Shown: positions 1-64,000 of the stretch, one piece after another | How the letters are laid out: each line of letters starts with the position of its first letter | Numbering within the stretch: the first letter of the stretch is position 1 | Source: Anaerolineales bacterium | GTDB lineage: Bacteria; Chloroflexota; Anaerolineae; Anaerolineales; Villigracilaceae | DNA: 64,000 nt | Reading direction: 5' to 3' | NCBI GenBank assembly: GCA_016789025.1 | Contig: JAEURC010000025.1 | Location: forward strand, 1 to 64,000 | Position numbers and translations under genes: made by a program | Notes under the pieces: generated by a model | What the model saw: the letters and a program-made list of their open reading frames with translations, nothing else | Told to the model about the DNA's origin: nothing | Databases searched by the model: none

Positions 1-1
1 C

Positions 2-856
2 ACGTCCATTCAAGTGGGCGAGGGCGAGGGCATGTATCGCATGCACATCCACGTGCCGCTCGAAAAAAGATACGAGCCCATTGATTACATCATGGGGCTT
101 GGCACGATCACCAAAGTGGCGATGGAAAATTTGCTCGCGCAAATGGACGACATTCAAAAAAGCAAAGCGGGCGCGATCTCGTTCGCGCCGGTCGAACCGG
201 GGCAGATCGCGGTGGTGGTCGTTTCGCCGGGCGCGGGCTTGAGTCGCATCTTCGCCAGCCTCGGCGCGGCGGCGGTGGTCAAAGGCGGGCAGACGATGAA
301 CCCCTCCACGCAGGATATTTTGAGTTCGTTCGAAAATTTGCCGACCGATAAAGTCATCATCCTGCCGAACAACAAGAACATCGTCATGGCGGCGAATCAA
401 GCGAAGGATGTGACGGTGAAACAAGTCGCGGTGGTGCCGACTCGCTCCGTTCCGCAGGGACTCACGGCGATGCTCGCGCTTCAACCCGACGGGGAGGTTG
501 ATTCAGTCGCGGAGAAAATGATCAAAGCCCTAGCCGCCGTGAAGACCGGCGACATCACCGTCGCGGTCCGCAATGTGGAGATTGACGGCGTGAACGTGAA
601 AGAGGGACAGGTGATCGCGTTGCTCGACGGCAAGCTGGTCGCCTCGTCTAATTCGGTGGAAGAGGCGGTTGCGGTTTTCCTCGAAAAAGCAGAAGCGGCG
701 GAACACGAACTCATCACGTTCTATTCCGGACAAGATATGCCCAATGCCGAAGCCAATCGCATCGCCGATGTGATGCGCAAGAAATATGCAGAACAGGATA
801 TCGAAGTGCAAGAGGGCGGGCAGGAACATTATCAGTTTATTATTTCGGTGGAATGA
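2..856 (+). CDS. DAK2/FakA-family protein, C-terminal part (5'-truncated by window)
   Basis: This is the 3' part of a gene that begins before the window: the frame is open from base 2 and no start or Shine-Dalgarno site is visible. The 284 visible residues match the C-terminal half of FakA/YloV-type proteins. A segment around MHIHVPLEKRYEPIDY precedes a DegV-like region (VVVSPGAGLSRIFASLGA, then ILPNNKNIVMAANQA) and a final module ending in FIISVE. FakA phosphorylates fatty acids bound to FakB in the cytoplasm; the N-terminal nucleotide-binding DhaL domain would lie upstream, outside the window. The family call is good. The exact substrate is not shown by the sequence. Confidence 0.8.
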   Translation, partial: TSIQVGEGEGMYRMHIHVPLEKRYEPIDYIMGLGTITKVAMENLLAQMDDIQKSKAGAISFAPVEPGQIAVVVVSPGAGLSRIFASLGAAAVVKGGQTMNPSTQDILSSFENLPTDKVIILPNNKNIVMAANQAKDVTVKQVAVVPTRSVPQGLTAMLALQPDGEVDSVAEKMIKALAAVKTGDITVAVRNVEIDGVNVKEGQVIALLDGKLVASSNSVEEAVAVFLEKAEAAEHELITFYSGQDMPNAEANRIADVMRKKYAEQDIEVQEGGQEHYQFIISVE

Positions 857-883
857 TTTCGCCACAAAACGCATAAAACCCCA

Positions 884-951
884 GCCACGGATTACACGGA
901 TTTTCACTGATTTATAAAAAATAATCTGTGTGTATCCGTGCAATCTGTGGC
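884..951. repeat. Imperfect inverted repeat (CACGGATTACACGGATT type)
   Basis: The left arm GCCACGGATTACACGGATT is matched by a right arm ending AATCTGTGGC, giving a long imperfect hairpin in the spacer before the glycosyltransferase. The upstream GTG at 938 lies inside this element, so it was not used as the gene start. Confidence 0.75.
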
Positions 952-1006
952 AAAGAATTTCTTCAGGCAGATCAGAATTTTGCGCAAAACGGATAGCCAC
1001 AATCAC

Positions 1007-1987
1007 ATGTCTCCCTCCTCAGATTTCAAAAAACACAACATTGCCGTCGTCGTTCCCTGCTATCGCGTGGAGCGGGAGATTCAGTCCGTGTTGCAGGGAC
1101 TCCCGAAATATATCCAACACATCATCGTTGTGGATGACGCTTCGCCTGATTCGACCTCCGAGTTCGTCGCGGCGGCCGCCAAAAAAGATAAACGCATCGT
1201 GTTGATCCGCCACGAATCGAATCAAGGCGTGGGCGGCGCCATGGTGACGGGATTTCGCAAAGCCCTCGAACTCGGCGCGCAGATCGTCGTCAAAGTGGAC
1301 GGCGACGGGCAGATGGATACAACTCATTTACCCGAATTGATCGCGCCGTTGATCCACGGGCAGGCAGATTACACAAAAGGGAATCGCTTCCGCGATTTTC
1401 AGTCCCTGCAACAGATGCCGTTAATCCGCCGCATCGGGAACATGGGACTGGGTTTCCTCTCTAAAGCCGCAACGGGCTACTGGAATCTCTTCGACCCCAC
1501 GAATGGATTTGTCGCCATCCGTTCCGAAGTTTTGACGCAACTTCCCTTGAAGGGCGTTGATAAAAGTTATTATTTTGAAACTTCGATGCTGGCGAATCTC
1601 TACCTGCTCGGCGCGGCGGTGAAGGACGTTCCCATGCCCGCGCGTTATCGAAGCGAAGTGTCGAACATGCTCCTCCATCGCATCCTGTTCCAATTCCCGC
1701 CCAGGTTGTTCCGCACGCTCGTCAAGCGCATCATTCTCAAGAACTTCATTTACGATTTCACGATGGGGAGCGTATATCTTCTGGTTGGGACTCCGCTGTT
1801 CCTCTTCGGTCTGATCTTCGGCATCGTCAAATGGATCCAATACGCGAGACTCAACATCCCTGCGCCTACCGGGACAGTGATGCTTCCCACGCTTTCGGTT
1901 CTGCTTGGGATTCAGTTGTTGCTCGCGGCAATCGAGAACGATCTGCGGTCCGTGCCGAAAGAATCGTTGTCATCTCTATTAGAATAG
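1007..1987 (+). CDS. Family 2 glycosyltransferase with C-terminal membrane anchor
   Basis: Predicted GT-A fold transferase of 326 residues, of the type that moves a sugar from a nucleotide donor to a polyprenyl phosphate or glycan at the inner face of the membrane. The N-terminus has the usual IAVVVPCYRVE strand and an acidic VDDASPD motif. The metal-site region reads KVDGDGQMD, and DPTNGFVAIR is the acceptor-side motif of dolichyl-phosphate-mannose-synthase-like enzymes. Two hydrophobic stretches lie near residues 250-310 (GSVYLLVGTPLFLFGLIFG; a second around MLPTLSVLLGIQLLLAA). The ATG at 1007 is preferred over the GTG at 938 because the latter lies in a repeat and adds a non-conserved leader. 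It has no functional partner nearby, so the acceptor is unknown. Confidence 0.85.
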   Translation: MSPSSDFKKHNIAVVVPCYRVEREIQSVLQGLPKYIQHIIVVDDASPDSTSEFVAAAAKKDKRIVLIRHESNQGVGGAMVTGFRKALELGAQIVVKVDGDGQMDTTHLPELIAPLIHGQADYTKGNRFRDFQSLQQMPLIRRIGNMGLGFLSKAATGYWNLFDPTNGFVAIRSEVLTQLPLKGVDKSYYFETSMLANLYLLGAAVKDVPMPARYRSEVSNMLLHRILFQFPPRLFRTLVKRIILKNFIYDFTMGSVYLLVGTPLFLFGLIFGIVKWIQYARLNIPAPTGTVMLPTLSVLLGIQLLLAAIENDLRSVPKESLSSLLE

Positions 1988-2083
1988 CCGACGTTCTCTA
2001 ACGTCGGCGGTTTCTGTTGAAACTTTCTTTCTTTTGAATCAGCGAGATCAGCGTCCAAAACACATTGTGCGAGATCGTCAAGA

Positions 2084-2692
2084 TTATTTTTTCTCGCTCA
2101 ATATCTTCGTTAGCGCGTCCTTGAACGCTTCATACGGCTGAGCGCCGACGATCGCGTAGCGGTCGTTGATCACATACGTCGGCACGCCCGTCACGCCGAT
2201 CTGATACGCCCACCTCACTTTATCTGCTACGTCTGCCGTGTATTTTTCGCTTTCCACGTCGCGTTGCATTTCGTCCGCGTTCAAGCCCGCTTCTTCCGCC
2301 GCCGAGCGAAGCGTATCCCATTGACTTGGGTCGTATCCCTCCGCGTAGACTTTGCGGAAGATGATTTTGTGAAATTCATTTCCCTTGCCATGTTCGCGCG
2401 CGTACTCGGTCGCTTCGTGCGCGAGGCGCGTGTTGTACACTCGATCCGTCGAGCGGAAGGGCATCCCATACATCCCAGCGATGGAGGCCAGCCGTTCCTC
2501 CGAACCGTTGGCGCGGGCGCGTTTTATGTGTTCGGATAGATCGCGTCCCTCAGGCGGCGTATCGAAATACAAATAGAACGGACGCCACTCCACGTCCACT
2601 TGATATTCTTCTTTCAACCTCTCGACCACACCCTGGCCGACATAACACCACGGTCAGATATAATCAGAGAAGATGGTCAGTTTGAAATCCAT
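2084..2692 (-). CDS. DsbA/FrnE-family oxidoreductase, probable selenoprotein (UxxC active site)
   Basis: The ATG at 2692-2690 is preceded by AAAAGGACAAC, a good Shine-Dalgarno site, and reads MDFKLTIFSDYI, then UGA, then PWCYVGQGVVERL. Family members have CPWC here, so the UGA (2654-2656) replaces exactly the first catalytic cysteine. The frame then continues uninterrupted for 189 residues through a typical FrnE/2-hydroxychromene-isomerase-like thioredoxin fold. It includes the cis-proline region GVTGVPTYVINDRYAIVGAQ and a normal C-terminus. A stem-loop of bacterial SECIS type follows the UGA. The full product would be 202 residues with Sec at position 13. Starting downstream at codon 22 (GTG) would remove the active site. 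The selA, selB and selC genes are not in the window. The alternative is a point mutation or sequencing error of TGC to TGA. Confidence 0.82.
2622..2640 (-). promoter_or_regulatory. Candidate bacterial SECIS hairpin
   Basis: Read on the minus strand, UCGGCC pairs with GGUCGA (6 bp, one G-U) around the 7-nt loop AGGGUGU. The stem begins at the 14th base after the UGA at 2654-2656, and guanines sit at the second to fourth loop positions. This is the spacing and loop style of the E. coli fdhF element. It lies wholly inside the coding sequence, as bacterial SECIS elements do. Pairing was done by eye. Confidence 0.65.
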
Positions 2693-2898
2693 GTTGTCCT
2701 TTTGTATAAAACCATACAGGATAGACAAGATTCTCTCCTTGTATCTTACTCTCAAAGATTCTTTATGACAAAACCGCGTTATCAGCGGCAGAAGACTTCG
2801 AATTGCGAACTGCGTCAGGGTCGCGAAGGTTTGATGCCTTAAGAGATCAAGGTTTCCCTTTGTGTTCTTCGTGCCCTTTGTGGTAAAAAGGTTTACCC

Positions 2899-3915
2899 AT
2901 GAAAAACTTCGACCCAAAATACAACTCCATCCCCAAGACCGAAATCCACATCCACCTCGAAGGCGCGATCCGCACGCAGACGATCATTGACATTGCGCGA
3001 GAATACAAGTTGCAACTTCCATCGTATCAAGCGGACGAGCTGGAGAAGCACGTCAAAGTCTACGATCAACTACGCGACTTGGAAACCGTGCTGAAGGCGT
3101 TCGGAATTTTTCAAAACAGCATCACCTCCCCAAAAGCCGTCGAGCGGATCGCGTGGGAGTTGTTCGAAGATTCCGCCAAGCAAAATATCAAACTGTTTGA
3201 AGTGCGCTTCTCTCCCGACTGGGCGTTCAGCGGACACAACGTGGATTGGGATGCCTGCCTCGAAGGTCTGCTCCGCGCCAAAGCCCGCGCCGAAAAAGAA
3301 TTCAACATGGCGATCTGCTACATCGCCATCACCTCGCGAAGTTTGGGACCCGCGTCCTGCGTCAAAACCGTGGACTGGGTGATTCGGCATAAGGAGCATA
3401 TCCCCGCCATTGACCTCGCCGACAGCGAACGCGATTTTCCACTGCGCGAGTTCGTCCCCTCGATCATGAAAGCCAAAGAGGCGGGCTTGAAGGTCACCAT
3501 CCACACCGGCGAGGATACGCCCGCATCTTTCGTGAAAGAGACGATTGAACTTGCCAGCCCCGACCGCATCGGACATGGAATCCACGCGATTGAGGATATG
3601 GCGGTTGTGAATCTTATCAAAGGGCGCGGCATCACGCTCGAGGTCAACCCGTGGAGCAACTACCTCACCAATTCCGTCCGCGCGATCGAAGAGCATCCGC
3701 TGAAAAAACTATTCGACCTCGGCGTGAAAGTGACGATCAACTCTGACGACCCCGAAGTGTTGGAGACAAACCTCAACAACGAATATCGCATCGCGCATGA
3801 CGTTCTCGGCATGAGCATGGACGAGATCGCCGTTTGTAATCACAATGCCTATGAAGCGTCGTTCATCCCCGAATCGGAGAAGAACAGAGTTTGGGAAAGG
3901 TATTTTCAAACGTGA
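2899..3915 (+). CDS. add: Adenosine deaminase family protein
   Basis: Zinc-dependent amidohydrolase of 338 residues that deaminates adenosine or a related purine to the inosine form in the cytoplasm. The first metal ligands lie in the N-terminal motif EIHIHLEGAIR. The third ligand and catalytic region read VTIHTGED, followed by SPDRIGHGIHA, and the last metal ligand is in VTINSDDPEV. Length and motif order fit Add. Adenine deaminase and aminodeoxyfutalosine deaminase share this scaffold and cannot be excluded. The gene stands alone, upstream of a NUDIX hydrolase, with a repeat between the two. Confidence 0.85.
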   Translation: MKNFDPKYNSIPKTEIHIHLEGAIRTQTIIDIAREYKLQLPSYQADELEKHVKVYDQLRDLETVLKAFGIFQNSITSPKAVERIAWELFEDSAKQNIKLFEVRFSPDWAFSGHNVDWDACLEGLLRAKARAEKEFNMAICYIAITSRSLGPASCVKTVDWVIRHKEHIPAIDLADSERDFPLREFVPSIMKAKEAGLKVTIHTGEDTPASFVKETIELASPDRIGHGIHAIEDMAVVNLIKGRGITLEVNPWSNYLTNSVRAIEEHPLKKLFDLGVKVTINSDDPEVLETNLNNEYRIAHDVLGMSMDEIAVCNHNAYEASFIPESEKNRVWERYFQT

Positions 3916-4024
3916 ATGTCACCCTCCCGAAAGACATCGGGACGATGTGAGCGGCAGCGAAGGGTCTATCGTCCAACGATTAGAGACTCTTCGGTCGCAT
4001 GCAAACGCTCCCTCAGAGTGACAT
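3916..4024. repeat. Inverted repeat, TGTCACTCTGAGGGAGCG family
   Basis: It starts ATGTCACCCTCCCGAAAG and ends CGCTCCCTCAGAGTGACAT, and contains the shared inner motif GAGACTCTTCGGTCGCA. The same family occurs at 24195, 37850 and 45503. The last ATG of the element serves as the start codon of the following NUDIX gene. Confidence 0.85.
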
Positions 4025-4460
4025 GATAAAAACCATACGCGCCCGCTTTCTTGTCGCAGTGCATTTGTTTTTCTTCCGCGAGGATCAAATCCTGTTACTG
4101 CGCCGATTCAATACGGGGTTTCGGGACGGCGAATACAGCGTCCCTGCCGGGCATTTGGAAGGGGGAGAAACGGTCAAAGAGGCGGGAATCCGCGAAGGGG
4201 AGGAAGAGGTCGGCGTCCGAATTGAATCGGAAAATCTGATCTTCTCGTCGGTCATGCGCCGCATCGAAGACGATGAGCGCGTGGATTTCTTTTTCACGGT
4301 CAATCAGTGGGAGGGCGAGTTGTTCAACGCCGAGCCCGAGAAGTGCGACGACCTGCGCTGGGTGGATGTGAACGCGCTACCAGTGAATATTATCCCTTAC
4401 GTGAAGCGGGCGCTGATGAACCACCACAAAGGGATTCGGTTCGACGAATACAAGCTGTAG
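4023..4460 (+). CDS. NUDIX hydrolase
   Basis: Nucleoside-diphosphate-linked hydrolase of 145 residues. The Nudix box is complete: G-HLEGG-E, then TVKEAGI, then REGEEEVGV, matching GX5EX7REUXEEXGU, which binds Mg2+ and cleaves the pyrophosphate. The ATG at 4023 is the first codon giving the standard N-terminus (IRARFLVAVHLFFF). An ATG at 3999 lies inside the preceding repeat and is unlikely to be used. The substrate is not evident; it may be an oxidised nucleotide or NDP-sugar. The stop codon directly abuts the stop of the convergent GGDEF gene, so the two genes meet end to end without a spacer. Confidence 0.9.
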   Translation: MIKTIRARFLVAVHLFFFREDQILLLRRFNTGFRDGEYSVPAGHLEGGETVKEAGIREGEEEVGVRIESENLIFSSVMRRIEDDERVDFFFTVNQWEGELFNAEPEKCDDLRWVDVNALPVNIIPYVKRALMNHHKGIRFDEYKL

Positions 4461-5882
4461 TTAATCGTCCCTGCGGCGGCGATGATGGATGCCCTTATTT
4501 TTGTACATCTCATCGTCGGCGAGGCTGATGAATTTCAAGAGGGAAGATCCCGGCGCGCTTGTGGATGCGCCAATGGACACGCTTAATTCGGGTTCTCGAT
4601 AGTATTTGTTGTTCATCACCACCAGCGACCCCACGCGTTCGATCATTTCCTTCGCCGCATGTTCGTCTGCGCCGGGCATGATGAGGATGAACTCGTCGCC
4701 GCCGATGCGCGCGGCAATCGTCCCGTCTTCGATGCTGGCTTTCAACACTTCGGCTGTGCGGCGGATCAATTTATCCCCCGCGCTGTGACCGAACGTATCG
4801 TTTGCCAGTTTCAGCCCGTTCAGGTCTACGATCACGAAACTGACCGGGTCCTTGCGATTCGCTTCGAGGTCTTGCAGAGTCTCTTCGAAGAAAGCGCGGT
4901 TATATAAGGCGGTCATCACGTCGTGCGTGCCGAGGTAGCGCAAGTATTCCTCCGCCTTCTTTCGCGCGGTCACGTCTTGTAACGCCACCAACACCCAGTC
5001 GAAATCGTTTTCGTGCCCGGGCATCAACGTCCAATGCAGGTGCACGTTCACGGGTTCGCCCGTCAACGAATAATTGACGCCCTCGCGTTCGTAGTACGTC
5101 TTGCCGTCCCACATATCCATAAGTTCGTTTTTGAAATGCTCGCCCATGCTGTCGCGGAAAACTTTGCCGAGGTTTGCGAGCAACGAGTCCTTGTCCATTG
5201 CCTCGAACAGGCTGAGCGTTTTGCGGTTCACGTCGAGGACGCGGATCATGCCCATGAAGCGGCGCACAGCCTGAGGGTCCGAGTTGAGATGCGTTCGCAG
5301 GTCCGTCACACCTTGCGCGCGCAGAGAGTCGAATTCCTTTTTGATCGCCGAGTAGTCTTCTTCCCATAACGAGACCGGCGCGTACTCGAACAAATTATGG
5401 AATCGTTTTTCAGCCTGTTTCAAGGCGGTGATGTTTTCGATCGCCACCAGCACGCATTCCCACGTGGACTCGCATTCGGGCAAGATGCGCCAATGCAAAC
5501 GGATCTGCAGCACTTCGCCGTCCAGCCGATAGTTGACTCCATCGCCTGACCAATTCAACTCGCCGTTCCACAACGCCATCAATTCCGAACGCCAGTGCTC
5601 GCGCATTTCATCGCGGAACATTTTGTCGAGGTTGGCAAGCAATTCTTTTTCGGTCTTTGCTCCGAATAGATTCAACGTCTCGCGGTTGACGTGCGTTACT
5701 TTGATCAGCCCAAGGGTTGTATCAATGTCTTCAGGATGTTCATTGAGAAACGTATCCAAATCGCTCACCCCGCTTGCGCGCAACTTGTCGAAAAAAATTT
5801 TTATCCCGCTGTAATCCTGCTCCCACAGCGAAATGGGAGCCTGATCAAAAAGACTTTCGAAATGCTCTCCAGCCTTTGGCAT
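4461..5882 (-). CDS. Tandem PAS-like sensor with diguanylate cyclase (GGDEF) domain
   Basis: Cytoplasmic signalling protein of 473 residues with no membrane segment. Two homologous PAS-like modules, about residues 7-155 and 158-308, repeat the same landmarks (LFDQAPISLWEQDYS and LFEYAPVSLWEEDYS; KVTHVNRETLNLF and RVLDVNRKTLSLF). They are followed by a GGDEF domain with the intact catalytic motif ARIGGDEFILI, which makes cyclic di-GMP from two GTP. No RxxD inhibitory site precedes GGDEF, so product feedback by the usual I-site is unlikely. The internal duplication suggests a ligand sensed twice or dimer contacts. It is transcribed divergently from the S51-type peptidase gene. Confidence 0.9.
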   Translation of the reverse strand: MPKAGEHFESLFDQAPISLWEQDYSGIKIFFDKLRASGVSDLDTFLNEHPEDIDTTLGLIKVTHVNRETLNLFGAKTEKELLANLDKMFRDEMREHWRSELMALWNGELNWSGDGVNYRLDGEVLQIRLHWRILPECESTWECVLVAIENITALKQAEKRFHNLFEYAPVSLWEEDYSAIKKEFDSLRAQGVTDLRTHLNSDPQAVRRFMGMIRVLDVNRKTLSLFEAMDKDSLLANLGKVFRDSMGEHFKNELMDMWDGKTYYEREGVNYSLTGEPVNVHLHWTLMPGHENDFDWVLVALQDVTARKKAEEYLRYLGTHDVMTALYNRAFFEETLQDLEANRKDPVSFVIVDLNGLKLANDTFGHSAGDKLIRRTAEVLKASIEDGTIAARIGGDEFILIMPGADEHAAKEMIERVGSLVVMNNKYYREPELSVSIGASTSAPGSSLLKFISLADDEMYKNKGIHHRRRRDD

Positions 5883-5967
5883 GGCTATCTCTCCTTGGTT
5901 GGCTAAATTATACAGCGAGCGCGCGATTCACTTGTCGACAATTCTGAAAGAAGATAAGATTCTCGGC

Positions 5968-6654
5968 ATGGGCTTTTTACTCTTGGAAGGCGGAGCGGAA
6001 TTCGGCGGGCGGATGCGTGAACCGGACTTGCGCGCGCTCGAACTCGCCGGCGGATTCGACGCCCCGCTTCGCATCGTCCCTGCGGCTGCCTCGCCGGACC
6101 GCAACCACCTCCGCGCTGGAGGCTTTGGCGTCCGCTGGTTCAAGAGTCTCGGCGCCACGGATGTTGAATCCCTGCCGTTGATAGACAAACCCAGCGCGAA
6201 CGATGAAGGGATTGCAAAGTCTCTGCGCGAGGCGAAGTTGATCTATCTGCTCGGCGGCTTTACGCATTATCTCGCTCAAACGCTGAAAGACAGTTTGGCA
6301 TGGCGGGCTTGTGTGGAAACGTTTGAACACGGCGCGGTGATCACAGGCTCCAGCGCGGGCGCGATGGTGATGTGCGAGTTTTATTACGATCCGTATGAAA
6401 AGAAAATTCACGAGGGATTGAATCTGGTGAACAACTCGCTCGTCCTGCCGCATCACAACACGTTTGGCAAAGGCTGGGCGCCGTCGCTCTCGAAACAGAT
6501 TCCCAACGTCACATTGATCGGCATTGATGAACAAACAGGCATGATCAACGACGGCGAAAATGGGATGTGGAACGTCTACGGCGCGGGGGAGGTGACGTTG
6601 TATCGCGAGGGTCGCGTCGAAACATATCAAGTAGGAAAAACGTTTTCGGTTTAG
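5968..6654 (+). CDS. Peptidase S51 / cyanophycinase-like protein
   Basis: Class-I glutamine-amidotransferase-like fold of 228 residues. The nucleophile elbow is VITGSSAGAMVM, with serine in GSSAG as in dipeptidase E and cyanophycinase. LLEGGAEFGG opens the first strand, YLLGGFTHYLAQTL precedes the elbow, and VLPHHNTFGKG carries candidate catalytic histidines. The ATG at 5968 is chosen because the upstream ATG at 5881 overlaps the start of the divergent GGDEF gene and adds non-conserved residues. The likely role is cleavage of small acidic peptides; the substrate is not shown. A strong hairpin with a T-run follows the stop codon. Confidence 0.75.
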   Translation: MGFLLLEGGAEFGGRMREPDLRALELAGGFDAPLRIVPAAASPDRNHLRAGGFGVRWFKSLGATDVESLPLIDKPSANDEGIAKSLREAKLIYLLGGFTHYLAQTLKDSLAWRACVETFEHGAVITGSSAGAMVMCEFYYDPYEKKIHEGLNLVNNSLVLPHHNTFGKGWAPSLSKQIPNVTLIGIDEQTGMINDGENGMWNVYGAGEVTLYREGRVETYQVGKTFSV

Positions 6655-6658
6655 AATT

Positions 6659-6695
6659 AAGGTGACAGTCACGTTGAACGTGACTGTCACCTTTT
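6659..6695 (+). terminator. Rho-independent terminator (perfect palindrome)
   Basis: The arms AAGGTGACAGTCACGTT and AACGTGACTGTCACCTT are perfect complements separated by one base and followed by TTTT. It lies just after the S51-type gene and just before the exonuclease start at 6703. Confidence 0.75.
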
Positions 6696-6702
6696 ACCAA
6701 TC

Positions 6703-7512
6703 ATGTTCGATCTCTCTTCTGCTCGCTTTGCATTTCTCGATTTAGAAACAACGGGACTCTCTCCGTGGTTTGGCGACCGCGTGTGCGAGGTGGGGATCGT
6801 CGTCACAGATGGGAAGCGGATCAAGCAACAGTTTCAACAGCTGGTGAATCCTGAACGTCCGCTTTCGGTGGGGGCGGCGAGCACGAACGGATTGACGGAT
6901 GACGAGTTGTCGTCGGCGCCGCGATTCGCTGAGGTGGTTGAGTCAATTGTCGGCTTGGTGAATGAGGCGGTGGTCGTCTGTCACAATGCGAAGTTCGATC
7001 TGCAATTCCTCGACAGCGAGTTCAAGCGGCTCGGGCGCGATTTCCAAATCTCGAATTTGATAGACACGCTGATGATGGCGCGTCAATATTACGAGATGCC
7101 ATCATATAGTTTGGGGTTCATCGCCGAGTCGTTCCATCTGCCGATGGCGGTGAAGCACCGCGCGTTGGACGGCGCACTGGCGGCGCGGGGAATCTTTTTT
7201 GCGATGATGGAGCAGATGAAGCAGTTCGACAAGCCGCTCGATGAATATATCGGCATCTACAACTCGCCCGCGTGGCCCAACGAGGGCATCGAACTGCCGA
7301 CCGAACTGGGCGAGGCGATCTACAGCAATAAGCGGATGTTCATCAAATATGTGGACGGCGACGGCGAAGTGACCGAACGCTGGATCACGCCGAAGCAGGT
7401 GATGGGCTTGAAGGATTACGTCTATTTGCAGGCGTATTGTCACTTGCGGGAGGGTGAGCGCAGTTTTCGTTTAGATCGAATCACAGATGTACGGGTGGAA
7501 GAAGGGAGTTAG
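6703..7512 (+). CDS. DEDDh 3'-5' exonuclease fused to a C-terminal WYL domain
   Basis: Residues 5-170 form a DnaQ-type exonuclease. Exo I is FLDLETTGLS, Exo II is VVCHNAKFDLQFLDSEF, and Exo III is HRALDGALAARG with the catalytic histidine, so all DEDD acidic residues are present. Residues about 200-268 (IYSNKRMFIKYVDGDGEVTE; YVYLQAYCHLREGERSFRLD) match a WYL domain, a ligand-binding module common in regulators of defence and DNA repair. No HTH domain is present. The fusion suggests a nuclease whose activity is tuned by a small ligand or nucleic-acid end. There is no operon partner: a terminator precedes it and a hairpin follows. Confidence 0.8.
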   Translation: MFDLSSARFAFLDLETTGLSPWFGDRVCEVGIVVTDGKRIKQQFQQLVNPERPLSVGAASTNGLTDDELSSAPRFAEVVESIVGLVNEAVVVCHNAKFDLQFLDSEFKRLGRDFQISNLIDTLMMARQYYEMPSYSLGFIAESFHLPMAVKHRALDGALAARGIFFAMMEQMKQFDKPLDEYIGIYNSPAWPNEGIELPTELGEAIYSNKRMFIKYVDGDGEVTERWITPKQVMGLKDYVYLQAYCHLREGERSFRLDRITDVRVEEGS

Positions 7513-7526
7513 ACCTCAGGTCTTTT
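7512..7526 (+). terminator. Small hairpin plus T-run after the exonuclease gene
   Basis: AGACCT and AGGTCT flank a single base and are followed by TTTT, immediately after the stop codon. The stem is short, so this is a weak terminator candidate. Confidence 0.45.
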
Positions 7527-7643
7527 ACAGCGGGGAGACGTATCGCGTGTATACGTCAAGGCAAGCGCGTATGAGTTGATCATGTCTTATGAGAGCGTTG
7601 AATAACTTAACCATTTTCGGGAGTGACGATTGTGGTGTGTGAA

Positions 7644-7703
7644 GCCACAGAGTCCACAGAGATTTTGAGATTTTTTCTCTGCGGTCTCGGTGGTCTCTGT
7701 GGC
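7644..7703. repeat. Inverted repeat, GCCACAGAG...CTCTGTGGC family
   Basis: The outer arms GCCACAGAG and CTCTGTGGC enclose an imperfect stem. A second member of the family occurs at 21786-21850. It lies in the roughly 500-base spacer before the ilv block, which otherwise holds the ilv promoter, leader peptide and attenuator. Confidence 0.75.
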
Positions 7704-7753
7704 AAAGAGGTTTTTTACACACTTATTTCGCCACTCCTCCATTTTCCTGCCCC

Positions 7754-7781
7754 TTGACGGATTCATAAATCAGCCTATAAT
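7754..7781 (+). promoter_or_regulatory. Sigma-70-type promoter of the ilv/leu block
   Basis: TTGACG (7754-7759) and a perfect TATAAT (7776-7781) are separated by 16 bases. Transcription would start near 7788, about 12 bases before the leader-peptide ATG at 7801. Confidence 0.75.
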
Positions 7782-7800
7782 CGGGCGAAATTACGAACCC

Positions 7801-7905
7801 ATGAACACGCTTCTGTCGCTCTCCCTTATTGTCATCCTTATTGAGGTCCTTATTATTAAGGATCTATTTTCGGTTAGGATGGCAACGGTGAGAGTGAAGA
7901 AGTAA
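7801..7905 (+). CDS. Branched-chain leader peptide (ilvL-like)
   Basis: A 34-codon open frame starts about 12 bases after the predicted transcription start. Of its residues, 17 are Leu, Ile or Val, with a dense run at positions 9-19 (LIVILIEVLII). This is the composition of translated leaders that control ilv operons by ribosome stalling on scarce Leu, Ile or Val tRNA. The frame ends 24 bases before a terminator hairpin whose 5' arm can alternatively pair with bases inside the leader frame. Downstream lie ten genes of Leu, Ile and Val synthesis. A small membrane peptide is the alternative reading. The position between promoter and attenuator favours a regulatory leader. Confidence 0.75.
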   Translation: MNTLLSLSLIVILIEVLIIKDLFSVRMATVRVKK

Positions 7906-7957
7906 ACACACACTTATCTAAGAGCAAAGAGCCTCCCTAACCACGGGCGGCTTTTTT
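7872..7957 (+). terminator. ilv attenuator: terminator with competing antiterminator
   Basis: The terminator pairs AGCC-t-CCC (7930-7937) with GGG-c-GGCT (7945-7952) and is followed by TTTTTT (7952-7957). The antiterminator is GGTTAGG (7872-7878, inside the leader-peptide frame), a perfect 7-bp complement of CCTAACC (7936-7942). These bases overlap the terminator stem and loop, so the two structures exclude each other. A ribosome stalled on the Leu/Ile/Val run would leave 7872-7878 free and allow transcription into ilvD. Energies were not computed. Confidence 0.7.
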
Positions 7958-7964
7958 GTTTTAC

Positions 7965-7998
7965 CTCACCCCCAACCCCTCTCCTACAGGAGAGGGGA
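7965..7998. repeat. Inverted repeat, CCCCTCTCC...GGAGAGGGG family
   Basis: ACCCCTCTCCTACAGGAGAGGGG-type hairpin between the ilv attenuator and ilvD. The same family sits in frame inside aroE (43762) and aroKB (45863), and after aroQ (47690). Confidence 0.8.
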
Positions 7999-8013
7999 GT
8001 CAAAGGAAAACGT

Positions 8014-9681
8014 ATGCGTTCCGATACAGTCAAAAAGGGATTTGAGAAGGCGCCGCATCGCGCGTTGCTTCGCGCTACGGGGTTGCAGGACGACGATTTC
8101 AACAAGCCGTTCATCGCCATCGTTAACTCGTATGTGGATGTGGTGCCTGGGCATGTGCATTTGCAGGAGTTCGGCAAATTGGTGAAGGACGCCGTCCGCG
8201 CGGCGGGAGGCGTGCCGTTTGAGTTCAACACCATCGGCGTGGACGACGGTATCGCGATGGGTCATTTGGGGATGAAGTACTCGCTTCCTTCGCGCGAACT
8301 AATTGCTGACTGCGTCGAAACCATGATCGAAGCTCACAGATTCGACGCGATGGTGTGCATCCCGAACTGCGACAAGATCGTGCCTGGCATGTTGCTCGGC
8401 GCGATGCGAGTCAACATCCCGACGATATTTGTTTCGGGCGGGGCAATGAAGGCGGGGATGACCCCCGAAGGCGAGACGATAGATCTAATTTCAGTGTTTG
8501 AAGGCGTGGGGGCATTTTCAGCGGGGAAGATTGACGAGAAGCGATTGTCCATTTTGGAAAAATTTGCATGTCCGTCGTGCGGATCGTGTTCGGGGATGTT
8601 CACTGCCAATTCGATGAACTGTCTCATGGAAGCGTTGGGCTTGGCGTTGCCGTACAACGGCTCCGCTTTGGCGAAGACACCTGAACGAGAGGCATTAGCC
8701 AGACAAGCCGCCGCGCAAGTGATGACGTTGATCGAGCGCGACATCAAGCCGCGAGACATCGTCACACCCGAAGCGATTGACGATGCGTTCGCATTGGACA
8801 TGGCGATGGGCGGTTCATCGAACACGGTGCTACACACGTTAGCGCTGGCGAACGAAGCGGGCGTGGACTATCCGTTGGAGCGAATCAACGCGGTGGCAGA
8901 TAAAGTTCCGCACATTTGCAAGGTGAGTCCAGCGGGAAAGTGGCACATGGAAGATGTCCATCGCGCGGGAGGAATCCCTGCGATATTGAACGAAATCCAA
9001 TGGGGGACGGGTATGTTGCATTTCGACAGAATCACGGTGACAGGAAAAACCTTGGGCGAATCGATTCAAGGAAAAGATATTCAGGATGAAGAAGTGATCC
9101 GCAGGTATGACAACGCCCATTCCAAACGCGGAGGCTTGGCGATTCTGTTCGGCAATCTCGCTCCGAAGGGCGCGGTGGTAAAAGTCGGCGGGGTGAGCGA
9201 GGCGATGATGAAGTTTGAAGGACCCGCTGTCATCTTTGAATCGCAGGAAGAAGCGATGGCGGGAATCCTTGCTGGAAAGGTCAAAGCGGGGGATTGTGTC
9301 GTCGTGCGATACGAAGGTCCCAAAGGCGGACCTGGGATGCAAGAGATGTTGTCGCCCACGTCCGCGATCATGGGGCAGGGACTCGGCGACAAGGTCGCGT
9401 TGATCACCGACGGGCGATTCAGCGGCGGGACGCGCGGCGCGTGCATCGGTCACGTGTCGCCAGAAGCGGCTGCGGGAGGTCCGATAGCGGCGTTGAAGGC
9501 TGGGGATTTGATCGAAATTGATTTGGCGGCGCGCAGTTTGAACGTCCGATTGAACGAAGCGGAGATTGAGAGTCGGCTGGAGGCGTTGCCAGAGTTCAAA
9601 TCCAAAACAACGTCGAAGTGGTTGAAGCGATATTCGCATTTTGTCACCAGCGCGGATACGGGCGCGGTGTTGTCGAGCTGA
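8014..9681 (+). CDS. ilvD: Dihydroxy-acid dehydratase
   Basis: Converts 2,3-dihydroxy-isovalerate and 2,3-dihydroxy-3-methylvalerate to the 2-oxo acids that precede valine and isoleucine. The 555 residues match the usual family length. Fe-S cluster cysteines are visible in [12 protein letters not shown] and in [11 protein letters not shown]. The family motif [10 protein letters not shown], which includes the catalytic serine region, is present near residue 470. AAAGGA lies 8 bases before the ATG. It is the first structural gene behind the ilv leader and attenuator. A palindrome separates it from ilvB. Confidence 0.97.
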
Positions 9682-9776
9682 TGTCGTTGCGAGGGCGCAC
9701 TTGCTCTTTGCCCGAAGCAATCTCCAATTCGATGAGGAGATTGCTTCGTCGGGCTAAAGCCCTCCTCGCAACGACA
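9682..9776. repeat. Inverted repeat, GTCGTTGCGAGG...CCTCGCAACGAC family
   Basis: TGTCGTTGCGAGGG pairs with CCTCCTCGCAACGACA, with an inner GAAGCAATCTCC and GGAGATTGCTTC pair. It fills the ilvD-ilvB spacer. A second member forms the 3' end of trpC (29394-29483). Confidence 0.9.
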
Positions 9777-9793
9777 TATGAAAAGGAGAGAGA

Positions 9794-11479
9794 ATGAAAC
9801 TAAAAGGCGCAGAGATTGTTTGGGAATGTTTGACCCGCGAAGGCGTGGAGGTTGTGTTCGGCTACCCTGGCGGCGCGAACATGCCGATCTATGACGCGAT
9901 GTTGAATTACCCCGTGCATCATGTGTTGGTGCGGCATGAACAAGGCGCGGCTCACATGGCGGATGGATACGCTCGCGCGTCGGGGAAAGTTGGCGTGGCG
10001 ATGGCGACATCGGGTCCTGGCGCGACGAATCTTGTGACGGGCATTTGTACCGCGATGATGGATTCGGTGCCGACGGTTTTCATCACGGGTCAAGTGGCGG
10101 CGCATTTGATCGGCGGCGACGCGTTTCAAGAAACGGATGTGACTGGAATCACGTTGCCGATCACAAAACATAATTATTTGGTCACTCGCGCCGACGAAAT
10201 TGCGGAAACGATCCGCGAGGCGTTTTACATCGCTCGCAGTGGGCGACCAGGTCCCGTGTTGATTGATATTTGCAAGAACGCGCAAGTTGAGTCGTGCGAA
10301 TTTGTTTTCCCTGAAGAAGTGAAACTGCCTGGTTATCAACCCGTGATGCGTTCGCCGAAAAATTTGTTAGACCAAGCCGTGGACTTGATCGAGCGGGCGA
10401 AGAAGCCGATCATTTTGTGCGGGCATGGCGTGTTGATGTCGAAAGCCGAAGAGGAGTTGATGCAATTCGCGGTGAAGACTCAAACTCCAGTGGCGAGCAC
10501 GTTGCTGGGCTTGGGCGCGTTCCCCGCTTCGCACGAGTTAAGTTTGGGAATGATGGGAATGCACGGCGAAGCGCACACGAATTTTGCGATTCAAAATTCC
10601 GATTTGATCCTCGCCTTCGGGATGCGCTTCGACGACCGCGTGACTGGCACGTTGAAAACGTACGCGCCGCGCGCGAAAAAAATTCATATCGAGATTGACC
10701 CGTCTGAAATTCACAAAAACGTTTTTGTGGACGTGCCGTTGGTCGGCGATCTGAAAAATGTGCTCACAGATCTAATTCCGCTTGTTGATGAATACGACCA
10801 TGACGAATGGAAAAAAGAAATCAATCAATGGAAAGCCGAAGCCGACGCAAGAAGCATTATGAATTGGGAAGACGACGGAAAATTACACGTGGCGCACATG
10901 ATCGCCGATATTTGGAAAGCCACCGATGGAAACGCAATCGTTTCAACGGATGTCGGTCAACATCAGATGTGGGCGGCGCAATATTATTTTCTGGATAAAC
11001 CGAATCGCTGGCTGACTTCGGGCGGCGCGGGGACGATGGGCTTTGGTCTCCCTTCAGCCATTGGCGCGTGGTTCGCGGCGAAGGATCAGGAAATTTGGGC
11101 GATCGCGGGCGACGGCGGATTCCAAATGACCGCCGCAGAGTTGACGACCGCCGTGCAGGAAGGCGCGAACGTCAAAGTGGCGATCATGAACAATCAATAC
11201 TTGGGCATGGTGCGTCAGTGGCAGGAATTTTTCTTCGACAAGCGTTACTCGGCGGTGAACATGCTCACGCCCGATTTTGTCAAACTGGCGGAGGCGCACG
11301 GAGTCCCTGCGAAGCGGGTGACCAAGCCTGAGGAAGTGGACGAAGCGATTGACTGGGCGAGGAAGACTCAAGGTCCAGTGGTGCTTGAGTTCCGAGTCGA
11401 GCAAGAGGAAGCGGTCTATCCGATGGTCCCCGCTGGCGCGGCGTTGGATGAGATGATATTGAGACCTGTGAAGGCGTAA
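9794..11479 (+). CDS. ilvB: Acetolactate synthase large subunit
   Basis: Thiamine-diphosphate enzyme of 561 residues that condenses two pyruvates, or pyruvate plus 2-oxobutyrate, in the first common step of Val/Leu and Ile synthesis. The catalytic glutamate lies in [36 protein letters not shown] is the FAD/substrate channel motif, and [12 protein letters not shown] with a later NN forms the ThDP-binding GDG(X)N motif. It is preceded by AAAAGGAGAGAG. The regulatory subunit ilvN follows, with a repeat between the two. Confidence 0.97.
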
Positions 11480-11534
11480 TTACTAATTACCAATTACGAT
11501 TTACGAATGATTAGTAATTAGTAATTGGTAATTG
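11477..11534. repeat. Inverted repeat, TAATTACTAATTACC / GGTAATTAGTAATTA family
   Basis: Near-perfect AT-rich inverted repeat between ilvB and ilvN. The element starts at the ilvB stop codon. Related units occur at 12150, 28915 (in trpC), 42775 (in aroA), 55788, inside the amidase gene, and at 60168 and 60686. Confidence 0.85.
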
Positions 11535-11557
11535 AGAGAATTGGAGAATTGAGAATC

Positions 11558-12118
11558 ATGAACTACACATTTTTAGTTTTGATGGAAAACAAGCCAGGCG
11601 TCTTGAATCGGATCGCGTCGTTGTTTCGACGGCGAAATTTCAATATCGAGTCGATCAACGCTGGGACGACGGAGAAACCCGACGTTACGCGTATGACCAT
11701 CGTGGTTGAATGTCCGAACGGGGATATTGACGCGCATCGCATCGAAGCCAATTTGTATAAATTGGTGAATGTGATCGATGTGCAGGATGTGACGCTTCAA
11801 TCTACCGTGACCCGCGATTTGGCGCTGATCAAAGTGCGAGCCGCTCCCGACCGCCGCGCGGAAGTGAACGGGCTGGCTGAAATTTTCCGCGCCCGCATCG
11901 TGGACGTGGCGGCTGATTCGGTCGTGGTCGAGATCACTGGCACGGAAGACAAGATCGAAGGCTTGATCGAATTACTGCGCCCGATCGGCATCGTCGAAAT
12001 GGTGCGCACGGGACAAGTCTCGATGACGCGTGGAGTCAACGACGGCGTGCGGCGTATGCCAGGGATGAATAGCAACAAGGTTGAGCGCGTGATGGAATTG
12101 GCGGAGATGGCGCCGTGA
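11558..12118 (+). CDS. ilvN: Acetolactate synthase small (regulatory) subunit
   Basis: Regulatory partner of IlvB, 186 residues. The N-terminal ACT domain (about residues 1-75) reads YTFLVLMENKPGVLNRIASL, then RRNFNIESINAG, the usual valine-feedback site. A second ferredoxin-like domain follows (RDLALIKVRAAPDRRAEV onward). The start is the ATG at 11558, where ACT homology begins; upstream sequence belongs to a repeat. The Shine-Dalgarno site is weak. Confidence 0.95.
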   Translation: MNYTFLVLMENKPGVLNRIASLFRRRNFNIESINAGTTEKPDVTRMTIVVECPNGDIDAHRIEANLYKLVNVIDVQDVTLQSTVTRDLALIKVRAAPDRRAEVNGLAEIFRARIVDVAADSVVVEITGTEDKIEGLIELLRPIGIVEMVRTGQVSMTRGVNDGVRRMPGMNSNKVERVMELAEMAP

Positions 12119-12176
12119 GTATGGTTGCATGTTGCAAGTTACAAGTTGTGTAATTGGTAATTGGTAAATAGTAATT

Positions 12177-12347
12177 CGGTGGTCGAGTAGCGAGCGGTTT
12201 TTGCGAGCGTATCGAGACCACTACGCCGTAGAACAACTCTTGTTACAAAAGTTTGTATGCGGACTTGTGGTCTCGATACGTCCTTCGTCTCCGCTCCGTT
12301 TCGCTCACATCGTCCCGATGTCCTTCGGGAGGACTACTCGACCACCG
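12177..12347. repeat. Long inverted repeat, CGGTGGTCGAGTAG family
   Basis: Perfect 14-bp outer arms CGGTGGTCGAGTAG and CTACTCGACCACCG enclose an inner pair TATCGAGACCAC / GTGGTCTCGATA. It fills most of the 258-base ilvN-ilvC spacer. Other members are at 31394, 40615 and 44239, and inside trpE (24707) and fdrA (58464). Confidence 0.92.
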
Positions 12348-12376
12348 AGATAATAAAAATAGGAGAATACATAACA

Positions 12377-13435
12377 ATGGCAAAGATAAATTTTGGCGGT
12401 GTGGAAGAAGAAGTTGTTACGCGCGATGAGTTTTCGCTTGAGAAGGCGCGGGAGGTGTTGAAGGATGAAGTGGTGGCGGTGCTTGGGTATGGCGTGCAAG
12501 GACCCGCGCAGGCGATGAACATGCGCGACAACGGCATCAAGGTCATCGTCGGTCAGCGCGAGGGGACGAAGAATTGGGACAAGGCTATGGCAGACGGCTG
12601 GGTGCCAGGCGAGACTCTTTTTTCTGTTGAAGAAGCGGCGGAGAAAGGAACTGTCGTTCAGTATTTGTTATCGGATGCGGGTCAGCGCTCGCAGTGGTCG
12701 AAGATCGTCGAGAACTTGAATGAGGGCGACATGTTGTATTTCTCGCATGGATTTTCGGTCACGTTCAAAGATGACACGGGAGTCATCCCTCCGCCGCATG
12801 TGGACGTGGCGTTGGTCGCGCCGAAGGGGTCGGGTCGCAGTGTGCGGACGAACTTCCTCGACGGTTCGGGGATCAACGCAAGTTTTGCAGTCCATCAAGA
12901 TGCGACGGGCAAAGCCAAAGAGCGGACGATCGCTTTAGGAATTGCCATCGGCGCAGGATATTTATTCCCGACGACGTTTCAAAACGAAGTGTACAGCGAT
13001 CTCACGGGCGAGCGCGGCGTGTTGATGGGCGCTCTCGCGGGCGTGATGGAGGCGCAATACAACGAACTCCGCAAGAATGGACATTCTCCCTCCGAGGCGT
13101 TCAATGAGACGGTGGAAGAGTTGACCCAGTCGTTGATCCGTTTGGTTGGGCAAAACGGCATGGACTGGATGTACGCCAACTGCTCCACCACCGCCCAGCG
13201 TGGCGCGTTGGATTGGAAGAATAAATTCCGCGATGCCGTTGCGCCTGTGTTCAGCGATTTATACAAGAGCGTTACCTCGGGTGATGAGGCGCGGATCACG
13301 TTGGAGGCGAACAGCAAGCCCGATTACCGCGAGAAGTTGGATAAAGAACTCGCCGCGATCCGCGATTCGGAAATGTGGCAGACGGGCGCGGCGGTGAGGT
13401 CGTTGAGACCAGAGAATTGGGGAAAGAGAGACTAG
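12377..13435 (+). CDS. ilvC: Ketol-acid reductoisomerase
   Basis: NADPH- and Mg2+-dependent isomeroreductase, 352 residues, that converts acetolactate to dihydroxy-isovalerate and the acetohydroxybutyrate analogue for isoleucine. The Rossmann motif is VAVLGYGVQGPAQAMNMRDNG. LYFSHGFSVTFK and VALVAPKGSGRSVR follow. The acidic metal ligands are expected in NEVYSDLTGERGVLMGALAG, with EAQYNELRKNGHSP after it. The ATG at 12377 has AGGAG 11 bases upstream and gives the conserved N-terminus. Upstream frame codons lie in a repeat. The C-terminal tail (NWGKRD and stop) is encoded at the edge of the next repeat. Confidence 0.96.
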   Translation: MAKINFGGVEEEVVTRDEFSLEKAREVLKDEVVAVLGYGVQGPAQAMNMRDNGIKVIVGQREGTKNWDKAMADGWVPGETLFSVEEAAEKGTVVQYLLSDAGQRSQWSKIVENLNEGDMLYFSHGFSVTFKDDTGVIPPPHVDVALVAPKGSGRSVRTNFLDGSGINASFAVHQDATGKAKERTIALGIAIGAGYLFPTTFQNEVYSDLTGERGVLMGALAGVMEAQYNELRKNGHSPSEAFNETVEELTQSLIRLVGQNGMDWMYANCSTTAQRGALDWKNKFRDAVAPVFSDLYKSVTSGDEARITLEANSKPDYREKLDKELAAIRDSEMWQTGAAVRSLRPENWGKRD

Positions 13436-13441
13436 AGATTA

Positions 13442-13474
13442 GAGACTGGAGATTAGTCTCTAGTCTCCAGTCTC
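13442..13474. repeat. Inverted repeat, GAGACTGGAGA...TCTCCAGTCTC family
   Basis: Perfect 11-bp arms in the ilvC-leuA spacer. The family recurs at 17988, 42690 (in aroA), 54338 (end of xdhC), 58051 (in fdrA), 58866 and 61532. Confidence 0.88.
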
Positions 13475-13494
13475 TTCATTGAAAGGAAGACATC

Positions 13495-15135
13495 ATGACA
13501 AACAATAACTACGTTAGGATTTTCGACACCACACTCCGCGATGGAGAGCAATCTCCAGGGGCGACGATGACATCGGCTGAAAAGTTGGAGGTGGCGCGGT
13601 CGCTGGCGATGATGGGCGTGGATATCATCGAAGCGGGATTCCCCGCCGCGTCGCCCGACGACTTGGAAGCTGTCCGCCAGATAGCGGCTGAGGTGGGCAA
13701 CCCAGCTAGCCCGTCGAATGAAGCGCGAGTCCCCATCATCGCAGGATTGGCGCGGGCGAATAAATCCGATATTGATAAGGCGTGGGAGGCGGTGCAGTCC
13801 GCACAACGCCCGCGCATCCATACGTTTTTGGCGACGTCGCCGATCCACATGAAACACAAATTGAAGATGGATCCCGAAGAGGTTGTGGCGCGCGTTTCTG
13901 AAATGGTGGCGTATGCAAAAAGTTTGTGCGACGACGTTGAGTTTTCGCCTGAAGACGCGGGGCGCTCGGACCCAGAATTTTTATATGTGGTGTTGGGCGA
14001 GGCGATCAAATCGGGCGCGACGACGTTGAACATTCCCGACACGGTCGGGTATACAACGCCCGACGAATTTTTTGCGTTGATCGACGGCATCATCAAGCAC
14101 ACGCCAGGGATGCATGACGGCATAACAATTTCTGTGCATTGCCATGACGATCTGGGGTTGGCGACCGCGAACACGCTGGCAGGGATTCGCGCGGGGGCGA
14201 GGCAAGCCGAAGTGACGATGAACGGGATCGGCGAACGCGCGGGCAACACGTCGTTGGAAGAAGTGGTGATGGCGTTGAAGACTCGTCATCCTATCTTTGA
14301 TTTGGAAACGGGAATCAACACGCAACAAATTTCGCGCGTCAGTAAATTGGTGAGCAATTACACGGGCATCGTTGTGCAACCGAATAAAGCGATTGTCGGC
14401 GCGAATGCGTTCGCGCATGAAGCGGGCATTCATCAAGACGGGATGTTGAAACATCAAACAACATACGAGATCATGCGACCCGAAGACGTGGGCGTGAATC
14501 AGACCAAATTGGTGTTGGGAAAACATTCGGGTCGTCACGCGCTGCGCGCGCGCTTGGCGGAGTTGGGTCACTCGCTCGATGAAGTTGAACTCGATAAAGC
14601 CTTTGCGCGTTTCAAAGAATTGGCAGACCGCAAGAAAGTGATCGTGGACGCGGATTTGGAAGCGATCATCGCCGACGAGTTTTATCGTCCGCGCGATGTG
14701 TATCTGCTCAACGATATGCAAGTCACCTGCGGGACGATGGGGATGCCGACCGCGACGGTTCGCCTGCGCGGACCCGATGGAACGATTCACACACACGCGT
14801 CTGTCGGCACGGGTCCAGTGGATGCAGTGTACAAAGCCATCAACGCGATCGTCAATGTGCCGTGCGAACTGCTTGAGTTCAACGTCCACGCCATCACCGA
14901 AGGCGTAGACGCGCTTGGCGGGGTGACTGTCCGCATTCAGGGTGGGAACGGTCACACCTCCATGGACGCGCAAAGCGAAACGCACTATCCGCGCGTGTAT
15001 GGCGGTCACGGCGCGGACACCGACATCATCGTCGCCAGCGCGAAGGCGTATATCAATGCGGTCAATAAACTCATCATTTCGCAGACGGAATCGCACGAGA
15101 GAGTTGTGAATGACTTTGGGGTGATGTTGGGATAA
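13495..15135 (+). CDS. leuA: 2-isopropylmalate synthase
   Basis: Condenses 2-oxoisovalerate with acetyl-CoA, the committed step to leucine. The 546 residues comprise a catalytic TIM barrel (about 1-280) and a C-terminal LeuA dimer domain (about 390-540). [16 protein letters not shown] carries the first metal and catalytic residues. [16 protein letters not shown] carries the HxH metal ligands, followed by [23 protein letters not shown] lies 6 bases upstream of the ATG. The regulatory domain implies leucine feedback. It is distinct from the CimA paralogue at 18055. Confidence 0.95.
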
Positions 15136-15231
15136 CGTAAACACGTACACACGGAAACAGGTAAACACGGATACAAGGTACAGGATACGTGTTACACCTG
15201 TGTACTTGTTTACATGTTTACTTGTTTACTG
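15135..15231. repeat. Inverted repeat, GTAAACACG...TGTTTAC family
   Basis: Repeated GTAAACA units on the left (15137 onward) face TGTTTAC units on the right (15208-15231), forming an imperfect long hairpin in the leuA-leuC spacer. It was seen only once in this window. Confidence 0.7.
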
Positions 15232-15247
15232 CTTTCAAAGGAAACTT

Positions 15248-16651
15248 ATGCCGAAAACACTTTTTCAAAAAATCTGGGATTCGCACGTTGTGACTGAACA
15301 GGAGAACGCGCCTGCGGTTCTTTACATTGACCTGCATCTGGTTCACGAAGTGACATCTCCTCAAGCCTTTACAGGACTCCGCCAGCGCGGGTTGAAAGTC
15401 CGCCGACCTGAGAAGACTCTGGCGACGATGGATCATTCGATTCCGACCACGCCAATTGAAGTTCCCATCGCGGACGCTATGGCGGCGGCGCAGATCAAAC
15501 AGATGGAAACGAACGCTTCGGAGTTTGGAATTGAACTGCACGGCATGACGAGTCCGCATCGCGGCATCGTTCACGTCATCGGACCTGAACTTGGTCGCAC
15601 GCAACCAGGCATGACCATCGTCTGCGGCGATAGTCACACCGCCACGCATGGCGCGTTCGGCGCGTTGGCATTTGGAATCGGCACAAGCGAAGTGGAACAT
15701 GTTTTAGCGACACAATGTTTGCTTCAAAAGAAACCGAAGACCTATGAAGTTCGCGTGGATGGGAAATTGCCAAACGGCGTTTCCGCCAAAGATATCATCC
15801 TTGCGCTCATCGCCAAAATCGGAGTCGGCGAGGGGACGGGTCACGTCTTTGAATACACAGGCGAAGCGATTCGCGGATTATCCATGGAACAGCGCATGAC
15901 GATTTGCAACATGTCCATTGAAGGCGGCGCGCGCGCGGGCATGATCGCTCCCGATGAAACGACTTTTGAATATCTCAAAGGGCGCGAGTTCGCACCCAAA
16001 GGCGAAGCATGGGATAAGGCTGTTGCAAAATGGCGAACGCTCCCAAGCGATGAAGGCGCGGTCTATGACAAATCCATCACGCTCAACGCCTCCGAACTTG
16101 AACCGATGATCACCTATGGGACGAATCCTGGCATGGGGATGAGAATCACCGACCGCATCCCAACCACCGATTCGTTCCCTGAGCCTTCGCAAAAAGCCGC
16201 GTTCGAGAAAGCCATGAATTACATGGGACTCCAGCCTGGTCAGTCCCTGCTCGGGCAAAAAGTGGATGTGGTCTTCATCGGCTCATGCACCAACTCGCGC
16301 ATTTCAGATCTACGTCTCGCGGCGGCGTTTCTCAAAGGCAAAAAAGTTTCAGGAAGCACGCGCGTCATGGTCGTCCCTGGTTCGCAGGATGTGAAGAAGC
16401 AAGCCGAGCAGGAAGGTTTGGATAAAGTCTTCAAAGAATCTGGCGCGGAATGGCGCGAGGCGGGATGCTCGATGTGTATCGCAATGAACGGCGATGAACT
16501 GAAATCTGGTCAATATGCGGTGTCAACAAGCAACCGCAACTTTGAAGGTCGTCAAGGAAAAGGTGGACGGACGTTTTTGGCGAGTCCACTAACTGCGGCG
16601 GCGACGGCGATCCATGGTGTGGTCGCAGATCCAAGAGCAATGTTGAGTTGA
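15248..16651 (+). CDS. leuC: 3-isopropylmalate dehydratase large subunit
   Basis: Aconitase-family [4Fe-4S] isomerase subunit, 467 residues, that works with LeuD to convert 2- to 3-isopropylmalate. Active-site and cluster motifs are present: [34 protein letters not shown] and the pair in CSMCIAMN, giving three cluster cysteines. The ATG at 15248 has AAAGGAAAC upstream; an earlier ATG at 15200 lies inside a repeat. The stop codon is one base before the ATG of a methyltransferase gene that separates leuC from leuD. Confidence 0.96.
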
Positions 16652-16652
16652 C

Positions 16653-17390
16653 ATGGTCACAGACGAAATTTGGAAGTTACCCGCCATCGTCAACCGTTTT
16701 CTGTCTTACCGTGCCGCCATCCCGTTGGCGCAGGAACAAATCAGCGTGATGATGTCCATTCTCAAAACGCGGAAACAACCCATCCAGCGCTTTCTTGATT
16801 TGGGTTGCGGCGATGGAATCCTTGGCGCGGCGATCCTCGGCGAATACCCGTCCGCTCGTGGAGTCTTCGTTGATTTTTCCGAATCCATGCTCGAACTGGC
16901 GCGCGAAGGACTCAAAGAGTATGCGGATCAACTCGCGTTTGAGAATCTCGATTATGGCGATCAGGCTTGGGTGAACCGAATCGACTCGAAGGGTCCGTTT
17001 GATGCGGTGGTGTCGGGCTATTCCATCCATCACCAGCCAGATTCGCGCAAGCGGCAGATCTATGAAGAAATTTTTTCCTTGCTAAAACCTGATGGATGGT
17101 TTGTCAATATTGAGCATATCGCGGCAGAATCGCAATTGGCAGTTGATTTGTTCAATCGGCATGTTATTGATGGGCGTTATTCTATTGAGAAGGCAAGCGG
17201 CGGAACAAAGACCCGCCAGGAAATTTCGGACATCTTCATGAACCGCCCAGATAAAGACGCGAATATTCTTTTATCTGTAAACGCGCAATGTGATTGGCTG
17301 CGCGAGATCGGTTACGAAGAAGTAGATTGCTACTTCCGAATCTATGAACTCGCTGTCTTTGGCGGACGAAAACCAAATCTAAAATCGTAA
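16653..17390 (+). CDS. SAM-dependent class I methyltransferase
   Basis: A 245-residue protein with SAM motif I FLDLGCGDGILGAAIL, an acidic FVDFSESMLELAREG (motif II) and DAVVSGYSIHHQPD (motif IV). It starts one base after leuC and ends 20 bases before leuD, so it is surely cotranscribed and translationally coupled with the isopropylmalate isomerase. The substrate is unknown. Trans-aconitate/isopropylmalate methyltransferases are known in yeast (Tmt1), so a role on leucine-pathway acids is a reasonable guess but unproven. It may also be a passenger gene. Confidence 0.85.
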   Translation: MVTDEIWKLPAIVNRFLSYRAAIPLAQEQISVMMSILKTRKQPIQRFLDLGCGDGILGAAILGEYPSARGVFVDFSESMLELAREGLKEYADQLAFENLDYGDQAWVNRIDSKGPFDAVVSGYSIHHQPDSRKRQIYEEIFSLLKPDGWFVNIEHIAAESQLAVDLFNRHVIDGRYSIEKASGGTKTRQEISDIFMNRPDKDANILLSVNAQCDWLREIGYEEVDCYFRIYELAVFGGRKPNLKS

Positions 17391-17410
17391 ATCAAAAATC
17401 GGAAATCAAA

Positions 17411-17989
17411 ATGGCTCAATTCACAAACCTCACCTCCCGCATGATCGCCCTGCCTGTCAACGACATTGACACAGACCAGATCATCCCCGCGCAATTTCTC
17501 AAGGTAACGGATAAAAACGGATTAGCGGATGTCCTGTTTTATCACTGGCGCTACAACGACGATAAATCTCCTAAACAGGATTTCATCATCAACAAGCCCG
17601 AGTCGCAGGGTGCGCAAATTTTATTGGCAGGCGATAACTTCGGCTGTGGCTCCAGCCGCGAGCACGCTCCGTGGGCGCTCACCAGTTACGGCTTCCGCGC
17701 GGTCATCTCCACATCCTTTGCGGATATTTTCCGCAACAACGCTTTGAAGAACGGATTAATTCCCATCGTTGTGGATGAAGCGACTCACAAGATGCTCTTC
17801 GACCTGTTTGAAGAAGCGCCTCGCGCCGACCTGACAGTTGATCTCGCCACCCAAACCGTTTCCTACCCTGGAGGCTCGTTCGCCTTCCCAATTGACTCGT
17901 TCAGCAAAACGTGCCTGCTCAATGGGGTGGATGAGTTGGGATACATCTTGGGATTTGATAAAGAGATTGCGGAGTACGAGAATAGATGA
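17411..17989 (+). CDS. leuD: 3-isopropylmalate dehydratase small subunit
   Basis: Swivelling-domain partner of LeuC, 192 residues, within the normal range. Family motifs are LPVNDIDTDQIIPAQFL at the N-terminus and LLAGDNFGCGSSREHAPWAL, which contributes substrate-binding residues. The ATG at 17411 follows a short AAATCAAAA repeat run (17384-17410) without a clear Shine-Dalgarno site. It lies downstream of leuC and the methyltransferase gene. Confidence 0.96.
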   Translation: MAQFTNLTSRMIALPVNDIDTDQIIPAQFLKVTDKNGLADVLFYHWRYNDDKSPKQDFIINKPESQGAQILLAGDNFGCGSSREHAPWALTSYGFRAVISTSFADIFRNNALKNGLIPIVVDEATHKMLFDLFEEAPRADLTVDLATQTVSYPGGSFAFPIDSFSKTCLLNGVDELGYILGFDKEIAEYENR

Positions 17990-18050
17990 TTAGAGATTAG
18001 ATAATTAGTGATTGTCGCTTACTACTCTCTACTCTCTATTCTCTAATAAC
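17988..18050. repeat. Imperfect inverted repeat, AGAGATTAG / CTAATAA-CTCTCTA family
   Basis: GATTAGAGATTAGATAATTAG faces CTCTCTACTCTCTATTCTCTAA in the leuD-cimA spacer. It belongs to the GAGACT/AGAATT family. Pairing is imperfect. Confidence 0.65.
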
Positions 18051-18054
18051 TATT

Positions 18055-19608
18055 ATGCAAATTCAAATCTACGACACCACCCTCCGCGATGGAACCCAAT
18101 CTGAAGGCTTCACGCTTTCAGGCAATGACAAAATTCGCATCGCGCAAAAACTTGACGAACTCGGAGTCGCTTTCATCGAAGGCGGCTGGCCTGGCTCAAA
18201 CCCGAAAGATGTGGAGTTCTTCGAGCGCGCGCGCGATATGCAATGGAAGAATTCGCTTATCGCGGCGTTCGGTTCGACGTGCCGCGTCAAAGGCGGACCC
18301 GAAGACGACGCCAACATCAAAGCCCTGCTGGATTCGCAAACGCCTGTCTGCACGATCTTCGGCAAATCGTCCACTTTGCACGTGAAAGAAGTTTTGCTGA
18401 CGACCAATGAAGATAATCTGCGGATCATCGAACAATCGGTCACGTATCTCAAAGCCAACGGCAAACGAGTCATCTACGATGCTGAACATTTCTTCGACGG
18501 CTATAAACTCGATTCGGCGTACGCGCTCGAGACGCTGAAAGCCGCCATCCGCGGCGGCGCGGAGACTGTGGTGTTGTGCGATACGAACGGCGGCACAATG
18601 CCCTGGGAGGTCGAATCAATTATCGGCGTGGTGAAAGAAGCGGTTTCTCATCCGTTTGGGATTCACACGCACAACGATTCTGAATGTGCCGTCGTCAATT
18701 CGTTGGTTGCGATCCGCGAAGGCGCGATTCAAGTGCAGGGAACGATCAACGGCGTGGGCGAACGATGCGGCAATGCCAATCTCGTTTCCATCATGGCTGA
18801 CCTTGAGTTGAAGATGGGCTATCCGTGTTTGCCAAAGGGGAACATCAGCAAGTTATATGACCTGTCTCATTTCGTGGCGGAGGTGGCAAACCTTACGCCC
18901 GATGAGCATTTGCCGTTTGTTGGGAAATCCGCGTTCGCGCACAAGGGCGGCGTGCACGTGGCGGCGATGAGACGCAACGCGCAATCGTATCAACATGTGG
19001 AGCCTGAACTCGTGGGCAACAAAATGCGCGTGGTGGTTTCGGATCTGTCGGGTCGCGGAAATTTGCTCAGCAAAGCCGAAGAACACGGCGTGGAAGTGGA
19101 AGGCGCGGAAGTTCTGCCTGTGTTGAACGAAATCAAAGAATTGGAGTCGCGCGGATTTTCATTTGAAGCCGCCGAAGCGTCGGTTGCCATGATGTTGAAG
19201 CGGCAGGAATTTGGATACAAGCCGCCCTTCGAGTTGGTGGATTTCTTCGTCAATGTCGAACATCGAGACGGGCGCGGCACGTTTGCCGAAGCGACGGTGA
19301 AAGTGAAAGTGCAAGGCGAGTTATTTCACACTGCCGCCGAAGGCAACGGTCCCGTCAATGCTTTGGATTTGGCCTTGCGCAAAGCGCTGGCTTCGCACTA
19401 TCCACAAATCAATAAATTTCATTTATCCGATTACAAAGTCCGCATTTTGGATTCGGATCACGGAACGGAAGCGATTACGCGCGTGTTGATAGACACGCGC
19501 AACTCCACTTCACGCTGGAGCACTGTTGGAGCAAGCACAAATATCATCGAAGCGAGTTGGCGAGCGCTGGCGGATTCGATGGAGTATGGGTTGATGGTCG
19601 CCCATTAG
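18055..19608 (+). CDS. cimA: (R)-citramalate synthase
   Basis: LeuA-like enzyme of 517 residues that condenses pyruvate with acetyl-CoA to citramalate, giving a threonine-independent route to 2-oxobutyrate and isoleucine. It has the CimA-type N-terminus [18 protein letters not shown] and [18 protein letters not shown], which distinguish it from LeuA, plus metal ligands in [19 protein letters not shown] and the C-terminal regulatory domain. It lies between leuD and leuB. LeuCD and LeuB can process citramalate, so the operon order supports this role. No threonine deaminase (ilvA) is seen in the window. Confidence 0.93.
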
Positions 19609-19611
19609 GCG

Positions 19612-19664
19612 TTTTACGAAATACGCAGTACGCAGTCATTATTACGTATTTCGTACTGCGTAAA
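19612..19664. repeat. Inverted repeat, TACGCAGTACG...CGTACTGCGTA family
   Basis: TTTTACGAAATACGCAGTACG faces TTTCGTACTGCGTAAAA in the cimA-leuB spacer. A fragment (TACGCAGTACGAAGTA) lies in frame inside aroE at 43935-43950, and another at 50052. Confidence 0.8.
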
Positions 19665-19682
19665 AACCACTGGAGAACTATC

Positions 19683-20762
19683 TTGAATTTCAAAATCACC
19701 CTCCTCCCTGGCGACGGCATTGGACCTGAGGTTGTGCATGAAGCAACTCGCGTGTTGGATGTCGTTGCGAAAAAATATAACCACACCTTCTGTTTTCAAG
19801 AACGGTTGATGGGCGGTTGCTCGATTGATAAATATGGAACCTCATTGACCGATGAAGCCCTAGCCGATTGTAAATCATCGGATGCGGTTTTACTCGGCGC
19901 GGTGGGCGGACCGAAATGGGATGACCCGAACGCGAAAGATCGCCCCGAACGTGGATTGCTCGCGCTTCGCAAGGGGCTGGGCGTGTTTGCGAATCTTCGC
20001 CCCGTGAAAGTGCATCCCGCGTTGATCGATTCGTCGCCGCTGAAACCTGAAAAACTCAAAGACGTTGATATTCTTGTTATCCGTGAATTAACTGGCGGGT
20101 TGTATTTTGGTCAACCCAAAATGCGCGAGATGCGCGACGGCAAACAATACGCCGTTGACACGCTCGAATATTTTGATTACGAGATCAAACGCATTATGGA
20201 TTTGGCATTTGATCTGGCAAAAGGACGCAAGAAAAAAGTCACATCGGTGGATAAGGCGAACGTGTTGGAATCATCTCGACTGTGGAGGCAGATCGCTTCA
20301 AACGTGGGGACGGCGAATCCAGGCATTCAGCTTGAGCACACGCTTGTAGATACCGCTTCGATGAAGTTGATCACGTCCCCAGCGTCGTTCGATGTGATCG
20401 TGACTGAGAACATGTTCGGCGATATTCTCACGGATGAGGCGTCGGTGTTGGCGGGTTCGATGGGGATGTTGCCGTCGGCTAGTTTGGGCGAGTCAGCTGT
20501 CCCTGAGAAAGAAGCGAGAATCGGTTTGTACGAGCCGATCCACGGATCCGCTCCAGACATCGCGGGGAGGGGAATCGCAAATCCAGTTGGTACAATACTT
20601 TCTGCGGCGCTGATGTTGCGTCACTCGTTCAAGTTGGAAGATGAAGCGCAGTTAATTGAAAATGCCGTTTATCAAACGATCGCTGATGGCGCGCGGACGG
20701 TTGACCTCGGCGGCGCGTTGACGACTTGTGAGATGACGGATGAGATTTTAAAAAATTTATAA
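19683..20762 (+). CDS. leuB: 3-isopropylmalate dehydrogenase
   Basis: NAD-dependent oxidative decarboxylase of 359 residues that forms 2-oxoisocaproate. The start is a TTG at 19683 preceded by TGGAGAACTATC, which gives the standard N-terminus ([16 protein letters not shown]); an upstream ATG-initiated extension lies in a repeat and is not conserved. Landmarks are [32 protein letters not shown] and [20 protein letters not shown], with [17 protein letters not shown] in the nucleotide site. It probably also acts on 3-methylmalate from the CimA route. Confidence 0.94.
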
Positions 20763-20766
20763 TCAT

Positions 20767-20826
20767 GTAGGGGCACAGCGAGTTAGTGTTTAACAACAAC
20801 TCGGGATCGTTCCGCTGTGCCCCTAC
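20767..20826. repeat. Inverted repeat, GTAGGGGC...GCCCCTAC family
   Basis: Perfect 14-bp arms GTAGGGGCACAGCG / CGCTGTGCCCCTAC in the leuB-ilvE spacer. A second member with a different inner sequence is at 40153-40212. Confidence 0.9.
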
Positions 20827-20850
20827 GAAAATAAAAAAGGAGATCGAGCA

Positions 20851-21771
20851 ATGGGCATGGAATCGAAATTTATTTGGTCGGATGGAAAATTGGTGGAGTA
20901 TGAAATAGCCACCGTGCATATGCTGACGCCCGCGATGCACTACGGCGCGGCGGTGTTCGAGGGAATCCGCGCGTATAAAACAGACAAGGGACCCGCGGTG
21001 TTCCGTCTGCGCGAACACGCGGAACGTTTGCTTGAGTCGGCAGAGATCATGGGCTTTCGCAATTTGCCATACACGGTGGACGATGTGGTGAACGGCGCGA
21101 AAGAAACCGTGCGCGCGAACGGTTTCGATGAATGTTATATCCGCCCGTTGTTGTATCTTTCGGGCGGCGCGTGGAATTTAAATATTGACGCGGGCAAACC
21201 CGCGTTGATGATCGCGGTGTGGCAATGGGCGAATTATCTCGGCGAGGAATCGCTGGCGAAAGGAATCCGCGCGAACATTTCGTCGTACACGCGGCATCAT
21301 CCGAATGTCTCCATGACCAAGGCGAAGATCGCGGGCAATTATGTGAACAGCATTTTAGCGAAGACCGAATCGGTGCGGCTCGGTTTTGAAGAGGCGATCA
21401 TGCTCGACCCGCAGGGGTATGTGGCGGAGTGCACGGGCGAGAATCTGTTTTTGGCGCGCAAGGGAAAAATTTTCACGCCGTCCACCGCGCCTGTGTTGGA
21501 AGGCATCACACGCCATTCGATCTACACGATCGCCAACGACCTCGGCTACGAAGTTGTCGAAGCCGCCATCTCGCGCGACCAACTCTACAACGCGGACGAA
21601 GTCTTCGTCTGCGGCACCGCGGCGGAGGTGATCGGTCTGTGCGAGATTGATTTTAGAAAAATTGGCGACGGGACATCGGGCAAAGTCACGCGCGAGATTC
21701 AAAATGTGTATCACGATGCGATCCGCGGGAAGGTGGCGAAGTATGAGGGGTGGTGCGAGTATGTTGGGTGA
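20851..21771 (+). CDS. ilvE: Branched-chain amino acid aminotransferase
   Basis: Fold-type IV PLP aminotransferase, 306 residues, that makes Leu, Ile and Val from the 2-oxo acids with glutamate as donor. The PLP lysine is in NVSMTKAKIAGNYVNSILA. The N-terminal VFEGIRAYKTDKGPAVFRL and the PLP-phosphate loop region (VFVCGTAAEVIGLCEID) are conserved. AAAAGGAGATCG precedes the ATG; an in-frame ATG two codons later is a possible alternative start. It is the last gene of the branched-chain block; a repeat follows. Confidence 0.96.
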   Translation: MGMESKFIWSDGKLVEYEIATVHMLTPAMHYGAAVFEGIRAYKTDKGPAVFRLREHAERLLESAEIMGFRNLPYTVDDVVNGAKETVRANGFDECYIRPLLYLSGGAWNLNIDAGKPALMIAVWQWANYLGEESLAKGIRANISSYTRHHPNVSMTKAKIAGNYVNSILAKTESVRLGFEEAIMLDPQGYVAECTGENLFLARKGKIFTPSTAPVLEGITRHSIYTIANDLGYEVVEAAISRDQLYNADEVFVCGTAAEVIGLCEIDFRKIGDGTSGKVTREIQNVYHDAIRGKVAKYEGWCEYVG

Positions 21772-21785
21772 GAAGTAAGAGCAAT

Positions 21786-21850
21786 TAGCCACAGAGAACG
21801 CTGAGAAGATCTTTTAAAAATCTCTGTGAACTCCGTGTTCTCTGTGGCTA
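21786..21850. repeat. Inverted repeat, TAGCCACAGAGAAC...GTTCTCTGTGGCTA family
   Basis: Near-perfect 14-bp outer arms; second member of the family seen at 7644. It separates the ilv/leu block from the next gene. Confidence 0.88.
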
Positions 21851-21863
21851 AGTATTTAAGCAC

Positions 21864-21869
21864 TATAAT
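21864..21869 (+). promoter_or_regulatory. -10 box (TATAAT) 7 bases before an ATG; leaderless start
   Basis: A perfect TATAAT ends 7 bases before the ATG at 21877, so transcription would begin at or very near the start codon. No clear -35 box or Shine-Dalgarno site is seen. Confidence 0.5.
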
Positions 21870-21876
21870 CAGATTC

Positions 21877-22401
21877 ATGTTCACAAAAAATTCCAGAAAT
21901 CGTTACGACAAAAAAGATTCGCTGGAACTCGGTCGCCGCGCGGAGGATTCCTTCGCGCGGCTTGCCGTTAAGCATGGATTCAAAGTGACGGCTTCCTCTG
22001 AAAAGGGAAATATTGACGAGCATTTTGATTATGTCATCGAACGGGATGGGAAGTCTCACAAGGTGGACGTGAAAAGTATAAAGCGCCTCTCTCGCAGAGA
22101 CAGCGGGACTCAAGATGAACAGATCTGGATCGAACTCCACGGCGTCCGCGCCGAGGACAAGGGCTGGCTCTACGACGGAAAAGCGGATCTCATCGCCTTC
22201 GAGTTGACTCAATCCTTCCGCCTCGTAGACCGCGTCGAGCTGATCGCCCTCGTCGAAAAACTCGTAAACTTCGACGCGAAAGTCTCATCGCCGAAAGACG
22301 CGCTGTACAAAGTCTATTCGCGCCAGTCGCGTCCCGATCTGTTGACGATGATCAAATCGGAGGATTTATTGCAACTCCGTCATGCCGAGTGGGGGAAGTA
22401 A
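21877..22401 (+). CDS. Hypothetical protein with PD-(D/E)xK nuclease-like core
   Basis: A 174-residue soluble protein, not assigned to a named family. ELGRRAEDSFARLAVKHGFKVT, HFDYVIERDGKSHKVDVKSI and QIWIELHGV resemble the alpha-beta-beta core of restriction-endonuclease-like folds. Candidate catalytic residues are Glu in GRRAE, Asp in HFDYV and the DVK triad. It could be a small structure-specific or DNA-repair nuclease. The start is placed at the ATG at 21877, just after a TATAAT box, because the upstream frame runs through a repeat. It has no functional neighbour. Confidence 0.6.
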   Translation: MFTKNSRNRYDKKDSLELGRRAEDSFARLAVKHGFKVTASSEKGNIDEHFDYVIERDGKSHKVDVKSIKRLSRRDSGTQDEQIWIELHGVRAEDKGWLYDGKADLIAFELTQSFRLVDRVELIALVEKLVNFDAKVSSPKDALYKVYSRQSRPDLLTMIKSEDLLQLRHAEWGK

Positions 22402-22554
22402 AGGGACAGCCTTTGTTTCGGCGGGATAAATCCCTGCCTCAGTTCGTGGAAGTCCGCTCAAAGCGGACTCTGTTGTGTCAGTCCGAAGGACTTTATTGCA
22501 CTGAGCAGGCGGCTTTAGCCCCGCGGCTTTCCAAGCCATGTGATTGTTTTGCTG

Positions 22555-22560
22555 TATACT
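22555..22560 (+). promoter_or_regulatory. -10 box (TATACT) 7 bases before an ATG; leaderless start
   Basis: TGTATACT ends 7 bases before the ATG of the MOSC gene at 22568, again predicting a transcript that starts at the start codon. Confidence 0.4.
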
Positions 22561-22567
22561 GCCCGAC

Positions 22568-23110
22568 ATGGAATCGATCATCACCGCCGTCAGCCTCAGT
22601 TCGGGACATACATTCAGCAAATCAACTCAAAAAAGTATCCGCCTGCTCGCTGGCGTGGGCGTGGAAGGGGACGCGCACTCAGGTGTCACGGTCAAGCATC
22701 GTTCCCGCGTCAAACGCGACCCAACCCAGCCGAATCTGCGGCAGGTGCATTTGATCCATGCGGAGTTGCACGATGAACTCCGCGCGCAGGGATTCAACGT
22801 CTCGGCTGGGCAGATGGGGGAGAACCTCACCACCCGCGGCGTGGACTTGCTCGGTCTGCCCACAGGAACGCGCCTGCATTTGGGGAAGGAGGCGGTGGTC
22901 GAGATCACAGGTCTGCGCAACCCGTGCTATCAATTGGACGATTTTCAGCAGGGATTGCTCAAGGCATGCCTCGACCATGATGCGGAAGGTAACCTCATCC
23001 GCAAGGCGGGGGTGATGGGAATTGTGCTGGTGGGCGGCGATGTGTTTCCGAATGATTCGATTCGGGTGGAATTTCCGTCGGAACCATTTCAGCCGTTACA
23101 GCCAGTTTAA
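22568..23110 (+). CDS. MOSC domain protein
   Basis: A 180-residue protein of the MOSC superfamily (molybdenum cofactor sulfurase C-terminal domain), thought to bind and deliver sulfur or bind the molybdenum cofactor. The conserved cysteine is in ITGLRNPCYQLD. GVEGDAHSGVTVKHRSR, GENLTTRGVDLLGLP and GVMGIVLVGGDVFP are family landmarks. The start is the ATG at 22568, directly after a TATACT box. It could serve the molybdenum hydroxylase encoded at the far end of the window, but it is 30 kb away and that link is inference. Confidence 0.85.
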   Translation: MESIITAVSLSSGHTFSKSTQKSIRLLAGVGVEGDAHSGVTVKHRSRVKRDPTQPNLRQVHLIHAELHDELRAQGFNVSAGQMGENLTTRGVDLLGLPTGTRLHLGKEAVVEITGLRNPCYQLDDFQQGLLKACLDHDAEGNLIRKAGVMGIVLVGGDVFPNDSIRVEFPSEPFQPLQPV

Positions 23111-23112
23111 GT

Positions 23113-23131
23113 AAGACCTGTCAGGTCTTTT
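23113..23131 (+). terminator. Hairpin with T-run after the MOSC gene
   Basis: AAGACCTG and CAGGTCTT flank one base and are followed by TT. It has the same motif as the small hairpin after the exonuclease gene (7512). Confidence 0.5.
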
Positions 23132-23233
23132 GCCCAAATCTGTTTGGGATGTGATGGCTGTTTGCTTGCCCAGTGACGCGCCCGTTTTGTTGTATACTCC
23201 ATTTCTCATCACAAAGTTTGACGGGAGATATTA

Positions 23234-23782
23234 ATGCCAATTGAAACTATCATCTCATTGCTGGCTGCGCTTGGTGTAGGCGGGATTCTGGGAGCTCTAC
23301 TAAACCGACGCTTTGAACAACAAAAACAAACCAACGAGCATGATATTAATATTTTCAAGCAAAGTGATGAAATACTCAATGAACAGAATTTGTCTGATAC
23401 AGCAAATTTTCATTTACTCAGTAATCATTCAATAGGAGATGACCACTTTTACAAATTAACAGGGTGGTGCACGTATTTTGAGCAGGCAGGAAATCAATAC
23501 CTTGACAGGAGAATAGCCAGCGAGAATCAAAAACTACTAATTGACCTAAATCAACTCACGGATTTTATTGGTTTTAATTTCTTTACGATAAAAGAACAAA
23601 ACCCAAATAACAAAAACCAATACTTGAAACCCGATTGGAATCCAGATTATGCAGATGATCCAAGCCCAGAAAAAATGTCCAAGTATGATGAATATGCTAA
23701 GGAACTTGAAGGCTTGACTCTGAGGGTAACCAAGCAATATTCTAAATATAGGTTTGCCGTTAAGCGCAGTTTGAAAATTTGA
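23234..23782 (+). CDS. Hypothetical membrane-anchored protein, AT-rich
   Basis: A 182-residue protein with one N-terminal membrane segment (TIISLLAALGVGGILGALL) followed by a basic, Gln-rich turn and a soluble, charged, probably helical domain. No family was recognised. The gene is clearly more AT-rich than its neighbours and uses A/T-ending codons, which suggests recent acquisition. A Shine-Dalgarno-like GGGAG lies 10 bases before the ATG, and TATACT occurs at 23193. Such small anchored proteins are often found in accessory regions; no function is claimed. Confidence 0.6.
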   Translation: MPIETIISLLAALGVGGILGALLNRRFEQQKQTNEHDINIFKQSDEILNEQNLSDTANFHLLSNHSIGDDHFYKLTGWCTYFEQAGNQYLDRRIASENQKLLIDLNQLTDFIGFNFFTIKEQNPNNKNQYLKPDWNPDYADDPSPEKMSKYDEYAKELEGLTLRVTKQYSKYRFAVKRSLKI

Positions 23783-23790
23783 TTCTCCTC

Positions 23791-24179
<389 letters not shown>

Positions 24180-24194
24180 AATTTAATCAATGGT

Positions 24195-24290
24195 ATGTCA
24201 TTCTGAGGAGCCGCTTTAGCGGCGACGAAGAATCTCCGTCACGACGAGCGAGACTCTTCGGTCGCAACGAACGCTCCCTCAGAGTGACAT
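24195..24290. repeat. Inverted repeat, TGTCACTCTGAGGGAGCG family
   Basis: ATGTCATTCTGAGGAGCCG faces CGCTCCCTCAGAGTGACAT, with an inner GAGACTCTTCGGTCGCAACGA segment. It sits between the T-box terminator and trpE. Confidence 0.9.
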
Positions 24291-24308
24291 AAAATAAAAG
24301 GAGAAATT

Positions 24309-25781
24309 ATGTTACTTGAGGCAACAACTACTCAAACAATTATTCGTGAGATTTCGGCTGATCTGGAAACCCCCATTAGCGTCTACATGAAATTGCGCGG
24401 AGACGGAGCATCGTTTTTGCTTGAGTCCGTTGAAGGCGGGGAGCGGATCGCGCGGTATTCGTTCATCGGCGTCAAACCCAAGGCGCAATATATCATCCGC
24501 GATAATCAAATTGAGGTTATCAAGGACGATGAAACTCAAACCGTCCACTACGATGGCGACCCGACATTTTTTCTGCAAGAGGAAATGAACAAGTTTACTT
24601 TCAAGGCGCAAGCGGGCGTGCCGCGTTTCATCGGCGGGCTGGTGGGATATTTGGGATACGAGTCGGTTCGTTTTTTTGAACCAGTTCTAAAGTCCAGAAT
24701 GAACCGCTGGTCGAGTAGCCCCGTGCAAGTCGGGGCGTATCGAGACCACATCCCAGACGGTATCTTCCTCCTCGCCGATACCATCATTGCGTTCGATCAT
24801 GCGCGGCGAAGTCTGTCGCTGATTGCAAATGTCCTCGATGGCGATGTTGACTCTGCGAATCGCAAACTCGATGAAATTGAATCGCGCATCCATCAGCCGC
24901 TCCCCGCAACGCAACAACGCGAGATCAAAAAATCCAAAACAACTTCAAACATGACGCAGGGACGTTTTGAAGATATGGTGCGCGATGCGAAGGAATATAT
25001 TTTGGCGGGCGATATTTTTCAGGGCGTGCTTTCACAACGCTTCACGCGCGAGAGCAATGTCGAGCCGTTCGATGTCTATCGCGCCGTGCGCCGTTTGAAT
25101 CCGTCGCCGTACATGTTCTTTTTCGATTTCGGACTCGTGGACGATGAGCCGCTCTTCATTGTCGGATCGTCGCCTGAGATGTTTGTGCGTTTGGAGGGAC
25201 GAACCGCTTCACTCCGCCCGATCGCTGGGACGCGCCCTCGTGGAGCCGACTCTGTCGCTGACGCCGCGCTCGCGCAAGAACTGCTCGCCGATCCAAAGGA
25301 GCGCGCGGAGCATGTGATGCTCGTGGACTTGGGTCGCAACGATCTGGGACGTGTCTGCGAATATGGCACGGTGAAGGTCTCCGATTTTTTCACCGTCGAA
25401 AAATATTCGCACGTCATGCACATCGTCTCGCACGTCGAAGGGAAGTTGAAACCCGATCTCACCGCCTTCGACTTGGTGCGAGCTGCATTCCCCGCTGGGA
25501 CAGTCAGCGGCGCGCCGAAAGTCCGCGCGTTGGAGATCATCTCCGAACTCGAACCCGATGCGCGGGATATTTACGCGGGCATGATCGGCTATTTCGGATT
25601 CGACGGCAACATGGATACTTGCCTCGCATTGCGTACAATGGTCGCACGCGGCAATACCTTCAGCGTGCAAGCTGGCGCTGGCATCGTCGCGGACTCAAAT
25701 CCGACCACCGAGTTTCAAGAGACGGTGAATAAAGCCTCCGCGATGTTGAAAGCGATTGAAATGGCAGAGACGAACAGTTGA
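24309..25781 (+). CDS. trpE: Anthranilate synthase component I
   Basis: Converts chorismate plus glutamine-derived ammonia to anthranilate together with TrpG. 490 residues. An N-terminal region with the Trp-feedback type motif ([18 protein letters not shown]) is followed by the chorismate-binding domain: [42 protein letters not shown] and [15 protein letters not shown]. At residues 133-147 the frame runs through a CGGTGGTCGAGTAG-family palindrome ([15 protein letters not shown]), a non-conserved insertion in an otherwise normal enzyme. AAAAGGAG precedes the ATG. Confidence 0.96.
24707..24749. repeat. In-frame palindrome inside trpE
   Basis: CTGGTCGAGTAGCCCC ... GGGGCGTATCGAGACCAC matches the intergenic family at 12177, 31394 and 40615. 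The frame avoids the TAG in the left arm and continues through the element into conserved TrpE sequence. Confidence 0.9.
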
Positions 25782-25860
25782 CGGTGGACGGTTGGTAGTT
25801 GGTAGCAGTATTGCCTTCAACCGATTCCTACCAACCACCAACTACAAACCACCAACCACC
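25777..25860. repeat. Inverted repeat, GGTTGGTAGTTGG...CCACCAACTAC family
   Basis: GACGGTTGGTAGTTGGTAG faces CTACCAACCACCAACTAC in the trpE-trpS spacer. It begins at the trpE stop codon. Confidence 0.75.
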
Positions 25861-25875
25861 CGAAAGGAACAAACC

Positions 25876-26928
25876 ATGACAACCAAGCCTAGATTACTCA
25901 CAGGCGACCGCCCCACAGGACGCCTCCACCTCGGTCACTACGTCGGCTCGCTGGAAAATCGCGTGCGCCTGCAACATCAATACGAATCCTTCTTCATCAT
26001 TGCGGACTTGCACACGCTCACCACCAAGCCTGAGCCTGAATACATCAAAGAGATTCCAACTTTCATCAAAGAAACCGTCTTGGATTATCTCGCCGTAGGC
26101 ATTGACCCCGATGTGAGCACCATCTTTGTCCAATCGGCGATTCCCGAAACGTATCAGTTGAATTTGCTCTTTGAGATGCTCGTCACCGTGCCGCGCCTCG
26201 AACGGATGCCCACCCTCAAAGACATGGCGCGTGACGCCAACATGGACTCGATGCCGTTTGGTCTGCTCGGTTATCCAGTCTTGCAAGCAGTGGATATTTT
26301 ATTGCCGCGCGCGCAAGTCGTCCCAGTGGGACGCGACAACCAATCGCATGTTGAACTCGCCCGCGAGATGGCGCGTCGCTTCAATAATCTCTACGGCGAA
26401 GTCTTCCCCGAGCCTGATTCGATCATCGGCGATGTTCCGCTTCTCATCGGCACGGATGGACAAAGCAAGATGAGCAAATCTGTTGGCAATGCAATTTATC
26501 TCTCCGATGATGCGGAGGCGGTCAAGCAAAAAGTGATGAACATGTACACCGACCCCAAGCGACTCCGCGCCACCGACCCTGGGACAGTCGAAGGCAATCC
26601 CGTGTTCATCTATCACGACGCGTTCAATCCCTCCAAAGCGGAAGTGGATGATTTGAAAGAAAAATACAGGCAGGGCAAAGTCGGCGATGTGGAAGTCAAA
26701 GAAAAGCTCACGATTGCAATTAACAACTTCCTCGAACCGATCCGCGAGAAGCGCGCCTACTTCTTGTCACATCCGCTAATCCCCAACGACGTGCTCGCGC
26801 ATGGCATAAGCCGTATGCAAGCCGAAGCCAAAGCCACGATGGAACTCGTCCGCGAGAAGACGGGCTTGTCCTACTCGCTCGATCTGTTCGCCGATCAAGT
26901 GGATATTTTTGGAGAATACGACAACTAA
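25876..26928 (+). CDS. trpS: Tryptophanyl-tRNA synthetase
   Basis: Class Ic aminoacyl-tRNA synthetase of 350 residues that charges tRNA-Trp. The HIGH-like signature is [20 protein letters not shown] and the KMSKS loop is present ([11 protein letters not shown]). [20 protein letters not shown] and [19 protein letters not shown] are typical TrpS landmarks. The ATG at 25876 follows CGAAAGGAACAAACC; upstream frame codons lie in a repeat. Its place within the trp operon puts charging and synthesis under the same Trp T-box. Confidence 0.96.
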
Positions 26929-26985
26929 AGGTCGAAAGTCACAAGTCAAAAGTCGTCCGACCTTCGACCTTTGACTTTCGACTTC
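26929..26985. repeat. Inverted repeat, GGTCGAAAGTC...GACTTTCGAC family
   Basis: GGTCGAAAGTCACAAGTC faces GACCTTTGACTTTCGAC in the trpS-trpGD spacer. A run of the same CGACTTT unit forms the first codons of aroE (43393-43417). Confidence 0.8.
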
Positions 26986-27001
26986 GATAAGGAAATCAAC
27001 T

Positions 27002-28612
27002 ATGTTAGTTCTAATCGACAACTACGACTCCTTCACCTACAACCTCGTCCAATACTTCGGCGAACTCGGCGCGGATCTCAAAGTCTTCCGCAACGATCAA
27101 GTGACGATGAATCAACTCATCGCGCTGAATCCGTCGCATCTCGTCATCTCGCCAGGTCCAGGCGAACCGCTTAAAGACGACGGCATTTCATCAGACGCCA
27201 TCAAATACTTCGACGGCAAGATTCCCGTGCTCGGGGTGTGTTTAGGGCATCAGTCGCTGGGAGCAGTTTTCGGCGGCGAAGTGAAGCGGGCGTCCCGTCT
27301 CATGCACGGCAAAACATCCAAAGTGACGCACAATGGTGAAGGCTTGTTCAAAGGCATCCCGTCGCCGTTTGAAGCGATGCGCTATCACTCGCTCGTCGTC
27401 TACGATCCCGTCCCATCCGAGCTTGAAGTGACCGCCGTCACGCCCGAAGAAGAAATCATGGGTTTGAAACACAAAGAACATCACACCTACGGCGTGCAGT
27501 TTCATCCCGAATCGATTCTCACCGAACACGGCAAACAACTGCTCAAAAATTTTTTGGATCTGAATCCCGTCCCTGTAAAAGGAGAAAACGCAATGCTCAA
27601 ACCTTTTATTGCTAAAACGATTAATCGCGCCGACCTCACCGACGCTGAAGCCGAAGAAGCGATGAACATCATTATGACGGGACAAGCCACGCAAGCGCAG
27701 ATCGGTTCATACATCACCGCCTTGCGCATGAAAGGCGAAACGATTGACGAAATTACTGGCTCAGTCCGCGCGATGCGCGCGAATGCGGTGAAAGTTAAAC
27801 TCAATACGAACGAACCCATCTACGACATCGTCGGCACGGGCGGCGACGGCGCGCATACGTTCAACATCTCCACAGCCGCCGCGTTTGTTTTGGCGGGCGC
27901 TGGCAGAAAAGTCGCCAAGCATGGCAACCGCGCCGCGTCGTCTCATTGCGGCTCCGCGGATGTGCTCTCCGCATTGGGCATCAGCCTCGAGTTAACTCCC
28001 GAACAAATTGCCAAAGCCATCGAAGAGATCGGCATCGGTTTTATGTTCGCCGCAAAATTTCATCCCGCCATGAAGCACGCCATCGGTCCGCGCAAAGAGA
28101 TCGGTCAGCGCACCATCTTCAACATCCTCGGTCCGCTCACGAATCCCGCCAACGCAAATATTCAACTCACTGGCGTCTTCGATCCAAATCTCACCGAGCC
28201 GATGGCGCAAGTCTTAAATACGCTCGGCTCAAAAGCCGCGATGGTCATTCACGGCGCGAATCATCTCGACGAATTGAACACAACGGGCATCAACAAGATC
28301 AGTCATCTCAAAGATGGCGCGGTCACAACGTATGATCTCAATCCCGCCGACCTCAACCTCGCTCCCTCCACCGTTCAAGATTTACGCGGCGGCACGCCCG
28401 ATGAAGCGGCTGTGATGATGAAAACGATCCTCTCCAATCGGTTGCAAGGCGCGCGCCGCGACGCGATCCTCCTCAACGCCGCCGCCGCCCTCGCCGCCGA
28501 AACGGGCGATTTCAAATCGGGTTTGCAAGAAGCCGCCACCTCTCTTGATAGCGGTCTCGCGCTCAAGAAACTTAATAGCCTCATCGAATATTCGCAAAGT
28601 TTTACTCAATGA
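27002..28612 (+). CDS. trpGD: Anthranilate synthase glutaminase / anthranilate phosphoribosyltransferase fusion
   Basis: A 536-residue two-domain protein. Residues 1-190 are Trp[27 protein letters not shown], the nucleophile cysteine in [17 protein letters not shown] and the His/Glu pair in [14 protein letters not shown]. Residues 198-536 are Trp[39 protein letters not shown] and GPLTNPAN. The junction holds AAAAGGAGAAAACGCA followed by an in-frame ATG (27593), a complete ribosome-binding site and start for a separate TrpD. The fusion may be recent, or a homopolymer error may have joined two genes. Overlap of 4 bases with trpC. Confidence 0.93.
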
Positions 28613-29481
28613 ATATTCTTGAAAAAATTATCGAACACAAGAAGATGGAGATCGCGGCGCTCGACGCCTCAGCCTTACGCCGCGCCGTCGACTCTTCTCC
28701 AAAGCCTCGAGATTTTCTCGCCGCACTAAAGCGCCGCCGCTTCTCTCCCCGCCCCAGCCTGATCGCCGAACTCAAACGCGCCTCGCCCTCCAAGGGACTC
28801 CTCGCCCCACACATCGACCTCTTCCAAGTAGCAGACATCTACACCCAAAACGGCGCATCTGCTATTTCAGTGTTGACCGATGAAAAATTCTTTCAAGGCA
28901 AACTCGAAACTCTTTACCAATTACGACTTACCAATTACGAATTACCGCTCTTAAGAAAAGATTTCATCATTGATGAATCACAAATTTATGAATCACGAGT
29001 CAACGGCGCCGACGCCATCCTCCTCATCGCCGCCGCCCTGCCCGACGATAAACTCTTTGCTGATTTACATGCTTGTGCCTTAGAACTTGGATTAACTGCA
29101 TTAGTCGAAGTCCATGATGAAACCGAGACCGAACGTGCTTTGAAACTGAAAGATGTGAAATTAATTGGAATCAACAATCGCAACCTCGCCACGTTTGATG
29201 TCACTCTCGAAACAACAGAAAAACTCCGCCCGATGATTCCCCCCGAAATCGCCGTCATCGCCGAAAGCGGAATCTTCACCACTGATGATGTTGACCGCTT
29301 GGCAAAAGTCAAGGTGGATGTAATCCTTGTTGGGGAGGCGTTAGTTACATCAGAAGCTATTGGCGCAAAGGTCAGAGAATTATCTGGGCTCTCCGTCATT
29401 GCGAGGGGCGATAGCCCCGAAGCAATCTCCAACACAGGGACGGGGATTGCTTCGTCGTCGCTCCGCTCCTCCTCGCAATGA
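28609..29481 (+). CDS. trpC: Indole-3-glycerol phosphate synthase
   Basis: TIM-barrel enzyme that closes the indole ring. The product is 290 residues, about 30 longer than usual. Landmarks are [43 protein letters not shown] and [14 protein letters not shown], then [16 protein letters not shown]. Two stretches are repeat-derived: residues 103-113 ([11 protein letters not shown]) from a TTACCAATTACGA unit, and the C-terminal tail from about residue 262, encoded by a palindrome of the ilvD-ilvB spacer family. The ATG overlaps the trpGD stop by 4 bases. Confidence 0.95.
28915..28945. repeat. In-frame TACCAATTACGA units inside trpC
   Basis: TACCAATTACGACTTACC followed by AATTACGAATTAC reads in frame between the conserved FFQGKL and LLRKDF motifs. 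The same units fill spacers at 11477, 55788 and 60686. Confidence 0.75.
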
Positions 29482-29483
29482 CG
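29394..29483. repeat. Palindrome forming the 3' end of trpC
   Basis: CGTCATTGCGAGGGGCGATAG faces CTCCTCGCAATGACG, with inner GAAGCAATCTCC and GGATTGCTTC. It encodes the last 29 residues and the stop codon of trpC, and belongs to the family seen at 9682. Confidence 0.9.
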
Positions 29484-29495
29484 GGATGGCGTTTT

Positions 29496-30122
29496 ATGAC
29501 CAAAATCAAAATCTGCGGAATCAAAACATTGAAAGATGCGCTTGCGGCAATTAATGCAGGAGCGGATTATTTAGGATTCAACTTCTACCCCAAGAGTGTG
29601 CGCTTTGTTGAAAAACAAGCCTGTGCAGAAATTGCCACTGTTTTGAAAAAAGAATATCCAAACATCAAACTCGTTGGTGTGTTTGTCAATTCATCCGTTG
29701 AAGATGTGAAAGATATTCTCGATACCTGTTCGCTTGACCTGGCTCAACTTCACGGTGATGAAACATCCGAGATGCTGAACCAACTTGCTGGCAAATCTTT
29801 CAAGGCATTTCGTGGAATTCCTGAAAACATAAATGGATATGCAAGAAGCGAGTCGCCCGCATTTTTATTGGACGCTTCTGTAAAAGGAATCTACGGCGGA
29901 AGCGGAGTCGCTGCCGATTGGAACGGCGCAGCGGAGTTGGCGAAGAAGTATCCGCTGTTGCTGGCGGGCGGACTCACGCCTGAGAATGTTGGGGAGGCGG
30001 TTGGCAGAGTCAAACCCTGGGGCGTGGATGTGGCTTCGGGTGTTGAATCAGCCCCAGGTGAGAAAGATGCGGAGAAGATGTCCGCATTTGTAAGAGCTGT
30101 GAGAGTCGCAGAATCCCAATAG
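29496..30122 (+). CDS. trpF: Phosphoribosylanthranilate isomerase
   Basis: TIM-barrel isomerase of 208 residues. The N-terminus [15 protein letters not shown] carries the catalytic cysteine motif (KICG), and LAQLHGDE and [15 protein letters not shown] are the substrate-phosphate loops; [17 protein letters not shown] is also conserved. The ATG at 29496 is chosen because homology begins there. An earlier ATG at 29478 overlaps the trpC stop inside a palindrome. The general acid aspartate is expected near FLLDASVKG. Confidence 0.95.
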
Positions 30123-30165
30123 AAAGTGGAAAGTGGAAGAGTCGAGTTTCAACTTTCCACTTTCC
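30123..30165. repeat. Inverted repeat, AAAGTGGAAAGT...ACTTTCCACTTT family
   Basis: Perfect 12-bp arms in the trpF-trpB spacer. Related fragments occur in aroA (42411-42435, 42671) and aroE (43965-43985). Confidence 0.88.
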
Positions 30166-30177
30166 AAGAGAGAACTT

Positions 30178-31377
<1,200 letters not shown>

Positions 31378-31393
31378 AGATTAGTGGTGAAAT

Positions 31394-31440
31394 CGGTGGT
31401 CGAGTAGCGACGAACGGAGTGAGGAGCGTATCGATACCAC
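31394..31440. repeat. Inverted repeat, CGGTGGTCGAGTAG family
   Basis: CGGTGGTCGAGTAGCGACG ... CGTATCGATACCAC in the trpB-kinase spacer, same family as 12177. Confidence 0.88.
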
Positions 31441-31465
31441 AAGTAAGCAAAGAAATTTATGATGG

Positions 31466-32059
31466 ATGAATAACCCGTCTAAGAAAATGAAGAATCAACA
31501 ACCTAAAGTTATTATCGTCACAGGCAGACCAGCATCAGGAAAATCAACTCTTGCAAAATGGCTTTCGCAAGAACTCGAATTGCCGCTTGTCAGCAAAGAT
31601 AACATCCGCGAAATATTATTTGAGAGATTGGGTTGGAAAGACCGTCCATGGGCTCAGTTGCTTGGGCGGGCGAGCGTTGACTTGATGTTTTATTTTGCCG
31701 ATGCGGAACTGGGTGTTGGTAATTCAATCATCATGGATAATTCATTTCATCCGCCAATATCTACGCCAAGATTTCAAGATCTAAAAGAAAAGTTTGACGC
31801 AGGTAGCGTTCAAATTATTTGCCACTCAACCAAAGAAATACTCTTTGAAAGATTCAAAGCGCGTGCTAAAACGGGTAATCGTCATCCAGGACATGGTGAT
31901 AACGATGTTCTTGATGAACTTTATAAATATCTTGCTGACGAGAAACCGCAAATTCTTGATATTGGCGGTTTGGTTATCGAAGTAGATACAACTGATTTTG
32001 AAAAAATTGACTATCAAGGAATTCTCAAGCAAGTGAATTCATTCCTTGTAGAGCAATAA
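31466..32059 (+). CDS. P-loop kinase-like ATP-binding protein inserted in the trp operon
   Basis: A 197-residue protein with an N-terminal Walker A GRPASGKSTLAKWL and a second-strand LVSKDNIREILFERLG typical of AAA_33/adenylate-kinase-like small-molecule kinases. IIMDNSFHPP is a likely Walker B region. The later RFKARAKTGNRHPGHGD resembles a lid with arginines. The gene is distinctly AT-rich compared with trpB and trpA, suggesting insertion by transfer. The start is the ATG at 31466; an in-frame ATG lies at 31487. The substrate is unknown and no role in tryptophan synthesis is expected. Confidence 0.75.
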   Translation: MNNPSKKMKNQQPKVIIVTGRPASGKSTLAKWLSQELELPLVSKDNIREILFERLGWKDRPWAQLLGRASVDLMFYFADAELGVGNSIIMDNSFHPPISTPRFQDLKEKFDAGSVQIICHSTKEILFERFKARAKTGNRHPGHGDNDVLDELYKYLADEKPQILDIGGLVIEVDTTDFEKIDYQGILKQVNSFLVEQ

Positions 32060-32069
32060 AGGAAGATTC

Positions 32070-32939
32070 ATGAACCGAATCGAAAACGCATTTAAGAACA
32101 AACCGATCTTCATGCCTTACTTCCCGTTAGGCTACCCAGACTTGGACACGTCCATTGATGTGATCGAAGCCTTAGCAAACAGCGGCGCGGACTTGATCGA
32201 GGTGGGGCTGTCCTTCTCCGATCCGCTGGCGGATGGATCTGTGATTCAACATGCCACGCAAGTTGCTTTGGAAAAGGGAATCACGGTCAAAAAGTCGCTT
32301 GAAGCGGTGAGGAAGCTACGTCAACGCGGAGTGGATATTCCGCTGGTGCTGATGGGCTACTACAACCCCATGCTGGCGTATGGACTGGAGAAATTCGTCC
32401 GTGATGCGGCGGAGGCAGGCGCGGACGGGTTCATCGTCCCTGATTTGCCGATGGAGGAGGCGGAGGAATTCATGTCCGCGCTGAGCGGAGCGACGAGTGT
32501 AACGAGGAGTGCAGTCGAAGCGCAGATGGATGATTCAAATCGTCCTTCGACTTCGCTGCGCTCCGCTCAGGATGGAGGTCTACCGTTAATTCAAATGCTT
32601 GCGCCAACCACGCCTCCCGAACGCATGGAAAGAATCGCCCGCAATGCAAAAGGATTTATTTATTTAGTTTCGGTGACTGGAATTACAGGAGAAAGGAAAG
32701 CGATTGCAGAAGGTTTGTCGGATTTGATTGCAAACGTCCGCAAGCATACGGATATTCCCGTCTGTGTGGGGTTTGGAATAAGCACGCCCGAGCAAGCCAA
32801 AGAGGTTGGGGCGATGGCAGATGGCGTGATTGTCGGTTCGGCGTGTGTGAATGCGATCGGGGGGAGCGAAAAGCCGATAGAAACGGCGAAACAGTTTGCG
32901 GCTGAGTTCCGAAGCGCGTTGAACACGTCACATGATTGA
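32070..32939 (+). CDS. trpA: Tryptophan synthase alpha chain
   Basis: Cleaves indole-3-glycerol phosphate to indole. 289 residues, about 20-30 above normal. The catalytic glutamate and aspartate lie in LIEVGLSFSDPLADGSVIQ and in GADGFIVPDLPMEEAEEF. LMGYYNPMLAYG and YLVSVTGITGERK are conserved. Residues about 138-167 come from a long palindrome inserted between DLPMEEAEEFMSAL and the LIQMLAPTTP strand, with the frame kept. AAAGGAAG precedes the ATG. It is the last trp gene. Confidence 0.95.
   Translation: MNRIENAFKNKPIFMPYFPLGYPDLDTSIDVIEALANSGADLIEVGLSFSDPLADGSVIQHATQVALEKGITVKKSLEAVRKLRQRGVDIPLVLMGYYNPMLAYGLEKFVRDAAEAGADGFIVPDLPMEEAEEFMSALSGATSVTRSAVEAQMDDSNRPSTSLRSAQDGGLPLIQMLAPTTPPERMERIARNAKGFIYLVSVTGITGERKAIAEGLSDLIANVRKHTDIPVCVGFGISTPEQAKEVGAMADGVIVGSACVNAIGGSEKPIETAKQFAAEFRSALNTSHD
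32481..32570. repeat. In-frame 90-base palindrome inside trpA
   Basis: CTGAGCGGAGCG (32481-32492) pairs perfectly with CGCTCCGCTCAG (32559-32570), and AGTCGAAG with CTTCGACT inside. The CGGAGCG/GTCGAAG motifs also occur in the spacer elements at 40615 and 47690. The TrpA frame reads through all 90 bases. Confidence 0.92.
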
Positions 32940-32999
32940 CGGCTATGGTATAACGTCATCATCGCTGTCGAATCCCCGATCTTAATTTCAGATGTCGCA

Positions 33000-33918
33000 A
33001 TGAAATACATCAAAGTTCCCAACACAGATATGAACGCGTCGGAGATCTCGCTCGGTTGTATGCGGATCGCGGGCATGACCGATCAAGAAATCTCCACGCT
33101 GATCCACACCGCGCTCGATGAGGGCATCAATTTTTTTTGATCACGCCGACGTGTATGCGGGCGGCAAGTGCGAAGAGAGATTTTCCGAAGCGCTGGGCAT
33201 GAACGCCAGCCTGCGCGAGAAGATGATCCTGCAAACCAAGGTTGGGATTCGCGCAGGCAGTTTCGATTTTTCAAAAGGACATATTTTGAACGCAGTGGAC
33301 GGGAGTTTGAAACGATTGCGGACGGATCATCTCGACGTGGCGCTGTTGCATCGTCCTGATGCGTTGGTGGAGCCTGAAGAGGTGGCGGAGGCGTTCACGA
33401 TTCTTGAGACCAGCGGCAAGGTGAAATATTTTGGCGTGAGCAATCAGAACCCGATGCAGATCGAGTTGCTGACAAAATTCGTGAAGCAGAAAATCCATTT
33501 CAACCAGCTTCAACTCAGCATCACCAATACAGGGATGATCGATGCGGGGATCAACGTCAACATGCAAATTGACCGCTCGATCAACCGCGACGGTGGTATT
33601 TTGGATTACTGCCGACTGAAGGAAATTATCATTCAACCCTGGTCGCCTTTTCAATATGGATTCTTTGAAGGCGTCTTTTTGGATAACCCCAAATTCCCCG
33701 AACTGAATCAAACGATCAACGCACTCGCGGCGGACAAAGGTGTGACGAACACGGCAATTGCGATCGCGTGGCTGTTGCGTCATCCTGCCCGCATGCAGCC
33801 GATCCTTGGTACGACGAATCCGCAGCGGGTGAAGGATGCGTGTCAGGCATCGGGCATTACTCTTTCGCGCGAGGAGTGGTATCAGATCTATTTGGCGGCG
33901 GGGAATGAGTTGCCGTAG
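33000..33918 (+). pseudogene. Aldo/keto reductase (YdhF-like), frameshifted at a T8 run
   Basis: The ATG at 33000 reads KYIKVPNTDMNASEISLGCMRIAGM and ALDEGINFF, then meets TGA at 33138-33140. The matching continuation DHADVYAGGKCEERFSEALG is in the +1 frame and runs to 33918. One extra T in the run at 33131-33138 explains the break, and removing it gives a 305-residue NADPH-dependent aldo/keto reductase with the catalytic Asp (DHADVY) and later LRTDHLDVALLHRPD, KVKYFGVSNQNPMQ and PILGTTNPQR. A homopolymer sequencing error is as likely as a real pseudogene. TGGTATAAC at 32946-32954 may be its promoter. Confidence 0.85.
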
Positions 33919-33942
33919 ATGTGATGATTGAGTGGAGAGAAA

Positions 33943-33970
33943 GTGTTTTGAACTCTAAAGTTCAAAACAC
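33943..33970. terminator. Perfect palindrome between convergent genes
   Basis: GTGTTTTGAACT and AGTTCAAAACAC (12 bp) flank a 4-base loop between the convergent reductase and vsr genes. On the minus strand it is followed by TTTCTCTC, so it may terminate the restriction-modification transcript. Confidence 0.65.
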
Positions 33971-33997
33971 TAATAAAGAATGTCGCCAGTAACATTG

Positions 33998-34405
33998 TTA
34001 CAGCAGCGACATAATGTTGTTTATTTTTCGGGCGTATTTATGCTTTCTAATTTCACACTCCCAGATTCTAATTACTTTCCACCTGTCGTTTCGCAATTCC
34101 TTTGTTACAAAACTATCTCTCTTTTTGTTCTTGGATATTTTCTCTTTCCAATACTTATCATTATGACCAGGTTTGCGTTTTCTACAGCCATGACCATGCC
34201 AATAACATCCATCAACGAATACGATGATTTTGTGTTTTGGAAAAACAAAATCTGGCTTTCCTGTAAGCTGGCAGTTTCGACGCCATCCAGAGATTTTATA
34301 AGATTTGAATATGCTGATTAAGGCAATCTCTGTAGATTTGTTGCCTTTGGAATGGACGGCGCTCATAACCTGCGAGCGTTTTTCCTTGCTGAAAACATCC
34401 GTCAT
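33998..34405 (-). CDS. vsr: Very short patch repair endonuclease
   Basis: A 135-residue homologue of Vsr, which nicks next to T:G mismatches made by deamination of 5-methylcytosine. KEKRSQVMSAVHSKGNKSTE opens the family domain. KPDFVFPKHKIIVFVDGCYWHGHGC (at about residues 49-73) contains the catalytic Asp and zinc-site histidines. The C-terminal segment VIRIWECEIRK is also typical. It is the third gene of a minus-strand cassette after a C5 methylase and an endonuclease, exactly where its mutation-avoidance role is needed. AT-rich. Confidence 0.95.
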   Translation of the reverse strand: MTDVFSKEKRSQVMSAVHSKGNKSTEIALISIFKSYKISGWRRNCQLTGKPDFVFPKHKIIVFVDGCYWHGHGCRKRKPGHNDKYWKEKISKNKKRDSFVTKELRNDRWKVIRIWECEIRKHKYARKINNIMSLL

Positions 34406-34419
34406 AACTTTATCCAGAA

Positions 34420-35421
34420 CTATTTCGATAAAAACAGCCTTTTAGAGGGCGTCCAATCTTTTGCAATGGCATCCGCTTTTTCAAGCCAGCGGCGTATCCT
34501 CTGCTTAGGTTTCACTGATTCTCCCCAATATTCAACAAATAGAGCGTCGTCCATTTCGAGCGCGGCTTCGAGCATTTCTTTTTCGATCAGTTTGAGCGCG
34601 CGCTCAATGTAAAGACCGCCAACATCGTCGTTTCCTGGGTTTGCCACGCTACCAGCGGAAAAAAGGTCCCGCGCTTGATGGCTGATAACCCCATGGTATG
34701 TTAGCAAATAAAGGACTACATCGTCATATTTGTTTCTAGATCGACTTGAATCAACTATGCTAGGGCAAAGCAACGCCGCTTCGGCGCGAAGGCGTTTCTT
34801 CTCTTCGGCAGGCAGGCTGGTGTAAAGCCGCGCCTGAATTGGAAGCGTGTGTTCAGAGTCGGGCGTGTCTTCCAGCCACCACAATCTTTCGCCTTCATGT
34901 AAACGAGAGCGGGCGTACCCGCGGATGTGCCGCATTTTTTCTTCCATTGGAAGACGGCGAAAATCATCATACGAAATTCCCATCAAATCGAACAAAGAGC
35001 GATTTGCGAAAAGCTCAATTTCAAAACGGGGAACATGAGAAGTGCGAACGTGAATAACGCTTTGTTCGTAATCCCCCCAGTGAACTTCTGGTTTGCCGCC
35101 CATTTTTCCAAAGACCAGATAAACTTTTTCAACCGATTCGATCCGATTGGTTTCCAACACGCTATTGGCGACGCTTCGCCAAGTATCGTTCAAAGTAAAT
35201 TTGACTTCGACTCCAAATTGACCGACTGCGATATCGGGAAAAGCCTGGGGATTAGGGGCGAAGTCTATGGAAATTGACGAATCATCTTTTACAGATTCTT
35301 GCAGAGCCTCTCGAACTCGATTTTCAAATTCATTTGCTTTTTGAAAAACCTTATTGTTTGCTTCGTTCGTGAGTTTTGCGCAAACAATATCTAACACCCG
35401 CTCGAACTCTTCCTCGTTCAT
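34420..35421 (-). CDS. Type II restriction endonuclease (PD-(D/E)xK)
   Basis: A 333-residue partner of the C5 methylase. The catalytic motif is visible as FPDIAVGQFGVEVKFTLND (PD, then a 9-residue spacer and EVK). The rest is unassigned but includes a long helical C-terminal domain, possibly for specificity. The start is the ATG at 35421, which overlaps the methylase stop as ATGA, so translation is coupled. A longer frame from 35469 would run into the methylase gene. Recognition sequence unknown. The gene is transferred as a unit with methylase and vsr. Confidence 0.82.
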   Translation of the reverse strand: MNEEEFERVLDIVCAKLTNEANNKVFQKANEFENRVREALQESVKDDSSISIDFAPNPQAFPDIAVGQFGVEVKFTLNDTWRSVANSVLETNRIESVEKVYLVFGKMGGKPEVHWGDYEQSVIHVRTSHVPRFEIELFANRSLFDLMGISYDDFRRLPMEEKMRHIRGYARSRLHEGERLWWLEDTPDSEHTLPIQARLYTSLPAEEKKRLRAEAALLCPSIVDSSRSRNKYDDVVLYLLTYHGVISHQARDLFSAGSVANPGNDDVGGLYIERALKLIEKEMLEAALEMDDALFVEYWGESVKPKQRIRRWLEKADAIAKDWTPSKRLFLSK

Positions 35422-36395
35422 TGTTCGCCGTCGGTTAATACGTCTAGCACGGCGTTTGCCATGTGCCATGCCAAAACAGGCGGAACAGCGTTTCCGACTT
35501 GCCGCTCAGTTTCGCGCAATTTCGCGTCGAAGATAAACGTGTCTGGAAACGATTGGAAACGCGCCGCTTCGCGCATGGAAATTCGGCGCGGAAGCGAATA
35601 ATGGAACTGGATATTTCCATGACATTCCGCCCTGATCGTATAACCAGGTCTATCCGCCTTCAATTTGCGGTTGCCTTGATCTGAACTCTTGTTTGCTAAA
35701 CTCCATACATGATTGATATCGGGGTTTAACTCAACCGATTCAAGGTCGCCAATAGCCTCTTGCGAAGTAATGCGTTTATCGTCTATAGGCGCGGGAGGGC
35801 TAAATTTTTTTACGTCTGGGCGAGTGCCTACGATAAAAACACGCTCGCGAGTCTGCGGAACGCCGTAATCGGCAGCGTTATAAAGATGATAACTCACATC
35901 ATAGCCAAGTCCGCGAAAATCAGACAAAATCTGTTTCAAAGACTTTTCGTTATGCTTCATGAGAAGCCCTTTGACATTTTCAGCTACAAAAACTTTTGGG
36001 CGGATTTTTGATACGACTTCAACCATGGCGCGATATAGCCCGCTTCGTTTTCCGTCTACTCCAGCGCCTTTGCCGTTTATAGAAATATCTTGGCATGGAA
36101 ACCCGCCAATTACAATATCTACATTGGTCGGCATTTCCTCCATGGCTTTCCATATATCGCCTTCTACAATATGTTGACCGATATTCTTTTTATATGTGCG
36201 GCAAGCCGCGCCGTTGATGTCGTTTGCCCAAACAATGTCAAACGGCGTTTCTGGATAATATTTTCCAAGAAACTCAAACCCGCCAGTAAAACCCAAGTCC
36301 ATGCCGCCGCATCCTGAAAACAAGGATACAACGCGGATTTCCTTCTCTTTGAAAAACATTAATTTTGTCGATTCTTGCAAGCCGATATTTTCCAT
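35418..36395 (-). CDS. DNA (cytosine-5-)-methyltransferase
   Basis: A 325-residue type II C5 methylase. Motifs in order: I VVSLFSGCGGMDLGF, IV IGGFPCQDISINGKG with the catalytic cysteine in PCQ, VI VFVAENVKGLL, VIII PQTRERVFIVGTR and X RQVGNAVPPVLAWHM. The target-recognition region (about 190-270) is short. It is first in the cassette methylase-endonuclease-vsr. A TATAAT box ends 7 bases before its ATG, predicting a leaderless transcript. It protects host DNA against the adjacent endonuclease. Confidence 0.96.
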   Translation of the reverse strand: MENIGLQESTKLMFFKEKEIRVVSLFSGCGGMDLGFTGGFEFLGKYYPETPFDIVWANDINGAACRTYKKNIGQHIVEGDIWKAMEEMPTNVDIVIGGFPCQDISINGKGAGVDGKRSGLYRAMVEVVSKIRPKVFVAENVKGLLMKHNEKSLKQILSDFRGLGYDVSYHLYNAADYGVPQTRERVFIVGTRPDVKKFSPPAPIDDKRITSQEAIGDLESVELNPDINHVWSLANKSSDQGNRKLKADRPGYTIRAECHGNIQFHYSLPRRISMREAARFQSFPDTFIFDAKLRETERQVGNAVPPVLAWHMANAVLDVLTDGEQ

Positions 36396-36402
36396 ACTTT
36401 TA

Positions 36403-36408
36403 ATTATA
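36403..36408 (-). promoter_or_regulatory. Extended -10 box of the restriction-modification cassette
   Basis: Minus strand TGCTATAAT ends 7 bases before the methylase ATG (36395). The transcript would start at the start codon. No Shine-Dalgarno site fits. Confidence 0.6.
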
Positions 36409-36483
36409 GCAGTTTTAGGCTTTAGCGTATGACCTTTATCTAAAAAGCCTTCTTCGTAATCTCACAAGTCCGCGCCGCCTTCC

Positions 36484-37824
36484 CTACATCCTTGCCTTGA
36501 TCGCCAGCCCAGCGACCACACTACTGAACGCGTTCGACTCTTTCACCTTCTCCGCCCCAAAGAGTCTCCCCAGCATCCCCGTGAACAGCGGGATATTCGA
36601 CGAGCCGCCCGTTTTCACGACCGCGTCAATTTCTTGGATGTCGAGTCCTGATTTGGCAATCGTATCGAGCAAAACTTTTTCCACATCTACGAGATAATGA
36701 TAAATATCGGATTCAAATTGCGAGCGTGTGTACAGTTCCCACAGCGCGATGTCTTTATCTTCCAGAGTGATGACCGTCGCGCCATCAGATGAAAGAGCGA
36801 TCTTCCCTGCTTCGACGCGGTTATAAAATGTAAAAGCCAGGTCGTTGTAGATCAAATGCTCCAACGCCCTCAAACGGACGGGCGCAACCTTTGCCTGAAC
36901 CGCTTTGTCTAAAATATTCTTGTTGATGGGCGTGCCCATTTCGGGGAGCGCCATCCAATCGGGGACAGCCTCGATCATCTGCATGATCTCAGGATGATGT
37001 TTGACCTTGCCGTAACCAAAATGCGACAACATGCGTTTCTCGATGATCGCGCGGTCGAAGTCCGAGCCTGCGATGTCCACGCCGCCGCTGGCATAGACCT
37101 TGCGCCCTGAGCCTGTCGAAGGGTCGCCGTCGCCGAGTCGCATCACGGCGATGTCGAGCGTGCCGCCGCCGAAGTCGAAGATGACGACGTTCTGCGGCTT
37201 GGTAATGGATTGCTCGTAATCCAACGCCGCGGCGATCGGCTCCAGTTCAAAGTCCACTTCTTTGAAGCCTGCCTCATGCGCCGCCGCGCGCAATGTCTCT
37301 TGCGCTTTGTGATCGAGTTCAGGCGACTCGGAAAATTTGACGGGGCGTCCCAACGTCACTGCGTCAATCGTTTCGCCCAACACATCTTCGGCGCGTTTCT
37401 TCAACAGACTCAAATACGTCTGCGCCAGATCGCCCACGCTGTAATAGCGTTCAAAGATTTGCGTGCCTTTGTAATTGTCCTTGCGCAATGCGGTCTTGAG
37501 ATATTGCAACAGCCGCCCAGGTTTCAACTCGTCCACATACACAAAAATATCGCGCATGTAAAACATATCCGCGCCGCGATATTCGATCTCGCCCGCCCAT
37601 TGCTTCACATAGCGCCGCTGTCGGTTCACGTTATCGCGGTAATACGTCTCCACCGCCTCCTGCCCGAGATACGCGCGATACTCTTTCGTGATGTACAACA
37701 CGGTCTTGATGACTTCAGGCAAAACATTTTTCGGGTCCACAGGCAGAACGCGGACTCGCTGTCCATCGTAGACCGCGACTCCCGAATTGGATGTGCCGAA
37801 GTCAATGCCGACTCTGAGACTCAT
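36484..37824 (-). CDS. Hsp70-family chaperone-like ATPase (YegD type)
   Basis: A 446-residue protein holding only the actin-like ATPase domain, without the peptide-binding domain of DnaK. Phosphate 1 motif RVGIDFGTSNSGVAVYDG, the connect/phosphate 2 region VVIFDFGGGTLDIAVMRLG and the adenosine motif VVKTGGSSNIPLFTGML are intact. AFELEPIAAALDYE-like sequence (LEPIAAALDY) is also conserved. The piece DGDPSTGSGRK after phosphate 2 contains a GAGCCTGTCGAAGG repeat fragment. The substrate is unknown. It lies next to a free-standing GyrA-type beta-pinwheel gene on the same strand. Confidence 0.9.
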   Translation of the reverse strand: MSLRVGIDFGTSNSGVAVYDGQRVRVLPVDPKNVLPEVIKTVLYITKEYRAYLGQEAVETYYRDNVNRQRRYVKQWAGEIEYRGADMFYMRDIFVYVDELKPGRLLQYLKTALRKDNYKGTQIFERYYSVGDLAQTYLSLLKKRAEDVLGETIDAVTLGRPVKFSESPELDHKAQETLRAAAHEAGFKEVDFELEPIAAALDYEQSITKPQNVVIFDFGGGTLDIAVMRLGDGDPSTGSGRKVYASGGVDIAGSDFDRAIIEKRMLSHFGYGKVKHHPEIMQMIEAVPDWMALPEMGTPINKNILDKAVQAKVAPVRLRALEHLIYNDLAFTFYNRVEAGKIALSSDGATVITLEDKDIALWELYTRSQFESDIYHYLVDVEKVLLDTIAKSGLDIQEIDAVVKTGGSSNIPLFTGMLGRLFGAEKVKESNAFSSVVAGLAIKARM

Positions 37825-37849
37825 GGATTCTCCTCACATCAACAATATC

Positions 37850-37934
37850 ATGTCACTCTGAGGGAGCGATTGTTGCGACCGAAGAGTCTCGCATTGTCGT
37901 GACAGAGACCCTTCGCTATCGCTCAGGGTGACAT
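37850..37934. repeat. Inverted repeat, TGTCACTCTGAGGGAGCG family
   Basis: ATGTCACTCTGAGGGAGCG faces CGCTCAGGGTGACAT, with inner GACCGAAGAGTCTC. It fills the spacer between the Hsp70-like gene and the gyrase-like gene. Confidence 0.92.
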
Positions 37935-38003
37935 TTCTGGGATGATTTCTACTTAATGAACATGATCCACGCTGATAATTGATTCTGATCTCAAACATGC
38001 GAC

Positions 38004-39194
38004 TCACCTTGACGTCCGCTTCTTTCCCCCGTCAGCCTGAATCAGCCCGATGGAGAGGATCCAAGCCTCGGCTGCGATCGAACCGCTTCCCGTGAGTGAA
38101 TCCGCTTGATGGATGGTGAGTCGCCCCGAAGCGTCGAGCGCGACAATTGAGTCCGAATCCCGAACCGACGCCGCGCCCATAAAACGGACTCCCTGCTCGA
38201 GCCGCGATGGAGGAATCAACGATTGTCCTTTTGCGGTGGACGATTTGGATGTGTCAATACTTTTGCTTTCGCGGTGAATCACTTTGCCCGTTTGCGTGAC
38301 GAAGACAAGTGAATCATCGGCGTGCGTGATGAACGACGCGATGACATAATCGGTTGCAGAAAGTTTGACGCGCTCCTCGGTGGCGTAGGCGAGGTCGTCC
38401 ACGTCGAAGGCGATGACCTTGCCCTCATACGTGACGAAGACCGCGTGGTCATTTTTGTGCGAGAGCATGAGGTCGAACGGCTGATCGGATTTTTGTATCG
38501 CGCCTTTGCCGATGTAATGATTGTTGAGAACGGATTGGGCCATGGATGTCATCGTCTTCTTCGCGCAACCGCGACGGCTGATCTGCAAAAAGAAATCGGA
38601 GAGGGGCAGGTGCGAGAACGGCGTGATGCACGCGAGCAATTCGCCCGCGCGGGGTTCATCGGGCAACGCGGCTTGACCCCACTCCCACGCGCCGCCGAGT
38701 TCGATGAGCGGAATGTCGCTCACTTTATACGTGCCGACTCGCCCCGATGTATAAAGCAACAACGCCTCTTCATTCGATGGGAGGGCAAGGATGCGCGGCG
38801 GTTCGTGATCGTTGGACATGTCGCTCGTGATGCGACCGAGTTCTTTTGCATCCGAATTCAATTCGATGCGGAAGATTCGTCCGTGCGCGTTGTAGACCAA
38901 CAAGTTGGGCGTTGACTCTTCGACAGGTTGCGCGGGGAGTTCCACCAGTGTACCTTCGTCCACACCAAACCGCCGTTTGATCAAGTCGAGTTGATACTCG
39001 AGATGGGCGATGCGCTTTTGATACTCCTCCACGCGCGTGCCGTTCTGCAAAGCGATATTCTCCGCCAGCAGTTCCTCGTCCCGTTCGGTCAACTCGCGCA
39101 AACGCCTGGCGATGAGCCGCACGATCGTCACCGCGGACTCGGGTCGCTCTTCGGCTTCTTTCATCCATTCTTCGATCTTGTTTGATAACGGCAT
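38004..39194 (-). CDS. Free-standing GyrA/ParC-type C-terminal beta-pinwheel protein
   Basis: A 396-residue protein that lacks the topoisomerase catalytic tyrosine domain. Residues 1-80 are a charged coiled coil (RELTERDEELLAENIALQNG). Residues about 95-390 hold repeated blades with GyrA-CTD signatures: YNAHGRIFRIEL, LYTSGRVGTYKVSDI, ISRRGCAKKT, YEGKVIAFDVDDL and TQTGKVIHRESKSID. Such pinwheels bend and wrap DNA. Without a catalytic domain it may be a DNA-architecture or regulatory protein. The GyrA-box itself was not clearly found. Divergent from the HEPN gene. Confidence 0.75.
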   Translation of the reverse strand: MPLSNKIEEWMKEAEERPESAVTIVRLIARRLRELTERDEELLAENIALQNGTRVEEYQKRIAHLEYQLDLIKRRFGVDEGTLVELPAQPVEESTPNLLVYNAHGRIFRIELNSDAKELGRITSDMSNDHEPPRILALPSNEEALLLYTSGRVGTYKVSDIPLIELGGAWEWGQAALPDEPRAGELLACITPFSHLPLSDFFLQISRRGCAKKTMTSMAQSVLNNHYIGKGAIQKSDQPFDLMLSHKNDHAVFVTYEGKVIAFDVDDLAYATEERVKLSATDYVIASFITHADDSLVFVTQTGKVIHRESKSIDTSKSSTAKGQSLIPPSRLEQGVRFMGAASVRDSDSIVALDASGRLTIHQADSLTGSGSIAAEAWILSIGLIQADGGKKRTSR

Positions 39195-39241
39195 AGTGGG
39201 ATTCCTCGAACTGGTGATTATAAACGGAGATGGGCGCAGGG

Positions 39242-39247
39242 TATAAT
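39242..39247 (+). promoter_or_regulatory. -10 box (TATAAT) 8 bases before the HEPN ATG
   Basis: A perfect TATAAT is followed after 8 bases by the ATG at 39256. No Shine-Dalgarno site lies in the gap, so a leaderless transcript is predicted. Confidence 0.5.
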
Positions 39248-39255
39248 ATCTTTAG

Positions 39256-39648
39256 ATGCGCAAAGATACGGCAAACTGGATTGCACTCACTGATTACGAT
39301 ATAGAGACTGCCCGTTATATGCTGGAGACTGGGCGGTATTTGTACGTTGTCTTTTTGTGCCACCTTGCCTTGGAGAAAATGCTCAAAGCTCATGTGGCGG
39401 AAGTAACCCAAACTCTGCCCATAAAAACTCATGATTTGATTTATCTGGTTAAGAAATGCGAGTTGGAACTCCCTGAAACTCATTTGGATTTCATTGGTAA
39501 AATCAATACCGCAAGTATCCCTACCCGTTATCCTGATGATTTGGAACGCGCCTTGAAAGAATATCCAAAATCAGTTGCAAGAGATTACTTAAGTCAGACC
39601 CAAGAGATACTAAAATGGCTAAAAGAACACCCGAACTTAAACAAATAG
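39256..39648 (+). CDS. HEPN domain protein
   Basis: A 130-residue all-helical protein typical of the HEPN member of HEPN/MNT pairs: ANWIALTDYDIETARYMLE, FLCHLALEKMLKAHVAE and THDLIYLVKKCEL are the conserved helices. A clear RX4-6H ribonuclease motif is not visible, so the toxin activity of the best known HEPN toxins cannot be assumed. The 3' end overlaps the nucleotidyltransferase gene by 34 bases. It may be a toxin-antitoxin module or a housekeeping nucleotidyltransferase complex. Confidence 0.88.
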   Translation: MRKDTANWIALTDYDIETARYMLETGRYLYVVFLCHLALEKMLKAHVAEVTQTLPIKTHDLIYLVKKCELELPETHLDFIGKINTASIPTRYPDDLERALKEYPKSVARDYLSQTQEILKWLKEHPNLNK

Positions 39649-39941
39649 TCAGACGCTATCGCGCGCAACTCGAAAAGATGGGGATACGACCTGCGCGTAT
39701 TTTGCTGTATGGTTCACAAGCCGCTGGAACTGCCCGCGAAGGCAGTGACATTGATCTTATCGTCATTTCTGGCGATTGGAAAAAATATAACCGCCGCCAG
39801 CGACTCGAATTGCTGGGCATTGCCTCGGCAAGAATTTTGGAACCTGTTCAAGCGCAAGGTTTTACTCCCAGTGAAATTCGAGCCAAAAAAGTTATGCCTT
39901 TTTGGTCAGAAATTATTAAAGAACAGGCAGTTGTGGTCTAG
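39615..39941 (+). CDS. Minimal nucleotidyltransferase (MNT)
   Basis: A 108-residue nucleotidyltransferase of the pol-beta superfamily. The active-site motif GSQAAGTAREGSDIDLIVIS gives GSX10DXD with both metal-binding aspartates. MNT antitoxins are known to AMPylate their HEPN partners in related pairs. It overlaps the HEPN gene by 34 bases, so the two are co-translated. The start at the ATG at 39615 (MAKRTPELK) is well supported by the family. Confidence 0.9.
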   Translation: MAKRTPELKQIVRRYRAQLEKMGIRPARILLYGSQAAGTAREGSDIDLIVISGDWKKYNRRQRLELLGIASARILEPVQAQGFTPSEIRAKKVMPFWSEIIKEQAVVV

Positions 39942-39972
39942 CTGTGCTTTACCCACATCCATGAAACGACTC

Positions 39973-40001
39973 TTGACGCATTCAATTCATTAGCATAGAA
40001 T
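39973..40001 (+). promoter_or_regulatory. Sigma-70-type promoter of the aro block
   Basis: TTGACG (39973-39978) and TAGAAT (39996-40001) with a 17-base spacer. Transcription would start about 40008, four bases before the leader-peptide ATG. Confidence 0.75.
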
Positions 40002-40011
40002 ACTGCCCAAC

Positions 40012-40089
40012 ATGCTTAAGTCAGCCCGCTGGTTTGCGTACTTTTATTTTTACGGTTTCCGAGACTCGGTTGCCGTTGGCGACGCTTAA
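40012..40089 (+). CDS. Aromatic amino acid leader peptide
   Basis: A 25-codon frame beginning 10 bases after the -10 box. Residues 7-16 are WFAYFYFYGF: one Trp, four Phe and three Tyr in ten positions. This is the hallmark of a translated leader that senses aromatic aminoacyl-tRNA, as in pheL. It is followed 25 bases later by a perfect terminator hairpin and then by the complete shikimate block. Chance is unlikely because promoter, aromatic run, terminator and target pathway all agree. All three aromatic amino acids are represented, so the leader could sense shortage of any of them. Confidence 0.85.
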   Translation: MLKSARWFAYFYFYGFRDSVAVGDA

Positions 40090-40114
40090 GCAAATAGAAC
40101 TATTCTGTTATGCA

Positions 40115-40147
40115 AAAGAGCGAGACCACACGGTCTCGCTCTTTTTT
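40115..40147 (+). terminator. aro attenuator terminator
   Basis: AAAGAGCGAGACC and GGTCTCGCTCTTT form a perfect 13-bp stem with loop ACAC, continuing into TTT. A possible competing pairing is GGTTTC (40054-40059, in the leader frame) with GAGACC (40122-40127), 6 bp with one G-U. A second hairpin GTTGCC/GGCGAC spans 40070-40083. The antiterminator is less obvious than in the ilv leader. Confidence 0.75.
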
Positions 40148-40152
40148 ATTCC

Positions 40153-40212
40153 GTAGGGGCGACCCGACAAGACCGTCAATGTCGCTGATGAATCATGGCG
40201 GGTCGCCCCTAC
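40153..40212. repeat. Inverted repeat, GTAGGGGC...GCCCCTAC family
   Basis: Perfect 14-bp arms GTAGGGGCGACCCG / CGGGTCGCCCCTAC between the aro attenuator and aroH. Confidence 0.9.
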
Positions 40213-40231
40213 AAAACGAGGAGAACACTCT

Positions 40232-40603
40232 ATGCCCACACGCGGAATCCGAGGCGCGATCACTGTCGCCGCAGACGAACCAGACCTCATTCTCGAAGCG
40301 ACGCGGGAATTGCTCGAAGCGATTCTTGAGTCCAACGAAGGGATGTATCCCGACGATATCGCCAGCGCACTCTTTACCGTGACCGACGACCTCGCCTCCA
40401 CGTTTCCCGCCGAGGGGGCGCGTCAGATCGGCTGGGGACTCGTCCCGATGCTGTGCGCGCGCGAGATCCCCGTGCCAAACAGCCTGCCGCGCGTGATTCG
40501 AGTTTTAATCCAATGGAATACCGAAACGGCGCAGAATGAGATCATCCACGTCTATTTGCGTGATGCGGTGAAGTTAAGACCTGACTTGGTAGCCGCACAA
40601 TAA
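40232..40603 (+). CDS. aroH: Chorismate mutase (AroH type)
   Basis: Trimeric monofunctional chorismate mutase of 123 residues that converts chorismate to prephenate for Phe and Tyr. The AroH signature RGIRGAITVAADEPDLILEA opens the protein. The active-site glutamate region lies in DDIASALFTVTDDL with FPAEGARQIGWG, and CAREIPVPNSLPRVIRVLI follows. ACGAGGAGAACACTCT precedes the ATG. First structural gene behind the aromatic leader and terminator. No prephenate dehydratase or dehydrogenase is in the window. Confidence 0.93.
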   Translation: MPTRGIRGAITVAADEPDLILEATRELLEAILESNEGMYPDDIASALFTVTDDLASTFPAEGARQIGWGLVPMLCAREIPVPNSLPRVIRVLIQWNTETAQNEIIHVYLRDAVKLRPDLVAAQ

Positions 40604-40614
40604 CATTTCAACTT

Positions 40615-40765
40615 CGGTGGTCGAGTAGTCCTGAGCGGAGCGTAGCGAAGTCGAAGGACGTACCGAGACCACCACGCCGTAAAGTAATTCTTGTTCAAAA
40701 ATTATTCTTGATAACCTGTGGTCTCGGTACAACACTCGCTATCGCTCGTGTCTACTCGACCACCG
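40615..40765. repeat. Long inverted repeat, CGGTGGTCGAGTAG family
   Basis: CGGTGGTCGAGTAG and CTACTCGACCACCG are the outer arms; GTACCGAGACCAC and GTGGTCTCGGTAC pair inside. The same two-layer layout is seen at 12177. It fills the aroH-aroF spacer. Confidence 0.92.
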
Positions 40766-40789
40766 AATAAAAAAGGAAGAGAGAAAATC

Positions 40790-41836
40790 ATGTTGATCAT
40801 AATGAAGCCCAACTCCACACCGCAACAGATCGAAGCCGTTGTGAACACCGTCAAAGCACACAAGTTGACTCCGCACATCACGCACGGGGTCGAGACCACC
40901 ATCATCGCCGCGGTGGGAGAGTTTCACACGCCATCCACGGATCCGTTCGAAGTGTTGGACGGAGTCGAAAGCGTCAAACGAATCTCGCAACCGTTCAAAC
41001 TTGGTTCGCGGCAAGTGCATCCTGAAAATTCCGTGTTCCCGATTGACGGCTTCAACGTAGGTGGAAACGATATCGTCGTGATCGCGGGACCGTGCGCGGT
41101 GGAGTCGAAGAGTCAAATTTTGGAAACAGCCCACGCGGTGAGGGAAGCGGGCGCGAACGCGTTGCGCGGCGGAGTCTTCAAACCGCGCACGTCGCCGTAT
41201 GCGTTTCAAGGACTCGGCGAAGAAGGACTCGAATATCTTGCCGAAGCGCGCGAGCAAACGGGAATGCCCATCGTCGTTGAAATTATGTCGCAAGTGCAAC
41301 TCGATCTCATGTTGAAGTACGTGGATGTATTTCAAGTGGGCGCGCGCAACATGCAAAATTTCAATCTTCTGCGAATGCTTGGCGAAACGCGCAAAAGCGT
41401 CCTACTCAAACGCGGACTCAGCGCCACCATTGAAGAACTGCTCATGTCTGCCGAATATATTCTCGCAGGCGGCAACAAGCAGGTCATCTTGTGCGAGCGC
41501 GGCATCCGCACATTCGAAACGTCCACGCGCAACACGACCGACATCAACGCGATTCCTGTCCTCAAAAATCTCACGCATCTGCCCGTCATCCTCGATCCGT
41601 CGCACGCAACGGGTCACGCCGATTATGTCGCGCCCATCGCGCGCGCGGGCATTGCGGCGGGCGCCGACGGCATCATCGTCGAAGTGCATCCCGATCCCGC
41701 GAAAGCTGCGTCCGATGGCAAGCAATCGCTCAAGCCTGAAAAATTTGCCGAGATGGTCAAGCAAGTGAAAGCCATCGCAGAAGTGATGGGACGCCGCATC
41801 GCGCCCATCAACAAACCTGTGACCGCAGGCTGGTAA
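40790..41836 (+). CDS. aroF: 3-deoxy-7-phosphoheptulonate (DAHP) synthase
   Basis: First shikimate step: phosphoenolpyruvate plus erythrose-4-phosphate. 348 residues. An N-terminal ferredoxin-like regulatory domain (residues 1-70) precedes a type I-beta catalytic barrel: VVIAGPCAVESKSQILETA, GGVFKPRTSPYAFQGLG, QVGARNMQNFNLLRML, LLKRGLSATIEE and DPSHATGHADYVAPIARA. Metal ligands (Cys, His, Glu, Asp) fall in these segments. The ATG at 40790 is followed by the conserved LIIMKPNSTPQQ. The regulatory domain implies allosteric control by an aromatic product. Confidence 0.95.
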   Translation: MLIIMKPNSTPQQIEAVVNTVKAHKLTPHITHGVETTIIAAVGEFHTPSTDPFEVLDGVESVKRISQPFKLGSRQVHPENSVFPIDGFNVGGNDIVVIAGPCAVESKSQILETAHAVREAGANALRGGVFKPRTSPYAFQGLGEEGLEYLAEAREQTGMPIVVEIMSQVQLDLMLKYVDVFQVGARNMQNFNLLRMLGETRKSVLLKRGLSATIEELLMSAEYILAGGNKQVILCERGIRTFETSTRNTTDINAIPVLKNLTHLPVILDPSHATGHADYVAPIARAGIAAGADGIIVEVHPDPAKAASDGKQSLKPEKFAEMVKQVKAIAEVMGRRIAPINKPVTAGW

Positions 41837-41988
41837 TTGGATGAAGTGCGTCGCTTCACACGACGGGTCGGCTTGGTTCGCCCTCTTCAACCTTTTCCAC
41901 GCCTCAGCCGATTCTTCATTCCTCTAATTCTCCGCTCTCGATTCACTCGCCACTCGACCGCTAATTACCATTTACCAATTACTTTTTC

Positions 41989-43362
41989 ATGCGCATCACT
42001 CCCATCCCTCATCCCCTCAACGCGACCGTCCGCGTCCCTGGCTCCAAGTCGCTGACAAATCGCGCCCTGTTAATTTCAGCCCTTGCAAACGGGACGACAA
42101 AGTTAACCAACGCGTTGTTCTCCGATGACTCAAAATATTTCGCAAACGCGCTCCAATCCCTCGGCTTCGACGTTCAACTCGACGAAGCCGACTCCGAAAT
42201 GACCGTCACAGGCTTGGGCGGGAGAATCCCAGCTACGGGAGCCGAACTCTTCATCGGCAACGCAGGCACCGCTGCGAGATTCCTCTCCGCCTTCCTCACG
42301 CTCGGCAACGGCGAATATATTTTGGATGGCGATGCGCGCATGAGAGAACGTCCGATTGGGGATTTAGCGAATGCTCTTGAGCAATTAGGTTGTGATATTC
42401 AGCCATTACAGAAAGTAGAAAGTAGAAAGCAGATTTGTCCGCCAGTGAAAATCTCCGCATCAGGTTTGAAGGGCGGCAAAACTAAAATCGCAGGCGACAT
42501 CTCCTCCCAATTCCTCTCCGCCCTCCTCATGGTTGCGCCATATGCAAAATCTCCCATCGAAATCGAACTCACCACCGAACTCAACTCCAAACCCTACGTA
42601 GACATGACCATTGCCATGATGAAAGACTTCGGAGTCGAAATGAATCGCAATGGCTATCAATCCTTCACCGTTCCACTTTCCACGTACCAATCACCAATCC
42701 CCAGTCTCAAATCTCCAGTCTCCAGTCTCCAATTCTCTAATTCTCCAATTCTCCAATCTCCAATCTCCACGTACCAATTACCAATTACCACTTACCCAAT
42801 TGAAAGTGACGCCTCCGCCGCATCCTACTTCTTCGCCGCCCCAGCCATCTCCGGAGGGATGGTCAAAGTAGAAAACATCTCGCGCAACTCTGTGCAAGGA
42901 GATATCAAATTTCTCGATGTACTCACGCGCATGGGATGCGTTATCGCCGAAGAAGATAACTCGTTACTCGTAACTTGTAACTCGCAACCCAAAGGTTTGG
43001 ATGTAGACATGCGCGACATCCCCGACACCGCCCAAACCCTCGCGGCGATCGCGCCTTTTGCTTCCACTCCCACCCGCATCCGCGGCATCGCCTCCGCCCG
43101 CCACAAAGAAACGGATCGCGTCCACGCCACCTGCGCCGAACTCGCCCGCCTCGGTGTCCAAGTGGACGAACACGAAGACGGCATGACGATCTATCCGTGC
43201 AAAAATTTCCAGCCTGCCACCATCCAAACCCACAACGATCATCGTATGGCAATGGCATTCTCCTTGATAGGTCTATGCTTCGATGGCGTTACGATTGAAA
43301 ATCCATCTTGCGTATCGAAGACCTTTCCGAACTTTTTCGATGTTCTCGAAACCTTGCGATAA
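41989..43362 (+). CDS. aroA: 5-enolpyruvylshikimate-3-phosphate synthase
   Basis: Sixth shikimate step. 457 residues, about 30 more than usual. The N-terminal RVPGSKSLTNRALLISALANG and FIGNAGTAARFLSAFLTLG bind phosphoenolpyruvate, and DASAASYFFAAPAISGG, DMRDIPDTAQTLAAIAPFA and NDHRMAMAFSLIGL are conserved. Residues about 228-270 (Ser-, Pro-, Tyr- and Gln-rich) come from concatenated repeat units read in frame between SFTVP and YPIESDAS. A smaller KVESRKQ insertion lies near residue 141. The enzyme core is otherwise intact, so it is probably functional. Confidence 0.95.
   Translation: MRITPIPHPLNATVRVPGSKSLTNRALLISALANGTTKLTNALFSDDSKYFANALQSLGFDVQLDEADSEMTVTGLGGRIPATGAELFIGNAGTAARFLSAFLTLGNGEYILDGDARMRERPIGDLANALEQLGCDIQPLQKVESRKQICPPVKISASGLKGGKTKIAGDISSQFLSALLMVAPYAKSPIEIELTTELNSKPYVDMTIAMMKDFGVEMNRNGYQSFTVPLSTYQSPIPSLKSPVSSLQFSNSPILQSPISTYQLPITTYPIESDASAASYFFAAPAISGGMVKVENISRNSVQGDIKFLDVLTRMGCVIAEEDNSLLVTCNSQPKGLDVDMRDIPDTAQTLAAIAPFASTPTRIRGIASARHKETDRVHATCAELARLGVQVDEHEDGMTIYPCKNFQPATIQTHNDHRMAMAFSLIGLCFDGVTIENPSCVSKTFPNFFDVLETLR
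42671..42798. repeat. Concatenated repeat units in frame inside aroA (about 128 bases)
   Basis: Units of at least three spacer families follow each other: TTCCACTTTCCA, ACCAATCACCAATC, CAGTCTCAAATCTCCAGTCTCC, AATTCTCTAATTCTCC and TACCAATTACCAATTACC. They encode about 40 low-complexity residues with no stop codon. Confidence 0.9.
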
Positions 43363-43385
43363 TTCTTTCATCTTTCTTCTTTCAA

Positions 43386-44252
43386 ATGCAACGACTTTCG
43401 ACTTTCGACTTTCGACTTGGCTTGATCGGCTACCCCCTCAGCCACTCCCTCTCGCCGCAAATCCACACCGCCGCACTCAAATCATGTGGTCTTGCAGGTG
43501 ACTATTCCCTATTTCCCATTCTCCCAGAAGACAAACAAGAATTGCACGACCTGCTCACCCGCCTCCGCACAGGCGAACTGCACGGACTCAACGTTACCGT
43601 CCCGCACAAACAAACCGTGATCGAATTCCTCGATGAACTCACCCCAACTGCCCAAGCCATCGGCGCGGTGAATACGATTTACTTGCGAGACAATAAACTC
43701 ATCGGCGATAACACCGATGCGGCTGGATTTTCATCCGATTTGAATAAATTTTTGGCAGCATTCCCCTCTCCCGCTGGGAGAGGGGCAGGGGTGAGGGAAA
43801 AATCCTCAATCGTCTTAGGCGCAGGCGGCTCGGCGCGCGCAGTTGTTTATGCCCTCCTCCAAGATGGCTGGAACGTAACCATCTCCGCTCGCCGCATCGA
43901 ACAAGCGCAAGAACTTGCAACCTCCTTTACGCAATACGCAGTACGAAGTATAGGTTTTACCAACCTTCCACTTTCTACTTTCCATTTGATCGTGAACACT
44001 ACTCCATTGGGAATGACACCAACCGTCGAAGCATCCCCTTTCCCCGAAAATCTGTCACTACCTTCAAACGCTTTTATTTATGATCTAGTGTATAACCCAA
44101 GAGAAACAAAATTGGTTAGAGACGCTCGTCAACAAGGACTTCACGCCACAACAGGACTCGGTATGCTCATCGAACAAGCCGCACTTTCATTCGAGATTTG
44201 GACAGGACACAACCCTCCCCGCGAAGTTTTATACAATTCGGTGGTTGAGTAG
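43386..44252 (+). CDS. aroE: Shikimate dehydrogenase
   Basis: NADPH-dependent reduction of 3-dehydroshikimate. 288 residues. GLIGYPLSHSLSPQIHTAAL is the shikimate site, NVTVPHKQTVIEFLDEL carries the catalytic lysine, AVNTIYLRDNKLIGDNTDAAGF the aspartate, and VLGAGGSARAVVYAL the NADP loop. Three stretches are repeat-derived: residues 3-11 (RLSTFDFRL) from CGACTTT units, 126-138 (PSPAGRGAGVRE) from a CCCCTCTCC palindrome, and about 181-200 from CGCAGTACGAAGTA and CCACTTTCTACTTT pieces. The stop codon lies in the next CGGTGG repeat. Confidence 0.94.
   Translation: MQRLSTFDFRLGLIGYPLSHSLSPQIHTAALKSCGLAGDYSLFPILPEDKQELHDLLTRLRTGELHGLNVTVPHKQTVIEFLDELTPTAQAIGAVNTIYLRDNKLIGDNTDAAGFSSDLNKFLAAFPSPAGRGAGVREKSSIVLGAGGSARAVVYALLQDGWNVTISARRIEQAQELATSFTQYAVRSIGFTNLPLSTFHLIVNTTPLGMTPTVEASPFPENLSLPSNAFIYDLVYNPRETKLVRDARQQGLHATTGLGMLIEQAALSFEIWTGHNPPREVLYNSVVE
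43762..43799. repeat. In-frame palindrome inside aroE
   Basis: CCCCTCTCCCGCTGGGAGAGGGG followed by CAGGGGTGAGGGAA, same family as 7965, read in frame immediately before the NADP-binding strand. Confidence 0.9.
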
Positions 44253-44287
44253 TCCCGCGTGTAGTTCGCGGGACGTATCGAAACCAC
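44239..44287. repeat. Inverted repeat, CGGTGGTTGAGTAG family
   Basis: CGGTGGTTGAGTAGTCCCGCG ... CGCGGGACGTATCGAAACCAC. The TAG in the left arm is the aroE stop codon. Confidence 0.88.
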
Positions 44288-44304
44288 AAATTTATGGAGA
44301 ACTT

Positions 44305-45471
44305 ATGCTTCGATTTCTAACCGCTGGTGAATCTCATGGACCATCATTAACAGCAATACTTGACAGTGTTCCTGCTGGTCTGCCATTATCCCCTGATATC
44401 ATCAACAAAGAATTGACTCGCCGACAAAAAGGCTACGGTTCAGGCGGGCGCATGAAAATTGAAAAGGATACAATCCAGATCCTCGGCGGCGTGATGGCAG
44501 GCGAAACGACAGGCGCGCCAATCGCCATGCTTGTCGAAAACGCCGATCATGTTAAATGGAAGGGCAAAGCCGTTGAGCCGATGACGAGTCCGCGCCCAGG
44601 TCATGCGGATCTAACGGGCGCGGTGAAATACGGCTACAAAGATCTGCGTCCCGCGCTCGAACGCGCCTCCGCGCGAGAAACGACCATGCGCGTCGCGGTC
44701 GGCGCGGTGTGCAAACATTTTCTCGCTCAGTTCAACATCGTCGTCGGCGGATACGTTTCCTCCATCGGCGAAATTCAAGCGGACTTCGGCGACATGCCCT
44801 ACGAAGAACGCTTCACCCGCGCCGAAGAGTCTGATGTGCGTTGCCCAGACCCCACGTCCGCGCAAAAGATGCGAGACGAGATAGAAAAAGCCATCCATGG
44901 AAAAAACACACTGGGCGGAATCCTTGAGATCGTCGCGTTGAATCTTCCTGTTGGGTTGGGGAGTTTCATGCAATGGGACAAACGCCTCGAAGCCAAACTT
45001 GCGATGGCGGTCATGTCTGTGCAAGCCATCAAGGGAGTCGAAGTAGGCGACGCGTTTGAAAATACAAAGCGATTGGGAACACAGGCGCACGATTCAATTA
45101 ACCTGCAACATTCAAACTTGCAACGTGCAACCAACAGGGCTGGCGGCACCGAAGGCGGAATCTCCAACGGACAGCCCATCGTTCTCCGCGCGGCGATGAA
45201 GCCGATTGCCACGACTCTCACGCCTCAACAAACCGTTGACCTTGCCCTCGGCGAAAACGCGCCGACGAAATACGAACGCTCCGATTTTTGCCCCGTGCCT
45301 CGCGCCGTTCCAATTTTGGAAGCGATGGTCGCGTTCGTGCTGGCGGACGCGCTGCTTGAAAAACTCGGCGGTGACTCGATGAACGAGATCAAGCCGCGTT
45401 TTGAATCGCTGCGCAAAGCAACGCTCGATGATTTGCAAATGGACAATACCCCGCACGTTTTCTGGGATTGA
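44305..45471 (+). CDS. aroC: Chorismate synthase
   Basis: FMN-dependent last step of the shikimate pathway. 388 residues. MLRFLTAGESHGPSLTAILD, RRQKGYGSGGRMKIEKD, SPRPGHADLTGAVKYG and ARETTMRVAVGAVCKHFL are signature segments for FMN and substrate. The ATG at 44305 has TGGAGAACTT upstream; an earlier frame start lies in a repeat. Residues 266-276 (LQHSNLQRATN) match a CAACATTCAAACTTGCAACGTGCAACC repeat read in frame before the conserved GGTEGGISNGQPIV. Confidence 0.96.
   Translation: MLRFLTAGESHGPSLTAILDSVPAGLPLSPDIINKELTRRQKGYGSGGRMKIEKDTIQILGGVMAGETTGAPIAMLVENADHVKWKGKAVEPMTSPRPGHADLTGAVKYGYKDLRPALERASARETTMRVAVGAVCKHFLAQFNIVVGGYVSSIGEIQADFGDMPYEERFTRAEESDVRCPDPTSAQKMRDEIEKAIHGKNTLGGILEIVALNLPVGLGSFMQWDKRLEAKLAMAVMSVQAIKGVEVGDAFENTKRLGTQAHDSINLQHSNLQRATNRAGGTEGGISNGQPIVLRAAMKPIATTLTPQQTVDLALGENAPTKYERSDFCPVPRAVPILEAMVAFVLADALLEKLGGDSMNEIKPRFESLRKATLDDLQMDNTPHVFWD
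45101..45132. repeat. In-frame CTTGCAAC/GTGCAAC units inside aroC
   Basis: CCTGCAACATTCAAACTTGC followed by AACGTGCAACC resembles the spacer sequence GTTGCATGTTGCAAGTTACAAG at 12124 on the other strand. Confidence 0.6.
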
Positions 45472-45502
45472 TCAAACACTAGAACTTGTCTCAAAAACAC
45501 CG

Positions 45503-45584
45503 TGTCACTCTGAGGGAGCGGGGTTTGCGACCGAAGAGTCTCTTATTTGGGCAGTAGAGACCCTTCGCTGACGCTCAGGGTGAC
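45503..45584. repeat. Inverted repeat, TGTCACTCTGAGGGAGCG family
   Basis: TGTCACTCTGAGGGAGCG faces CGCTCAGGGTGACA, with inner GACCGAAGAGTCTC. It is followed by further AT-rich repeat-like sequence before aroKB. Confidence 0.92.
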
Positions 45585-45662
45585 ATTTTTGAGATGACTT
45601 CTAGTCACTGATTACTGTTCACTGATCACTTACAACTATCTACTTTTCACTTTCCATTCACC

Positions 45663-47192
45663 ATGCACATCTTCCTCTACGGACCGCCTGGCTCAGGCAA
45701 ATCTACGATCGGGAGAATCGTCTCCCGCAACCTCAAACTCCCGTTCATTGACCTCGACCGAGTCATCGAAACCAATGCTGGCATGTCCATTCCGCAGATC
45801 ATGGCACAGCAAGGCGAATCGGCGTTTCGTGATTTGGAATCGGCGGCATTGCGGGAGTGTTGTTCCCCTCTCCCTTTGGGAGAGGGGTTAGGGCGCCGTG
45901 CTGAGCTTGTCGAAGCAGTGAGGGAAAGCGTCATTGCCCTCGGCGGCGGCGCGTTGTTGCGCGAAGAAAACCGTCAACTCGCGGAGAGCAAAGGCAAAGT
46001 TGTTTTGCTTTCGGCGGAGTTGAAAACACTCCTTGAAAGGTTGAACAAAGATTTGGAACGCCGTCCCCTGCTTGCGGGCGATCTGAAAACAAAACTTGCA
46101 AACTTGCTTGAGAAGCGCCGCGAACATTACGGTTCATTCGCGTTGGAAATTCAAACGGATAACAACCCCGCCAAGCAAAACGCGCATCTTGTACAGGTCA
46201 TCCTGGGTCGGCATCGTCTTTCCGCGATGGGGGAGTATGATGTCATCGTGGGACAAGTTGCCAATTTGTCCTACGGCAATCTCGTTGTCACCGACGAGAA
46301 CGTGGCGAAACATCATCTCAAAAAGTTCAATATTGAAAAGTCAATCATCATTCCCGCTGGCGAAGAACATAAAAATCTCGAAACGGTCTCGCGCTTGTGG
46401 AAAGCCTTCCTCGAAAACGGACTCGACCGCAAAAGCACGATCATCGCCCTCGGCGGCGGCGTGATCGGCGACCTCGCAGGTTTTGCCGCGTCCACGTATA
46501 TGCGCGGGATTGATTGGATCGCCGTGCCGACGACCCTGCTGGCGATGGTGGACGCCTCCATCGGCGGAAAAACGGGATTCGACTTGCCCGAAGGGAAAAA
46601 CCTCATCGGTTCTTTCCACCCTCCGAGGCTGGTGCTGGCTGACCCCAGCCTTTTGCGCACTCTCAGCGACCGCGACCTGCGCTCTGGCATGGCGGAAGTG
46701 GTGAAGCATGGGATCATCGCCGACCCCGAATTATTCGCATGGTGTTCAAACGGAATGGATTGGGTGAAAAACAATCTCGAAGACGTAGTCAAACGCGCGA
46801 TGGCGGTGAAGATAAAAATTATCGAAGAGGATCCGTACGAAAAAGGAATCCGCGCGGCGCTGAATTTGGGTCACACAGTAGGACACGCGGTTGAACTCGT
46901 CAGCGGATTCAAGTTGAGTCACGGCGAGTCCGTTTCAATTGGGATGGTGGTCGAGGCGAAGTACGCGGTTAGCGAAGGGCGTGCAGTTCAAGGGTCGGAT
47001 GAGGCGATTGAGTCCACGTTATCCAAACTGGGATTGCCGACTCGAATCCCCGATGGAGTGTCACACGAGGCGATCATCCGCGCGATGAGGGTGGACAAGA
47101 AGAAGAATGCGAAATCCATCCGCTTTGCGTTGCCTGTTGAAATTGGTAAAGTTGAATTGGTGGACGTGACGAATTTGGAAGAGGTTCTGTAA
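45663..47192 (+). CDS. aroKB: Shikimate kinase / 3-dehydroquinate synthase fusion
   Basis: A 509-residue bifunctional protein. Residues 1-175 are shikimate kinase with P-loop LYGPPGSGKSTIGRIVSRN, PFIDLDRVIE and ALGGGALLREE. Residues about 180-509 are dehydroquinate synthase: IPAGEEHKNLETV, LGGGVIGDLAGFAASTYMRG, PTTLLAMVDASIGGKTGFD and AEVVKHGII, plus HTVGHAVELVSGFKLSHGE with zinc ligands. Kinase residues 67-89 derive from a CCCCTCTCC palindrome joined to a CTGAGCTTGTCGAAGCAG unit, in the region after the conserved ESAFRDLES. Such AroKB fusions are known, for example in Thermotoga. Confidence 0.95.
   Translation: MHIFLYGPPGSGKSTIGRIVSRNLKLPFIDLDRVIETNAGMSIPQIMAQQGESAFRDLESAALRECCSPLPLGEGLGRRAELVEAVRESVIALGGGALLREENRQLAESKGKVVLLSAELKTLLERLNKDLERRPLLAGDLKTKLANLLEKRREHYGSFALEIQTDNNPAKQNAHLVQVILGRHRLSAMGEYDVIVGQVANLSYGNLVVTDENVAKHHLKKFNIEKSIIIPAGEEHKNLETVSRLWKAFLENGLDRKSTIIALGGGVIGDLAGFAASTYMRGIDWIAVPTTLLAMVDASIGGKTGFDLPEGKNLIGSFHPPRLVLADPSLLRTLSDRDLRSGMAEVVKHGIIADPELFAWCSNGMDWVKNNLEDVVKRAMAVKIKIIEEDPYEKGIRAALNLGHTVGHAVELVSGFKLSHGESVSIGMVVEAKYAVSEGRAVQGSDEAIESTLSKLGLPTRIPDGVSHEAIIRAMRVDKKKNAKSIRFALPVEIGKVELVDVTNLEEVL
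45863..45928. repeat. In-frame repeat inside the kinase part of aroKB
   Basis: TTCCCCTCTCCCTTTGGGAG, then AGGGGTTAGGGCG, joined to GTGCTGAGCTTGTCGAAGC, then AGTGAGGGAA. The frame is kept between the conserved DLESAALRE and the VIALGGGA strand. Confidence 0.9.
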
Positions 47193-47240
47193 CGCGACAT
47201 TTATGTCGCTTTTGCAATACGCGACATGAATGTCGCGATA
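47192..47240. repeat. Repeated hairpin units CGCGACATTTATGTCGC
   Basis: Two GCGACAT-AT(G/A)-ATGTCGC hairpins in tandem (47194-47209 and 47221-47236) in the aroKB-aroQ spacer. Confidence 0.8.
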
Positions 47241-47250
47241 CGGAGTCAAA

Positions 47251-47676
47251 ATGAAAATCTTAATCTTGCACGGACCCAACCTCAACCTCCTCGGCACACG
47301 CGAGCCTGAAGTGTACGGCTCGTTGACGTTGGATGAAATCAACAACAAGTTGATCGAGTTGGGAAAAGAATTAGGCGCGGAAGTGAAATGCCTGCAATCG
47401 AATCACGAGGGCGCGTTGATCGACGCGTTGCACGACGCGCGGACGTGGGCAAGCGGCGTGGTCTTCAACCCTGGCGGCTACACTCACACATCCGTTGCAT
47501 TGCGGGATGCCGTTAGTGCGATTCAAATCCCCGTGATCGAAGTTCATCTCTCGAACGTGTACGCGCGTGAGGAGTTTCGACATACATCTTTAATTTCAGC
47601 AGTTTGCAAAGGGAAGATCACAGGGCTTGGATGGAAATCATACGCGCTAGCCTTGCGGGCATTGATGGAGGAGTGA
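47251..47676 (+). CDS. aroQ: 3-dehydroquinate dehydratase, type II
   Basis: Dodecameric type II dehydroquinase of 141 residues, third shikimate step. ILHGPNLNLLGTREPEVYGS holds the catalytic tyrosine and arginine loop. QSNHEGALIDALHDA, VFNPGGYTHTSVALRDA and PVIEVHLSNVYAREEFRHTS carry the other active-site residues. The ATG at 47251 is placed where homology begins; upstream codons lie in a repeat. Last gene of the block. With AroF, AroB, AroE, AroK, AroA and AroC it completes the route to chorismate. Confidence 0.97.
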   Translation: MKILILHGPNLNLLGTREPEVYGSLTLDEINNKLIELGKELGAEVKCLQSNHEGALIDALHDARTWASGVVFNPGGYTHTSVALRDAVSAIQIPVIEVHLSNVYAREEFRHTSLISAVCKGKITGLGWKSYALALRALMEE

Positions 47677-47689
47677 GACTCCCTCTCCC

Positions 47690-47748
47690 TTCATGCTGAG
47701 CGGAGCGATAGCGGAGACGAAGCGGGGAGATGGCTGGGGTGAGGGTGT
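47690..47748. repeat. Inverted repeat, CCCTCTCCC family, after aroQ
   Basis: CTCCCTCTCCCTTC ... GGGGAGATGGCTGGGGTGAGGG, with CTGAGCGGAGCGATAGCGGAG in the middle. Its parts resemble those in aroKB and trpA. Confidence 0.75.
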
Positions 47749-47767
47749 GTAAGGGCGAATCAAAAAC

Positions 47768-47790
47768 GGGACAGCCTTATCAGCTGTCCC
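47768..47790. terminator. Bidirectional terminator between aroQ and the transporter
   Basis: GGGACAGC and GCTGTCCC flank a 7-base loop between convergent genes. A-rich sequence lies on the left and TTCGTG on the right, so it is a moderate terminator for both strands. Confidence 0.65.
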
Positions 47791-47814
47791 TTCGTGTTTG
47801 AAGCGGTTGAATTA

Positions 47815-49176
47815 TTAATCTGATGGTGGCTTGAAGATCAGGAAGACTGCATTGATGAGAATGCCCAACACCGCCGCAGTCGCAATGGCAGGCAAGCCGC
47901 TCGGGAAGATGCCGGGGATGATCACCGGTATGAACCCGCCTGAGTATCCGATATTTCCGCCGATACCCACGATCATGATGACCGCGCCGATGGCGAGGTT
48001 GCGCGGGCTAAACAGGCTGACCTTATTCTCTTGAATAAGCGCGATGCCTTGCATACCGATCACGCCGAAGAGATAGATCGCAAGCCCGCCGCTGACCGCC
48101 AGCGGAACGGATGCCACAAGCGCCTGTAGTTTTCCGACAAAGCCAAGCAGAATGGCAATGACGCCAGCCGCGATCAACGCGGGACCGGAGTAGTTGCGGG
48201 TGATCGCCATGAGCGAGTTGTTCTCGCCGTAGTTGGTGCCGGCGGTGGCGCCCATTAAACCGTTCAAGAAATCGCCGACGCCATCGAACACCAGGTTGTA
48301 GCCAATGTAATTATCGAGTTGGATTTTTTCGCGTCCCGATTCTTCGGCGAAGCGGTCGACGTAGAGGCTCATCTGATAAAGATGCGCGGTCGACTCGGGG
48401 ATGGTTGCGATTGCCATGATCGAAATACTGACGACAGCAGTCAAGAACAGCCCGCCACTGAATGCGGGGAAAGTGATATTGGGCATGGCGAACAACGGCG
48501 CCGCGCTAATTGCCGCCGTGTTAGCGGAACCCGGATCCACGATCATCGAGAAGACGTACCCAAAAATGCCGCCGAGTAGAATGGGAAGCATCCCGATGAA
48601 ACCTTTTCCCTGCAAATATACCGAGAGCATAATGGTCACGATCAGGGTGACAAAGGAAACCGTGAAATTGGCGCTGGCCATCTGACCCAGGGCGGCATAT
48701 GCCAAGCCGAAACCGATGATAGCCGCAACCGAACCTGTGACGATGGGCGGCAGGATCATGTCAAACTTATCCTTCCCCACGCCGCGGATGATGAAGCCGA
48801 TCACGATGTTTAACAAGCCGGTTACCACGATACCAGCTTGCATCGTACTGATCACTTCGTTTGGAACCGGCACGCCGAATTGAGGGGCGGCACCGGTCAT
48901 CGCTGTAACAATGCCGATATAAGCGGCAATGTACGCGAAGCTTGAGCCGTAGAAAAGCGGGATGAAGTTGCCGACGCCGCGTCGCGACAACACCAGCGCG
49001 ACGATCGTCGAAATCCCAGAAGCCAGCAAAACTGTGCTCACGTGGAACCCGCATAACGCGGCGACCAGCACCGTAGCGGGGAACATCGTTAACACGTGCT
49101 GAAAGCCCAGTAGGATGGTCTGCCCCATGGGGGGCGTATCGTTGGGCATGTAACCGATCACATTATTTTTAGCCAT
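47815..49176 (-). CDS. NCS2-family nucleobase (uracil/xanthine) permease
   Basis: A 453-residue integral membrane proton symporter of the UraA/PbuX family. Many hydrophobic segments are visible, about 12-14 as in the family. The N-terminal LLGFQHVLTMFPATVLVAAL carries the conserved QH. The substrate-site segment is DGVGDFLNGLMGATAGTNYGENNS, and the helix 8 glutamate region reads IATIPESTAHLYQMSL. The sequence suggests a uracil- or xanthine-type substrate but cannot separate them. AAAGGAGAG precedes the ATG. It is divergent from coxG and may feed the catabolic genes that follow. Confidence 0.93.
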   Translation of the reverse strand: MAKNNVIGYMPNDTPPMGQTILLGFQHVLTMFPATVLVAALCGFHVSTVLLASGISTIVALVLSRRGVGNFIPLFYGSSFAYIAAYIGIVTAMTGAAPQFGVPVPNEVISTMQAGIVVTGLLNIVIGFIIRGVGKDKFDMILPPIVTGSVAAIIGFGLAYAALGQMASANFTVSFVTLIVTIMLSVYLQGKGFIGMLPILLGGIFGYVFSMIVDPGSANTAAISAAPLFAMPNITFPAFSGGLFLTAVVSISIMAIATIPESTAHLYQMSLYVDRFAEESGREKIQLDNYIGYNLVFDGVGDFLNGLMGATAGTNYGENNSLMAITRNYSGPALIAAGVIAILLGFVGKLQALVASVPLAVSGGLAIYLFGVIGMQGIALIQENKVSLFSPRNLAIGAVIMIVGIGGNIGYSGGFIPVIIPGIFPSGLPAIATAAVLGILINAVFLIFKPPSD

Positions 49177-49261
49177 TGCATTCTCTCCTTTTATTGATTG
49201 AGTTCGTCTTACCTGCGGATGTTTTTTTCAGGGTAGCTATCACGTTATGAATCGCACCTCC

Positions 49262-49372
49262 AAATAAAAAGTCGCCAGCATCTTACGCGCGGCGACACAA
49301 AAAACGACAGACAGGCTCATGGGCAATGAGCGTGTTCATCGCGGGATCAAAATCCTGCAACCTGACCTGTCT
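49262..49372 (-). ncRNA. Structured leader upstream of the nucleobase permease (riboswitch candidate)
   Basis: On the minus strand AGACAGG (49372-49366) pairs with CCUGUCU (49315-49309), closing a multibranch of three small hairpins: GGAU/AUCC, GCG/CGC and CUCAU/AUGAG. Downstream, GUCGCC (49296-49291) pairs with GGCGAC (49276-49271) and is followed by UUUUUAUUU, a rho-independent terminator. The coding start is 95 bases further on. This is the layout of a ligand-controlled terminator before a transporter gene. It does not match the purine or guanidine riboswitch consensus I know. The rest of the 421-base spacer holds the coxG promoter. Confidence 0.5.
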
Positions 49373-49485
49373 CATATTACTTTACATAACCCTTGAATGT
49401 AAGCGGGGATACGCCTTTTGGGGGATGAAAACCCGTGTCTTTCCGCACCTCAGCCTGCCTCGGCGTGGACGCCCTTCTCCCCTGT

Positions 49486-49515
49486 TGACGTTCGCATCGC
49501 CACTGTGCTACACTA
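49486..49515 (+). promoter_or_regulatory. Candidate promoter of coxG
   Basis: TTGACG (49486-49491) and TACACT (49510-49515) with an 18-base spacer, 82 bases upstream of the coxG start. Confidence 0.5.
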
Positions 49516-49597
49516 CCTCGTGTATCGGATGCGCCGAAGGCGTCTATCATCCGCTACAATATCCGCATCGCCAGCAACTCTCAAGGAAACCTTCTCC

Positions 49598-50044
49598 ATG
49601 CAACTCAAAGGCAGCGTCACCATCAAAGCGCCGCGCAACAAAGTGTGGGATTTTCTCACCGACCCAAATCAACTTGGGCAATGTGTGCCGGGCGTCGAAA
49701 AAGTGGAAGAGATCGAGAAACTGAAAAAATATCGCGGCGTTGTTTCGGTGGGGTTGGGTTCCGTTAAAGCGAAGTTCAACGGCGACGTGGACATCCTCGA
49801 ATTGGATGAACCTAATTTCGCAAAACTCAAAGCGCACGGCAAGGCAACAGGCAGTACAGCCGACGCCATTAGCGAAATGAAAATGTCCGACGCGCCCGAT
49901 AACTGCACGCTCGTCGAATGGACGGCGGATGTTAACGTCTCAGGTCAGTTAGCGAGCTTGGTCTCGAGATTGATGTTGCCTGTATCGCAAAAACTCGCGG
50001 GGTTGTTTTACGATGAGGTGAAGAGAAGGGTTGAAGATCATTAA
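49598..50044 (+). CDS. coxG: CoxG-type SRPBCC protein (carbon monoxide dehydrogenase subunit G family)
   Basis: A 148-residue START/SRPBCC fold protein. MQLKGSVTIKAPRNKVWDFLTDPNQL and CVPGVEKVEEIE are the family signatures. CoxG proteins accompany molybdenum hydroxylases of the CO dehydrogenase family and are linked to membrane recruitment or maturation. No C-terminal membrane helix is present, so membrane anchoring as in Oligotropha is unlikely. The start is at the ATG at 49598 where homology begins. It heads the catabolic region containing xdhC and the hydroxylase subunits. Confidence 0.9.
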   Translation: MQLKGSVTIKAPRNKVWDFLTDPNQLGQCVPGVEKVEEIEKLKKYRGVVSVGLGSVKAKFNGDVDILELDEPNFAKLKAHGKATGSTADAISEMKMSDAPDNCTLVEWTADVNVSGQLASLVSRLMLPVSQKLAGLFYDEVKRRVEDH

Positions 50045-50213
50045 CTCACCTTACGCAGTACGGCAAGATTTATCTTGCCATTCGCCCGTTTTTTCTCAAC
50101 CTATAGTCGCAAAGTGAACTTTGCGGTACGACCGAAGGCGGGAAAATAATACCAATGTTATCCATATTCCCGTTTAAATATTGCGTTTGATATTCGTTAT
50201 AGACCAAGATTAT

Positions 50214-50236
50214 GGTAACATTCTTTGAGTGTTACC
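50214..50236 (+). promoter_or_regulatory. Operator-like inverted repeat upstream of aceB
   Basis: GGTAACA and TGTTACC (7-bp arms, 9-base spacer) lie 45 bases before the aceB start, overlapping a possible weak promoter. The symmetry fits a dimeric repressor site. The rest of the 236-base spacer contains hairpins GGCAAGAT/ATCTTGCC (50060) and GCAAAGT/ACTTTGC (50110). Confidence 0.45.
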
Positions 50237-50280
50237 GTCCATACATAAACGAGAAGTGAATCGATCACTATGGAATCTTG

Positions 50281-51858
50281 ATGGAACTAACGGCTGCATT
50301 ATCCCCGAGTTTCGATGAAATTTTGACCGCAGATGCCCTGCGGTTCCTCGAAAAACTCGAACGAGAATTTGGCGCGCGCCGACTTAGCATGCTAAGGGCG
50401 CGCGTTGCGCGTCAGGAGGAGTTTGACGCCGGCGGCATGCCCGATTTTCTACCTGCCACCCGCCACGTCCGCGCGGGAGATTGGAAAGTTGCGCCGATTC
50501 CAGCCGACCTGCAAAACCGCCGCGTCGAGATCACGGGTCCCACCGACCGCAAGATGGCGATCAACGCCCTCAACTCCGGCGCGAACGTCTTCATGGCTGA
50601 TTTCGAAGACGCCAACTCTCCCACGTGGAATAACATGATCGAGGGGCATATCAATCTGCGCGACGCGCTCGAACGGACCATTGACTTTACCTCTCCCGAC
50701 GGAAAACGCTACAGCCTCAATGACCGGGTGGCTGTTCTTATGGTTCGCCCGCGCGGCTGGCATCTCACTGAAAAGCACGCGCTGGTGGATGGTAAGCCGA
50801 TCTCCGCTTCGCTGTTCGACTTTGGTTTGTATTTTTTTCACAACGCGCGTCGCCTGCTGGAGAAGGGGTCCGGTCCCTATTTCTATCTTCCCAAACTCGA
50901 AGGTCATCTGGAAGCCCGCTTGTGGAACGACGTCTTCAACTTCGCGCAAGATGCGCTGGGTCTGCCGCGCGGCACGATCAAGGTCACTGTGCTGATTGAG
51001 ACCATCCTTGCCGCGTTCGAAATGGAAGAGATCCTCTACGAACTGCGCGATCACATCGCCGGGTTGAATGCGGGTCGCTGGGATTACATTTTCAGCGTCA
51101 TCAAGAAATTTCACAACAACCCAAACATCGTTTTGCCGGACCGCTCCCAGATCACCATGACCGTGCCGTTCATGCGCGCCTACACCGAATTGCTGGTGAA
51201 GACCTGCCATACGCGCGGCGCGCACGCCATTGGCGGCATGGCGGCGTTCATACCCAGCCGAAAAGATCCGCAGATCAATGAGACCGCGCTGGCAAAGGTC
51301 CGCGCGGATAAACAGCGCGAATCAACTGACGGATTCGACGGCACGTGGGTGGCGCATCCCGACTTGACGCCTGTCGCGGCGGAGGCTTTCGAGCGTGTGT
51401 TGCAAGACAAGCCTCATCAAAAAGAAAAGTTGAGAGAGGATGTCGCGGTTAGCGCCGCAAACCTTTTGGATTTCAAGATCGACGGATCCAACGTGACCGA
51501 GGCGGGCGCGCGGCTCAATATCAATGTGGCTTTGCAATACCTGGATTCCTGGTTGCGCGGCTCGGGCGCGGTTGGAATTTACAACTTGATGGAAGACGCC
51601 GCCACCGCGGAAATTTCGCGCGCGCAGGTCTGGCAGTGGATTCATCATCACACGCCGCTCGCAGACGGGCGCGCGATGACGGCTGATCTGTATCGCGGCT
51701 TTCTCGAAGAAGAACTGGGGAAGATTCGGTCGCAGTATGGCGAGCAGGCTTACCCGTCGAGCAGAATCGAAGAGGCGAAACAGTTGTTCAATCGCCTGAC
51801 GTTGGACAAATCCTTCGCCGACTTTCTCACGCTTCCCGCATATGACTATTTGGACTGA
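50281..51858 (+). CDS. aceB: Malate synthase A
   Basis: Condenses glyoxylate with acetyl-CoA to malate. 525 residues, the length of the AceB form. [59 protein letters not shown] and [18 protein letters not shown] (catalytic and Mg2+ glutamates) are conserved. [20 protein letters not shown] and [14 protein letters not shown] belong to the C-terminal domain with the catalytic aspartate. The start is an ATG at 50281; a TTG codon directly before it is also in frame. It pairs with isocitrate lyase downstream and can use glyoxylate from isocitrate or ureide breakdown. Confidence 0.96.
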
Positions 51859-51953
51859 CCGCCCTCTTCATTAAGTTTCATCTGTTACGTCTCTCCCTCT
51901 TCGACGCGCGGGCTGGCTCGCCCGACCAAAAATTGTACAAAGGAGAATGGACC

Positions 51954-53255
51954 ATGTATCACAAATACCAACCCAAGTCTGTCGAGGAATTGAAGAACGA
52001 GTGGGCGCAGAATCCGCGCTGGGCGGGCGTGAAGCGTCCGTATTCCGCCGAGGAAGTGGATCGCCTGCGCGGGACGTTTCAACACGATCACACGATCGCG
52101 CGCATGGGGGCGGAGCGTTTGTGGGAATTGCTACACGCTGAAAAATTCATCCGCGCGCTTGGCGCGTTGACGGGCAATCAGGCGGTGGAGATGGTGCAAG
52201 CGGGGTTGAAGGCGATCTATCTCAGTGGCTGGCAGGTGGCAGGCGATGCGAACGATGCGTTGACGATGTACCCCGACCAGAGCCTGTACCCGGTGACGAG
52301 CGTGCCGACCGTGTTGCGTCGAATCAATAACGCGTTGATCCGCGCCGATCAGATCCAACATATGGAAGGACGCGACGGCGAAGTGCATTACTTCGCGCCC
52401 ATCGTCGCCGATGCGGAGGCTGGTTTTGGCGGTCCGCTCAACACGTTTGAATTGATCAAAGGCATGATCGAGGCGGGCGCGGCGGGCATACACCTCGAAG
52501 ACCAACTCTCTTCCATGAAGAAGTGCGGGCACATGGGCGGTAAAGTGTTGGTGCCGATCCACGATTTTGTGCAGAAGTTGATCGCGGCGCGGCTCGCGGC
52601 AGATGTGCAGGGCGTGCCCACCATCTTCGTCGGGCGCACGGACGCTCTCGGCGCTACGCTCATTCGCGGTGACATTGACCGTGTGGACCAGAAACATCTC
52701 AGCGGCGAACGCACTGCGGACGGATTCTGGGTCGTCAAGAACGGGCTTGAGTACGCCGTGGCGCGCGCGCTTGAGTTCGCTCCGTATGTGGATTTGATCT
52801 GGTGCGAAACATCCACGCCCGATATGGACGAAGCGCGCGAATTCGCGAGGGCGATCCATGCCAGCCATCCCGGCAAGTTATTGGCGTATAATTGCTCTCC
52901 ATCGTTTAATTGGAAGCGCAAACTCAACGACCAGCAGATCGCGGCGTTCCAGGAAGAATTAGGCGACATGGGCTATAAGTTTCAGTTCATCACGCTGGCG
53001 GGTTTCCATACCCTCAATGCCAGCATGTACGACCTGGCTTGGAATTACGCCCGCGCGGGCATGACCGCCTTTGTGAACGTGCAGGAACACGAATTCAAGA
53101 TGGAACGCGAGATGGGTTTCCGCGCCGTGAAGCATCAATCCTTCGTTGGCGCGGGATATTTTGACCAGGTGCAAATGGCTGTGACCGGCGGCGATGTGTC
53201 CACATCTGCCATGAAAGGTTCAACCGAGGAACAGCAATTCAGCGTCAGTCATTAA
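51954..53255 (+). CDS. aceA: Isocitrate lyase
   Basis: Splits isocitrate to succinate and glyoxylate. 433 residues. The active-site motif [16 protein letters not shown] contains the catalytic cysteine (KKCGH). [40 protein letters not shown] and [12 protein letters not shown] are family segments that bind metal and glyoxylate, and [13 protein letters not shown] closes the site. The ATG at 51954 follows ACAAAGGAGAATGGACC. Malate synthase lies directly upstream, so the glyoxylate shunt is complete. Confidence 0.97.
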
Positions 53256-53310
53256 CGGCTCATGGGTCGCCGGTCGCGGAGTTTGATAACGCTTTTCAGC
53301 CTCTGCGACC

Positions 53311-54372
53311 ATGCGCGACATACTCATTGATATTCAACATTGGCAGAAAGAGGGGGAGTCGATTGCGCTCGCCACCGTGATTCAAACGTGGGGGTCCGCG
53401 CCGCGAAGAATCGGCTCGCACATGGCGTTCACCCTTAGTGGAAAGATCGCAGGCTCGGTCAGCGGCGGATGCGTGGAGAACACGGTCATCGAAGCGGGGA
53501 TGCAGGTGTTGAAGATGAATCATCCGCAACTGTTGCATTTCGGCGTGGCAGACGAGACTGCCTGGGGGGTTGGTCTTGCGTGCGGCGGAAGTATTGATGT
53601 TTTCGTCCAGCCGCTCGACGCTCAAGTTTTTCACGAAATAAAAAAAGTTATCAATAATGAGGAAGGCGCGCATCACGTCACGGTGATCGGCGGCGCGGAA
53701 GAATTGCTTGGGGAGCAAGTTTTGATTCAAGATAATCGAATCGTCGCTGGCTCGCTTGGCAACGGAATTGACTCGCGGGTGTTGAATCTGTCACCAGAAA
53801 TTTCCATGCCGCAACAACTGGCAATGGAAGAAGCACAAGTTTTTATCAACGTCATTCGACCTGCGCCTACACTGGTCATTGTCGGCGGGGTGCATATCGC
53901 CATTGCGTTGGCATCACTCGCAAAAACGCTTGGCTATCAAATCATCCTCATTGACCCGCGCAAGGCTTGGGGCAATGAAACCAGATTCCCGCATGTGGAT
54001 AGCTTGATTCAATTATGGGTTGACGAAGCATTTGAACAGATCAAGATCAATCCATCCACTGCCATTGCTGTGTTGACACACGACCCAAAGATTGACGACC
54101 CTGCGATAAAATTGGCGTTGAACAGTTCGGCGTTCTACGTCGGCGCGTTGGGGAGTAAGAACACGAATGCAAAACGAAGAGAAAGATTGCTGAGCGACGG
54201 CGTGAGCGAATCGCAGATGGACAAGGTCCGCGCGCCCATTGGCTTGGACATCGGCGCGCAAAATCCAGAGGAGATCGCGCTAGCCGTCATGTCGCAGATT
54301 GTACAAACTTTCAGAAAACAGAATCAAGTTGAAGGGAAGAGAGAAGCGCAGTCTCTAGTCTGCAATCTCTAA
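53311..54372 (+). CDS. XdhC/CoxI-family molybdenum hydroxylase maturation factor
   Basis: A 353-residue protein. The XdhC N-domain (about residues 1-80) reads IALATVIQTWGSAPRRIGSHM and GSVSGGCVENTVIEAG, with cysteine in the conserved GGC. A Rossmann C-domain (about 185-340) reads LVIVGGVHIAIALASLAKTLG and VGALGSKNTNAKRRERL. XdhC binds molybdenum cofactor, protects its sulfurated form and inserts it into xanthine-dehydrogenase-type enzymes. The last residues (EAQSLVCNL) come from an AGTCTCTAGTCTGCAATCTCT repeat. It precedes the FAD and 2Fe-2S subunit genes. Confidence 0.92.
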   Translation: MRDILIDIQHWQKEGESIALATVIQTWGSAPRRIGSHMAFTLSGKIAGSVSGGCVENTVIEAGMQVLKMNHPQLLHFGVADETAWGVGLACGGSIDVFVQPLDAQVFHEIKKVINNEEGAHHVTVIGGAEELLGEQVLIQDNRIVAGSLGNGIDSRVLNLSPEISMPQQLAMEEAQVFINVIRPAPTLVIVGGVHIAIALASLAKTLGYQIILIDPRKAWGNETRFPHVDSLIQLWVDEAFEQIKINPSTAIAVLTHDPKIDDPAIKLALNSSAFYVGALGSKNTNAKRRERLLSDGVSESQMDKVRAPIGLDIGAQNPEEIALAVMSQIVQTFRKQNQVEGKREAQSLVCNL

Positions 54373-54400
54373 TCTCCAGTCTCTAATTCTCTAATCCTCT
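54338..54400. repeat. Repeat units of the CAGTCTCTAGTCTCC family, overlapping the xdhC 3' end
   Basis: GCAGTCTCTAGTCTGCAATC followed by TCTAATCTCCAGTCTC and TAATTCTCTAATCC. It encodes the C-terminal tail and stop codon of the XdhC-family protein. Confidence 0.8.
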
Positions 54401-54408
54401 GAGGTATT

Positions 54409-55287
54409 ATGAAGCCCGCACCTTTTGAATACCACTCTCCCAGTTCCATCGAAGAAATCCTGACCTTGAAAAGTCAATACGGCGACGACGCCAAATTTTT
54501 GGCGGGCGGACAAAGCCTTGTGCCTGCGATGAATTTTCGCATTGTTCAGCCGAGCGTGTTGATTGACTTGAATCGCGTGAGCGACTTGAGTTTTATTCGA
54601 GAAGATGGGAATGTGATCCGTGTCGGTTCGATGGCGCGTGAACGGCATTTGGAGTTTGACGCTTCGATTGAAAAGCGAACGCCACTTTTGCATGAAGCTG
54701 TGCCGTCTATCGCGCATCCACAAATTCGCAATCGCGGCACGATCGGCGGGAGTATTGTCAATGCCGACCCTGCGGCTGAATTGCCCGTATTGATGATCGC
54801 GTTGAATGCGAGATTGAAAGCAAAAAATAAATCTGCGGAACGTTGGCTCGACGCAAAAGATTTTTTTGCAGGGATGTTCACCACCGCGCTCGAATCGGAT
54901 GAGGCGTTGGTCGAGATCGAATTGCCGTTTGCCGAACCGCGCACAGGCTGGTCGTTCATGGAAGTCGCGCCGCGCTCTGGCGATTACGCGATGATGGGCG
55001 TTGCGACATCCGTGACGTTGGATGAAAACGGAAAATGCAAATCGGCGAAGTTGGTCTATTTGAACGCGGGTGATGGGCCTGTGGATGCCGTTGAAGCCGC
55101 GCAAAGTTTGGTGGGCGAAATGCTGAACGATACATTAATTGAATCCGCGGCGTTACATGCGAGCGAAAAAGAAATTACCCCGTTCGGGAACATCCACGCT
55201 TCGGCGGAGTTTCAACGTCATTTGGCGAAAACGCTGACGATGAAGACCTTGAAGATCGCGGCGGAACGAGCGACAAAAGAGAATTAG
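54409..55287 (+). CDS. Molybdenum hydroxylase FAD-binding subunit (CoxM-like)
   Basis: A 292-residue medium subunit that passes electrons from the 2Fe-2S subunit to FAD and the acceptor. FAD-binding motifs of the PCMH fold are present: AKFLAGGQSLVPAMNFRI and IRNRGTIGGSIVNADPAAEL, where AGGQS and TIGGS contact the FAD pyrophosphate. The N-terminus FEYHSPSSIEEILTL is typical. The final ATKEN and stop lie in a GAGAATTAG repeat unit. It forms a heterotrimer with the 2Fe-2S subunit downstream and probably the Mo subunit at 62723. Confidence 0.94.
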   Translation: MKPAPFEYHSPSSIEEILTLKSQYGDDAKFLAGGQSLVPAMNFRIVQPSVLIDLNRVSDLSFIREDGNVIRVGSMARERHLEFDASIEKRTPLLHEAVPSIAHPQIRNRGTIGGSIVNADPAAELPVLMIALNARLKAKNKSAERWLDAKDFFAGMFTTALESDEALVEIELPFAEPRTGWSFMEVAPRSGDYAMMGVATSVTLDENGKCKSAKLVYLNAGDGPVDAVEAAQSLVGEMLNDTLIESAALHASEKEITPFGNIHASAEFQRHLAKTLTMKTLKIAAERATKEN

Positions 55288-55308
55288 AGAAGCAGAGAAT
55301 TACTCATT

Positions 55309-55779
55309 ATGACTCACACTATTAATCTCACTGTCAACGGACAAAAATATACCCGCACCGTCGAGCCGCGCATGTTGCTCAGCGACTTCCTGCGTCACGA
55401 ACTTGGGCTCACTGGCACGCATGTCGGTTGCGAGCATGGAGTCTGCGGCGCGTGCACGATCATGTTCGACGGCGAATCGGCAAGGTCGTGTTTGACGTTT
55501 GCCGTCCAAGCCGATGGACATGAAATTACAACCGTTGAAGGTTTAGCAACTGACAAAGATAATCTGCATCCACTTCAACAATCCTTTTGGGAGGCGCACG
55601 GACTTCAATGCGGCTACTGCACGCCAGGAATTTTGATGACGATGATTCCATTTTTGAAGCAAAACCCCAATCCGACCGAAGATGAAATCCGCCATGCGCT
55701 ATCGGGGAATCTCTGTCGTTGCACGGGGTATCAACATATTGTGGATGCGGTGAAGTTGGCGGCGGAGAAAATGCGGTAG
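55309..55779 (+). CDS. Molybdenum hydroxylase 2Fe-2S subunit (CoxS-like)
   Basis: A 156-residue small subunit with two [2Fe-2S] clusters. The plant-type ferredoxin site is VGCEHGVCGACTIMFDGES with a later cysteine in RSCLTFAV. The C-terminal cluster uses LQCGYCTPGILMT and LSGNLCRCTGYQHIV. All eight cysteines are present. It follows the FAD subunit by 21 bases. The substrate of the holoenzyme is not set by this subunit. Confidence 0.96.
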   Translation: MTHTINLTVNGQKYTRTVEPRMLLSDFLRHELGLTGTHVGCEHGVCGACTIMFDGESARSCLTFAVQADGHEITTVEGLATDKDNLHPLQQSFWEAHGLQCGYCTPGILMTMIPFLKQNPNPTEDEIRHALSGNLCRCTGYQHIVDAVKLAAEKMR

Positions 55780-55787
55780 ATCGAGAA

Positions 55788-55842
55788 GTAATTGGTAATT
55801 TGTAAATAGTAATTGGAAAGTAGAGAATTGGAGAATTAAGTC
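55788..55842. repeat. TAATTGGTAATTTGTAAATAG units before the amidase gene
   Basis: AGTAATTGGTAATTTGTAAA is followed by TAGTAATTGG and AGAGAATTGGAGAATTAAG. A mix of two spacer families, without a strong hairpin of its own. Its inverse TTACCAATTACTAATTAC begins 50 bases later, inside the amidase gene. Confidence 0.75.
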
Positions 55843-55849
55843 TGTGATT

Positions 55850-57124
55850 ATGAATCAATCTGAACTGACGAGTGGTTTTCGCTCAGGCGAATTACCAATT
55901 ACTAATTACATTTCTCAACTCCAGTCTCTCTTCGATTCTCGTGAGCCTGAAGTTTTGGCATTCATCCCTGAATCAAATCGCTTTGAACGCTTGCAAAAAG
56001 ATGCGGAAGAATTAACTAAAAAATTTCCTGATGCAAATAATCGTCCGCCGTTGTTTGGGATGACTCTCGGCGTGAAGGATATCTTTCATGTGAATGGATT
56101 CGTCACACAAGCGGGAAGCAAATTACCATCACAGGACTTACAAGGCAATGAAGCCACAAGCGTCACGAAACTAAAAAACGCGGGCGCGTTGATTCTTGGC
56201 AAAACGGTCACAACCGAGTTTGCATACTTCACGCCAGGTCCCACGTGCAACCCGCATAATCCAAGTCACACGCCTGGCGGTTCGAGCAGTGGATCTGCCG
56301 CCGCAGTCGGCGCGGGGCTTTGTGACATCGCGCTTGGCACGCAGACCATCGGTTCGGTGATTCGTCCCGCCGCGTTTTGTGGCGTGGTCGGATTCAAGCC
56401 CACATGTGAAAGGGTTTCGCGTGAAGGCGTCATTCCGCTTTCGCCGTCGTTCGATCATGTTGGGGTGTTTGCGGGTGATGTAGAGACGATGAGGCGGGTT
56501 GCCTCTGTGGAAATTAGTAATTGGGGAATGGTAATTGACAAGCGAAAGCCAATTCTCGGAATCCCCGAAGGGAAGTATTTACAGAACGCATCTTACGAAG
56601 GTCTAAAGGATTTTGAAGTAGTAATTAAATTACTAAGTACTAATTGCGAATTACGCTCTGTCCAAGTCATGGATGATTTCGATGAGATCAAATCCCGTCA
56701 CGATGCCATCATGTCTTACGACGCCTCGCAAGTTCATAAAGAGTGGTTTGCAAAACACGAAAGTCTTTATTCCTCCAAATTCTCTGACTTAATCAAACGC
56801 GGACAGTCAATTACTAATTACCAATTACATCTCAAAGCGCGTGATACTTTCCGAGAACAAATTACCAAAGCCATGAACGAAAATCAAATTGACTTGTGGA
56901 TTTGCCCTCCCGCTGTTGGACCCGCGCCCAAAGGACTCGACTCCACAGGCGACCCTGTGATGTGCCTGCCGTGGACACAAATCGGTTTTCCTGCCATCAA
57001 CATCCCAACAACAAAGAATGAAGAAGGCTTGCCAATGGGATTACAACTCGTCGGCAAATGGAATTCCGACGAATCGTTACTTGCTTGGGCAGAAGAGATT
57101 GAAAAGGTTGTGAATAAGATATGA
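55850..57124 (+). CDS. Amidase signature family hydrolase
   Basis: A 424-residue Ser-cisSer-Lys hydrolase. The catalytic lysine is in FGMTLGVKDIFHVNGF, the cis-serine in HTPGGSSSGSAAAVGAG and the nucleophile serine in LGTQTIGSVIRPAAFCG. Amidase-family members include allophanate hydrolase and ureidomalonase, so an N-heterocycle or ureide fragment is a fair guess from the neighbours, not from specificity residues. At least four short stretches (near residues 14, 222, 257 and 320) are encoded by ATTACCAATTACTAATTAC-type repeat units. It overlaps fdrA by 4 bases (ATGA), so the two are co-translated. Confidence 0.9.
   Translation: MNQSELTSGFRSGELPITNYISQLQSLFDSREPEVLAFIPESNRFERLQKDAEELTKKFPDANNRPPLFGMTLGVKDIFHVNGFVTQAGSKLPSQDLQGNEATSVTKLKNAGALILGKTVTTEFAYFTPGPTCNPHNPSHTPGGSSSGSAAAVGAGLCDIALGTQTIGSVIRPAAFCGVVGFKPTCERVSREGVIPLSPSFDHVGVFAGDVETMRRVASVEISNWGMVIDKRKPILGIPEGKYLQNASYEGLKDFEVVIKLLSTNCELRSVQVMDDFDEIKSRHDAIMSYDASQVHKEWFAKHESLYSSKFSDLIKRGQSITNYQLHLKARDTFREQITKAMNENQIDLWICPPAVGPAPKGLDSTGDPVMCLPWTQIGFPAINIPTTKNEEGLPMGLQLVGKWNSDESLLAWAEEIEKVVNKI
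55890..55912. repeat. In-frame AATTACCAATTACTAATTAC unit in the amidase gene
   Basis: It encodes ELPITNY near residue 14. Related units are found in the same gene at about 56512-56545, 56619-56655 and 56809-56831. Confidence 0.8.
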
Positions 57125-58875
57125 CAGTCGTCAAATGGAACGTCCGCGCGGGAGCGTATTACGACTCGGTTGTGCTGATGCAACTTCAACGCGGCTTGCT
57201 TGAACTGAATGGCGTTCTCGATGCGGGGGTGGTAATGGCAACGCAAGCGAATCGAGATTTGCTTGCAACGAACAACCTCTTGCCAGCGGATATTTCCGCC
57301 AACCCCGATGATCTGCTCATCGTCGTCAAAGCGGATGATGATAACTCCGCGACCGAAGCCATCGGCAAAGTGGATGAGTTGCTTGCTCGCAGAAAATCTT
57401 CTACTGTTTCGGAAGATTTCCGTCCACGAAGTTTGAGCGCGGCGATCAAACAATTGCCTGAGGCAAATTGGGTGCTGATCTCCGTTCCAGGTCGTTATGC
57501 AGCAGGTGTCGCACGCGAAGCATTGGAACTTGGCAAACATGTTTTTCTCTACAGCGATAACGTCTCGCTCGAAGATGAAATTGCTTTGAAAAAGACCGCG
57601 CGTGAAAAAGGTCTGCTCGTGATGGGACCCGACTGCGGCACAGCCATCATCAATGCCATCGGGCTGGGATTCGCCAACCGCGTGCGGCGCGGTTCGATTG
57701 GCGTTGTAGGTGCGTCTGGTACAGGCACACAAGCCGTCACCGCGCAGATTCACAATCTCGGCGCGGGGATTTCCCACGCCATCGGCACAGGCGGGCGGGA
57801 TTTGAAGTCGGATGTCGGCGCGATTACGGCGCACCAAGCATTGGATTTGCTCGCCCGCGACCCCGATACAAAAGTTATTGCGCTTATTTCCAAACCTCCT
57901 TCGCCTGCTGTTGCGACTCAATTAATTTCTGCGGCGCAAGAGACGGGCAAACCTGTTGTCGTCTATTTCATCGGTTATCCCGCGCCTGCAAGGAAGATCG
58001 GCAATTTGCATTTTGCGGTGAGTTTGAGTGAAGCGGCGGAGTTATCTGTTGGAGAATTAGAGAATCGGAGAATTCTCCAATCCTCCAATTCTCGTTTTTT
58101 GCGCGGTTTGTTCTCTGGCGGAACGCTGGCGTATGAAATGATGGTTGGTTTGCAAGCGAGTCTTTCGCCGCTTTATTCGAATGGTCCAATTACACCGAAT
58201 CAAAATCTAAAAGACCCGCTCAAGAGTGAAGCACATTCGATTATTGATTTGGGCGATGAATTTTTCATGGTGGGACGTTTGCACCCGATGATTGATAACG
58301 ATCTGCGGATCAGACGCATCAAGCAGGAAGCGGCGGATGCGGATGTGGGGATGATCCTCTTCGACGTGGTTCTCGGCGAAGGTTCGCATGTAAACCCAGC
58401 AGGAGAATTAGTGCCTGTAATAAAGGAGATTCGAGAGAAGAGAATTGGAGAATTAAAAAGTAGCGGTGGTCGAGTAGCCCCGAATGATTTTGGAGGGGCG
58501 TATCGAGACCACAGGGAACATGGAGAATTGGAGTTTGTGGCGATTGTCATTGGGACGGATGAGGATCCGCAGAATGTTCAGTCTCAAGTCTCCAAATTGG
58601 AAGATGTGGGCGTGAAAGTTTTCCGCACGGCGTCGGAGGCGGTTGAATATGTCAGTTTGAGGCTTAGTCGCCGCGAAGCGAATCAATTTGTGCAAGTGAA
58701 TCTTGAGCAATTAAAACAACCGCTTGCGGGAATCAACGTCGGGTTGGAATCGTTTTATGAAAGCCTTACGTCGCAAGGAGCGCAAGCCGTGCACGTGGAA
58801 TGGAAGCCGCCTGCGGGTGGGAATGAAAGACTGGCAAGTTTGTTAGCGAAGATGAAGAGCAAGAAAGAGAATTAG
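57121..58875 (+). CDS. fdrA: FdrA-family protein (AllF-like, acyl-CoA-synthetase alpha fold)
   Basis: A 584-residue protein related to succinyl-CoA synthetase alpha chains. GLLVMGPDCGTAIINAIGLG, SIGVVGASGTGTQAVTAQIH and ISHAIGTGGRDLKSDVGAIT are FdrA signatures. E. coli FdrA (AllF) works with YlbE/YlbF (AllG/AllH) as oxamate carbamoyltransferase in anaerobic allantoin use. Two in-frame repeats are present: residues 311-324 (ELENRRILQSSNSR) and 448-464 (GGRVAPNDFGGAYRDH). The C-terminus KKEN and stop lie in a third. The partner AllG-like gene follows directly. Confidence 0.9.
   Translation: MTVVKWNVRAGAYYDSVVLMQLQRGLLELNGVLDAGVVMATQANRDLLATNNLLPADISANPDDLLIVVKADDDNSATEAIGKVDELLARRKSSTVSEDFRPRSLSAAIKQLPEANWVLISVPGRYAAGVAREALELGKHVFLYSDNVSLEDEIALKKTAREKGLLVMGPDCGTAIINAIGLGFANRVRRGSIGVVGASGTGTQAVTAQIHNLGAGISHAIGTGGRDLKSDVGAITAHQALDLLARDPDTKVIALISKPPSPAVATQLISAAQETGKPVVVYFIGYPAPARKIGNLHFAVSLSEAAELSVGELENRRILQSSNSRFLRGLFSGGTLAYEMMVGLQASLSPLYSNGPITPNQNLKDPLKSEAHSIIDLGDEFFMVGRLHPMIDNDLRIRRIKQEAADADVGMILFDVVLGEGSHVNPAGELVPVIKEIREKRIGELKSSGGRVAPNDFGGAYRDHREHGELEFVAIVIGTDEDPQNVQSQVSKLEDVGVKVFRTASEAVEYVSLRLSRREANQFVQVNLEQLKQPLAGINVGLESFYESLTSQGAQAVHVEWKPPAGGNERLASLLAKMKSKKEN
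58051..58093. repeat. In-frame palindrome inside fdrA (GAGAATT family)
   Basis: GGAGAATTAGAGAATCGGAG faces CTCCAATCCTCCAATTCTC. It is read through without stop between the Val-Gly-rich segment and the conserved RGLFSGGTLAYEM. Confidence 0.9.
58464..58512. repeat. In-frame palindrome inside fdrA (CGGTGGTCGAGTAG family)
   Basis: CGGTGGTCGAGTAGCCCC ... GGGGCGTATCGAGACCAC. The right half (GAYRDH) is read in the same frame as in trpE, the left half in a different frame. Confidence 0.92.
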
Positions 58876-58908
58876 AGGATTGGAGAATTCTCTAGTTCTC
58901 TAATTCTC
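58866..58908. repeat. Inverted repeat at the fdrA stop codon (GAGAATTAG family)
   Basis: AGAGAATTAGAGGATTGG faces CTAGTTCTCTAATTCTC. The TAG at 58873-58875 inside the left arm ends fdrA. Confidence 0.88.
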
Positions 58909-58922
58909 ACATGGAGACGATG

Positions 58923-60167
58923 ATGAGCATAGATAACGCCAACCAAATTGCTGTTGACAAGATGATGAACGCTCGACCAATCTTGAAAGCCGTCGCGCCT
59001 GCGAAAGATGTCATCCCTGGGATGAAGGATAATTTGTTCCTCCACGCGGGTCCGCCGATTGAGTGGGCGCGGATGTCGGGTCCGCTCAAAGGCGCGATCA
59101 TTGGGGCGATGCTGTTCGAGGGTGTGGCGGCGTCCGAAGCAGAGGCAACTCGAATGGTGGAAAGAGGCGAGGTCGAATTTGATTCGTGTCATCATCACGG
59201 CACAGTCGGTCCGATGGCGGGAGTCACATCCGCTTCGATGAAAGTCTATGTCGTTGAAAATGCCGAGCATGGAAATAAATCGTTTTCGAATTTGAACGAG
59301 GGCTACGGAAAAGTTTTGCGATACGGCGCGTATAGCGAAGAGGTGTTGAAGAAGTTGCATTGGATGAACGATGTGTTGGGCGTCGCGCTGGCGGATGCGC
59401 TTGAGAGTTCGAACGGACTCGACATGCGCGCGTTGATCGCGGAGGCACTGCACATGGGCGACGAGGGACATAATCGCAACAAGGCGGGTTCGTTGTTGTA
59501 TTTGAAATTGATCGCGCCGTTGATCGCAAAAGTTGTGAACGATGATTCGGTCGAGTCGGAGGTGTTGCAATTTCTCGGCGATAATGCGTTGAGCGTTTTG
59601 AATCCCGTGATGGCGGCGTGCAAAGCGATGACCGATGCCGCGCATGGCGTGGAAGGTTCGACGATCGTCACAACGATGGCGCGCAACGGAACGGATTTTG
59701 GGATTCGCGTCAGCGGACTCGGCGAGCGACAATGGTTCACGGCTCCCGCCGAAATTCCAGTTGGTTTGTTTTTCTCGGGCTTTTCTCAAGCTGACGCCAA
59801 CCCCGACATCGGCGACAGCGCCATCACCGAGACCGCAGGCATCGGCGGATTCGCCATGGCAACCGCGCCCGCGATTGTGACATTTGTCGGCGGCACACCA
59901 AAGGATGCAATGAACGCCACACTTGAAATGTATGAAATCACATTTGCCGAAAGTAAATTTTTCACCATGCCGTCGCTCGAATTTCGCGGCACGCCCACAG
60001 GCATTGACTTACGCAAAGTCGTCGAGTTGGGAATCACTCCGCGCATCAACACAGGCATTGCTCATAAAAATGCTGGTGTTGGACAAGTAGGTGCAGGGTT
60101 AGTGAGACCGCCGATTGAAATATTTGAGCAGGCGTTGGTGGCGTTTGCGGAAAAATACAATTTGTAA
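58923..60167 (+). CDS. DUF1116 protein (YlbE/AllG-like)
   Basis: A 414-residue cytoplasmic protein matching E. coli YlbE (AllG): ANQIAVDKMMNARPILKAVA, PPIEWARMSGPLKGAIIGA, CHHHGTVGPMAGVTSASMKV and EALHMGDEGHNRNKAGS are the family landmarks, with conserved His and Asp residues. AllG forms part of oxamate carbamoyltransferase with FdrA (AllF) and YlbF (AllH). No AllH (DUF2877) or carbamate kinase gene is in the window. GGAG at 58913-58916 favours the ATG at 58923; ATGs at 58911 and 58920 are alternatives. Confidence 0.92.
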   Translation: MSIDNANQIAVDKMMNARPILKAVAPAKDVIPGMKDNLFLHAGPPIEWARMSGPLKGAIIGAMLFEGVAASEAEATRMVERGEVEFDSCHHHGTVGPMAGVTSASMKVYVVENAEHGNKSFSNLNEGYGKVLRYGAYSEEVLKKLHWMNDVLGVALADALESSNGLDMRALIAEALHMGDEGHNRNKAGSLLYLKLIAPLIAKVVNDDSVESEVLQFLGDNALSVLNPVMAACKAMTDAAHGVEGSTIVTTMARNGTDFGIRVSGLGERQWFTAPAEIPVGLFFSGFSQADANPDIGDSAITETAGIGGFAMATAPAIVTFVGGTPKDAMNATLEMYEITFAESKFFTMPSLEFRGTPTGIDLRKVVELGITPRINTGIAHKNAGVGQVGAGLVRPPIEIFEQALVAFAEKYNL

Positions 60168-60190
60168 TTGGTAAATAGTAATTGGTAATT
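60168..60190. repeat. TAATTGGTAAATAGTAATTGG unit
   Basis: Direct AT-rich repeat unit in the short spacer before the four-helix-bundle gene. Its inverse AATTACAAATTACCAATTAC occurs after that gene (60690-60709), so the gene is flanked by inverted copies. Confidence 0.8.
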
Positions 60191-60203
60191 GGAGGAGGTT
60201 GTT

Positions 60204-60683
60204 GTGTCTGCTACATTTGAGGATTTACGAGTATTGAAAGCTGCCGAAGATGTTGCGGATTCGGTTTGGAAAATCGTTCTTCGATGGGATGAGTTTGCTA
60301 AGGATGTTGTTGGGAAGCAAATAACCCGTTCTGCCGATTCGGTCGGAGCGAATATTGCAGAATCGTTTGGCAGGTTTAATTTTGGAGAGAAACTTCAATT
60401 TCTATATTACTCGCGCGGAAGTCTCTTTGAAACCAAATATTGGCTGAACCGAACAAAAGCGCGTGACTTAATGAAACCAGATGAAGTAGAGGAGTATGTC
60501 AAAAAACTCACAGACTTGGCGAGGCAGTTGAATACATTTGCAGGCGGCTTGAAGGCCGTTCGAGCAGAACAAAAATCAAAACCAGTTGTGCGCGAAGAAC
60601 AGGCGGAGTACCTTACGATCAATCTTGACGATCTTCCCGATCCGCTCTTCAACGTAGATGATCTAAACTGGCTGAGTTCATAA
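60204..60683 (+). CDS. Four-helix bundle protein (S23/IVP-like)
   Basis: A 159-residue helical protein. FEDLRVLKAAEDVADSVWKI, QITRSADSVGANIAESFGR and KLQFLYYSRGSLFETKYWL are the typical helices of the S23 rRNA-intervening-sequence family. The function of these proteins is unclear; some bind nucleic acid and a related protein (Avd) serves retroelements. A strong GGAGGAGG precedes a GTG at 60204, which is chosen as start. The gene is flanked by inverted AATTAC repeats and interrupts the catabolic cluster, so it looks like an inserted cargo. Confidence 0.85.
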   Translation: MSATFEDLRVLKAAEDVADSVWKIVLRWDEFAKDVVGKQITRSADSVGANIAESFGRFNFGEKLQFLYYSRGSLFETKYWLNRTKARDLMKPDEVEEYVKKLTDLARQLNTFAGGLKAVRAEQKSKPVVREEQAEYLTINLDDLPDPLFNVDDLNWLSS

Positions 60684-60689
60684 CCATCT

Positions 60690-60715
60690 AATTACAAATT
60701 ACCAATTACTCAATT
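60690..60715. repeat. AATTACAAATTACCAATTACTC unit, inverse of 60168
   Basis: Inverted relative to 60168-60190, bracketing the four-helix-bundle gene. Confidence 0.75.
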
Positions 60716-60741
60716 ACCCATTTCAACAAAGGAGTTCCACC

Positions 60742-61524
60742 ATGACCAAAATCTACGACCTCTCGCAAGACCTGAACCAAGACGCATCCTTCTGGCCCTT
60801 CTACCCGCCGTTTGAGGTGAAGTACATCAAGCGCAAATCGGAGCATGGGGTGAACGCACAATATATTCAAACGTCCAATCACATGGGCACGCACTTGGAT
60901 GCGCCGAAGCATTTTGTGACGAAGGGCAAGACCATTGACCAGATTCCCATCGAATGGTGTTACGGACCAGGCGTGATCGTTGACCTGAGCGACATGCTCG
61001 ACGATCTCGGCATGTTCACGCCAGAAGATATTGAGAAGCGAGCCGAAGTGAAAGATGGCGACATTCTCTTCATCCACACGGGCTGGCACAAGTATTCGTT
61101 CTTCAGCCCAGACGGCGACGAAGAGCGCTACATCCAGCGGCATCCAGGTCCGCATTACAGCATCTGCGACTGGTTGCTGAAGAAGAAAATCCACATTTGG
61201 GGCGTGGACATGATTTCGACCGACCACCCGATGAACCTGCCCATCGGTCGCTTCTTGGGCAAAGGCGGATTGGAACACTGGCAGAAAGTCCGCGCTTTGA
61301 CAGAAAAGAAATTCGGCGCGGACAAGATTGATGAGTTGTTCCCCGATTCGGCGTATCAGTTGACGCACAATGCTCTCTTCCCGCACGATTGTATGCACGT
61401 CGAAAATCTCGGCGGCGACATTGGACTCAAGGAACTGCACAACAAACGCATCACGCTCGGCGTCTTCCCGTGGAAGTTTAGAGGCGGAGAGGCGGCGTTT
61501 TGTAGGGCGGTGGCGTGGGCGTAA
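60742..61524 (+). CDS. Cyclase-family metal-dependent hydrolase
   Basis: A 260-residue member of the kynurenine formamidase/isatin hydrolase superfamily. The metal-binding signature HMGTHLDAPKHFV (HxGTHxDxPxH) is complete. ILFIHTGWHKYSF and GVDMISTDHPMNL (second metal region) follow. Members open amide or lactam rings or cleave N-formyl groups with Mn2+ or Zn2+. CAAAGGAGTTCCACC precedes the ATG. In this setting it may open a ring produced by the molybdenum hydroxylase; the substrate is unknown. Confidence 0.9.
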   Translation: MTKIYDLSQDLNQDASFWPFYPPFEVKYIKRKSEHGVNAQYIQTSNHMGTHLDAPKHFVTKGKTIDQIPIEWCYGPGVIVDLSDMLDDLGMFTPEDIEKRAEVKDGDILFIHTGWHKYSFFSPDGDEERYIQRHPGPHYSICDWLLKKKIHIWGVDMISTDHPMNLPIGRFLGKGGLEHWQKVRALTEKKFGADKIDELFPDSAYQLTHNALFPHDCMHVENLGGDIGLKELHNKRITLGVFPWKFRGGEAAFCRAVAWA

Positions 61525-61531
61525 CGATAAA

Positions 61532-61582
61532 GAGTCTCCAGTCTCTAGTCTCGGGTTAAAAAGAGACTGGAGATTGGAGACT
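61532..61582. repeat. Inverted repeat, AGTCTCCAGTCTC...GAGACTGGAGA family
   Basis: AGTCTCCAGTCTCTAGTCTC faces GAGACTGGAGATTGGAGACT (18 of 20 bases complementary), loop about 10 bases. Confidence 0.9.
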
Positions 61583-61596
61583 AAACTGGAGGACTC

Positions 61597-62709
61597 ATGG
61601 CGACCGACACCACCCTAATTGAAAAACGAGAAGAACTCAAACGCCGACTTGCCGCGGGCGAGTATAAAACGCTGGTTGATGTTTTTCTAGAGTGGTTGGA
61701 CCGCCTGCTTCGGAAGATCACTCGCCGCTCAAGACCGCTACCTATGTGGTTTATCATAGTGCTCTTATGCTTTGCAATAATAGGTGTTAGCAATATCGTT
61801 GCAGGTAGGAACCTTATTAATACAATAAAGTTGCATGGGCTAGTACCCGTTCTGGCAGTAAACCTACTAAATATTCTCTATATTCCTTCCGTGATTGTAC
61901 TTAATCAATCTATAAGAGGCATCTTCACTCTTTGGCGCAATAGTATTTTGGATGCAACCGATTCAATCGCCAGCTTGGAAGGGTTTGAAAATTGGCTGAA
62001 ACTGACTTGTAATAGACGGCTACATCTTATTGTAATAATTATTGGAGGCATATTAAACGGTCTAAGTCTGACGATGATAAACCCTTTGACAGGAGTCTAC
62101 ACCAGTTATGGCTGGATATTTTCAGTTGTTGTTACTGCTTTTCTCGAATCCATGATTGTCTCTGCTTTTCTTTATCTGTTGCTTATGCTCATGTTGCTGT
62201 TAGCAAGAATGCATGGGTATGACCTGAGACTCTTTGCGGCAGATCCAAGTAGCTCTGAACTTATATCTCGCTTATCGGGCAAATTTGGCTTCTTTCTCTA
62301 CTTTGTAGCCGTTTATGCAGCCGTGTTGACCTTAATTTCTACTTGGAGTGGATTTATGTCGTCGTTCGGTATTAATTTGGTTTTGTTCTTGTGGGTACCT
62401 ATCATTGCTATATTCATTTTGAACCAGACCAGTCTCTCCAGCATCATTCGTCGTGCTAAATGGAAAACACTCAACGAAGCACAAGCAAAAGTTGAAAAAC
62501 TTCAGGCAGCGAAGAACTTTGGAAATCAGGAAACCATGGATGGCATCAAGCGATTGATGGACTATCACGACAGAGTAAAGGCAACCCGTGATTCAGTACT
62601 TGATTTTAGAACCTATCTCAGTTTTATCAATTCACTGCTATTACCTTTGCTTGCCTTTATATTAGGAAATCTTGATTTCGTTTTGAAGTTATTGGGTATC
62701 AATCCATAA
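61597..62709 (+). CDS. Hypothetical multi-pass membrane protein
   Basis: A 370-residue protein of unknown family. A cytoplasmic N-terminal stretch of about 45 charged residues precedes hydrophobic segments near residues 50-70 (WFIIVLLCFAIIGVSNIV), 80-105, 150-170, 185-210 (SAFLYLLLMLMLLLA), 240-260, 270-290 and a C-terminal one at 345-368. A helical region with KTLNEAQAKVEKLQAAK lies between the last two. It is AT-rich compared with neighbours and sits between the cyclase and the molybdenum subunit genes, probably inserted. No transporter motif was recognised. Confidence 0.65.
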   Translation: MATDTTLIEKREELKRRLAAGEYKTLVDVFLEWLDRLLRKITRRSRPLPMWFIIVLLCFAIIGVSNIVAGRNLINTIKLHGLVPVLAVNLLNILYIPSVIVLNQSIRGIFTLWRNSILDATDSIASLEGFENWLKLTCNRRLHLIVIIIGGILNGLSLTMINPLTGVYTSYGWIFSVVVTAFLESMIVSAFLYLLLMLMLLLARMHGYDLRLFAADPSSSELISRLSGKFGFFLYFVAVYAAVLTLISTWSGFMSSFGINLVLFLWVPIIAIFILNQTSLSSIIRRAKWKTLNEAQAKVEKLQAAKNFGNQETMDGIKRLMDYHDRVKATRDSVLDFRTYLSFINSLLLPLLAFILGNLDFVLKLLGINP

Positions 62710-62722
62710 CGGAGATTAATTC

Positions 62723-64000
62723 ATGACCACTCGATATTTCGGCGAACGGATTAAGCGCAATGAAGACCCACGTCTGCTGACGGGGCAGGGATTGTATGTG
62801 GACGATGTAGATTTGCCCAACATGTTGCATGTGGCGTTTCTTCGCAGTCCGTATGCTCATGCGCGGATAAATAGCGTTGACGTTTCGCAGGCATTGGAGC
62901 GCAAGGGCGTGATTGCTGTGTACACCGCGAACGACTTGGGCGATTACTGGAAGCCTGGTCCGTTGTTGGTTTCGCCGCCGCCTGTGGAGGGGATAACCTT
63001 CAATGAAAAGACGCAGGTTCCGCTGGCGAAGGACAAGGTCAAGTTTGCGGGGGAGCCGATCGTGATGGTGGTGGCGGAGAGTCGCTACATTGCCGAAGAC
63101 GCGCTGGCGGATATCCAAATTGAGTACGAGCCGCTTCCCGCCGTCGTGGACATCGAAAAGGCGCTCGCCTCCGATAGCGTGCTCATCCATGAGGAGATCG
63201 GGTCGAACGTGTCGGCGCATGTGGTGCAGACGAAAGGGGATTATGAATCGGTGAAGAAAGAGGCGGCGCTCGTCGTCAAACGGCGATTCAGTTACGAGCA
63301 CGGATGCGCAGCCGCCATGGAGAATCGGGGAATCGTGGCGGAGTGGGATAAGCGCGCGGGGCGATTAACTGTCTGGGACACGACTCAGGCTCCCGTCGTG
63401 ATTCGAAACGGGCTGGCGGGGATGCTTGGGCTGTCGGAGCGGCAGGTGCGTGTCATCGCGCCGTTCATCGGCGGCGGATTCGGTCCGAAGATCATGATGT
63501 TCTATCAGGAGGAAGTGTTGGTGCCGTGGGCGGCGATGAAGTTGAACCGCCCCGTCAAATGGATCGAAGACCGCGCGGAAAATTTTGTCGCCACCACGCA
63601 CGAGCGCGGACAAATCCACGATGCGGAGATTGCTTTCGATAAGGACGGTCACATCCTCGGCGTGCATGATATTTTTCTGCACGACACGGGCGCGTATGCC
63701 CCGTATGGATTGACCGTGCCGCTCAACTCGCAAGCCAACATACTCGGTTTGTACGACATCAAAAATTATTACAGCGAATTTACGGCGGTGTTCACGAACA
63801 AAACAATCGTGACGCCGTATCGCGGGGCGGGGAGGCAGCATGGCGTGTTCGTCATCGAGCGCGCGTTGGACATTGCCGCAAAAGAATTGAAGATTGACCG
63901 CGCCGAAATCCGACGACGAAATTTTATTCAGCCGAATCAATTCCCGTACAACAACGAGATCATTTATCAAGACTTTGCGCCGATCGTGTACGACAGCGGA
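62723..64000 (+). CDS. Molybdenum hydroxylase large (Mo) subunit, CoxL/xanthine dehydrogenase family, 3'-truncated by window
   Basis: Open frame from the ATG at 62723 (CGGAGATTAATTC upstream) to the window end; 426 of an expected 750-800 residues are present. GERIKRNEDPRLLTGQGLYV, FLRSPYAHARI and VKFAGEPIVMVVAESRY form the N-domain, and FIGGGFGPKI and VTPYRGAGRQHGVFVIERALD lie in the Mo-cofactor domain. The active-site loop is PYRGAGR, not the AYxCSFR of form I CO dehydrogenase, so a purine, nicotinate or other N-heterocycle hydroxylase is more likely than aerobic CO oxidation. Its FAD and 2Fe-2S partners are 7 kb upstream. The terminal catalytic glutamate lies beyond the window. Confidence 0.93.
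   Translation, partial: MTTRYFGERIKRNEDPRLLTGQGLYVDDVDLPNMLHVAFLRSPYAHARINSVDVSQALERKGVIAVYTANDLGDYWKPGPLLVSPPPVEGITFNEKTQVPLAKDKVKFAGEPIVMVVAESRYIAEDALADIQIEYEPLPAVVDIEKALASDSVLIHEEIGSNVSAHVVQTKGDYESVKKEAALVVKRRFSYEHGCAAAMENRGIVAEWDKRAGRLTVWDTTQAPVVIRNGLAGMLGLSERQVRVIAPFIGGGFGPKIMMFYQEEVLVPWAAMKLNRPVKWIEDRAENFVATTHERGQIHDAEIAFDKDGHILGVHDIFLHDTGAYAPYGLTVPLNSQANILGLYDIKNYYSEFTAVFTNKTIVTPYRGAGRQHGVFVIERALDIAAKELKIDRAEIRRRNFIQPNQFPYNNEIIYQDFAPIVYDSG

Follow-up and report, generated by a model that had tools for sequence, protein, structure and literature searches.

A predicted selenocysteine at the active site of an FrnE/DsbA-type protein in an Anaerolineales bacterium

In a 64,000-nucleotide stretch of Anaerolineales DNA (the window), a gene for a DsbA-type protein carries an in-frame UGA where the first cysteine of a CPWC redox motif is expected. 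Does this UGA specify selenocysteine (Sec), does it end translation, is it read as another amino acid, or is it an error in the sequence? A first-pass annotation of the window had proposed a selenoprotein, and this proposal is supported by the Sec machinery of the genome, by the orthologues that share the UGA and by a hairpin that is constrained at synonymous sites only where the UGA is present.

The gene and its protein family

The features of the locus are as follows.

2084..2692, minus strand: predicted FrnE/DsbA-type selenoprotein gene, 202 aa, UPWC active site, TAA at 2086-2084
2697..2703, minus strand: Shine-Dalgarno-like AAAAGGA, 5' of the ATG at 2692, read from the sequence
2654..2656, minus strand: TGA in frame as codon 13, aligned with the first Cys of CPWC and predicted to encode selenocysteine
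2645..2647, minus strand: TGT, Cys16, predicted resolving thiol of UPWC and the only Cys codon in the gene
2622..2640, minus strand: predicted SECIS hairpin of the bacterial type, with a UCGGCC(A)/(U)GGUCGA stem and a GGGUG loop, 20 nt past the UGA

The gene starts with ATG at 2692-2690 on the minus strand and has 202 codons. Twelve normal codons (MDFKLTIFSDYI) precede the TGA at 2656-2654, and the frame then continues as PWCYVGQGVVE... (PWCYVGQGVVERLKEEY...) through to the TAA. This arrangement, with a ribosome-binding site before the ATG, had been described in the first-pass annotation and was confirmed. GGA-containing leaders are also found before many orthologues of the gene. The translated protein contains U13 and C16 only, with no further Cys past the active site. 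The warning that standard gene calling would truncate the gene at codon 22 and lose the active site was also justified: the mechanical open reading frame begins only at codon 22 (GTG 2629) and excludes the active site, and ordinary gene calling would place the start too late. Automatic annotation probably misses the protein, since its score stays below the cut-off of every NCBIfam model.

Sequence and predicted structure both support the assignment to the FrnE/DsbA family. The translated protein has a DSBA domain (PF01323, 137 bits), and its best match by sequence in the PDB is Deinococcus radiodurans FrnE (E 4e-26). The AlphaFold2 model (pLDDT 95.5) likewise has D. radiodurans FrnE as its best structure match (5xwh, E 4.5e-16, TM 0.85). 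P171, the conserved proline before the second half, is invariant, and it is found together with the CP(W/F)C-type motif and the FrnE-like fold that define the subfamily. COG2761 corresponds to the FrnE group. Alignment of homologues at the CPWC site placed the UGA at the catalytic Cys, which is present at this position in relatives from Leptolinea, Dehalococcoidia, Desulfobulbaceae, Gemmatimonadaceae and others. Nearly all named relatives with 75-94% identity are MAGs from Anaerolineales or Anaerolineae (e.g. UTCFX1).

Selenocysteine machinery and the UGA across orthologues

We surveyed 152 genomes of the host's family, mostly drafts, and examined 64 Sec and five Cys orthologues. Codon 13 was TGA in the 64 family orthologues (57-100% identity, the window's included) and TGC in the five, and six more Sec forms were found in other Anaerolineae families.

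A UPWC FrnE-type enzyme would imply an organism that decodes Sec, and the first-pass annotation had called for a search of the rest of the genome for selA, selB, selD and selC. All were found in the window's own genome (3.41 Mb, 96% complete). Profile searches detected selB (364 bits versus a cut-off of 242), selA (543 versus 268) and selD (353 versus 125), and selC was identified as a tRNA-Sec with 66.6 bits by the Rfam model, in agreement with ARAGORN, and with the anticodon UCA. Like the window gene, selD (L022, G000:C54:17608-18540) contains a TGA in frame, close to the N terminus of its product and within STCAG-U-ASK, a site of SelD at which Sec is known. A second match to the SelB profile (L006, G000:C23:40-915) scored 189 bits, below the selB cut-off, and its 399-aa open frame suggests an ordinary elongation factor Tu. 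Among the genomes with a Sec form, selA was not found in the draft G108.

It is possible in principle that a suppressor tRNA reads the UGA as Cys (or Trp), so that the enzyme is a CPWC protein, and no observation here supports it. Against this stand the full Sec machinery with its canonical UCA tRNA-Sec and a hairpin frozen in the SECIS range, which is expected only under SelB decoding. Moreover, 17 of the Sec-form genes terminate in TGA themselves, which shows that TGA has not become a sense codon in general; a gene in which UGA stands for Sec at one place and for stop at another fits Sec decoding, not general reassignment. We consider a suppressor tRNA very unlikely.

A protein tree was built with the UGA column masked and with Cys outgroups. 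This quick tree required five Sec/Cys changes, and it reads as one Cys-to-Sec gain followed by about four Sec-to-Cys reversions nested among the Sec forms; the direction of change at its base is suggested rather than fixed, because the outgroup branches are long. An example of an apparent reversion is the Cys form L053, which lies beside the Sec form L049. Since selA is still present in four of the five Cys-form genomes (the fifth is 53% complete), reversion was not forced by the loss of Sec decoding.

The hairpin downstream of the UGA

The 6-bp stem with loop AGGGUGU reported in the first pass is present 14 nt past the UGA, with arms UCGGCC (2640-2635) and GGUCGA (2627-2622). When the A-U closing pair is counted, the stem becomes 7 bp and the loop GGGUG, 20 nt past the UGA. 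According to a review (PMC13188914), the bacterial SECIS model has a loop of 3-9 nt with G in the first two positions and a stem of 4-16 bp, at 16-37 nt from the UGA. The window hairpin satisfies these published rules and is also under selection. However, the rules are loose: they admit 397 of the 2454 TGAs in the window (16%) and 47% of the sequences obtained by recoding the same peptide synonymously, so a hairpin in one sequence is not proof. Of these recoded sequences, 2.3% fold at least as stably as the hairpin, and no RNA family in Rfam matches the region. The first-pass description of the hairpin as SECIS-like thus stands as far as the published rules go, but the hairpin is not significant alone, and its weight comes from conservation.

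Among the Sec forms, synonymous diversity falls to its minimum for the gene at codons 17-22 (0.06, compared with 0.52 on average over conserved codons past codon 30); past codon 30, the lowest value at a fourfold-degenerate codon is 0.25. The pS value is 0.14 for codons 17-24 versus 0.66-0.71 outside. Synonymous sites of the Sec forms deviate from the Sec consensus at 21 of 447 positions in the hairpin and at 3079 of 8033 elsewhere. In the five Cys orthologues the corresponding counts are 19 of 32 and 304 of 595, showing that the hairpin constraint is gone. Each pair of the six-base stem holds in 55 to 63 of the 63 distinct Sec sequences. On these sequence comparisons, we take conservation, with constraint only where the UGA is present, as the decisive evidence for the predicted SECIS hairpin.

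The stem hardly varies, and the hairpin accordingly shows little covariation: there is one compensatory pair, a change from C-G to U-A in L081, and 37 of 500 shuffles scored as high, which is too little to count alone. RNAalifold arrives at a different consensus structure, in which the last base of the UGA is paired, and an explicit covariation count was strong in neither structure. We set this alternative pairing aside, as the divergent L161 and L166, both Sec forms, do not preserve it and its 5' arm would be too near the UGA to be free with the ribosome there. The covariance model R1, which had the window site as its only match, carries the RNAalifold structure and is therefore uninformative on the SECIS hairpin.

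The UGA could instead be a real stop, with a non-functional upstream peptide and a protein that starts at GTG 2629 without the active site. The mechanical open reading frame begins there, and the GTG at codon 22 is invariant in the family's Sec forms. However, the more distant Anaerolineae Sec forms L161 (loop AGGCCAG) and L166 (loop AGGUGCG) have changed loop codons, with AGG and CGG, respectively, at codon 22, yet they keep the UGA and the stem. The Cys forms read straight through. Furthermore, pN/pS is 0.08 for codons 3-12, 0.01 for codons 14 and 16 and 0.29 for codons 25-198, and such purifying selection on each side of the UGA indicates that the frame is coding on both sides. A real stop is therefore extremely improbable. 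A sequencing or assembly error that hides a true TGC or TGT, and thus an ordinary CPWC FrnE, has a negligible chance of being correct: although a minority of orthologues have TGC at codon 13, the TGA recurs in mostly separately assembled genomes of the family and in other Anaerolineae families, and the hairpin constraint tracks it.

Proposed mechanism, related groups and known systems

We hold with high confidence that SelB-dependent insertion of Sec at UGA13 would yield a probably cytoplasmic UPWC FrnE-type thiol-disulfide oxidoreductase; judged from the sequence, this Anaerolineales bacterium very probably inserts Sec there. SelD would provide selenophosphate, and SelA would convert Ser-tRNA-Sec into Sec-tRNA-Sec. 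At UGA13, the hairpin at 2640-2622 would be bound by SelB carrying Sec-tRNA-Sec, resulting in Sec rather than termination. Sec13, as a selenolate, may then attack a substrate disulfide or an oxidised thiol, Cys16 would resolve the mixed selenylsulfide, and the net outcome could be disulfide reduction or isomerisation in the cytoplasm. The cytoplasmic location is probable, as no signal peptide is visible and as is known for the FrnE family. By analogy with D. radiodurans FrnE (PMC8945050), the protein probably has a role in protection against oxidative or metal stress. Nearly all of the close relatives checked have a divergent adenosine deaminase gene upstream, and several have a glycosyltransferase gene downstream; the neighbours include no redox partner and give no functional clue.

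Three other DsbA-like groups in Anaerolineae have TGA at the first Cys. The second group is a DsbA-domain paralogue of about 230 aa (AEYY-U-PWCYVAAVRLQKIAPEY) with no NCBIfam match; it has TGA in ten genomes (L134-L143) and TGC in the window's own genome (L144, G000:C76:52559-53665) and three others. The third (SSSLEKL) group comprises L167, L168, L170 and L172-L176 from other Anaerolineae families (e.g. SDFV-U-PWCFLVSSSLE); in many of them the hairpin after the TGA is a different one, around CUCCAGUUUGGAG. The fourth comprises L092 and L148 (HDTV-U-PFCRIGK). We see about an even chance that the DsbA/FrnE superfamily has a hotspot of Sec use in Anaerolineae, where at least four groups (the window's, AEYY-UPWC, SSSLEKL and HDTV-UPFC) would have acquired Sec independently, each together with a SECIS element of its own, with repeated Sec-to-Cys reversions and then SECIS decay.

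Among the closest known systems, D. radiodurans FrnE (DR_0659; PDB 5cnw, 5xwh) is the best match in both sequence and structure, and its CPWC motif aligns with UPWC, but it has Cys where the window protein has Sec. Its C-terminal CX4C, proposed to regenerate the active site, has no counterpart in the 202-aa window protein; CX4C is an optional motif of the subfamily, occurring in many but not all FrnE proteins (PMC8945050). The Rcas_1661 family thioredoxin-like (seleno)lipoprotein NF041057 (DsbG-like) is likewise a thioredoxin-fold (seleno)protein with UxxC; however, it is a lipoprotein family, and membership was ruled out, as the window protein scored far below its cut-off (42 versus 190 bits).

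As the first-pass annotation had stated, Sec-containing DsbA-like proteins are known from selenoproteome surveys. A DsbA-like UxxC selenoprotein of COG2761 was described in the Sargasso Sea selenoproteome in 2005 (PMC1088965), and a 2026 review lists a 'DsbA-like protein form 1' with PF01323 and UxxC (PMC13188914); the accessible parts of these two sources make no mention of Chloroflexota members. The named example of the family is NIP15863.1. We found no paper in the literature naming FrnE selenoproteins in Chloroflexota. The window protein resembles this family in its PF01323 domain, in a UxxC motif whose Sec replaces the first Cys and in a downstream bacterial SECIS element, while the 2005 members are marine metagenome sequences. 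The window protein is thus a well-supported added member of an already known selenoprotein family, and it provides a clean multi-genome case of a selenoprotein that is easily mis-called in an uncultured lineage. Sister Sec and Cys orthologues such as L049 and L053 offer a natural experiment on what Sec adds to a DsbA-type enzyme and on how SECIS elements decay after reversion.
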